35,650 nt of DNA from an uncultured Saprospiraceae bacterium (GTDB lineage Bacteria; Bacteroidota; Bacteroidia; Chitinophagales; Saprospiraceae), in the NCBI GenBank assembly GCA_938022935.1, contig CALIHL010000229.1:1-35650 (forward strand), read 5' to 3'. Within the stretch, counting starts at the first letter, position 1; the number at the start of each line of letters is the position of its first letter. Under the pieces are notes generated by a model. That model saw nothing but the letters and a program-made list of their open reading frames with translations, had not been told where the DNA came from and did no database searches. A program made the position numbers and the translations under genes. Of this stretch, positions 1 through 35,650 are shown piece after piece.

Positions 1-809
1 GTAGCATCTCCTTTGATTCCAAATTCACTTGGCCCTTGCATGGTTACGTAGACATCTGGATTAAGATGTTTAAATCCTCTAACTATGGGATCAGGCCAAT
101 CCTCAGGTTGCATCCTGATAACATGTTTCGTATAGTAATGATTGGTTACAAGTTCTAGGTATCTAGGATTGCCGTAGTCCTCTTTGTTTTCATAAACCAT
201 GATTTCTTCAAGTACATCTGCTGGTAGCTTAGGCGCTAAGACATTGTCTGAGTAGGCCATGTAGTCTGGTATCGATGCGACCATGTTAGAGATGATGAGG
301 CCTTTTAGATTCTTCTGATATTTTAGAGCGTACTCCATCCCAAGGATGCCGCCCCAAGACTGACCATAGAGATAGAAGTTGTCTTTATCCAGCCCAAGAG
401 CTATTCTAACTTGTTCTACTTCTTCAACAAAGCGCGGCAGATCCCACAGACTCAAGTCATCTGGTTGATCGCTATAGTAAGATCCCAATTGGTCATAGTA
501 GTAGTACTCGATATTCTCTTGAGGGAAGTATCCATCAAAACACTCGTAGATCTCATGTGTCATACCTGGTCCACCATGTAGCAGCAATACTTTCATTGTT
601 GGATTATTACCAACTCGTTTTGTCCAAACTTTAAAAGTGCCTTTTGGTGTTTCTACATCGATCATTCTGACGCCACCCATGAACCTATCGTCTTTACCGG
701 TATTATCCAAGTACGTAGTCGCTGCTGATTGCTCAGAAACTATAGGTGCTTGTTGTTGACAATTAGAAAATAGAAAGCAAAGAAAAAGCGCGCGGATGGA
801 TAATTTCAT
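1..809 (-). CDS. S33-family proline iminopeptidase-like lipoprotein, 3' end cut by the window
   Basis: Alpha/beta-hydrolase of the proline iminopeptidase (peptidase S33) type, which removes N-terminal proline from peptides. I translated 269 codons from the ATG at 809. An export signal ends in a lipobox with Cys17 (FSNC), so the protein is probably tethered to a membrane on the periplasmic side. HGGPG (residues 78-82) is the oxyanion-hole motif typical of this family, followed by a DQxG stretch near 106-109 and the nucleophile elbow GQSWGG (149-154) with Ser151. The catalytic Asp and His should lie beyond the window edge, so completeness cannot be judged. It follows the MATE gene on the same strand after 56 nt. 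That gap holds a long hairpin abutting the start codon. Substrate is inferred from family only. Confidence 0.85.
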   Translation of the reverse strand, partial: MKLSIRALFLCFLFSNCQQQAPIVSEQSAATTYLDNTGKDDRFMGGVRMIDVETPKGTFKVWTKRVGNNPTMKVLLLHGGPGMTHEIYECFDGYFPQENIEYYYYDQLGSYYSDQPDDLSLWDLPRFVEEVEQVRIALGLDKDNFYLYGQSWGGILGMEYALKYQKNLKGLIISNMVASIPDYMAYSDNVLAPKLPADVLEEIMVYENKEDYGNPRYLELVTNHYYTKHVIRMQPEDWPDPIVRGFKHLNPDVYVTMQGPSEFGIKGDA

Positions 810-846
810 GATTGTGTGTCTTGTATCTCTCCAAGATAACACAATC
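810..846 (-). promoter_or_regulatory. Hairpin abutting the start of the S33 peptidase gene
   Basis: Arms GATTGTGT (810-817) and ACACAATC (839-846) are perfect 8-bp complements. Inside them TCTTG (819-823) pairs with CAAGA (832-836), leaving an 8-nt loop. The stem ends at the base next to the ATG (809-807). There is no T-tract after it in the direction of transcription, so it is less like a terminator than a structure affecting translation or processing between the MATE and peptidase genes. Confidence 0.5.
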
Positions 847-865
847 TTGATGTTTTTATGGCGAA

Positions 866-2254
866 CTAAATTTCAACATTTTTCCATTTTCCTTTTTTGA
901 AAATGAAAACCGCCATTCCTGCTAATATGGTAGACGACACAGCGATGGCAACAAAGATGCCTGTCGATTCTAAAGGAGTGTAATGTGCTAAGTAATACGC
1001 CAACGGTAACTGTATCAACCAGAAGGCAATGACATTCATAAATGTTGGAGTATAAGTATCACCAGCGCCATTAAAGGCTTGTCCGATGACCATCTCATAA
1101 GCGTAGAATACATAGCCCGTAAATATGATTCTCAAAGCAAGTACGCCGTTTCTTATGACCTCCGGATCTTGCGTAAAGATCTTCATCACAGGATGAGCGA
1201 ATATGATAAATATGATGGAGATCCCTAACAGTAGGAGCATGTTGTAATATGAAGCTTTCCAAACAGTTTGCTCTGCACGATCTGGTTGGCCTGCGCCAAG
1301 GTTCTGACCTACAAGTGTGGCAGCAGCCATGGCGACACCCCAAGAAGGTAGGATCGTGAATGCTATGATTCTAAATGAGATCGTATAGGCAGCCAACATC
1401 TTACTTCCAAATGTCGCGACTATCGTTATCATCAATATCCAACTGGATGACGTAATGAGATGTTGACCAGCAGAACCTCCTGTCACTTGTAGCAACTTCC
1501 AGATGGTTGACCAGATCACTTTGACATTTGACCATGCTAGAGTTATGATCGCTTTACCATTGACAAGATGATAGATCTGATACAACACGCCTATCCCACG
1601 ACCTATACAAGTGGCTATAGCTGCACCTTTAAATCCCAACTCTGGAAAAGGCCCAAGACCAAAGATCAGACATGGGTCCAGTATGATATTGATACCATTA
1701 GCAATGATGAGTGTGCGCATCGCAATCGCCGCATCGCCAGCGCCTCTAAAGATGCCATTGATAGCAAAGAGTAGCATCAAGGTAATATTGAAGGTTAGCA
1801 TGATGCGCGTGTACGGAGTGCCTTGAGCCACTAACTCTTCAGAACCTCCTAGAAGTCTCAGTAAGTCTGGTGCATAATAGTAACCAGCTACGCCGATTAC
1901 TGCAGAGAAAAACAGTGTGATGAGCAAAGATTGAAATGCCGCATCGCCTGCTTCTTTGTGTTTCCCTTCGCCGATCCGACGTGATACCATCGCAGTAGCT
2001 GCCATACTGATACCCAATGCCAGTGACATAACAACAAAGAGAGATGTCTCGGTAAGTCCTATAGTGGCTAAGTATTCTTCATTGCCCAAACGAGAGACAA
2101 AGAAAGCATCGAAGATGGCAAATAGTGCCTCCATCGACATCTCCAATACCACCGGTATCGAAAGCAAGAATAGCGCACGCTCCAATGACCCAGAGGTGAA
2201 GTCCTTTTCCTCTCCCTTTACTGCTATCCAGAAATATTCAAAGATTTTTTTCAA
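866..2254 (-). CDS. MATE family multidrug/cation antiporter
   Basis: A 462-aa polytopic inner-membrane protein of the MATE (NorM/DinF) family, which exports drugs or metabolites in exchange for Na+ or H+. After a short charged N-terminus comes the typical first helix region (LFLLSIPVVLEM), then two similar halves of about six membrane segments each. The length is usual for the family (about 450 aa). Each half contains the typical GA/GQN-type turns, for example VGQNLGAG in the second half. The gene reads toward the S33 lipoprotein, 56 nt downstream, so the two may share a transcript. It diverges from the glycosyltransferase at 2334. The substrate cannot be predicted from the sequence. Confidence 0.93.
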   Translation of the reverse strand: MKKIFEYFWIAVKGEEKDFTSGSLERALFLLSIPVVLEMSMEALFAIFDAFFVSRLGNEEYLATIGLTETSLFVVMSLALGISMAATAMVSRRIGEGKHKEAGDAAFQSLLITLFFSAVIGVAGYYYAPDLLRLLGGSEELVAQGTPYTRIMLTFNITLMLLFAINGIFRGAGDAAIAMRTLIIANGINIILDPCLIFGLGPFPELGFKGAAIATCIGRGIGVLYQIYHLVNGKAIITLAWSNVKVIWSTIWKLLQVTGGSAGQHLITSSSWILMITIVATFGSKMLAAYTISFRIIAFTILPSWGVAMAAATLVGQNLGAGQPDRAEQTVWKASYYNMLLLLGISIIFIIFAHPVMKIFTQDPEVIRNGVLALRIIFTGYVFYAYEMVIGQAFNGAGDTYTPTFMNVIAFWLIQLPLAYYLAHYTPLESTGIFVAIAVSSTILAGMAVFIFKKGKWKNVEI

Positions 2255-2333
2255 CTAATCCATATTACGACTACGAAGATACTTAGGTTATCATCCAGTG
2301 CTCTTATTAATTCACTTTGTACCTTGGCTTCTG

Positions 2334-3461
2334 ATGAAAGTGGCTGTTAACGGTAGATTTTTATTGCCTCGATTGGAAGGTATAGGCCATTACACTTTTC
2401 AGTTGTTAGATCACCTGTCATTGCTTCATCCTGATGACGAATATCATGTGATCGTAGACAGAGACATCCATATGCCTTTTATGGATCGGCCCAATGTCCA
2501 TCGTCACGTTTTGGCGCCGCCGACCAGACATCCCCTGTTGTGGTATTATTGGTTCGAGTGGCGTATCCCGTCTTTACTTAAGAAGATTGGTGCGGATATT
2601 TTCTTTTCACCCGATGGTTTTTTGTCGCTTCGAACCGAGTGCCCAACGGTTCTAACCATCCATGACTTGGCATATATACATTATTCAGAAGGCACTCAGC
2701 GATCACATTTGACATATTTACGAAAGTATATACCTCAGTTCATAGAGCGGGCAGAGGAGGTGATCGCTGTGTCAGATTTTACAGCTGATGATATCAAAAC
2801 ACAGTTTTCTGGGCTTTCATCCAAGATTAGGACTATTCCCAACGGCGTCTCACATGATTTTCATCCATTAGATACCAAGGATCAGATCGCTTGTCGCAAA
2901 TGTTATACCGATGGAAAACCTTACTTCATCTATGTTGGATCCATACATCCGCGTAAGAATGTAGCATTTTTAATTAGGGCTTTTGATCAGTACATTGATC
3001 AAACTGGAGATGGCGTATGCCTTGTATTAGCAGGGAGAATAGCATGGAAGGCCAATCAGACTGTAGACGCTTTGCATAAGTCTAATAATAAGGATCAGAT
3101 CATCCAGTTAACAGATATCGATGGTAAGATCCCAACCCTGATTGCTTCAGCTGAAGCTATGTGTTATGTATCATTATTTGAGGGATTTGGTTTGCCCGTT
3201 TTAGAAGCGATGGCGTGCGGCACAGCCGTTATCACTTCCGTAAACTCTCCAATGCAAGAGGTCTGTGGAGAGCTTGCTCACTATGTAGTGCCGACAGATA
3301 TAGACTCCATCTGTGCAGCCATGATTAATATTCGGTCGAAGAGCCCTGATATAAAGAAAAGTGAAGAAAAGTTAAGATCAAGAGCAAGCCGGTATTCTTG
3401 GGAGAAAGCTGCTATTTTACTGCATGAGCGGCTATCTCATGTGGCCTTAAAGTCCAGATGA
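2334..3461 (+). CDS. Glycosyltransferase family 4 (GT-B fold)
   Basis: A 375-aa cytoplasmic or membrane-associated glycosyltransferase that probably adds a sugar to a surface polysaccharide or lipid. The C-terminal Glycos_transf_1 domain shows YVGSIHPRKN and the nucleotide-sugar-binding ExxxxxxxE stretch FEGFGLPVLEAMACG. The N-terminal half has VLTIHDLAY and AVSDFTADD, typical of mannosyl/glucosyl GT4 enzymes. The open frame extends upstream to 2298, but I chose the ATG at 2334 because MKVAVNGRFLL matches the first strand of the GT-B fold and the upstream residues do not. It stands alone, divergent from the MATE gene and 151 nt before the ATPase operon. Donor and acceptor are unknown. Confidence 0.92.
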   Translation: MKVAVNGRFLLPRLEGIGHYTFQLLDHLSLLHPDDEYHVIVDRDIHMPFMDRPNVHRHVLAPPTRHPLLWYYWFEWRIPSLLKKIGADIFFSPDGFLSLRTECPTVLTIHDLAYIHYSEGTQRSHLTYLRKYIPQFIERAEEVIAVSDFTADDIKTQFSGLSSKIRTIPNGVSHDFHPLDTKDQIACRKCYTDGKPYFIYVGSIHPRKNVAFLIRAFDQYIDQTGDGVCLVLAGRIAWKANQTVDALHKSNNKDQIIQLTDIDGKIPTLIASAEAMCYVSLFEGFGLPVLEAMACGTAVITSVNSPMQEVCGELAHYVVPTDIDSICAAMINIRSKSPDIKKSEEKLRSRASRYSWEKAAILLHERLSHVALKSR

Positions 3462-3612
3462 ACTGATGGCGAGTAATTAGGCAAGTTTATTGCATTGTAT
3501 AAGTGTTGATTTGCCCCCAGTTGGTCAGCACACTTTATCAGGAGCCTTTCAGTTAGCTTTTTAGATGATAAATGCTGATTTTTGGACTACCGACGGTTAG
3601 TTAAAGAAACAA

Positions 3613-5994
3613 ATGACAGAGCAGCTTTCAGAGTTTTATGAATTGATGGATCAAAAGATCCAGCAGACGTGGTTTTCCACCGAGCCCAATGATCATCTAT
3701 CCGCTCTTGCAAAAGGGCTTCAAGCACTTTGTAAGAAAGCCGTTGATATAGGCGATAAAGCAGAAGCTAATCTTGCGACTGAAGGAATCACACTTGCGGA
3801 TACATGTGATGGCACGATCATACATTACGATTGGCTAAGAGAGGTTAAGGGTGTATTAGTGCTGTGGAGAGATGTTGTCTTTCAATATCAGAAAGCATCG
3901 ATCTTACAACGCGAGGGTCAAGTAACCCAAGAACAGGTAGACCAACTCTTCAGTGAATCAAGAAAAAGAGTAGAAGCCGCTTCTAATCATATAAAAGAGT
4001 TTTTCGACAAATCTAAATCCACGCTAAAAGATGAAACATCTCAAAACGATTATTTAGAAAAACAATCACTGAAGATTAGTCCTTGGCCAGTCTACAATGA
4101 ACAATTAGAAACTTTAAACGAGCAAAGTCAACTTCTCATAGAGCAGCATGGCCAAGTTGTAAAAACAAAAGAAGACTTACTCAAGTTAGAAAGCTCGATA
4201 CAAGACGTTGTCAACTCTTTTAAAATAGAAATCGAAAGAATCAGAGAACTGGGTCATCAGACTATTAATATCGTCAATGAAAATATAGAAGAGCATCCAC
4301 AGAAGATTGTGAAACATATAGATACTATTGATCAACAAGTACTAGCTGCTAACATTTATAATGCCTACACTTTTATCGCTGATCAGATCACATCTGATAT
4401 GGTGGAGTCTATGGAGGTGCCGACTAAGATTGAGAATAGTCAGATACAATATAAAGAGATCAATTTTTCTAATGTGACTAGACATTGGCTTGAAGGAGAA
4501 GTGCAGCCGAGTATCATCGAAGCTCAAGAGATCTTAGATAGTGTTGGTAACAGCATGAAGATGGCACTTGTCAATGTGCGCAACAGAATAGCACTGGCTA
4601 CAAGTGATGGACAAGAGACCACTCAGATCAACTTAGAAAGTGCTGAATTGACTCAACCGATCAATACAGCACTTGAAATTATAAATGGAAGATTAGAATC
4701 GCTTAAAGAGTTTCAAGATGTCGTCAAGCTTAGACTTGATGAGCACCTTCATATCAATCATGTGTATGATGAAGACCATAGTTTTCTACATGCATCCCAA
4801 CAGTATCTGGTGGGTCAGATAAATCTGGAGCAAACTGCTTGGATACAAAAAATTAAAAACTGGGTATTTGGCAAGAGCCAGATCCTAAAGGGATTTATGG
4901 CAGGTGTTGCAGAAGAAGAATCCTTGAGTAGCGCTGAAAAAATAGTCCGCTTTGTGCAAAGTAGAAGCGTGCACGATGATAACAATCAGTACAACAACAT
5001 CTTCTCAGCACATGGATATATCGGAGAGTCTTTCTGGGTAGGAAGAAATCGGGAGTTATCACATATGATCCAGTTGATTAAGAACTGGCGAGACGGATTT
5101 AGAGGATCTGTGATCGTTAGCGGCAAAAGATTTAGTGGTAAGTCAGTGTATGGTGAGTTAATCGCGCATCGATACTTCCCTCAGGAGACGATTAGAATAA
5201 GACCTCAAGGTGTTATCAATATAGACGGAAGAACATTTGAGACAACTGAAGACCTCGGCCCTGCATTAGACTTTCTAAAAAAGAACTCTATCAATCAGTC
5301 TTACTTGGTTTGGATCGATGACTTAGAGTTATGGCAGAGTCCGACGATCACAGCGAGCCAAAATGTACAAACACTACTTAGGCACATAGATGATTTGTCT
5401 GCTCAGCACTTCTTTATGGTGTCTATGAGCAATTGGTTTAAGAACCACTATAACCAGATGTTTAAACTTGAAAAAGTATTTCAAGCGGAGATCAATATGG
5501 ACATAATGTCTGAAGATGAAGTGCGCCAAGCCATCATCATCAGACATGGTGCAACACATAAATTGTTGGTAGACGAATCAGGAGAACAAGTGCCACCGCA
5601 GGCATTTGCAAAAATGGTACAGCGAGTCTGTAGTCTTGGCAATTATAACATCGGTCAAGCACTCAACCTTTGGTCTTATTATACAGAAAGAGTTAATGAC
5701 GAGCAAGTGGTCCATCGACCAGACTTGACATATCAACTTCCAGACTTCATCAATGATGAAAATAGTATACTACTCAGAGCGATCTTGATGAACAAGAGAA
5801 CCAATGAGTATAGACTTAGAAAAATATTGGGTCAATCATTTACTACCAAGTATAAAGCGATTGTACAAAGACTCATCAACCTTGGAGTTCTCAATCGACA
5901 CATAGATGGACTCTTAGAGCTTAATGATGGTATTGTGAATGATGTGGCTGCATTGCTTGAGCAAGCTGGATATATAAAGTATAGACACAGATGA
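3613..5994 (+). CDS. Large P-loop (AAA+/STAND-like) ATPase with long helical N-terminus, unknown function
   Basis: A 793-aa protein I do not recognise as a named family. Residues 1 to about 450 look almost entirely helical and hydrophilic, with coiled-coil-like stretches around 90-230. The NTPase core starts with a WVGR-NREL entry of the AAA_16/ORC type. Walker A is GKRFSGKS (504-511), Walker B is LVWIDD (565-570), and a sensor-1-like Asn sits at 607 (SMSN). The last 75 residues resemble a winged-helix domain. No signal peptide or membrane helix is evident, so it is probably cytoplasmic. Its TGA overlaps the ATG of the MscS-like gene (ATGA), indicating translational coupling. An ATP-dependent sensing or gating role for the two membrane partners is inference only. 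Confidence 0.8.
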   Translation: MTEQLSEFYELMDQKIQQTWFSTEPNDHLSALAKGLQALCKKAVDIGDKAEANLATEGITLADTCDGTIIHYDWLREVKGVLVLWRDVVFQYQKASILQREGQVTQEQVDQLFSESRKRVEAASNHIKEFFDKSKSTLKDETSQNDYLEKQSLKISPWPVYNEQLETLNEQSQLLIEQHGQVVKTKEDLLKLESSIQDVVNSFKIEIERIRELGHQTINIVNENIEEHPQKIVKHIDTIDQQVLAANIYNAYTFIADQITSDMVESMEVPTKIENSQIQYKEINFSNVTRHWLEGEVQPSIIEAQEILDSVGNSMKMALVNVRNRIALATSDGQETTQINLESAELTQPINTALEIINGRLESLKEFQDVVKLRLDEHLHINHVYDEDHSFLHASQQYLVGQINLEQTAWIQKIKNWVFGKSQILKGFMAGVAEEESLSSAEKIVRFVQSRSVHDDNNQYNNIFSAHGYIGESFWVGRNRELSHMIQLIKNWRDGFRGSVIVSGKRFSGKSVYGELIAHRYFPQETIRIRPQGVINIDGRTFETTEDLGPALDFLKKNSINQSYLVWIDDLELWQSPTITASQNVQTLLRHIDDLSAQHFFMVSMSNWFKNHYNQMFKLEKVFQAEINMDIMSEDEVRQAIIIRHGATHKLLVDESGEQVPPQAFAKMVQRVCSLGNYNIGQALNLWSYYTERVNDEQVVHRPDLTYQLPDFINDENSILLRAILMNKRTNEYRLRKILGQSFTTKYKAIVQRLINLGVLNRHIDGLLELNDGIVNDVAALLEQAGYIKYRHR

Positions 5995-6731
5995 ATATAG
6001 AAGACATATTCAACATAGATTATAATTGGGTGGACCTGATCTTCTTGTCAGTGATCTTGGTGCTTGTCTATATGCTACTTCTTTTCTTAAGAAAGATTGT
6101 TTTCAATATTTCATTTTTAGGTGGAGCAAGATCATTTATTAAGAGAGTACTTGATATCACTTTGATCTTGTATGAGCCGCTGTTCATATTAGTCATTTTA
6201 AGTGCATTTGTTATGATCAAGCCAGGTATACATGGACTGATCGTAGGAGTGTTATTAGTAATGGGGTTCAGTCATATTCGTAACTACTTTCACGGTAGAT
6301 TATTTATGTCGGATAAGTCATTAAAGGCAGGTAGAAGAATTAGAATAACAGACCAAGAAGGAATCATCACAGAGATGGGCAGAATGGGTATCCAAGTAAG
6401 AAGTGATGACGGGATGCATTATATACCTTATCATATCTTGGTGACAGAAGGCTATGTGATGTCATCCGGAGAAAAGATAGGAGGATACTATCGCCTGAAC
6501 ATAACAAGAGAGAAAACAGAAGCTGGCCACAACTACTTGAGTGAGTTATCCAATATATTAATATCAAGTCCTTATGTGGACGGAGATCATAAACCTGAGA
6601 TTGAGCGTTCTATACATGCTCAAGACACGATAGACGTGCGATTATTGGTTAAAGAGGAGCAACACCTCAACGACCTTATCGCGCTGTTGAGTGAATATGG
6701 CTATCAATCTAAGATTACAAAATCCAACTAA
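5991..6731 (+). CDS. Small MscS-like mechanosensitive channel family protein
   Basis: A 246-aa inner-membrane protein with about three N-terminal hydrophobic segments (roughly residues 14-34, 45-67 and 70-92). The part after the last segment, with AGRRIRI, an EGxI turn and IPYHILVTEGY (about 115-155), matches the beta (Sm-like) domain of MscS channels. There, 'D-x-G-x-V-x-x-I' and 'I-P-N-x-x-l' are usual; here the Asn is Tyr (IPYHIL). A short alpha/beta domain follows. The length is close to E. coli MscS (286 aa) but lacks some C-terminal sequence. It overlaps the ATPase by 4 nt and the antiporter by 1 nt. Family assignment is by pattern; whether it conducts ions is not shown. Confidence 0.75.
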   Translation: MNIEDIFNIDYNWVDLIFLSVILVLVYMLLLFLRKIVFNISFLGGARSFIKRVLDITLILYEPLFILVILSAFVMIKPGIHGLIVGVLLVMGFSHIRNYFHGRLFMSDKSLKAGRRIRITDQEGIITEMGRMGIQVRSDDGMHYIPYHILVTEGYVMSSGEKIGGYYRLNITREKTEAGHNYLSELSNILISSPYVDGDHKPEIERSIHAQDTIDVRLLVKEEQHLNDLIALLSEYGYQSKITKSN

Positions 6732-8059
6732 TGGAAACAATAACTTCCTATTCATTACTACTTGCATCTACAGATCTATTTAGCTCCTATAATCTGATCA
6801 TAGGGTCTTCTATAGTGATCATATTGTCTTTCTTCTTTGGAGAACTATCTAAGAAGACCAATATACCGTCAGTATTGATGTTGATCATACTCGGTATCGT
6901 TATCAAGATTGGACTGGATAGCGTCACAGAGAAAACACCTGACTTCCAAGCATATCTTGAAGTGCTGGGTATCGTCGGTCTGATCATGATTGTCCTAGAA
7001 GCAGCTCTAGAGCTGAAGCTGGAAAAGGAAAAACTTATACCCATCGCGAAGGCTTTTACAATTGCCTTGATTGGATTGATATTATCAGCATGGGCAGCTG
7101 CGGCCTTACTTCATCAGTTTGTGCCAGACATGACCATGCAAAAAGCATGGATCTATGCAACTCCGATATCTATATTATCCAGTGCGATTATCATCCCTTC
7201 GGTTTCAACCTTAAGAAGTGATAAGAAGGAGTTTCATATATACGAAAGTACCTTCTCTGATATACTCGGCATCATGATGTTTTACTTCTTAGTAGCGCCC
7301 TTCGAAAATGGAGGAGAAGCTACGGGCTTCTTGGCCTTTGGAGGTAATATCATCTTGACTATAGTGTTGTCATTAATCGCGAGTTATGCGATTGTGATCA
7401 TATTTCAGCGTATCGAGACCCATGTAAAGTTGTTTTTGCTAATAGCCGTATTGCTACTGCTGTATGCGATCGGTAAGAAGATGCACTTGTCTTCACTTAT
7501 CATCATCCTTGTATTTGGATTGGTGATCGCTAACATGAAACTGTTCTTTAAGGGGACATTAAGCCACTTTCTCGATAAGGAGAATGCCGATCATATCTAT
7601 GAAGGACTGCATGTTGTGACTATGGAGACGGCCTTTGTTGTTAGGACATTCTTCTTTGTAGTGTTTGGTCTTACGATCGTCTTGTCATCACTGGCGAGTA
7701 TGAAAGTAGCGATGATCAGTTTATTGATTATCGTGTCGATCTATGTGATCAGATACCTCACTCTTAGACTTTTTATAGGTAAGGACATACTTCCGCAGTT
7801 ATTCATTGCGCCAAGGGGCTTGATCACGGTTCTACTGTTCTATGCCATCCCGACAGGGGCAATGGTAGAGGGCTTTGAGTCAGGGATCCTATTATTTATC
7901 ATAATTGGCACGAGTGTCATCATGACTTTCGCCATGATATCTGACAAAAGAAGGACAAATAGTGCTGTGCGAGAAGCGAAAAGCCAGCCTGTAGGATATG
8001 TGAAGTGGGAGGCGCCATCAGTAGGAGAAGGGCCGGCCGCAAAAGAGTCGCAACATTGA
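6731..8059 (+). CDS. Cation:proton antiporter (CPA family, Na+/H+ exchanger fold)
   Basis: A 442-aa polytopic membrane protein with about 12 hydrophobic segments and a short charged C-terminal tail, of the monovalent cation:proton antiporter family. It would exchange Na+ or K+ for H+ across the inner membrane. The ion-site helix reads ESTFSDILG (172-180). Electroneutral CPA1 exchangers usually have Asn-Asp here, but this protein has Ser176-Asp177. APRGLITVLLF near residue 365 is the conserved Arg-containing helix. The start ATG overlaps the previous stop by one base (taATG), so translation is likely coupled to the MscS-like gene. Loss of the Asn may alter ion selectivity or stoichiometry; this is inference. 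Confidence 0.88.
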   Translation: METITSYSLLLASTDLFSSYNLIIGSSIVIILSFFFGELSKKTNIPSVLMLIILGIVIKIGLDSVTEKTPDFQAYLEVLGIVGLIMIVLEAALELKLEKEKLIPIAKAFTIALIGLILSAWAAAALLHQFVPDMTMQKAWIYATPISILSSAIIIPSVSTLRSDKKEFHIYESTFSDILGIMMFYFLVAPFENGGEATGFLAFGGNIILTIVLSLIASYAIVIIFQRIETHVKLFLLIAVLLLLYAIGKKMHLSSLIIILVFGLVIANMKLFFKGTLSHFLDKENADHIYEGLHVVTMETAFVVRTFFFVVFGLTIVLSSLASMKVAMISLLIIVSIYVIRYLTLRLFIGKDILPQLFIAPRGLITVLLFYAIPTGAMVEGFESGILLFIIIGTSVIMTFAMISDKRRTNSAVREAKSQPVGYVKWEAPSVGEGPAAKESQH

Positions 8060-8091
8060 TTGACTTGAAGAAAAAGAATACCATATATTTG
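8060..8091 (+). promoter_or_regulatory. Putative Bacteroidota promoter of tRNA-Cys
   Basis: TATATTTG at 8084-8091 matches the TAnnTTTG -7 element. A TTG at 8060-8062 lies 21 nt upstream as the -33 element. Initiation would fall near 8098, about 30 nt before the tRNA. Confidence 0.6.
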
Positions 8092-8130
8092 CAATCTTCT
8101 GAAGCCCGACGGGGTGGATGAGTTTTTAAG

Positions 8131-8201
8131 GGTCGGGTGGCCGAGCGGTTAGGCAGAGGTCTGCAAAACCTTGTACGGCAGTTCGAATCTGCTCCCGACC
8201 T
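8131..8201 (+). tRNA. tRNA-Cys (GCA)
   Basis: A complete cloverleaf can be drawn. The acceptor stem is GGTCGGG paired with CCCGACC. The D arm is GCCGAGCGGTTAGGC. The anticodon stem GAGGT/ACCTT encloses loop CTGCAAA with anticodon GCA. The T arm is GGCAG-TTCGAAT-CTGCT. The discriminator base is U, as expected for cysteine tRNA. CCA is not encoded. It lies downstream of the antiporter gene and directly before an A+T-rich accessory segment. Confidence 0.96.
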
Positions 8202-8210
8202 CAATAAGAA

Positions 8211-8247
8211 AAGCCTCTTGATGCGTAGCATCTTGAGGCTTTTTTTA
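8211..8247 (+). terminator. Rho-independent terminator after tRNA-Cys
   Basis: AAGCCTC (8211-8217) pairs with GAGGCTT (8235-8241), with an inner GATGC/GCATC stem, and is followed by a run of T (8240-8246). Confidence 0.85.
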
Positions 8248-8535
8248 TGCCTGAAGTGTCAAGCTTGCTTGTAAGCATTTGGGCATGAAAAAATCTGTTT
8301 TGAGTGTAACTCAAAAAGAGGCTTATGAGAATTGAATGGCCCACCCAAACCAGATGGGCGTTAGCCAATTTGCTCCCTTAACTTTAACACTTTAAGCCTT
8401 GGACATCGGTTCAAAGGCTTATGTTTTTGGCTCTGATTTGGACTTTAATCTATCCTTTTTATTCGCTCAGCAATAAATACCCAAAAAAAGGTACAATATT
8501 TATCCTTAATTATATACAATTTTAAGTAAATATTA
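8248..8535. other. A+T-rich non-coding stretch with several inverted repeats
   Basis: No credible gene is visible. Three separate inverted repeats stand out. TTTTGAGT-GTA-ACTCAAAA (8298-8316) has perfect 8-bp arms. GCCCA/TGGGC lies between about 8338 and 8359. TAAGCCTT/AAGGCTTA (8393-8400 and 8414-8421) has perfect 8-bp arms and a 13-nt loop. A 16-codon frame from 8285 is too short to credit. The segment could be a small RNA, a remnant of insertion at the tRNA gene, or simply spacer. Confidence 0.4.
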
Positions 8536-8543
8536 TATATTTG
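8536..8543 (+). promoter_or_regulatory. Putative -7 element of the accessory two-gene module
   Basis: TATATTTG fits TAnnTTTG and lies 69 nt before the ATG at 8612. A clear TTTG -33 element is not visible at the expected spacing. Confidence 0.45.
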
Positions 8544-8555
8544 TAGAGATAAAAA

Positions 8556-8595
8556 ATCTCCGCGGTAACGGAGATCTATTTAATGGGTAACCCCA
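8556..8595 (+). promoter_or_regulatory. Two consecutive hairpins in the leader of the 8612 gene
   Basis: ATCTCCG-CGGTAA-CGGAGAT (8556-8575) is a perfect 7-bp stem. A second small stem, TGGG-TAA-CCCC (8584-8594), follows 8 nt later. Both apical parts contain GGTAAC. They sit between the putative promoter and the start codon, so they would form in the mRNA leader. Neither has a T-tract, so they are not obvious terminators. Confidence 0.5.
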
Positions 8596-8611
8596 CATAA
8601 GTATTGTAACA

Positions 8612-9226
8612 ATGAATTTAGCAAATTTTTCTGGCAACTACGTTAAACGTAGAACCGTATCTTCAACTGAATGTAAATATGATTTAAAAAAGATTGCTCC
8701 TTTTTTATTTCAAGCGTTTAACAAAAGTGTTGAAGAGTATTATTCACTTATTGCATCAATCCCTGCTGAAAGTCGCGGACGAGGATGGGAGGCTTCTACA
8801 CTTAACACAAAGATGATTCAGCATTTTCAAAAAGCCTTTCCCGCAAATTGGAGATATGGAAAGTACAAGAGGTTTCTTTTAGAGTTAAGTACATATACAA
8901 TAATATGTAAGAAACTAAACAAGAAAGGAAAGCCAATGAATATTAAGACAGTTGCATCTTCAGCAATAGCAAATCAAATGCAACTCTCGCTCTTTGAGAA
9001 TCATGATTCTTTTCACTTATCACCAATAATTATATTTGGGTATCAGAAAGATAAATTTGGAAAGATTAACTCACCTAGTTTGACTTATATAGATGAGGAT
9101 AAAGTAAAATGGAAACTCACAGAAATCGATTTTGATATGTCAATTGCTCATAATGTTAAACCTCAATTGAACGTTATTAAACCTAAGTTAAAAATACCAA
9201 CTGTTAAGAAAAAAGTGGCAGAGTAA
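8612..9226 (+). CDS. Uncharacterised 204-aa protein, candidate toxin or effector of an ImmA-linked module
   Basis: I do not recognise a named domain. The protein is soluble and basic, with no signal peptide or membrane helix. The C-terminal half contains SPIIIFGYQKDKFGKI followed by a strand-rich stretch and a Lys/Pro-rich tail. MQLSLFE precedes it. The A+T content is visibly higher than in the chromosomal genes on either side. It is followed after 61 nt by an XRE-ImmA/IrrE protein on the same strand and preceded by a hairpin-rich leader. This gene order resembles toxin-antitoxin or defence pairs in which an XRE-Zn-peptidase controls a small partner. That role is inferred from context only. 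Confidence 0.7.
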   Translation: MNLANFSGNYVKRRTVSSTECKYDLKKIAPFLFQAFNKSVEEYYSLIASIPAESRGRGWEASTLNTKMIQHFQKAFPANWRYGKYKRFLLELSTYTIICKKLNKKGKPMNIKTVASSAIANQMQLSLFENHDSFHLSPIIIFGYQKDKFGKINSPSLTYIDEDKVKWKLTEIDFDMSIAHNVKPQLNVIKPKLKIPTVKKKVAE

Positions 9227-9287
9227 TTTTTAAATCTGCTTTCTATGATTGCCAACCTGAGAGCAGACTTAAAAAATCAGATGAAAA

Positions 9288-10346
9288 ATGAAAGAATGGA
9301 GACAAATTTCTATTGCAAGAGAATTTAGAAAACTCAGTCAGTCCGATTTAGCTAAACAAATTGATGGTTTATCTCAACCCAATTTATCTAAATATGAAAA
9401 AGGACTAGGTGGATTGTCGGAAGAAATAGTTTTCAGAATTATGAAAACTCTTGAATTTCCAGAAGGATTTATAAACGAAAGAATCCATTACAGTATTGAG
9501 AATGCTCATTTTAGAAAAAGGAAATCAATAACAGTTAAAAATGTAAAATACCTTGAATCGCTAATTAAGTTGGTTGCGTTTACTGTAGACAAATTTAGTG
9601 ATTCACTAGAATGGCCAGAATTTAAATTAACCCCTTTAGAAATTGAAGACGGTTTTACTCCTGAAGATGTGGCGCTACATAATAGGAGTCTCTTAGGGCT
9701 TAAACCATCTATGCCAGTAAAGAATATATGCGAGTTACTTGAGTCCAATGGAGTAATAATAATAGAACTTGGAATTGGGCTCGAAAAATTTGATGGGGTA
9801 TCCATAATTTCTGATAGTGGAATTCCTTTGATTATAATTAATAAGTATTTCACAAATGATAGAAAAAGGTTTACAATAGCACATGAATTAGGCCATATTC
9901 TCCTTCACCTATATGGTAATCCGGCAATCTCTTCATATCGTGATAAAGAGAAGGAGGCAAATAGTTTTGCTTCTGAATTTCTAATGCCAATAGAAGGAAT
10001 TTACGACTCATTGGTAAATCTTAAACTATCCTCTCTTACGCCTTTAAAGTCGAATTGGTTGACTTCAATGGCTTCCATTGTGCATAAGGCATATTCGATA
10101 GGAGCAATAGACAAAAAGCGATATACTCATTTAAATATTGAAATGAGTAGACGGGGAATGAAGAAAAATGAAGGATTTTCTGTTTTTATCGACCGACCAT
10201 CTTTGCTCAAAGAAGCCTATAAGTTATTTAAAGACTCATTGGATTATTCAATTTCAGACTTTAACAAGGGTTTTCAATTACCTCGCGATTTTATATTGAA
10301 TTTATTTGGAGATAATTCGAATAGCCTTAGATTAAAAGTTGTTTAA
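9288..10346 (+). CDS. XRE-family HTH regulator fused to ImmA/IrrE-type metallopeptidase
   Basis: A 352-aa protein. An N-terminal XRE helix-turn-helix (about residues 4-60, with LSQSDLAKQIDGLSQPNLSKYE) is followed by a DUF955 zinc peptidase domain. The active site is HELGH (199-203). The downstream EKEANSFASEFLMP (221-234) carries the family's third ligand region. Proteins of this class cleave repressors or antitoxins after a stress or phage signal; ImmA and IrrE are the known examples. Here the DNA-binding and protease parts are in one chain, as in many XRE-COG2856 toxin-antitoxin-like modules. It ends convergently 88 nt from galE. The base composition is A+T-rich like its partner at 8612, which suggests acquisition by transfer. 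Confidence 0.9.
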   Translation: MKEWRQISIAREFRKLSQSDLAKQIDGLSQPNLSKYEKGLGGLSEEIVFRIMKTLEFPEGFINERIHYSIENAHFRKRKSITVKNVKYLESLIKLVAFTVDKFSDSLEWPEFKLTPLEIEDGFTPEDVALHNRSLLGLKPSMPVKNICELLESNGVIIIELGIGLEKFDGVSIISDSGIPLIIINKYFTNDRKRFTIAHELGHILLHLYGNPAISSYRDKEKEANSFASEFLMPIEGIYDSLVNLKLSSLTPLKSNWLTSMASIVHKAYSIGAIDKKRYTHLNIEMSRRGMKKNEGFSVFIDRPSLLKEAYKLFKDSLDYSISDFNKGFQLPRDFILNLFGDNSNSLRLKVV

Positions 10347-10434
10347 ATATTGAACCTAATGAGGAGGTGTATATGTTTTTTGACCAAAAGTTGAATAGGC
10401 TTAGTTGATTGTATTTTTCAATTACTGATTATTT

Positions 10435-11451
10435 TCAATAAGGCCTCTTCACCTCCCAATCCCAAGCCGTACTCATGATGTCATCTACACCATACTTAGG
10501 ATTCCATCCCAAGCGATCCTTTGCTTTTTTATAATTAGAATATATCGCGATTACATCCCCAGGGCGTCTTGGCCCGATTGTATAATTGAGTTTTTTACCA
10601 GATACTTTTTCAAATGCTGATATTGCCTCAAGCACAGATACTCCTTCACCGATGCCAAGATTAAAAACTTCATATGAAGAGTCGTTCTTTCCATTGAGTA
10701 AATACTCAACAGATAGTCTGTGTGCATCAGCAAGGTCCACTACGTGGATATAATCACGTATACAGCTACCGTCGCGCGTGTCATAATCAGCACCAAAGAC
10801 GGTACACTCTTTTCTTTTCCCTGCGGCCGTTTCTGTGATCACAGGTACAAGGTTTAAAGCAGGTGTTCTTGCTGACTCACCGATATGCGTCGTTGGATGC
10901 GCGCCTGCAGGATTGAAGTAGCGTAGTGATAAGACGTTGAGGTCAGTATGTGTTGAGAGGTCTTTCAGTATTTGCTCTCCTATTTGTTTGGTTCGACCAT
11001 AGGGAGATTCGGCCTCTTTCATCTCGGTGTCTTCAGTGACTGGGAGGTCAGTGGCTTGACCGTAGACAGTACAGGAGGATGAGAAGATAAAGTTTTTGAC
11101 ACCAGTCTTCTCTGCACCTTTCAAGACATGTAGTAGGCTGTCTACATTGTTTTGAAAGTAGCGCAATGGCTCTTTGACTGACTCTCCAACGGCCTTAAGT
11201 GCGGCAAAGTGGATGATGGCATCTATATCATCGTGTTGACTAAAGAATGCATCTACTGCTGGCCCGTCACATAAGTCGATGTTGTGATTGATCACGTCTT
11301 GGCCTGTGATTTTCTTGATACCCGCCAATGACTCTATATAAGAGTTGGTCAAGTTATCGATTGATATGACTTCATGTCCTTCGCTGAGCAAGCTTACGAT
11401 CGTATGACTTCCGATATATCCACAACCTCCTGTTACTAGAACCTTTGACAT
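10435..11451 (-). CDS. galE: UDP-glucose 4-epimerase
   Basis: A 338-aa extended short-chain dehydrogenase that interconverts UDP-glucose and UDP-galactose for polysaccharide synthesis and galactose use. The N-terminal NAD-binding motif is TGGCGYIGSH (7-16). The catalytic pair is Tyr151/Lys155 (YGRTK), with SSSCTVYG just before it. The length matches typical GalE (about 338 aa). The open frame continues upstream to 11655, but that region lies antisense within cysQ, so the ATG at 11451 is chosen. The gene diverges from cysQ with only 34 nt between the two starts; that gap carries a palindrome (11461-11476). Confidence 0.96.
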   Translation of the reverse strand: MSKVLVTGGCGYIGSHTIVSLLSEGHEVISIDNLTNSYIESLAGIKKITGQDVINHNIDLCDGPAVDAFFSQHDDIDAIIHFAALKAVGESVKEPLRYFQNNVDSLLHVLKGAEKTGVKNFIFSSSCTVYGQATDLPVTEDTEMKEAESPYGRTKQIGEQILKDLSTHTDLNVLSLRYFNPAGAHPTTHIGESARTPALNLVPVITETAAGKRKECTVFGADYDTRDGSCIRDYIHVVDLADAHRLSVEYLLNGKNDSSYEVFNLGIGEGVSVLEAISAFEKVSGKKLNYTIGPRRPGDVIAIYSNYKKAKDRLGWNPKYGVDDIMSTAWDWEVKRPY

Positions 11452-11460
11452 GATTATTAT

Positions 11461-11476
11461 ACTTTTGACCAAAAGT
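11461..11476. promoter_or_regulatory. Palindrome between galE and cysQ
   Basis: ACTTTTG-AC-CAAAAGT is a 7-bp inverted repeat with a 2-nt spacer, centred in the 34-nt divergent gap. Fourteen of its bases (TTTTGACCAAAAGT) recur at 10378-10391 just beyond the 3' end of galE. It could be an operator or a dispersed short repeat. Confidence 0.4.
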
Positions 11477-11485
11477 AACATAAGC

Positions 11486-12262
11486 ATGGAAGAGTTGACG
11501 AAGGAAGTGGTGATGATTGCGAAGCAAGCAGGAGCGAAGATACTAGAGATATATGCTGATGAGTCGAGATTTGGCGTGGAAACCAAGAGTGATGACTCAC
11601 CATTGACCCAGGCAGATAAACAAGCCAATGACGTCATTATCGAAGGGCTCGTCAACTTGAGTGTGGACTATCCGATTATCTCAGAAGAGACAAAGCTACA
11701 GCCATACGAAGAGCGAAAGGACTATGATCGATTTTGGTTGGTTGATCCTTTGGATGGCACAAAGGAGTTTATAAAACGCAATGGGGAGTTTACTGTCAAT
11801 ATCGCTTTGGTAGAAAAGGGTATACCGATCATGGGTGTTGTCTTTGTGCCTGTGAGCGGAGATAGTTATTGGGGTGTGAAAGGGTTGGGTGCATATCACC
11901 AAAGAGCAGATGGAGTAATTAGAAAGCTTACAGCTAATCAATATCAGAATACTGACAAAGGCATCAGAGTAGTGTGCTCGAGATCGCACATCAACGCAGA
12001 GACACAGTCGTTTATCGATGCACTTGACCAACCGGAAGCAGTTTCTAAAGGAAGCTCGCTCAAGTTTTTATTGATCGCGAGTGGAGAAGCCGAAGTATAT
12101 CCAAGGATGGGTCCAACAATGGAGTGGGATACGGGTGCTGCTCAGATCATCTTGGAAGAATCGGGTGGAGAAGTGTTGCACGCAGAGACTTTGCAACCAT
12201 TAAATTATAATAAGGAGAATCTACTCAACCCATATTTTATCGCTCGGGCTCAGTTGAGTTAG
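11486..12262 (+). CDS. cysQ: 3'(2'),5'-bisphosphate nucleotidase
   Basis: A 258-aa member of the inositol-monophosphatase fold that hydrolyses PAP (or PAPS) to AMP (or APS), clearing the by-product of sulfate assimilation. Metal-site motifs are visible: EE at 67-68, DPLDGTKEFI (87-96), which is the CysQ signature, and EWDTGAAQIILEESGG near the C-terminus. The reading frame is open from 11450, but MEELTKE at 11486 is the natural start; the upstream part overlaps galE. It is followed after 3 nt by the glycosyltransferase at 12266, so the two are probably co-transcribed. Confidence 0.93.
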   Translation: MEELTKEVVMIAKQAGAKILEIYADESRFGVETKSDDSPLTQADKQANDVIIEGLVNLSVDYPIISEETKLQPYEERKDYDRFWLVDPLDGTKEFIKRNGEFTVNIALVEKGIPIMGVVFVPVSGDSYWGVKGLGAYHQRADGVIRKLTANQYQNTDKGIRVVCSRSHINAETQSFIDALDQPEAVSKGSSLKFLLIASGEAEVYPRMGPTMEWDTGAAQIILEESGGEVLHAETLQPLNYNKENLLNPYFIARAQLS

Positions 12263-12265
12263 CAT

Positions 12266-13024
12266 ATGATTTCGGCAGTCATCATCACTTACAATGAGGC
12301 GAAGCATATAGCAGACGCCATCAACTCGTGTAAGGATATTGTAGATGAAGTGATTGTCATAGATGCTGAGAGTATGGATGATACCATACTGCTAGCGGAG
12401 CAGACAGATGAGAAGGTTAAGACTTTCGTCAAATGCTGGAATGGCTACGGCGCTGCGCGCAACTATGGCGCAGACCAAGCAATGTATGATTGGATCTTTT
12501 CTTTAGATGCAGATGAAAGATGCTCTCCTGACTTACGGCAAGCTATAAAAAATTTACAATTAAAAAAGCGACTGACTTATCAAGTAAGAAGAAAAAATAT
12601 TTACAAAAGTGAAATTATAAAACACGGCTTCTTAGCACCAGAGTGGAAGGCCAGATTATATAACAAATCTCTAGCCAAGTGGGATGATAAGTCAGTGCAC
12701 GAAACCCTTCAACCCATCAATCACAAATTAGAATATCGTAAAGTCGAAGGATCACTTATGCATCATGCATATAAAGATCAATCGGATCACAGAGAGAAGT
12801 TAGACCGCTATGCTAAGTTGTCTGTTCAGTCTGCTAAAAGTAGTTCTATGTCTTTTGTCTGGGATAGACTCGCGCCAATGTATCACTTCTGCAGAGCCCA
12901 CTTTTTGAAGTTAGGTTTTCTACAAACACCATACGGTATGGAGACTTCAAAGAATGCATTCTACTATAGCAAGCGAAAGAGGTACTACTTACAACAAGCT
13001 AAAATTGATCTAAAGTTGATCTGA
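12266..13024 (+). CDS. Glycosyltransferase family 2, WaaE/KdtX-like
   Basis: A 252-aa GT-A glycosyltransferase. VIITYNEAKHI near the start and the metal-binding region FSLDADERCS are the key family motifs. The region around EWKARLYNKS and SVHETL matches the LPS-core glucosyltransferase subgroup (WaaE/KdtX), so transfer of a sugar to lipopolysaccharide core is likely. There is no membrane helix; it would act on the cytoplasmic face. It lies 3 nt after cysQ and ends only 2 nt from the convergent DUF4920 gene. Confidence 0.88.
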   Translation: MISAVIITYNEAKHIADAINSCKDIVDEVIVIDAESMDDTILLAEQTDEKVKTFVKCWNGYGAARNYGADQAMYDWIFSLDADERCSPDLRQAIKNLQLKKRLTYQVRRKNIYKSEIIKHGFLAPEWKARLYNKSLAKWDDKSVHETLQPINHKLEYRKVEGSLMHHAYKDQSDHREKLDRYAKLSVQSAKSSSMSFVWDRLAPMYHFCRAHFLKLGFLQTPYGMETSKNAFYYSKRKRYYLQQAKIDLKLI

Positions 13025-13026
13025 GA

Positions 13027-13506
13027 TTAGTTATAGATGATGACTCCATCAGCCATCATGCGGATCTCTCTTTCAGGTTCTGTGATAGCGGCGATCTCTT
13101 CTGCTGAACTTCCTTTGTCTTCAGCATAGTGTCTCAACTCGTCCACTGAAGTAATACTTGCATAAAGCTTACCGCTGATGATGGCGTCTTTACCGCTGGC
13201 ATCTTTAGGTACGAAGAAGGCATAGTCCTTAAACTTGATGAATACAGAACGATCACTATTGTCGCTTTGAAGCGTCATCCAACATCCTTTAGCTTGGCAA
13301 ACTTCATTGATCTGACCTTTAAGCTTTACCTCCAAGGTGTCTGATTGCGCTGATGGCAGATCAGCCTGAGCAAGGTTGGTAAATCCCTGATCCGTGATCT
13401 TCGCTCCGAAGAAGTTGGCTCCTTCTGATGTGAACTCCGTCTTCTGGCCATTGCAAGCCATGGCAAATATGAACAGACTAACTATGATGGTGAGGTACTT
13501 ATACAT
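13027..13506 (-). CDS. DUF4920 domain lipoprotein
   Basis: A 159-aa exported lipoprotein with the lipobox AMAC at Cys18. The mature part matches DUF4920 as I know it: CQAKGCWMTL, then VFIKFKDYAFFVPKDASGKD, then ISGKLY and ELRHYAEDKG. The function of the domain is unknown. The two cysteines in CQAKGC could bind metal or form a disulfide. It is transcribed alone from a gap shared with rpsF, where TATCTTTG on the minus strand (13541-13534) is a likely promoter. Confidence 0.85.
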   Translation of the reverse strand: MYKYLTIIVSLFIFAMACNGQKTEFTSEGANFFGAKITDQGFTNLAQADLPSAQSDTLEVKLKGQINEVCQAKGCWMTLQSDNSDRSVFIKFKDYAFFVPKDASGKDAIISGKLYASITSVDELRHYAEDKGSSAEEIAAITEPEREIRMMADGVIIYN

Positions 13507-13533
13507 ATCGATTTATCTTATGAATGTGTACAA

Positions 13534-13541
13534 CAAAGATA
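13534..13541 (-). promoter_or_regulatory. Putative -7 element of the DUF4920 gene
   Basis: Reads TATCTTTG on the minus strand, 28 nt before the start codon at 13506. No clean TTTG -33 element is seen. Confidence 0.5.
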
Positions 13542-13600
13542 TGGCATAATCCCCTCTAGATCAGGACTTTTACTCCAAAAATCAGGTTATCATAACAGCT

Positions 13601-13630
13601 TTTGCGATTCACAAATAAAACCTATCTTTG
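13601..13630 (+). promoter_or_regulatory. Promoter of the rpsF-rpsR-rplI operon
   Basis: TTTG (13601-13604), an 18-nt spacer and TATCTTTG (13623-13630) fit the Bacteroidota TTTG/TAnnTTTG promoter. The -7 element continues as GCGCTCC, identical to the rpmE promoter region. Confidence 0.8.
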
Positions 13631-13666
13631 CGCTCCATTTTTAACAAGAGTGTTTTAAATCATTTT

Positions 13667-14140
13667 ATGAGACAATATGAAGTCACTTTCATCGTAGATC
13701 CAGTTCTGTCGGGCGATGAAATAAAATCGACAGCTAAGACCTATAGCGACATGCTCGAAAAAGAGGGTGCCAAAATCGTCAACGTAGACGAGATGGGTCT
13801 TAAGCAGCTCGCTTATTCTATCAATAAGCGATCTTCTGGTATTTATTTTTGCATTGAGTTTTCCATAGTCGAAGGTTCGGTTATCCCTGGTTTAGAGCTT
13901 GCTCTAAGAAGAGATGAACGCATCATGAGATTCTTAACGGTTCGTCTTGATAAGTACGGCGTTAAGTACAACGATGACAAGCGTAATGGCTTAATCGGGA
14001 AAGTCGTTAAGGCAAAGGAAAAAGAAGAGAAAAAGGAATATAAAAAGGGACGAGCTAATAAGCCAGCAGCCAAAGCGGCTCCTGCTCCTGCACCAGCCCC
14101 TGTTGCTACTCCAGCACCACCTAAATCAGAAGAAGAATAG
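13667..14140 (+). CDS. rpsF: 30S ribosomal protein S6 with Ala/Pro-rich tail
   Basis: A 157-aa protein. Residues 1 to about 112 are S6 (MRQYEVTFIVDP, EMGLKQLAYSINKRSSGIY, RRDERIMRFLTVRLD). S6 pairs with S18 in the 30S platform. The tail (about 113-157) is low-complexity: a Lys/Glu-rich stretch, then Ala/Pro repeats and an acidic end. The upstream frame is open from 13628, but the S6 fold starts at the ATG at 13667, and the promoter at 13601-13630 leaves a plausible leader. First gene of rpsF-rpsR-rplI, with 2 nt to rpsR. Confidence 0.96.
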   Translation: MRQYEVTFIVDPVLSGDEIKSTAKTYSDMLEKEGAKIVNVDEMGLKQLAYSINKRSSGIYFCIEFSIVEGSVIPGLELALRRDERIMRFLTVRLDKYGVKYNDDKRNGLIGKVVKAKEKEEKKEYKKGRANKPAAKAAPAPAPAPVATPAPPKSEEE

Positions 14141-14142
14141 TT

Positions 14143-14409
14143 ATGGCATCTAGAGACGATATTAAGTTTTTAAGTAATCCAAACATTGGAAGCAGGGCTA
14201 AGAAGTATTGCAGATTCAAGAAGTTTGGTATTAAGCACATAGATTACAAGGATCCTGACTTTTTGATGCAGTTCATCAATGCGCAAGGCAAAGTGTTGCC
14301 GCGTAGGATAACAGGTAACTCATTGAAGTACCAGAAACGTGTTGCAATAGCTATCAAGAGAGCAAGACATTTAGCTTTCTTACCTTATGTAACAGATTTA
14401 TTGAAGTAA
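14143..14409 (+). CDS. rpsR: 30S ribosomal protein S18
   Basis: An 88-aa S18. The core KYCRFKKFGIKHIDYKDPDF, then LPRRITGNSLKYQKRVAIAIKRARHLAFLPY, is the universal S18 signature. It binds 16S rRNA as a heterodimer with S6, whose gene lies 2 nt upstream. The order rpsF-rpsR-rplI without ssb is usual in this phylum. Confidence 0.98.
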   Translation: MASRDDIKFLSNPNIGSRAKKYCRFKKFGIKHIDYKDPDFLMQFINAQGKVLPRRITGNSLKYQKRVAIAIKRARHLAFLPYVTDLLK

Positions 14410-14430
14410 CAAACTAATAACTCTATCAAC

Positions 14431-14877
14431 ATGGAGGTCATATTATTAAAAAACTTGAGAGCCCTAGGAGATAAACATGATGTTGTCTCTGTAAAGAATG
14501 GCTACGGACGTAACTACCTTATTCCAAAAGGTCTTGCTGTATTGGCTAATAAACCAAACATGGCAAAACTTGATGAACTCGTCGCTCGTGAAAAAGCAGA
14601 GGAGGATAAGAAAGTAGAAGAATACAAAGTAACACTTGCTTCGATAGCAGATAAAACACTTAAGATAGGTGTGAAGTCTGGAACAAGTGGAAAGATATTT
14701 GGTAGTATCACAAATATCCAGATCGCTAATGCACTTAGAGATCAACTGGACCTTGATATACCAAGAAAGAAAATTGTAGTAGATGAAGAGATCAAAGAGA
14801 TCGGAAGTTACAAAGCTACACTTAACTTACACGAACAAGTATCAGGTGATATCCAATTTGAACTTGTTAAAGAATAG
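14431..14877 (+). CDS. rplI: 50S ribosomal protein L9
   Basis: A 148-aa L9. The N-terminal domain begins MEVILLKNLRALGDKHDVVSV and includes GYGRNYLIPKGLA, the L9 signature. A long connecting helix (about 40-75) leads to the C-terminal RNA-binding domain (GKIFGSITN, KIVVDEEIKEIGSY). The length is standard. It is the last gene of the operon and is followed by a strong terminator at 14910-14951. Confidence 0.98.
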   Translation: MEVILLKNLRALGDKHDVVSVKNGYGRNYLIPKGLAVLANKPNMAKLDELVAREKAEEDKKVEEYKVTLASIADKTLKIGVKSGTSGKIFGSITNIQIANALRDQLDLDIPRKKIVVDEEIKEIGSYKATLNLHEQVSGDIQFELVKE

Positions 14878-14909
14878 ATAGCTTAAGAGGCCATCTCTAC
14901 AAACCGATT

Positions 14910-14951
14910 AAAAGGGGAATATTCTTACGAATGTTTCCCTTTTTCTTTTTT
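14910..14951 (+). terminator. Strong terminator of the rpsF-rpsR-rplI operon
   Basis: A continuous stem of about 15 bp (AAAAGGGGAATATTC with GAATGTTTCCCTTTT, two G-T wobbles) closes a TTAC loop and runs into a T-rich tract. The A-run on the 5' side may let it also serve the convergent gene at 14984. Confidence 0.9.
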
Positions 14952-14983
14952 CTAAAATAGGTAGGATGAAAATTAGAATGTTG

Positions 14984-15394
14984 TTACCCGAGATGAGCGT
15001 GATCAGACTTCATTGCGATCAGTCCACCATACTCTAAAGCCAAAGATCTATCCTGCGCGGCTTTTTGATATGCTGGGTTGGCGATCATATTGAGAAAGTG
15101 CGATACTGTTGGATAAGTCACCAGTAGCACCATATGCGGTGCTTTATCTTCAGATCCAACAACAGTATCAAGGACTTCACCTTTCCAGATCAACTTGCCA
15201 CCTGCTGCTTTTAAATGGACAACGACATTTTTGCTATATCGCTTATAAAGATCTATACCAGATAATCCTTCACTGTCGACATGGCCATTGAACCTAAGGA
15301 TGTTGAGCATCGTCACCTCTTCATCTTGAGGAAGTTTGGAAAGAAGACTTTTTAGTTTTTCTCCTGTCGGATTGATCTGATTGGATAACTCCAT
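14984..15394 (-). CDS. DUF1330-like (dimeric alpha/beta barrel) protein
   Basis: A 136-aa cytoplasmic protein. EVTMLNILRFN near residue 25 and the late stretch PTVSHFLNMIANPAYQKAA resemble the DUF1330 family, a ferredoxin-like dimeric alpha/beta-barrel fold of unknown activity. It starts 1 nt after the stop of the MerR-type regulator, so it is translated from the same mRNA and may be part of the same response. Family membership is by pattern. No catalytic residues can be named. Confidence 0.7.
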   Translation of the reverse strand: MELSNQINPTGEKLKSLLSKLPQDEEVTMLNILRFNGHVDSEGLSGIDLYKRYSKNVVVHLKAAGGKLIWKGEVLDTVVGSEDKAPHMVLLVTYPTVSHFLNMIANPAYQKAAQDRSLALEYGGLIAMKSDHAHLG

Positions 15395-15395
15395 A

Positions 15396-16274
15396 TTATA
15401 AACTTTCTAAAAATGTTACCGTGTCTTCTGACGACGCAATCATCTTAACTCTATTTTTGTATGCATCATCTATCTGAACAGATGAAGGTGTAAGTCCGCT
15501 CATTAAAAACTTTACATCATCTATGCGATTGCATAACTGACTGATGTATGTCTTGTAAGCTTGCTCATCTAAAGAGTCATTGATAATAGTAAATATGTAA
15601 TCAGGTTTTCTAATCTCTACAACCTCAAGGATATCAAGAAGTGATACATCATGACCAACATTAATCACTCGAAATCCTTTCGTCCTAATTAGAAAATGTA
15701 AAAACTGAAGACTAAGGCTATTGGTTTCTCCTTCTGGCAGATAAATTAGAAATGTCTCTTCTCGAGTGATCGCTGTCTTGTCTATCTCAACATTGCACTT
15801 TCGCTCTATCAGATGAGAGACGAACTTCTCATGAACACTCTTGATGCTACCTGATATCCACATCAAGGCCAACTTGTCAAGCAGCGGATAAATAACTTCA
15901 AGCATCGTCTCTACACAGCCACGCTGCTCGATATTCTTATTCATGAGCTTGACGAACTTCTCTTCGTCCAGTTCTATTAATGATATCGTCAGAGAGTCAA
16001 GCTGACCCTCGAAGCTTTCATCTACATCCGTGATTTCTGCAACCTTCTTTTGGATGGCATTAGGATCCATCTTCGCAATCTTTGAGATCTTGATCCCATT
16101 GCGATTGAGTAATGCTATGTTTAATATCCTTCTGAGGTCATCGTCAAGGTAGTATCTTATATTGGTTGGTGTCCGCTGTGGAGATATGATATTATATCTC
16201 TTCTCCCATATCCTGAGGGTATGGGCTTTTACTCCAGATAAAGTCTCGAGATCCTTGATGGAGTATATAACCAT
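15396..16274 (-). CDS. MerR-family regulator with degenerate cobalamin-binding (CarH/LitR-like) domain
   Basis: A 292-aa regulator. The MerR helix-turn-helix is at 1-70 (YSIKDLETLSGVKAHTLRIWEKRY). The middle (about 90-165) is the helical B12-binding cap, and the C-terminus (about 173-290) is a Rossmann-type B12-binding domain, as in the light-sensing regulators CarH/LitR. The key ligands are altered. The Wx9EH motif reads Trp139...Glu149-Lys150, and the usual E-x-H reads Glu183-Thr184-Asn185, so the axial His is lost. Its sensing is therefore probably cobalamin-independent. CarH-type proteins often repress carotenoid genes. Coupled downstream to a DUF1330-like gene and divergent from bshA. 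Confidence 0.85.
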   Translation of the reverse strand: MVIYSIKDLETLSGVKAHTLRIWEKRYNIISPQRTPTNIRYYLDDDLRRILNIALLNRNGIKISKIAKMDPNAIQKKVAEITDVDESFEGQLDSLTISLIELDEEKFVKLMNKNIEQRGCVETMLEVIYPLLDKLALMWISGSIKSVHEKFVSHLIERKCNVEIDKTAITREETFLIYLPEGETNSLSLQFLHFLIRTKGFRVINVGHDVSLLDILEVVEIRKPDYIFTIINDSLDEQAYKTYISQLCNRIDDVKFLMSGLTPSSVQIDDAYKNRVKMIASSEDTVTFLESL

Positions 16275-16343
16275 TATAAGGTACTTCTTGTCATAACTTG
16301 AACTAAACGCTCAATTGCGCTATTAGTTTACTTTGAGTAAAGA

Positions 16344-16358
16344 TGACAAATTTTGTCA
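16344..16358. promoter_or_regulatory. Palindromic operator candidate between the MerR-type gene and bshA
   Basis: TGACAAA-T-TTTGTCA has perfect 7-bp arms around a single base. It sits 70 nt upstream of the regulator's start and 67 nt upstream of bshA. On the minus strand, TTTG about 18 nt upstream of TAAATAC precedes it, so the palindrome would overlap a possible transcription start of the regulator. Autoregulation is inferred. Confidence 0.5.
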
Positions 16359-16424
16359 GTATTTATCCTTGATCTGTACAATACAAATAGTACCACGCAG
16401 TTTTGGGATAACTAAGCGTATAAT

Positions 16425-17561
16425 ATGAAGATCGGAATCGTGTGTTATCCCACATTTGGCGGAAGCGGAGTTGTGGCTACAGAGTTAGGGATTAATCTAG
16501 CCGAACGTGGCCATGAGGTGCACTTCATAACCTATGAGCGCCCAGTGAGATTAGATGTCTTCAGAGGCAATGTGTTTTATCATGAGGTGCTACCATTTAA
16601 GTACTCATTGTTTAAGTATACACCCTATGAGACGACGCTTGCTGGCAAGATGGTCGATGTTGCGATCAATGAACAGTTAGATGTACTTCATGTACATTAT
16701 GCGATTCCTCATGCTTCCGTCGCATATCTTGCTAAGCAGATACTAAAGAGCAAGGGCATTACAATGCCATTTATCACGACGCTGCATGGTACAGATATCA
16801 CACTGATTGGTAAAGATCCAGCACTGAAGCCCGTAGTAGAGTTTAGTATCAATAATAGTGATGGAGTAACAGCGGTATCTAACTTCTTGAAGGATGCTAC
16901 TTATGAGAACTTCACGATTGATAAGGATATCGAAGTGATCTATAACTTCATAGACTTTGAGAAGTTTGCGAAGACGGATAAGGACCACTTTAAGAAGGCT
17001 ATTGCCCCAGATGATGAAAAGATCTTAGTCCATATATCCAACTTTAGATCAGTGAAGAGAGCTGAAGATGCGCTTTACATATTTCAAAAAGTAATGAAGG
17101 AGATCCCATCTAAGTTGATGATGATCGGTGATGGTCCTGAGCGTGCCAAGCTTGAGATACTCTGCCGAGAGATAGGGCTTTGTGATCAGATCAGATTCTT
17201 GGGTAAGCAAGGCGCTATAGAAGAGTTGTTGTCAGTATCTGACCTGTTCTTGCTTCCTTCGTCTAACGAAAGTTTTGGTCTCGCTGCTTTAGAAGCAATG
17301 GCCCTCGAAGTACCAGTTGTTAGCTCTAACGCTGGCGGTATACCCGAAGTTAATGTAGATGGACTTACAGGCTATCTCTGCGAGATCGGAGATGTAGACT
17401 GTATGGCTCAGAAAGCCATCCATATACTATCTGATACAGATCGGCATGCTACCTTCCGTGCTAATGCATTTGCGCAAGCGCAGACCTTTGATGTCAAGAA
17501 GATCACACCACAATACGAAGCTTTATATGAGCGCGTCATCAACGCTACAGTACCAGCCTAA
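16425..17561 (+). CDS. bshA: N-acetyl-alpha-D-glucosaminyl L-malate synthase (bacillithiol synthesis)
   Basis: A 378-aa GT4 glycosyltransferase that joins GlcNAc from UDP-GlcNAc to L-malate, the first step of bacillithiol synthesis. The N-terminus MKIGIVCYPTFGGSGVVATELG is typical of BshA, as are HFITYERPVRLD and LHVHYAIPHA. The C-terminal domain contains ESFGLAALEAMALEVPVVSSNAGGIPEV, with the GT4 ExxxxxxxE motif. The length is standard (about 375 aa). The deacetylase and cysteine-adding enzymes are not in this window. It diverges from the MerR-type regulator across a 150-nt gap with a palindrome. Confidence 0.95.
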   Translation: MKIGIVCYPTFGGSGVVATELGINLAERGHEVHFITYERPVRLDVFRGNVFYHEVLPFKYSLFKYTPYETTLAGKMVDVAINEQLDVLHVHYAIPHASVAYLAKQILKSKGITMPFITTLHGTDITLIGKDPALKPVVEFSINNSDGVTAVSNFLKDATYENFTIDKDIEVIYNFIDFEKFAKTDKDHFKKAIAPDDEKILVHISNFRSVKRAEDALYIFQKVMKEIPSKLMMIGDGPERAKLEILCREIGLCDQIRFLGKQGAIEELLSVSDLFLLPSSNESFGLAALEAMALEVPVVSSNAGGIPEVNVDGLTGYLCEIGDVDCMAQKAIHILSDTDRHATFRANAFAQAQTFDVKKITPQYEALYERVINATVPA

Positions 17562-17627
17562 AATATCCTCAAGCACATCGTCCATAGGCTCTAGTCCATT
17601 CTCTTAGCCATTGTTCTTGGGTTCTGT

Positions 17628-17635
17628 TACATTTG
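17628..17635 (+). promoter_or_regulatory. Putative -7 element upstream of the 485-aa gene
   Basis: TACATTTG fits TAnnTTTG. The predicted leader contains a possible imperfect hairpin (GATATTATCG at 17651-17660 with CGGATGATATC at 17675-17685). The -33 element is not clear. Confidence 0.4.
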
Positions 17636-17710
17636 TGATAATTCATATATGATATTATCGTTCAATCATTATTACGGATGATATCTATAGTTAAGCGGTA
17701 GCAAGAGGAC

Positions 17711-19168
17711 ATGAGACAAGTACTAAAGACAGAACAGAAGGCCTTAGAGATTAATCTCAATGATCGCATCTATGGCACATTTGCTGAGATTGGAGCAGGG
17801 CAGGAGGTAGCAAGACACTTTTTTCAAGTTGGAGCGGCTGCAGGAACGATCGCTAAGACGATGTCCGCTTACGACAAGACTTACTCTGATCGTATCTATG
17901 GGACCGATGGCAAGAGTCGCTATGTAAGTGAGAACAGACTCTACAAGATGCTCGATCATGAGTACAAACTGATCGAAGAGCGACTTATGGGTTCTCGTCC
18001 AGGGACAAACTACTTTGTATTTGCGGATACAGTATCTGCGATCAACTATGCTCGTACGATAAAGGGTAATGGTTGGATAGGGATGAGATTTCAACATTTT
18101 CCAGGCTCTGAGCCAAATGATGTCTTGATGCATGTCAAGATGTTGGATAAGAACAATAGACAACAACAAGAAGCCATCGGTATCCTTGGAGTCAATCTGA
18201 TATACGCTTGTTATCATGCTCGCGATAGTCAAGAGGAGTTTGTCCAGTCTTTATTGGATGGATTGAAGAGTCGAGTCTCGATCGATATGATCAGAACCAA
18301 GGGTCAAGCTTTTGAAAATTATGACAATCGAATGTTGTGCATGTATATGGTAAAGCACAACCTTACAGAAGTCGCCATCTTCAATAAAGACAAAGTAAGT
18401 ATCCATGCATCTGAGTTTTTATACCGCAAAAGTGTAATGGTCGTCCGTGGCCATTTTAGACCTCCAACATTAGTGACGCAAGATGCTTTTGAAAAGTCGT
18501 TTGAGCAATTTAAAAATGAAGAAGGCTATGAACCCGAAAGCGCTCGACTTGTAGCAGAGATCACAATGGACAATCTGCTGCGATTTGGTCCTTTGGATGA
18601 GAAGGACTATCTCGATAGAACAGAGATGCTTTGTGCGCTTGGTTTGACTGTGATCATTTCTAATTGTAGTAATCACCAGAAGCTGATCAACTACCTTTCT
18701 GATTATAAAATCAATCGTCTTGGTATCGTCATTGGTGTCTATGAACTACAAGCACTGATCAAGGAAAAGTATGAAAACAATAAGGATGGCCGACTACTAA
18801 CAGCATTCGGAGAGTTGTTCAGTCGTAACATAACTGTGTATGCTTACCCCGCATTAGAAAGAGAAGATGATACATTGGTCAATGTAAAGGAGTTGCCGGT
18901 GCCAGAAGAGATTAGTTTTTTATATCAGCACTTGCTCAATAGCAGACAGATCATCCAAGTAGAGAATCCTAATAAGGAATTACTCAACATTATACCTTAT
19001 AAAGTTTTTGAAGATATAGGCAATGGCAAAGATGGAAGTTGGGAGTCTTGTCTGCCAGCTGTATTGCCACCTATTATAAAAGCCAATAAGAGCTTTGGCT
19101 ATGGTAGGGATGAAGACCCATTTGAGTATGACAAGACCGATGGTCGAGATGCCGAATATTATAATTAG
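17711..19168 (+). CDS. Conserved 485-aa protein of unknown function
   Basis: Soluble, with no signal peptide or membrane helix. The very regular N-terminus (LKTEQKALEINLN, YGTFAEIGAGQEVARHFFQ) is one I remember from proteins shared by Bacteroidota and other bacteria. From memory, these carry unreliable automatic names such as TonB-dependent receptor or nicotinate-nucleotide adenylyltransferase. I see neither a beta-barrel pattern nor a nucleotidyltransferase HxGH motif, so neither name is adopted. The C-terminus is Asp/Glu/Tyr-rich. It is followed after 17 nt by the VanY-like lipoprotein and is probably co-transcribed with it. Function unknown. Confidence 0.85.
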   Translation: MRQVLKTEQKALEINLNDRIYGTFAEIGAGQEVARHFFQVGAAAGTIAKTMSAYDKTYSDRIYGTDGKSRYVSENRLYKMLDHEYKLIEERLMGSRPGTNYFVFADTVSAINYARTIKGNGWIGMRFQHFPGSEPNDVLMHVKMLDKNNRQQQEAIGILGVNLIYACYHARDSQEEFVQSLLDGLKSRVSIDMIRTKGQAFENYDNRMLCMYMVKHNLTEVAIFNKDKVSIHASEFLYRKSVMVVRGHFRPPTLVTQDAFEKSFEQFKNEEGYEPESARLVAEITMDNLLRFGPLDEKDYLDRTEMLCALGLTVIISNCSNHQKLINYLSDYKINRLGIVIGVYELQALIKEKYENNKDGRLLTAFGELFSRNITVYAYPALEREDDTLVNVKELPVPEEISFLYQHLLNSRQIIQVENPNKELLNIIPYKVFEDIGNGKDGSWESCLPAVLPPIIKANKSFGYGRDEDPFEYDKTDGRDAEYYN

Positions 19169-19185
19169 AAACTTTTAACACTGCG

Positions 19186-19992
19186 ATGCTAATTAGATTA
19201 AAAAATAGTTCTGTTTTCAATTATGCTTTAGTAGTAGCAGGATGGAGTATAATGTTAGCTGCTTGTCAACAAAAAGAAAAACCTGTGGCACCTTCTAAAG
19301 AACCAAAAGTAGAAACTTCGCTTCCCGCTTGGATCACCAAGGATTATGCTATGGGCAACTTTGATCCAAAGAGCCATAAAGACTTTCAAGTTATCGAGGG
19401 ACAGTACGCAGATCGAGAAGGCTTATATCTTCACAAGCAGACATTGTCTGATTTTATAAGAATGTGGGAAGCCGCGAGAGCAGATGGTGTGGACTTAGTT
19501 ATAAAAAGTGCGACGCGTAATTTTAACTATCAGAAGGGCATCTGGGAGCGCAAGTGGAATGGGGAAACGCAACTCTCAGATGGAACCAAAGCAAGCGATG
19601 AAGTCGACCCTGAGAAGAGAGCAATAAAGATATTATTGTATAGTTCTATGCCAGGCACTTCAAGACACCACTGGGGAACAGATATAGATCTTAATAACTT
19701 CAACAATAGTTATTTTGAATCAGGAGCAGGCTTGAAAGTTTATGATTGGTTACAAAGTCATGCTTCATCATATGGCTTTTGCCAACCGTACACAGATAAG
19801 TCAAGTGGCCGTACAGGATATGAAGAAGAAAAGTGGCATTGGTCCTATGTACCATTGTCAAAGGACTTGACGCGGTTTTGTAAGCAGCAGTTGGACAATG
19901 AAGATATCAGTGGGTTTGAAGGAAGTGAGGTGGCAACATCAGTTAATATGTTGGATAACTATATCTTAGGTATAGGACCAGATTGTCTTTAG
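19186..19992 (+). CDS. VanY-like D-alanyl-D-alanine carboxypeptidase lipoprotein (M15)
   Basis: A 268-aa lipoprotein with lipobox LAAC (Cys27). The M15B zinc site is complete by pattern: S-R-H-x-x-G-x-x-x-D at 159-168 (His161, Asp168), and EKWHW at 215-219 (Glu215 as general base, His218 as ligand). It would trim the terminal D-Ala from peptidoglycan stem peptides in the periplasm. The C-terminal extension of about 40 residues after the catalytic core has no clear match. It lies between the unknown 485-aa gene and an SRPBCC gene, with 17- and 26-nt gaps. Confidence 0.9.
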   Translation: MLIRLKNSSVFNYALVVAGWSIMLAACQQKEKPVAPSKEPKVETSLPAWITKDYAMGNFDPKSHKDFQVIEGQYADREGLYLHKQTLSDFIRMWEAARADGVDLVIKSATRNFNYQKGIWERKWNGETQLSDGTKASDEVDPEKRAIKILLYSSMPGTSRHHWGTDIDLNNFNNSYFESGAGLKVYDWLQSHASSYGFCQPYTDKSSGRTGYEEEKWHWSYVPLSKDLTRFCKQQLDNEDISGFEGSEVATSVNMLDNYILGIGPDCL

Positions 19993-20018
19993 ATAAATAT
20001 GAAACTTCAGTTTTAGAT

Positions 20019-20456
20019 ATGAGCTCATTTACAGTAAGTGTAGAAGTCAAGGTTGATGTCAATCATGCCTGGGAGTTCTACTTTAATCAGATCGGTTCTT
20101 GGTGGCCAAAGGATTATTATACTTCCATGAAGACAAAACGATTTATCATTGATACCTTCATAGGAGGCAAAGCGTATGAAGATCATGGAGAGGGTGGAGG
20201 GCTGATATGGGGCGATGTCATTGGTGTAGATTATCCCAACAGTTTGCAGTTAAAAGGCAGTCTTACAAAAGAGTTCGGTGGCCCAGCAACGACATATGAA
20301 AAGTTCACATTTGAGGGGATGGAAGGTGGTACGAGGCTATCGTATACCGCAGACTTCATAGGAACGACCACAGAAAGAAGCGTCAAATCCCTAAAAGATG
20401 GATGGAATAACCTGCTAAAAGTCCATTTTAAGGGCTATTGTGCTAATAAAGAGTAA
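20019..20456 (+). CDS. SRPBCC (AHSA1/START-like) ligand-binding protein
   Basis: A 145-aa cytoplasmic protein. The pattern VEVKVDVNHAWEFYFNQ ... WGDVIGVDYPNSLQLKG ... TYEKFTFEG ... GTRLSYTADF fits the SRPBCC fold, which binds hydrophobic ligands; the Ahsa1 group is closest. No ligand can be predicted. The open frame reaches back to a TTG at 19983 inside the VanY gene; I prefer the ATG at 20019, because the fold begins there. It is the last gene of a likely three-gene unit. Confidence 0.8.
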   Translation: MSSFTVSVEVKVDVNHAWEFYFNQIGSWWPKDYYTSMKTKRFIIDTFIGGKAYEDHGEGGGLIWGDVIGVDYPNSLQLKGSLTKEFGGPATTYEKFTFEGMEGGTRLSYTADFIGTTTERSVKSLKDGWNNLLKVHFKGYCANKE

Positions 20457-20472
20457 GAATCCCGACCTACTC

Positions 20473-20503
20473 TTTCAAGTATCGTTAAAGCGTATTATCT
20501 TTG
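20473..20503 (+). promoter_or_regulatory. Promoter of rpmE
   Basis: TTTC (20473-20476), a 19-nt spacer and TATCTTTG (20496-20503). The element continues as GCGCTCC, as at the rpsF promoter. Confidence 0.7.
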
Positions 20504-20527
20504 CGCTCCTTTTAAAAAAGATCTACA

Positions 20528-20854
20528 ATGAAAAAAGATATCCATCCTTCTAACTATAGAAAAGTAGTATTCCAAGACTTGTCTAACAATGAGACTTGGA
20601 TCACGCATTCATGTGTGAACACTAAGGATACGATCACGCACGAAGATGGTAACGAATATCCATTGGTAAAGCTTGAGATATCTAACAAGTCACATCCTTT
20701 CTTCACAGGTAAGATGAAGTTTGTTGATACAGCAGGACGTATCGATAAGTTTAACAAGAAGTTTGCGAAGTTCGCAAAGAAAAAAGCACCTGCGGCGGCA
20801 GAGGCTACAACTGAGACTGCAGCAGAAGCGGCTCCGGAGGCACCAGCGGAATAA
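20528..20854 (+). CDS. rpmE2: 50S ribosomal protein L31 type B with Ala/Glu-rich tail
   Basis: A 108-aa protein. The L31 core ([42 protein letters not shown]) is of the zinc-free type B, since no CxxC pair is present. After about residue 82 there is a tail of Lys, then Ala/Glu/Thr/Pro repeats, absent from short L31 proteins. It follows its own promoter and precedes a terminator at 20879-20906. Confidence 0.95.
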
Positions 20855-20878
20855 TTCAAAATCAAAAATATATAAAGG

Positions 20879-20906
20879 ACCTCGTCTCTATGGCGGGGTT
20901 TTTTTC
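20879..20906 (+). terminator. Rho-independent terminator after rpmE
   Basis: ACCTCG (20879-20884) pairs with CGGGGT (20894-20899, one T-G wobble) and runs into eight T residues. It ends 15 nt before the next start codon, so it may act as a partial terminator. Confidence 0.8.
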
Positions 20907-20921
20907 GTTAAACTCATATCT

Positions 20922-22097
20922 ATGGTGCCAAAACAGGTTCATATAGTCTTCTTTGATAGTCATGAGCGAGAGCAACTATTGCCCTTGACTTATCTAAGAT
21001 CCACTGCTGATCTTATGGTAGGTATGAGGACGATCAAAGAGAAGTGGATGGATAGCTTTGATGCAGGTTATTCGATAGTGACACCAGCCTATCTTCAGGG
21101 ATTGTATCCACTTATAGATCTGGACAAGGATAGTGAGTGCTTATATATCAATGGTGCTAGTCTACCGAGTACTAACTTGATCAAAGCGATTATAGCGCTC
21201 CAGGCAAATGAAGGTCTAAAGAAGGGTGAACAACTGATAGCGCTCAAAGCACAAATGAAACAAGGGTGTACACCAGAAGATGTAGTCCAATTATTTGACG
21301 AAAGTCAAATCAAAGAAGTAGCTGCTACTGTGATCAGTTATCCTGAAGATATCTTAACAATGAGTCGATCCGAGTTTTTGAAGGACTATGAGATCATGAC
21401 AAGAGAGAAGACATCTCAGGCGCTAGATCCGTCCTCTAAGCATAGAGGAAACGACTTGTTTATAGGCCACAATACAAAGATTTATGATGCCATCATTAAT
21501 ACTGAAGAAGGACCAGTCTATATCGATGACGATGTCGAAGTCATGGAAAATGCCGTCATCAAAGGCCCAGTATACATCGGCAAAAGAACGAAGATCCATG
21601 TGGGCGCAAAGGTCTATGCTGATACCATGTTAGGGGAACAATGTCGTATCGGTGGTGAGATAAAACGAACAACCATCTTTGGCTTCTCTAATAAAGCTCA
21701 CGAAGGCTATCTGGGTGATTCTGTATTGGGCAAGTGGTGTAATCTGGGAGCAGATACCAATAATTCTAACCTCAAGAACACCTATGGGTTGATCAGCTTG
21801 TGGGATCTATCCACGCAGTCTTATAGGACTACGGATCGTAACTTTCTAGGTATGATCGTAGGAGATCATACTATGGCTGCTATCAATACTTCCTTTAATA
21901 CGGGCACTGTGACGGGCGTCTTTAGCAACATATTGGACAGGGCTCCGGATAGATTTATGCCTTCCTTTAGTTGGGGCAAGGAAGCCGTTTATAAAGTTGA
22001 TAAAGCAATCTCTGTTGCGAAGACTGTATTTGACCGTCGCTCTCTGAAGATGGCAGATGCTTATGAATCAGCAATCAGACATATAGCCTCTTCATGA
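20922..22097 (+). CDS. Alternative bacterial GlmU: sugar nucleotidyltransferase with left-handed beta-helix
   Basis: A 391-aa protein of the GlmU-like family typical of Bacteroidota (alt_bact_glmU as I recall it). It is expected to acetylate glucosamine-1-phosphate and/or form UDP-GlcNAc for cell-wall and surface polymers. The N-terminus VHIVFFDSHEREQLLPLTYLR replaces the usual pyrophosphorylase start. Residues about 180-330 carry hexapeptide repeats (VEVMENAVIKGPVYIGKRTKIHVGAKV, then IGGEIKRTTIFGFSNKAHEGYLGDSVLG and NLGADTNNSNLKN). The open frame extends to 20721, but the upstream part is antisense-like noise over rpmE. The ATG at 20922 is chosen. Confidence 0.88.
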   Translation: MVPKQVHIVFFDSHEREQLLPLTYLRSTADLMVGMRTIKEKWMDSFDAGYSIVTPAYLQGLYPLIDLDKDSECLYINGASLPSTNLIKAIIALQANEGLKKGEQLIALKAQMKQGCTPEDVVQLFDESQIKEVAATVISYPEDILTMSRSEFLKDYEIMTREKTSQALDPSSKHRGNDLFIGHNTKIYDAIINTEEGPVYIDDDVEVMENAVIKGPVYIGKRTKIHVGAKVYADTMLGEQCRIGGEIKRTTIFGFSNKAHEGYLGDSVLGKWCNLGADTNNSNLKNTYGLISLWDLSTQSYRTTDRNFLGMIVGDHTMAAINTSFNTGTVTGVFSNILDRAPDRFMPSFSWGKEAVYKVDKAISVAKTVFDRRSLKMADAYESAIRHIASS

Positions 22098-22774
22098 TAG
22101 CTTTTGTAAAACGACTGTTTAGCTATCTATGGGATATACAAGTAGACTATCGGCAGTCGGAAATCAATGGGGACCTTATCGTCTTTTTGTCCAAGGGACG
22201 CTATCAACTTTGTACCGCCAATGCTATCTACTCTTTTGAAGATCGCTATGATAACTTTGGTAACATCTTTAGAAGTGAGTTTGATTTTAGTCACCTCAAG
22301 GGAAATAAAGTCTTAGTTCTAGGCCTAGGTCTAGGCAGCGTGCCGATCACACTGGATATGGTAAGACCCGGTCAGTGGGACTTTACTGCAGTTGAGATCG
22401 ATGATGCTGTTTGTGAGTTAGCTGCTTTGTATGGTTATCCAAAGATCAAGTCTCCTATTGATACTCGGGTTGGAGATGCATTGGTTTTTGTAAAGACAAA
22501 TGAAGAGCAGTTTGACCTGATCTGTCTCGATCTCTTTATAGATGATATCATGCCAGAAGCAAGTATGGAGCTATCGTTTTTAGAAGACTTGAAGAAGGCG
22601 CTTGCACCGAGAGGTGTCATCATTGCTAATACCTTAGCATTTACAGAAGAGCACAAGGAAAAGTCTGAAGCATTCTTTTCTGAAAAGTTCTTAGTAGTCT
22701 TCCCCGAAGCAAAGCTTAAGTACACACATCTCAACAACATGTTAATAAGCGATAAAAATTATCTAGTGGCTTAA
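22094..22774 (+). CDS. Spermidine-synthase-like SAM-dependent methyltransferase fold protein
   Basis: A 226-aa Rossmann-fold protein. VLVLGLGLGSVP (about 73-84) is the SAM-binding motif I. An acidic residue after the next strand (AVEIDD) and VGDALVFV follow, and DLICLDLF marks the catalytic-strand region. The pattern resembles spermidine synthase relatives, but the substrate residues for polyamines cannot be confirmed. It overlaps the alternative glmU gene by 4 nt (ATGA), so translation is coupled. Actual substrate unknown. Confidence 0.8.
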   Translation: MIAFVKRLFSYLWDIQVDYRQSEINGDLIVFLSKGRYQLCTANAIYSFEDRYDNFGNIFRSEFDFSHLKGNKVLVLGLGLGSVPITLDMVRPGQWDFTAVEIDDAVCELAALYGYPKIKSPIDTRVGDALVFVKTNEEQFDLICLDLFIDDIMPEASMELSFLEDLKKALAPRGVIIANTLAFTEEHKEKSEAFFSEKFLVVFPEAKLKYTHLNNMLISDKNYLVA

Positions 22775-22800
22775 CCCAACATGGAGCGCAAGACGAGCGT

Positions 22801-22824
22801 ATAGTACTTAAGAAGTTGTACTAT
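22801..22824 (+). promoter_or_regulatory. Inverted repeat overlapping a start codon
   Basis: ATAGTAC (22801-22807) and GTACTAT (22818-22824) are perfect 7-bp arms around a 10-nt loop. The right arm includes the first two bases of the ATG at 22823, so the folded leader would hide the start codon. Confidence 0.45.
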
Positions 22825-23140
22825 GAAAATCATAACATCCATTCTACTACTCCTCTTACTTGTCTCTTGCACAGAGTCTAATACTGACTGTATCGATAGA
22901 ATGAAAGACGAGTTCATCACACAAAACTCAGAGCGCGACTTTACTTTCATCTATGAGTTTGAGCAAGATGGAGAACAGTACTACATCTTTGATAACGGAG
23001 TAGCTTTTGACGCCATAGCAGTAGTCCTTAATGAAGATTGTGATTCAGTATGTTCATTTGGCGGATTTAGGACTAACAACCCTGATCCATGTACAGATTA
23101 CCAAAATGGTATCAATAGCGCTCGCCAGATCTGGCCTTAG
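22823..23140 (+). CDS. Small cysteine-containing lipoprotein, unknown
   Basis: A 105-aa lipoprotein with lipobox LVSC (Cys16). The mature part has four further cysteines (Cys23, the CDSVC pair and DPC), which could form two disulfides. FIYEFEQDGEQYYIFD and SFGGF are the recognisable stretches. It resembles small Bacteroidota lipoproteins of the DUF6970 kind, from memory and unverified. It stands after the methyltransferase with a 48-nt gap and has a hairpin over its start codon. Confidence 0.75.
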   Translation: MKIITSILLLLLLVSCTESNTDCIDRMKDEFITQNSERDFTFIYEFEQDGEQYYIFDNGVAFDAIAVVLNEDCDSVCSFGGFRTNNPDPCTDYQNGINSARQIWP

Positions 23141-23262
23141 TAATTAGAGTAGCTTCAGTACTTCTATTCTCTATAATTTGTCTGCTGAACGATCATCGCA
23201 GTGTTGCCATTAATTAGTAAAGCGCTCGGCTAAAGTTTCCATACTTTTACAAAAAGACTGTC

Positions 23263-24486
23263 ATGGCAAAGGAGCGAGAATTTGATGTAATCATATGGGG
23301 CGCATCAGGATTTACAGGAAGACTGGTTGCAGAGTATCTGATATCAAAATATGATGACGAAGATCTCAAATGGGCCATGGCGGGCCGTAACCAACAAAAA
23401 CTCGAAGAAGTAAGAAGCTCGATCTCAGGTGATCGCATCCCTATCATCATTGCTGATAGTATGGATAGTGCTTCGCTCGATGCTATGACCAGTAGAGCGA
23501 AGGTCATATGTACTACCGTTGGTCCATATGCCAAGTACGGCTCTAAGCTGGTCACATCATGTATTGCGCATAAAACTGACTACTGTGATCTAACAGGAGA
23601 GGTCCAGTGGATGCGCAAGATGATCGACCAACACCACGATCAAGCAAAGGCCAGTGGCACAAGAATCGTCCATACTTGTGGCTTTGATTCTGTTCCATCG
23701 GATATGGGTGTTTACTTTCTGCAAAGAGAGATCAACAAGGATAAGGGTGCTTATGCTGAGCATATAAAGATGAGAGTGAAAGCAATGAAGGGCGGCATGA
23801 GTGGAGGCACCTATGCAAGCCTGAGTTATGTCATGGAAGAAGCAGCCAAGGACAGATCTATATATAAAACACTATTCGACCCATACGGTCTCAATCCGAA
23901 TGATGGAAAGCGTGGTGAGGATAAGCCTGATCTTGCTAAGGTTGTTTATGAGAAGGAATCTAAGTCTTGGCTTGCACCATTTATCATGGCAGGTATCAAT
24001 ACTAAGGTGGTAAGAAGGAGTCACGCCTTATCAGGCTATCCATATGGTCCATCTTTCAAATATGACGAGGCGATGATGACTGGAGGTGGCTTTTCTGGTC
24101 GAGCCAAAGGCTTGGTGACAGCTGGTGCGATGGGGATTATGATGGCAGGTAAGCCTGGATCGTTATTAAAAAAAGTAACAGATAAAGTTTTGCCAGGTCC
24201 AGGAGAAGGGCCGAACAAACAAGAGCGTGAGAATGGCTTTTATAATCTGAAGCTTTTTGCCACGATGCCCGATGGCACATTGGTTCAGGGTAAAGTAACT
24301 GGAGATAAAGACCCTGGCTATGGCTCTACATCTAAGATGCTTGGAGAGGCGGCAGTCTGTCTTGCCAAAGATAGAGATCAATGCCCAGATGTTGCAGGCA
24401 TGCTCACTCCGTCTACAGCTATGGGAGATACTTACTTAGATAGATTAGTTAACAATGCTGGTCTTACTTTTGACTATCATAAATAA
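23263..24486 (+). CDS. Saccharopine dehydrogenase / trans-acting enoyl reductase-like protein
   Basis: A 407-aa NAD(P)-dependent oxidoreductase-like protein. The nucleotide-binding motif is FDVIIWGASGFTGRLVAEYL (residues 6-25). VGPYAKYGSKLV, DYCDLTGE and HTCGFDSVPSDMG are hallmarks of the saccharopine-dehydrogenase NADP-binding family, close to the trans-acting enoyl reductases of lipid synthesis. There is no membrane signal. The substrate cannot be assigned; the family includes lipid and amino-acid enzymes. It lies 32 nt upstream of the amidohydrolase. Confidence 0.9.
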   Translation: MAKEREFDVIIWGASGFTGRLVAEYLISKYDDEDLKWAMAGRNQQKLEEVRSSISGDRIPIIIADSMDSASLDAMTSRAKVICTTVGPYAKYGSKLVTSCIAHKTDYCDLTGEVQWMRKMIDQHHDQAKASGTRIVHTCGFDSVPSDMGVYFLQREINKDKGAYAEHIKMRVKAMKGGMSGGTYASLSYVMEEAAKDRSIYKTLFDPYGLNPNDGKRGEDKPDLAKVVYEKESKSWLAPFIMAGINTKVVRRSHALSGYPYGPSFKYDEAMMTGGGFSGRAKGLVTAGAMGIMMAGKPGSLLKKVTDKVLPGPGEGPNKQERENGFYNLKLFATMPDGTLVQGKVTGDKDPGYGSTSKMLGEAAVCLAKDRDQCPDVAGMLTPSTAMGDTYLDRLVNNAGLTFDYHK

Positions 24487-24518
24487 AATTTGCTAATTGT
24501 AATTATAAAATATTGACA

Positions 24519-25628
24519 ATGAAAAGATTTGGTCCTTACCTAATTATAATTTTTCTTATGTGTGTTGAGCTACTTAGTGCTCAGAGACGAGAACCATTAG
24601 ATATTACAGTTGACTTCGAGGCATACGATCCGCCATCTACTTTGGTGGTGCCAGAGCACCCTACGGTTAGAGCTAAGTTTCCTTTTGTAGATGTGCATAG
24701 TCACCACTGGGGTCTTGCAGAAAAAAACTTAGATGAGTTGATAGCGGAGATGGATGAACTCAACATGCAAGTGGTTGTCAATCTAAGTGGAAGAGGAGGT
24801 GAACGATTAAAATTGATGATGGACAACATCCACAAGTATGGCCATGCCGATCGGATCATCAACTTTACAAATATCAACATACAAAGTATCAATGATCCAG
24901 ACTGGACTGAAAGTACGGTTCAACAATTAGAATATGATCATAGTATAGGCGCAAGAGGACTAAAGATTTACAAGAGTCAGGGTATGACCAATAAAGACAG
25001 CGATGGTAATCGCGTTAAGATCAATGATCCACGTATCGCTCCGGTATGGGAAAAGTGTGGCGAGCTGGGTATACCCGTTTTGATACATAGTGCAGATCCT
25101 AAGTCTTTCTGGGCGCCACATGATAGTCTCAACGAGCGTTGGTTAGAATTAAAACTAAGACCAGGTCGTAAAAGAGATGCAGACAATCCAGCTTCTTGGG
25201 AGACGATCATCGCCGAGCAGCATGAGATATTTAGAAAACACAGTAATACTACTTTTATAAACGCCCATATGGGTTGGTACCCCAATGATCTTGGTAAGCT
25301 TTCTCAATTGCTGGACGACATCCCTAATATGTATGTTGAGATTGGGGCGGTTATAGCGGAGTTAGGAAGACAACCAAGGATGGCTAAGAAGTTCCTAACC
25401 AAGTATCAGGATAGGGTCATGTTTGGAAAAGACAGTTACCGCCCAGAAGAGTACCCAACATACTTTAGAGTTCTTGAAACTGATGATGAGTACTTTCCAT
25501 ACTATAAAAGATATCATGCCTTTTGGAAAATGTATGGCTTGGATCTAAGTAATGAGGTTTTAGAAAAGCTTTATTATAAAAACGCACTGAAGGTAATCCC
25601 TGGATTGGATGCTTCTATGTGGAAGTAG
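24519..25628 (+). CDS. Secreted amidohydrolase-family protein
   Basis: A 369-aa protein with an N-terminal signal sequence (LIIIFLMCVELLSAQ), so it is probably periplasmic. The TIM-barrel amidohydrolase motifs are FVDVHSHHWG (HxH), PVLIHSADPKSFW, FINAHMGW and VMFGKDSYRPEE (metal-site Asp). These fit the amidohydrolase_2 group, which includes metal-dependent hydrolases and decarboxylases. The frame opens at a TTG at 24513, and the ATG at 24519 is the better start. It is convergent with the LacI gene (19-nt gap). Substrate unknown; a link to the adjacent uptake locus is possible. Confidence 0.88.
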   Translation: MKRFGPYLIIIFLMCVELLSAQRREPLDITVDFEAYDPPSTLVVPEHPTVRAKFPFVDVHSHHWGLAEKNLDELIAEMDELNMQVVVNLSGRGGERLKLMMDNIHKYGHADRIINFTNINIQSINDPDWTESTVQQLEYDHSIGARGLKIYKSQGMTNKDSDGNRVKINDPRIAPVWEKCGELGIPVLIHSADPKSFWAPHDSLNERWLELKLRPGRKRDADNPASWETIIAEQHEIFRKHSNTTFINAHMGWYPNDLGKLSQLLDDIPNMYVEIGAVIAELGRQPRMAKKFLTKYQDRVMFGKDSYRPEEYPTYFRVLETDDEYFPYYKRYHAFWKMYGLDLSNEVLEKLYYKNALKVIPGLDASMWK

Positions 25629-25647
25629 AATTTAAGGTCTATATTAG

Positions 25648-26649
25648 TTAGGAAGATTCTCTTTGTATCAACTCTGAGGAGAATACCTTTTGGCGGATGA
25701 CTTCAGGATGATGACACATCTCAACGAGAAACTCTTTTGCGAGCCTGCCCATTTCGAAGCCATTTTGGCTTACGGTTGTGAGCTTAGGTGTTACGCTTTG
25801 TGAGATCTCTGAATTACTATACCCGACAAGCGCTAGTTGTTTAGGCACGGATATATCATGCTCTTGGGCATATCTTAAAGCGCCCGCAGCTAGTTGATCA
25901 GTGATGCAAAAGATGGCATCCGGCTTGGTACCATTAGAAAACAGTGTTTTTGCCGCTGCATAGCCTTCATCTTTATTAGCATTAGTACATGAAATAACAC
26001 GAGCGGGATTGTGGACCAAATTGTTGTCTTTTAGAGCGGTCCGAAAACCTTCAAATCTACTTTGTGAGAGCGAGCAGTCTTGACCACCTTTGAGCATAGC
26101 TATTTCTCTTTTACCTCTTCTGATTAAGTGACTTGTAGCATCATATGCTCCTTTAAAATCATCGTGCTGGATGTAGGATCCATTGTAGTCTTCAAATGTC
26201 CGATCGATCAAAATCAAAGGAGATTGTCTTTGTCTTATCATTTCGACATTATCCTTTGACCCTTTGTTTCTAGTCGGGACTATGATTACACCAGCTACAT
26301 AATGATCATCAAACTGGTTGATAATCTCTTTCTCTCGCTGTACATCTTGATTAGACTCACCTATGATAATCATATAATCATCCCCATACGTTGATGTTGT
26401 GATCCCTCTTAATATAGTTGAGAAGAAGTAATGATTGACACTTGGCATGACCACCCCTATGAGTTTTTTGGTCGTCTTTTTACGCAATGAGATGGCTATG
26501 GTATTTGGCTTATAGTCCAGTAGTTTTGCTACTTCCAGTACTTTCTGCCGCATCTGATTACTGATATCCTGTTTGTCATTAAGTGCTCGTGATACCGTAG
26601 TGGTAGAAACATTCAGGTAATTGGCGATATCCTTTATGGTCGTTCTCAT
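25648..26649 (-). CDS. LacI-family transcriptional regulator
   Basis: A 333-aa repressor. The DNA-binding head is TIKDIANYLNVSTTTVSRALND (residues 4-25), followed by the hinge helix region ending NTIAISLRKKTTKKL. A periplasmic-binding-protein-like sensor domain follows (IGVVMPSVNHYFFSTILRGI, PDAIFCITDQLAAGALRYAQ, LALVGYSNSEISQSVTPKLTTV). It probably binds a sugar-like effector and controls the divergent susC operon, because the gap between them carries a triple AAACGAT-type repeat. The length is usual for the family. Confidence 0.95.
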   Translation of the reverse strand: MRTTIKDIANYLNVSTTTVSRALNDKQDISNQMRQKVLEVAKLLDYKPNTIAISLRKKTTKKLIGVVMPSVNHYFFSTILRGITTSTYGDDYMIIIGESNQDVQREKEIINQFDDHYVAGVIIVPTRNKGSKDNVEMIRQRQSPLILIDRTFEDYNGSYIQHDDFKGAYDATSHLIRRGKREIAMLKGGQDCSLSQSRFEGFRTALKDNNLVHNPARVISCTNANKDEGYAAAKTLFSNGTKPDAIFCITDQLAAGALRYAQEHDISVPKQLALVGYSNSEISQSVTPKLTTVSQNGFEMGRLAKEFLVEMCHHPEVIRQKVFSSELIQRESS

Positions 26650-26675
26650 ATGTAAATTGACGAGCCAAGTTATTA

Positions 26676-26712
26676 ACTTAAACGATACCGTAAACGATTA
26701 AGTAAATGATTT
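26676..26712. promoter_or_regulatory. Candidate LacI-type operator array upstream of susC
   Basis: AAACGAT at 26680-26686, AAACGAT at 26692-26698 and AAATGAT at 26704-26710 recur with an exact 12-nt period. An outer dyad ACTTAA (26676-26681) / TTAAGT (26698-26703) brackets the first two copies. Confidence 0.5.
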
Positions 26713-26737
26713 TGAGCATTTTTTCCGCATTAATATT

Positions 26738-26764
26738 CTTAGCAGTCCATTCTAAATGGCTAAG
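26738..26764. promoter_or_regulatory. Imperfect dyad overlapping the putative susC promoter
   Basis: CTTAGC(agtc)CATT pairs with AATG-GCTAAG across a short central loop. The right arm overlaps the TAAGTTTG element that begins at 26761. Confidence 0.4.
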
Positions 26765-26768
26765 TTTG
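26761..26768 (+). promoter_or_regulatory. Putative -7 element of the susC operon
   Basis: TAAGTTTG fits TAnnTTTG and lies 65 nt before the susC start. No perfect TTTG -33 element is seen. Confidence 0.45.
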
Positions 26769-26832
26769 TTGGGATCGCTAGGCATGTCGATGTTTAGCTG
26801 AAAGATTATTCTATCAACAACAAATAAGTCGT

Positions 26833-29787
26833 ATGAAAAAACTATTTACTCTGGCTCTTCTTGCCTGTGCTACAGTTTTACTATCTGCTGCACAGTTGAA
26901 CGCCCAGAGAACTGTTTCTGGTGTCGTGACAGACGCTGAGGGAGAGGCACTCATCGGTGCCAACATCCTGGAAAAGGGTACATCAAACGGAACCATCACA
27001 GATATTGATGGATCTTATTCATTAACTGTGTCAGATGGAGCAACATTGTTGTTTTCTTACACAGGTTTTACTGATCAAGAAATGGTGGTCGGTAACCAAT
27101 CAACAATTGACATCGCTCTTGCCGCTGGTGAGTTACTTGATGAAGTTGTCGTAACAGGTTACGGAACACAGAAAACTAGAGAGGTTACAAGTTCTATTAC
27201 TTCAGTTAAGGCAGAAGACTTTAATAAGGGTAATGTGAATGACGTCTCACAATTACTTCAAGGTAAGGTAGCAGGCCTTGTTATCGCTCGTCCTGGTTCT
27301 AATCCAAACGGAGATTTTAGTATCAGATTAAGAGGATTAAGTTCTACAGGTGCAAGTACAGAGCCACTTGTAGTAATTGATGGTGTTCTTGGAGGTGATC
27401 TTAACAGTATCGAACCTCAGGATATCGCATCTATTGATGTTCTTAAAGATGGATCGGCTGCTGCGATATATGGTACAAGAGGTGCTGCTGGTGTTATCTT
27501 GGTAACAACAAAGAGAGGTGTACCTGGACAAACTAAAGTGGAGTATACTGGTCAACTGAGTATGGACGTCTTGGACAGAGCACCTGATGTTCTTTCTGCA
27601 GACGAGTACGTTGCTTTCGGTGGTGGTACAGATCTTGGTGGAGATATCAACTGGTTTGACGAGTTAACTCAGACTGGACAATCTCATACTCATAACCTTT
27701 CACTGAGCGGAGGTACTTCTAGTACAACATATAGAGTGTCTGGTAACTTTAGAGATGTTCAAGGTATAGCTAAGACGACTGGTTTTGACAGATTTAACTT
27801 AAGAGCCAATGTGACTCAAAAGGCTCTTAACGATAGACTTAAAATCACAGCAAATATCTCTTCTACAACTGAAGATGCAGGATTAGGTTTTGATGAGGCT
27901 TTTAGATATGCTACGATCTTTAACCCGACCACTCCTTTTGTTAGGGATGAAAACAATGCATCATTTTCAAGATGGGATGGTTACTACCAGCAAGTTCTAT
28001 TTGACTACTATAATCCAGTTGCTATAATTGAGCAAAACGTCAGAGAGAGAAATACAAAAACGTTAGCTACGAATATCAGAGGAGACTATGATTTTACCGA
28101 TGCATTTAGTGTTGGTGTCTTATACTCTTCTCAAAGAAGTAATGCTGTCTTTAGCGAATTTTGGGATCAGAACAGTTTCTTAACAGGTGAAAACGCAGGC
28201 GGTCAAGCAACAAAAAGAGACGATGAGTCTCAGGATCAACTTTTCAGACTTGAGGCTAGATATAATACAGAGCTATCTGGCAATACAGAATTATCATTCT
28301 TAGCTGGTTACGAATACCAAGATTTTGAATTTTCAGGTTTCGGAGCAACAGGTGGTAGGTTCTTAACTGATGCATTTCAGTTTAACAACCTCGGTGCAGC
28401 ATCAGATTTTAACAATGGTCTTGGTAGTGTGTTTTCTTATAAAAACACAAACAAGCTAATTTCATTCTTTGGTAGAGCAAACTTGAATTTTGATGATAAG
28501 TTCTTCGTAACTGCAAGTTTACGTAGAGATGGTTCATCAAGATTTGGAGATGAAAATAAATGGGGCCTTTTCCCAGCGGTAAGTGCTGGAGCTGACCTTG
28601 TAAAAGTAGCAGGCCTTTCAGGCTTTGATCAATTGAAAGTTAGAATTGGTTATGGACAAACGGGACAAAACGTTGGACAGAGTCTTCTTGCATTGCAGAG
28701 ATTTGGCCCAACAGGTAACTTTTTCTTCAATGGGGAGTTCGTACCAAGCTTTGGTCCAGTATCAAATCCAAACCCAGATCTTAAGTGGGAAAGAAAGACT
28801 GATTTAAACTTCGGTATTGACTTTGCAGTAATGGATTATAAGTTGACAGGTTCATTAGACATATATAGATCTAAGACGGATGATGGTATCTTCTTGTTCA
28901 ATGTTCCTCAGCCACCAAACTTGTTTAACCAGACAAATTTCAACGTTGCAGAGTTAGAAAACAGTGGTGTCGAGCTTGCTCTTAATTACAACATAGGCTT
29001 AGGTGCTGATAAATCATGGACAGTTTCTTTTTCTGCGGCAAGGCAAATAACACCTAAGCTGATTTCACTTTCTGATGAAGCAAGAGGTGTAAGTATTGGT
29101 GGATTTATCGATGGTGCCAACCTTGGATCTCCAGGACAAAATGGTACGCCGCTGGTAAGACTACAAGAGAACGCTGATCTTGGTCAATTATGGGGACTTG
29201 TGATCAATGAAGATAAACCGGTTAATGACGATGGTACTTGGAACTTCCAAGATGTAGATGGTGACGGTGTACAGGATGATATCAGTGATAGAGCTGTTAT
29301 AGGAAATGGATTTCCAGCATGGACACTTGGTCTTGGTAACTCATTAAACTTAGGTAATCTTGATTTGAATGTATTCTTCAGAGGTGTACTTGGTCATGAC
29401 TTGATCAATACATTTAGAGCATTCTACGAAGCACCAGGACAGATCAGTGCATATAATATCTTAAGAACATCAGGAGACATCCCTAATCTTGTGGATCAGC
29501 CTCAGTTCTCAAGCAGACACGTAGAAAATGCAAGTTTCCTTAAACTAGATAACCTAACTGTAGGTTATACTTTGGATGCTGGCAACTTGCCTTCAGGTAT
29601 GAGTAAGGTTAGATTGTTCTTAACGGGACAAAACTTGTTGACTATAACTGGATACTCTGGTGTTTCACCAGAACCACGTCTGGACGACAAAAGCAGTAGC
29701 TTTAGAGCATTAGCTCCAGGTATTGATAGAAGAAACGAGTATTTCTCTTCAAGAACCTTCACTTTTGGTGTTAACATAGGATTATAA
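26833..29787 (+). CDS. SusC/RagA-type TonB-linked outer-membrane transporter
   Basis: A 984-aa outer-membrane protein. The signal peptide spans about 1-24, followed by a carboxypeptidase-regulatory-like domain (27 to about 100: SGVVTDAEGEALIGANILEKGT). DEVVVTGYG (103-111) precedes the plug, which has LLQGKVAGLVI and the conserved IRLRG / VLKDGSAAAIYGTRGAAGVILVTTKRG. The rest is a beta-barrel ending with YFSSRTFTFGVNIGL. It transports a substrate captured by its SusD partner, using TonB energy. The substrate is unknown; no adjacent CAZyme is visible. First gene of an operon with susD (25 nt apart), under likely LacI control. Confidence 0.97.
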   Translation: MKKLFTLALLACATVLLSAAQLNAQRTVSGVVTDAEGEALIGANILEKGTSNGTITDIDGSYSLTVSDGATLLFSYTGFTDQEMVVGNQSTIDIALAAGELLDEVVVTGYGTQKTREVTSSITSVKAEDFNKGNVNDVSQLLQGKVAGLVIARPGSNPNGDFSIRLRGLSSTGASTEPLVVIDGVLGGDLNSIEPQDIASIDVLKDGSAAAIYGTRGAAGVILVTTKRGVPGQTKVEYTGQLSMDVLDRAPDVLSADEYVAFGGGTDLGGDINWFDELTQTGQSHTHNLSLSGGTSSTTYRVSGNFRDVQGIAKTTGFDRFNLRANVTQKALNDRLKITANISSTTEDAGLGFDEAFRYATIFNPTTPFVRDENNASFSRWDGYYQQVLFDYYNPVAIIEQNVRERNTKTLATNIRGDYDFTDAFSVGVLYSSQRSNAVFSEFWDQNSFLTGENAGGQATKRDDESQDQLFRLEARYNTELSGNTELSFLAGYEYQDFEFSGFGATGGRFLTDAFQFNNLGAASDFNNGLGSVFSYKNTNKLISFFGRANLNFDDKFFVTASLRRDGSSRFGDENKWGLFPAVSAGADLVKVAGLSGFDQLKVRIGYGQTGQNVGQSLLALQRFGPTGNFFFNGEFVPSFGPVSNPNPDLKWERKTDLNFGIDFAVMDYKLTGSLDIYRSKTDDGIFLFNVPQPPNLFNQTNFNVAELENSGVELALNYNIGLGADKSWTVSFSAARQITPKLISLSDEARGVSIGGFIDGANLGSPGQNGTPLVRLQENADLGQLWGLVINEDKPVNDDGTWNFQDVDGDGVQDDISDRAVIGNGFPAWTLGLGNSLNLGNLDLNVFFRGVLGHDLINTFRAFYEAPGQISAYNILRTSGDIPNLVDQPQFSSRHVENASFLKLDNLTVGYTLDAGNLPSGMSKVRLFLTGQNLLTITGYSGVSPEPRLDDKSSSFRALAPGIDRRNEYFSSRTFTFGVNIGL

Positions 29788-29812
29788 TTATCGCAGATAA
29801 ATAAATTATAAA

Positions 29813-31384
29813 ATGAAAAAATTAAAATTTTCTCTCAAGTTGTCCATGTTGGCTGTATGCTTAGTAGCATTTATGCCTGCATGTACAAATCTGGAAGAAG
29901 AGGTATTCAGTGAGGTAACTGCTGATAACTTTTTCCAAACAGAAGCAGAATTTATATCTGCACTGGGTGCAGCATACACATCTCTTTATGGTTATATGGG
30001 GACAACTAGTCTTTGGGCTGCTCAAGAAGTATCATCTGATGAGATGGTGGTGCCTACAAGAGGTCCAGACTGGGGTGACGGGGGTCACTGGGTAAGATTA
30101 CACCAACAACTTTGGACGGCAGAAGATCCAACAGTTGGTACAACTTGGAACTTCCTGTTTGGAGGAGTTAGTGCAACTAACAGATTAATCTTCCAATTTG
30201 AAGAACTTCAAAATCCATTGACAGATCCATTTATAGGTGAGTTAAAGGCACTTAGAGCGATCTACTACCTTTGGTTGTTAGATACATTTGGTAATGTGCC
30301 TGTTGTAACTTCTTTCGCAGACGCAGATCCAGCGCCACCGACTAACTCAAGATCAGAAGTTTATGCTTTTGTTGAGTCGGAACTACAAGCAGCACTTCCT
30401 AATGTTACCTCCAATGTTGATGGTAGTACTTATGGTAGAGTGAATCAGATGGTGGTTCAAGCGGCTTTAGCTAAGCTTTATCTCAATGCCGAAGTGTATA
30501 GTGGTACTCCTCAGTGGTCAAAAGCTGCTGCAGCATGTGATGCAATTATTAACTCAGGTAACTACAACTTAGAAAACGATTACTTCGCAAACTTTAATGT
30601 AGAGAACTCAGGTTCTTCAGAGTTTATATTAGCAATCCCTTATGATGCAGTATTCGCAGGTGGTAACAACATCGTGATGCAGACATTAAGTTACTTGAAT
30701 CAGCAGTCATATAACTTGGCGGCTCAGCCATGGAATGGTTGGTGTACACTTGAAGAGTTTTACAATTCATATGAGGATACAGATTTGAGAAAAGGTCAAG
30801 CGAACACAGAAGAAGGCCCATCACCAGTAAGAGGTAACTTCCTTGTTGGTCCACAATGGGACGTAAGTGGAAAAGTTAGACTTCAAGATGATGGTACTAC
30901 AGCAAGTGGTATAGATCCAGATGGTGTTCCTTTTACGCTTAGAGCTGAGATCAATGAGTTGTTTCCAGAAGCATGGAGAGAAGCTGGGGCTAGAAATTCA
31001 AAGTTTGAATTTCAGATCGGTGGCCAGCCTAACATGAATAATGATATGCCAATCTTTAGATATTCTGATTTTATCTTGATGAAAGCAGAAGCTCTTTGGA
31101 GAATGGATCCAGGAAGTGGAGAAGCATTGGCACTTGTTAATCAGATTAGAACAAGAGCAGGAGTTGAGCCATTTGCAGAGTTGTCAGCTGAAAACCTTCT
31201 TGCTGAAAGAGGAAGAGAGATGTTCTCAGAACTTCAGAGAAGAACTGACTTGATCAGATTTGGTCAGTTTGCAACGGCTTCATGGTTTGGTAAGGATGTT
31301 CAACCAGAGTGTAAGAACTTGTTCCCGATTCCAAAGAGTCAGACAGATGCTAACCCTAACTTGGTTCAAAACCCATGTTATTAA
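29813..31384 (+). CDS. SusD/RagB-type surface substrate-binding lipoprotein
   Basis: A 523-aa outer-surface lipoprotein with lipobox MPAC (Cys24). SusD-like features include VTADNFFQTEAEF, ELKALRAIYYLWLLDTFGNVPVV, YGRVNQMVVQAALAKLYLNAEVY, and a C-terminal RagB region with MKAEALWRM, VNQIRTRAGV and LLAERGREMFSELQRRTDLIRFG. It covers the SusC barrel and binds the incoming molecule. A hairpin terminator follows at 31406-31439. Confidence 0.97.
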   Translation: MKKLKFSLKLSMLAVCLVAFMPACTNLEEEVFSEVTADNFFQTEAEFISALGAAYTSLYGYMGTTSLWAAQEVSSDEMVVPTRGPDWGDGGHWVRLHQQLWTAEDPTVGTTWNFLFGGVSATNRLIFQFEELQNPLTDPFIGELKALRAIYYLWLLDTFGNVPVVTSFADADPAPPTNSRSEVYAFVESELQAALPNVTSNVDGSTYGRVNQMVVQAALAKLYLNAEVYSGTPQWSKAAAACDAIINSGNYNLENDYFANFNVENSGSSEFILAIPYDAVFAGGNNIVMQTLSYLNQQSYNLAAQPWNGWCTLEEFYNSYEDTDLRKGQANTEEGPSPVRGNFLVGPQWDVSGKVRLQDDGTTASGIDPDGVPFTLRAEINELFPEAWREAGARNSKFEFQIGGQPNMNNDMPIFRYSDFILMKAEALWRMDPGSGEALALVNQIRTRAGVEPFAELSAENLLAERGREMFSELQRRTDLIRFGQFATASWFGKDVQPECKNLFPIPKSQTDANPNLVQNPCY

Positions 31385-31405
31385 TACATAGTTAGTAAAA
31401 GAATA

Positions 31406-31439
31406 AAAGCCCGCATTACTTAGTAGTGCGGGCTTTTTT
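31406..31439 (+). terminator. Rho-independent hairpin after susD
   Basis: AAAAGCCCGCATTAC pairs with GTAGTGCGGGCTTTT (one T-G wobble) and ends in T residues. It lies 7 nt before the next start codon, so it probably works as a partial terminator, setting a step down in expression rather than ending the operon. Confidence 0.88.
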
Positions 31440-31445
31440 ATCTCT

Positions 31446-34400
31446 ATGAAGCACTTGATCAAAACCACCTCATATTGGATCGCTTTGATGATCCTTGTTG
31501 TCAGTTGCTCCGATACTGCAAGTGTAACTGGTAGTAATCTTTTGTTTGAAAAGATTGACTTAGCAACTGCAGGAGTAGACTTTGCCAACGAACTCGAGTA
31601 CACGGAAGAGTTTAACATATACACTTTTAGAAACTTCTATAACGGTGCAGGTGTAGGCTTAGGTGACTTTAATAACGATGGCCTTACAGATCTCTTTTTC
31701 TGTGGCAATCAAGTTGATAACAAGTTGTATCTCAATAAAGGATCCTTTTCATTTCTTGATATAACAGATGAAGCGGGTGTCGCTTCTGCAAATGTCTGGT
31801 CTACAGGAGTCAGCATCGTCGATATAAATGGTGATGGTTGGCTTGATGTTTATATTTGCAAAAGCGGAGATAGCCAAGGAGAGAATAGACACAATGAGCT
31901 TTTTATAAATCAAGGTGTATCAAAATCTTATGACGGTATTGATCTTGTGACTTTCAAGGAAGAATCTGAAATGTACGGTTTAGATGATCTTGGGTTGTCG
32001 ACTCATGCGGCCTTTTTAGATTATGATCTCGATGGAGACTTAGATTGCTACCTACTCAATAATTCATTCAGAAGTATAGGGAACTATGATCTTAGGCCAG
32101 ATCAAAGGTTGATTCGAGACACACTCGGCGGCAACAAGTTGTTTAGAAACAATCTGGTGCATAATGGTAACTCGAGTTCTTCAAAAATGTTTGAAGATGT
32201 TAGCGAGTCGGCGGGCATATATGGAAGTTCAATAGGCTTTGGTTTGGGTGTAACTTTTGGAGATGTCAATAATGATGGCTGGCCAGATATCTATGTGAGC
32301 AACGATTTTTTTGAAAAAGACTACCTCTATATTAATAATCAAGATGGCACCTTTGTAGAAAATGTTGATGAACAAATAAGAGAGCTAAGTATGGGCTCTA
32401 TGGGTGCTGATATGGCGGACATAAACAATGATGGACATACTGATATCTTTGTAACGGAAATGTTACCAAGAAATCAAGAAAGACAAAAGACAAAATCACT
32501 TTTTGAAGATTGGAATAAATATAGCGCTGGAGTAGAAGCAGGATATCATAAACAGTTTGCACGAAATGTTCTTCAATTAAATACAGGTGAAGGTCACTTT
32601 AGAGAGATAGGACGTATGGCTGGAGTTGAGGCTACTGATTGGAGTTGGGGCGCTCTTATTTTTGATATGAACAATGATGGCTGGAAAGATCTCTTCGTAG
32701 CCAATGGCATCTATAAAGACCTTTTAGATCAAGACTATATCAACTTTTATTCTAACCCTAATCAAGTAAGACAGATCCTCTTTGATAAAGAGAAAGGGGG
32801 GCTTGATAAGTTGGTGGATATGATACCGAGCGAAGCACTGAGTAATTTTGCATTTGAAAATAACAGTGACCTTAGGTTTATAGATAAAACAAAAGATTGG
32901 GGGTTTGATGATCCTTCATTTAGTAATGGATCAGCTTATGGAGACTTGGACAATGATGGAGATCTTGATTTGGTGGTCAACAATATAAATAGTCAACCAT
33001 TTATTTATAGAAACAACAGCGCTAGTGATCAACGCTACGTTCAGATATTGTTGAAAGACACAAGCAGTCATAATAGGAATGCAATAGGAGCAAGGGTCAA
33101 TTTATATATCAATGATGAAGTACAGTCTATAGAAGTTAACCCTGCAAGAGGCTTTATGTCAACTGTGGATAATAGAGTGCACTTTGGTATTGGGAATCAT
33201 GATCACGTTGATTCCATAATTGTTTATTGGCCGGATCTTTCAAAGAGAATATATCATGATGTAGAAATCGATAGACTTCATATTTTCTTTAAGGGTACAG
33301 ATAAAAACGATAGTTCATTTAGTACAATTGCTGGTGGCTCATTACTTGCCAAGTCAAGCTCTTTTGATCCTGTATTCACTCATATTGAAAATGATTATTC
33401 TGATTTTGACCGAGAGCCTTTGCTTTTGCAAATGCATAGCAATCTTGGACCTGCTTGCTGTTCTGCGGACATCAATAATGATGGATTATCAGACTTCTAT
33501 ATTGGAGGCGCGTCTGGTCAAAAGGGAAGCTTATTCATACAGAAAAGAGACGGTGGTTTTAAAGAGGTGGTGATCTCCAATAATAATGAGTCCAGCTTAA
33601 ACGAAGAAGTGGGCTGTATCTTCTTTGATGCGAACGGCGATAGGTATACTGACCTATATATTGTCAATGGGAGTTCAGAGTTTGGTGCTAATAGTTTCAA
33701 CCTTGCAGATCATCTATATTTTAACAAAGGAGGTTCTTCATTTGCAAAGTCAAAACAGATACTCCCAACCTTTAACTTTGAGAATACGTCTTCTGTCGTT
33801 GATGTCGACTATGATAATGATGGGGATCAGGACTTGATAGTGAGCGCATATATAAGACCCATGGCTTATGGTATACCTTCATCAACTTATCTTCTATCTA
33901 ATGACGGCCAAGGCACATTTACGGATGTATCAAAGACGAAAGCGCCAGACTTTAAAGACATAGGTATGGTGTCAGATTTATCATTGGTCGATATTGATAA
34001 TGATGGAGATCAAGATATAATAGCAGTTGGAGAGTGGATGGGCGTCACTTTGTTTGAGAATGATAATAAATCCTATCTCAAGAAGAATGTAGATCAACTG
34101 GATAGTCTTACTGGCTTATACCAATCTGTCCTAGTAAAAGATCTCGATGGCAATGGGTATGAGGATATAGTCGTTGGTAATGTGGGATTAAATACTCGCT
34201 TAAAAGCAAGCCAAGATTATCCTCTTACTTTATATATCAATGACTTTGATCGCAATGGAAGAATGGAGCAAATCTTTGTTCAAAGCGATGTGTATGGTTC
34301 TTTCCCAATGGTCCAGCGAGCAGATCTTCTAAAAAAGGTACCGTATCTTAATAAGAAGTATCCAGATTATAAAAGCTTTGCGCTACAGAGGATAGAAGAC

Positions 34401-34820
34401 ATATTTGATGAAGACCAACTTCAGAACAGTATCCCCAACTCTGTTATAGAGTTGGGCTCGATGGTGTTATGGAACAATGGAGACGGCACATTTGAGCAAA
34501 AGCTACTACCGGTGGAAGCACAGCTTTCATCAGTTCATGCTATAGCAGCCGACGATGTTAATGGTGATGGTCATCAAGATCTTATAATAGGCGGTAACCA
34601 ATACAGACAAAAACCGGAGTTAGGTATCAACGATGGAAGTTATGGACTGATCCTTCTTGGTGATGAACAAAGAGGTTTCACTTCGATGTCTATACAAGAG
34701 TCCGGACTTTTTGAAAAGGGAGAGATTCGTCAGATTGAAATATTAAGAGACCATAAGAAGACTAAATATATTTTTGCAAAAAATAATAATCATCCAGAGA
34801 TATATGAAAGGGCAAATTAA
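31446..34820 (+). CDS. Giant FG-GAP/VCBS-repeat lipoprotein with central ASPIC/UnbV domain
   Basis: A 1124-aa lipoprotein (lipobox VVSC, Cys21). It carries about 14 Ca2+-binding DxDxDG-type repeats in two sets. The first set (about residues 70-515) has seven, such as DFNNDGLTDLFF, DVNNDGWPDIYV and DLDNDGDLDLVV. An ASPIC/UnbV domain at about 545-605 (AIGARVNLYIND ... VHFGIGNHDHVDSIIVYWPD) divides it from the second set (ADINNDGLSDFYI, VDYDNDGDQDLIV, VDIDNDGDQDII, DDVNGDGHQDLII). Each set probably folds as a beta-propeller. Such proteins bind carbohydrate or protein on the cell surface. It follows susD and is paralogous to the gene at 35382. Confidence 0.93.
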   Translation: MKHLIKTTSYWIALMILVVSCSDTASVTGSNLLFEKIDLATAGVDFANELEYTEEFNIYTFRNFYNGAGVGLGDFNNDGLTDLFFCGNQVDNKLYLNKGSFSFLDITDEAGVASANVWSTGVSIVDINGDGWLDVYICKSGDSQGENRHNELFINQGVSKSYDGIDLVTFKEESEMYGLDDLGLSTHAAFLDYDLDGDLDCYLLNNSFRSIGNYDLRPDQRLIRDTLGGNKLFRNNLVHNGNSSSSKMFEDVSESAGIYGSSIGFGLGVTFGDVNNDGWPDIYVSNDFFEKDYLYINNQDGTFVENVDEQIRELSMGSMGADMADINNDGHTDIFVTEMLPRNQERQKTKSLFEDWNKYSAGVEAGYHKQFARNVLQLNTGEGHFREIGRMAGVEATDWSWGALIFDMNNDGWKDLFVANGIYKDLLDQDYINFYSNPNQVRQILFDKEKGGLDKLVDMIPSEALSNFAFENNSDLRFIDKTKDWGFDDPSFSNGSAYGDLDNDGDLDLVVNNINSQPFIYRNNSASDQRYVQILLKDTSSHNRNAIGARVNLYINDEVQSIEVNPARGFMSTVDNRVHFGIGNHDHVDSIIVYWPDLSKRIYHDVEIDRLHIFFKGTDKNDSSFSTIAGGSLLAKSSSFDPVFTHIENDYSDFDREPLLLQMHSNLGPACCSADINNDGLSDFYIGGASGQKGSLFIQKRDGGFKEVVISNNNESSLNEEVGCIFFDANGDRYTDLYIVNGSSEFGANSFNLADHLYFNKGGSSFAKSKQILPTFNFENTSSVVDVDYDNDGDQDLIVSAYIRPMAYGIPSSTYLLSNDGQGTFTDVSKTKAPDFKDIGMVSDLSLVDIDNDGDQDIIAVGEWMGVTLFENDNKSYLKKNVDQLDSLTGLYQSVLVKDLDGNGYEDIVVGNVGLNTRLKASQDYPLTLYINDFDRNGRMEQIFVQSDVYGSFPMVQRADLLKKVPYLNKKYPDYKSFALQRIEDIFDEDQLQNSIPNSVIELGSMVLWNNGDGTFEQKLLPVEAQLSSVHAIAADDVNGDGHQDLIIGGNQYRQKPELGINDGSYGLILLGDEQRGFTSMSIQESGLFEKGEIRQIEILRDHKKTKYIFAKNNNHPEIYERAN

Positions 34821-35385
34821 CCCCATAGTAGCAGTATTGTTATTGGGCGTTCTGTTTATAGAATGTAAACCCAAATCAGAATACCAAACCATTGTTGATA
34901 GAGAGTTGTCTTCAGGCGTCAGACAAGACAGCCTATTTTTAGGGATGTACTTTGGTATGTCCTCCGAAGATTTCTATAAAAGATGTTGGGAGCTCAATAA
35001 AGAAGGGCTAATAATGGAAGGAGGAAACAACGCAACGGTCCATTATAAGCTTGATAAATTAAAGCATAAGGGTGCTTTTGAGTTTTATCCAATATTCAAA
35101 GACGAAAAACTACAGTCAATGACTGGATATGCGCACTACTCAGCTTGGGCACCATGGAATAGAGAAATGTTTGCCGAGTCACTTATAGAGGACTTTAAAG
35201 GTTTCTTGGAGACTTGGTTTGGAGAAGGATTTATGTCTGTACCTTCTCCAGGTACAGGAAAGGCATATGCCCATGTGTCTGGTAATAGGAGAATAGTGCT
35301 ATACTATACAAAAGATGAAAGGGTAGAGGTGTTGTTTACAGATCTTACGAACGACGATGGCATCTTAACAAAGAAGGCTTCATGA
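34804..35385 (+). CDS. Unknown 193-aa lipoprotein between two FG-GAP/UnbV genes
   Basis: A lipoprotein with lipobox FIEC (Cys21). I do not recognise the mature domain. LGMYFGMSSEDFYKRCWELNK is reminiscent of secreted domains that begin 'G-M-x-x-x-x-F' and include a Cys. The start ATG at 34804 overlaps the end of the previous gene by 17 nt; an open frame from 34774 would add 10 unsupported residues. Its stop overlaps the ATG of the next gene (ATGA). Translation of all three genes is therefore coupled, and the protein is likely part of the same surface assembly. Confidence 0.75.
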   Translation: MKGQINPIVAVLLLGVLFIECKPKSEYQTIVDRELSSGVRQDSLFLGMYFGMSSEDFYKRCWELNKEGLIMEGGNNATVHYKLDKLKHKGAFEFYPIFKDEKLQSMTGYAHYSAWAPWNREMFAESLIEDFKGFLETWFGEGFMSVPSPGTGKAYAHVSGNRRIVLYYTKDERVEVLFTDLTNDDGILTKKAS

Positions 35386-35650
35386 AAAACTATTTTCCAT
35401 ACATTATGGCTCTTGGGCTTCTTCTGTTTTTTTCTTGTAAGGAACCAGAGTCTTTTTCACTTGTTCAATTTTCAAAATTGGACAGCACTAAAAGTGGTGT
35501 TGATTTTTCTAACAGCTTAAAGTTTGATCAGTCATTCAATATTTATAAATATCGTAACTATTACAATGGAGGAGGAGTTGGCATCGGAGATGTCAATAAT
35601 GATGGATTTGTTGACGTCTACTTTACTGGCAACTTGACGAGTAACAAACT
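35382..35650 (+). CDS. Second FG-GAP/UnbV-type lipoprotein, 3' end cut by the window
   Basis: The visible 89 codons start with a signal peptide and lipobox FFSC (Cys19). The mature part, GVDFSNSL ... FNIYKYRNYYNGGGVGIGDVNNDGFVDVYFTGNL, closely parallels GVDFANEL ... FNIYTFRNFYNGAGVGLGDFNNDGLTDLFFCGN of the 31446 protein. It is thus a paralogue, probably a tandem duplication that has since diverged. It overlaps the 193-aa lipoprotein gene by 4 nt. Confidence 0.88.
   Translation, partial: MKNYFPYIMALGLLLFFSCKEPESFSLVQFSKLDSTKSGVDFSNSLKFDQSFNIYKYRNYYNGGGVGIGDVNNDGFVDVYFTGNLTSNK

Follow-up and report, generated by a model that had tools for sequence, protein, structure and literature searches.

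A conserved operon of an AAA+ ATPase, an MscS-like protein and a cation:proton antiporter in Saprospiraceae: a candidate regulatory module for ion transporters

Results

Organization of the operon

The window, that is, the whole stretch of DNA analyzed here (35,650 nucleotides), is contig C229 of a Saprospiraceae draft genome of 4.06 Mb that is 83.9% complete. It contains three co-directional open reading frames at 3613–5994, 5991–6731, and 6731–8059 on the plus strand. The coordinates agree with the preliminary description of this DNA, as do the overlaps, which amount to 4 nt (ATGA) between genes 1 and 2 and 1 nt (the A of TAATG) between genes 2 and 3. No terminator-like sites were found between the three genes on the plus strand, and a tRNA-Cys gene lies 3′ of the trio at 8131. 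The closest relative in public data is a metagenome bin of Saprospiraceae, whose ATPase is 89% identical, and a scan of genome contigs returned just two close relatives. The features of the operon are the following (residue numbers are those of the respective protein).

3613..5994, + strand: gene 1, 793-aa cytoplasmic AAA+ ATPase
3613..4989, + strand: N-terminal all-helical, coiled-coil-rich region, residues 1–459 (secondary structure of the model)
4990..5736, + strand: AAA+ domain, residues 460–708 (Z about 14–15 to NSF-D2, ORC2, and RFC structures)
5122..5145, + strand: Walker A GKRFSGKS, residues 504–511 (from sequence; G504 and G509 invariant in 50 homologues)
5311..5328, + strand: Walker B WIDDLE, residues 567–572, with WIDD at 567–570 (from sequence; D569 invariant in 50 homologues)
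5740..5982, + strand: winged-helix-like C-terminal domain, residues 710–790 (from the model; the A. pernix ORC2 alignment covers 456–787)
5991..6731, + strand: gene 2, 246-aa MscS-fold membrane protein
6222..6311, + strand: TM3, the pore-helix equivalent, residues 78–107 (from the model; 3 Gly+Ala among the 20 residues of its first part)
6336..6428, + strand: MscS β-domain, residues 116–146 (from the model)
6486..6725, + strand: C-terminal α/β domain, residues 166–245 (from the model; in trios lacking the MscS-like gene, the ATPase ends in a similar domain)
6731..8059, + strand: gene 3, 442-aa antiporter of the CPA superfamily (PF00999)
7244..7261, + strand: ion-site motif ESTFSD, residues 172–177 (conserved; Ser176-Asp177 at the place of the CPA1 Asn-Asp)
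7988..8017, + strand: C-terminal tail motif PVGYVKWEAP, residues 420–429 (Trp426 in 31 of 31 full-length trio antiporters compared)

The three proteins

The ATPase has no predicted transmembrane segments, and its AlphaFold2 model has a pLDDT of 89. The Walker A and Walker B motifs and the fold identify it as an AAA+ protein. Alignment of the model with VIA-align superimposes about 200 residues on the NSF chain at 3.4–3.9 Å, and the alignment with ORC2 extends through the winged helix. The protein thus shares with AAA+ ATPases of the ORC/Cdc6, NSF-D2, and RFC type the AAA+ core, the Walker motifs, and a winged helix after the core. It differs from them in its long N-terminal helical region and its linkage to ion transporters, and it passes no curated family cut-off, including those of AAA_16 (16.5 bits against 32.6), ORC-Cdc6, and STAND. 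The ATPase profile also matched influenza HA2 sequences in the PDB, which was rejected as a coiled-coil artefact.

Gene 2 scores above the curated cut-off of PF00924 (MS_channel; 25.0 bits against 20.2). Its model (pLDDT 92.9) has three transmembrane helices and a cytoplasmic β and α/β part, and it adopts the MscS protomer fold (Foldseek E 4.4e-11 to MscS; VIA Z 11.8), sharing with MscS channels the three helices, the β-domain, and the α/β C-terminal domain. One difference from ordinary MscS channels lies in the pore-helix equivalent. The first part of TM3 (TM3a) of gene 2 is not rich in small residues, with 3 Gly+Ala in 20 positions (family mean 0.15), whereas eight of the nine other MscS-family members of the host genome, all ordinary MscS proteins, have 5–10 of 20. 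Moreover, the β-domain is missing from the MscS-like protein in one genus, and the whole gene is missing in other trios. The gene 2 product probably forms no classical MscS pore. At two loci with overlapping ORFs (L107 and L110), reading the frames showed that the MscS-like gene is present.

Gene 3 encodes the only PF00999 protein found in the host draft genome (Na_H_Exchanger; 74.5 bits against a cut-off of 26.2). It matches the CPA antiporters (NhaP/CvrA-like K+/H+, PRK05326) across the whole transporter domain and, like them, has a conserved ion-site Asp and an Arg in a late transmembrane helix. Judged by its family, it would exchange a cation, K+ or Na+, for H+. An Asn-Asp ion-site pair is the rule for CPA1 Na+/H+ antiporters; here it is replaced by Ser-Asp, which is invariant in the trio antiporters and in the standalone relatives compared. 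The score is also far below the NCBIfam PRK05326 equivalog cut-off (37.4 bits against 355), and the antiporter sequence profile gave no match in the PDB at E ≤ 0.001. A further difference from CPA antiporters is the C-terminal tail, with a P-V-G-x-x-K-W-K-A-P-like consensus in the trio. Its Trp occurs in all 31 trio antiporters and in none of 20 standalone relatives from Saprospiraceae; as this comparison contrasts two subfamilies, the motif could be a docking site or a mere clade marker.

Conservation of the trio

Gene linkage was surveyed in 120 Saprospiraceae genomes. In each of the 43 intact trio-type ATPase loci, an antiporter of the trio subfamily lies directly downstream. When all 46 trio-type ATPase matches are counted, the antiporter is found 0.27–1.1 kb downstream, with 60–100% identity, in 43; of the three exceptions, one contig ends right after the MscS-like gene (G847) and two matches are truncated (G830:C125 and G860:C793). 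Antiporter matches of at least 60% identity are all linked to the ATPase, except one located on another contig in G830, while none of the 22 matches of 32–55% identity is linked. The linkage at all intact loci bears out the earlier proposal that the three genes are a functional unit, and the concern that the three families might rarely co-occur in other genomes was not confirmed.

The homologous loci that were read have the ATPase, the MscS-like gene, and the antiporter in the same order and on the same strand, so the arrangement is not due to chance. Of 61 relatives searched, 15 carry the ATPase; these include 6 of 6 genus members, and in this sample no genome outside the family has it. The wider Bacteroidota profile searches found full trios in two other families as well. 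The trio is absent from more than half of the sampled Saprospiraceae genomes. The intergenic gaps vary from −13 to +154 nt between genes 1 and 2 and from −1 to +88 nt between genes 2 and 3. Only close relatives keep the nucleotide overlaps, while the operon itself is conserved. Fixed stoichiometry, which had been read from the overlaps, is not supported by such variable spacing. An apparent full ATPase-MscS fusion in G950 (a 1014-aa open frame) was rejected, since the extra sequence lies on the upstream side and the locus has its own MscS-like gene downstream.

Four trios (L145, L146, L147, and L213) have no MscS-like gene. In these loci the ATPase is extended at its C terminus by about 75 residues, which align with the C-terminal domain of the MscS-like proteins. 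The hhalign comparison of the two is weak and based on four loci (P 1.3e-4, probability 54%); its score is 26.4, and none of 150 column shuffles exceeded 19.4. The match suggests, but does not prove, that the ATPase bears the MscS-like C-terminal domain in these trios. The antiporters of L145, L146, and L147 keep the tail Trp.

The ATPase and MscS-like pair with other transporters

Profile searches for the ATPase domain in two draws of 395 Bacteroidota genomes also detected it in proteins with lengths near 1000 and 1700 aa, and the ATPase and MscS-like pair occurs without the trio antiporter. At nine loci, proteins of 1509–1735 aa that, judged by their start sequence, begin like SLC12 transporters have the ATPase as their C-terminal part, and an MscS-like gene comes next. 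In three of these (L074, L076, and L083), the SLC12 part scores 166, 164, and 144 bits with PF00324, above the cut-off of 24.6; in L074 and L076 it also matches TIGR00930 at E about 1e-115, under the subfamily cut-off of that model. Bacterial SLC12-type cation-chloride cotransporters (TIGR00930) are thus fused in relatives to the same ATPase, although the operon of the window contains none. For the CCC of Methanosarcina acetivorans, the C-terminal domain has been solved, as noted in PMC4301019.

An MscS-like gene lies directly 3′ in 24 of the 30 non-trio ATPase loci, and the six loci without an adjacent one are all from one family. In the ATPase-domain tree, a branch (100/99) has all trio ATPases on one side. 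The SLC12-fused ATPases form a separate group, together with three unfused ones (L081, L082, and L149). A related antiporter is found near two of the latter (L081 and L082), on the opposite strand and with a different shared tail. Some genomes (G035 and G857) combine a trio with an SLC12-ATPase locus. SLC12 proteins that stand alone, about 740 aa long, are common in Bacteroidota and make up most of the copies found; in the short flanks read, neither an ATPase nor an MscS-like gene was seen beside them.

Several individual loci deserve mention. At L151:6218-11193, the SLC12-ATPase gene appears as two ORFs of 1509 and 148 aa with a 1-nt overlap, which is either a real split or a frameshift. L084 and L085 carry a 1120-aa ATPase relative, from one family and with no MscS-like gene beside it, and by eye their neighboring genes resemble a tRNA nucleotidyltransferase and a miaA-like gene. 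At L075:2604-8202, the end of a pair with an ATPase of about 1000 aa and a convergent gene for a SulP sulfate permease with a STAS domain are 4 nt apart; the permease is possibly another transporter partner. The standalone SLC12-type genes of L168, L169, L170, and L192 lie behind genes that, by eye, have panC- and panD-like starts.

Discussion

We propose, with a probability of roughly 55%, that the products of the three genes make up one ion-transport unit at the membrane, with an ATPase and MscS-like regulatory module. In such a unit the antiporter would be the working transporter, and the AAA+ ATPase and the MscS-like protein would form a dedicated regulatory module acting on it. The MscS-like protein would most likely serve as the membrane anchor and as a sensor of the state of the membrane or of cytoplasmic crowding, with its C-terminal α/β domain most likely touching the ATPase. 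The ATPase, in turn, would most likely grip the Trp-containing C-terminal tail of the antiporter, and ATP binding or hydrolysis would switch or remodel the antiporter, so that ion content and turgor are adjusted. Elsewhere in Bacteroidota, gene fusion ties the same pair to an SLC12-type cotransporter. The computational analysis establishes the operon and its conservation, the folds, the fusion, and the tail motif; that the proteins form a complex, which of them touch, how regulation is directed, tension sensing, the use of ATP, and the ions moved are inferences. A regulating assembly is favored because it best fits the operon, the SLC12 fusion, and the tail, and we consider a dedicated regulatory module for ion transporters to be the best reading of the pair.

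Since the antiporters of three of the trios that lack the MscS-like gene retain the Trp, the ATPase is a likelier receptor for the tail than the membrane part of the MscS-like protein. The MscS-less trios show that this membrane part is dispensable, and it therefore cannot be the sole sensor. The earlier idea of an ATPase that controls a channel is weakened by the pore helix of gene 2, which is not rich in small residues, and by the loss of the β-domain or of the whole gene in some trios. A role in ion or turgor homeostasis, which had been suggested along with it, is still probable because of the transporter families involved, and it fits the partners, including the SLC12-type cotransporters fused to the ATPase.

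The main rival to a regulatory module is an assembly or quality-control machine, in which an AAA+ chaperone or unfoldase anchored by the MscS-like protein inserts, folds, or turns over the transporter. The AAA+ fold, closest to NSF-D2, ORC/Cdc6, and RFC, is consistent with this, and a conserved Trp-containing C-terminal tail is the kind of tag that such machines grip. However, a permanent fusion of the ATPase to an SLC12 transporter suits a standing subunit better than a transient chaperone, and within the phylum, antiporters and SLC12 proteins that stand alone have no such neighbor. We give this explanation perhaps a third of the weight of the regulatory module.

It is somewhat less probable that the operon is a stress operon, in which an exchanger, an MscS-family valve, and a signaling ATPase are merely co-expressed without a physical complex. 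In its favor, osmotic balance involves exchangers as well as MscS channels, and the gene spacing is variable. Co-expression does not account for the transporter-ATPase gene fusion, the trio-specific tail of the antiporter, or the MscS-like C-terminal domain that the ATPase appears to carry in the MscS-less trios, and the pore helix is unlike those of the eight ordinary MscS proteins of the same genome.

The regular pairing or fusion of the ATPase with a secondary carrier could also indicate an ATP-energized pump, in which uphill transport through the carrier is powered by the ATPase, in the manner of ArsA with ArsB. The ArsAB arsenite transporter likewise pairs an ATPase with a secondary carrier; the trio differs from it in the ATPase family, and ArsAB has no MscS-like partner. 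We know of no AAA+ motor that energizes an ion carrier, which counts against a pump. The ATPase of the trio is AAA+ with a winged helix by fold and has no ArsA-like library match, and two unrelated transporter folds are served by it, which makes a pump improbable. ArsA homologues are among the subjects of PMC2963123.

Finally, the preliminary description had entertained a membrane-disrupting defense module. An ATPase sensor with a membrane protein does resemble the layout of some defense systems, but an anti-phage or membrane-disrupting module with the MscS-like protein as effector is very unlikely: none of the three proteins has a PADLOC match at E ≤ 0.001, the neighboring genes are ordinary, common within the genus and differing between genera, all six genus members searched carry the operon, the putative effector gene is lost in some trios, and no PF00999 protein other than the antiporter was found in the host draft genome.

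Returning to the regulatory module, a more general form of it can be put forward tentatively, namely that the pair is a plug-in that places unrelated secondary transporters (CPA and SLC12-type) under the control of membrane tension and ATP, as a bacterial volume-regulation switch. If so, the pair would act on the same two transporter classes that are used in animal cell-volume control. Each part of the trio belongs to a known fold family, and what is new is therefore the combination. Family libraries and the open-licence literature yielded no named system with this trio, in agreement with the preliminary description, and no described system in which an ORC/NSF-like AAA+ ATPase and an MscS-fold protein accompany secondary ion transporters; one may still be described elsewhere. 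New here are the occurrence of the pair beyond the trio, the SLC12 fusion, the Trp motif of the tail, and the MscS-like domain on the ATPase. These observations point to an undescribed way of controlling ion transport. Should the pair indeed regulate transporters, Bacteroidota would possess a new kind of transporter control, and the pair would exemplify the reuse of an MscS-fold protein as a regulatory subunit. The ATPase-bearing SLC12-type proteins may also offer a route to studying cotransporter regulation outside animals.

Downstream of the operon, the stretch at 8612–10346 of the window, between the tRNA-Cys gene and a galE-like gene, holds two genes, one of 204 aa with no Pfam match and one of 352 aa that combines HTH_3 with an IrrE-type peptidase (Peptidase_M78). 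At the matching site of the close relative L021 lies another ORF, of 468 aa, so this stretch looks variable.
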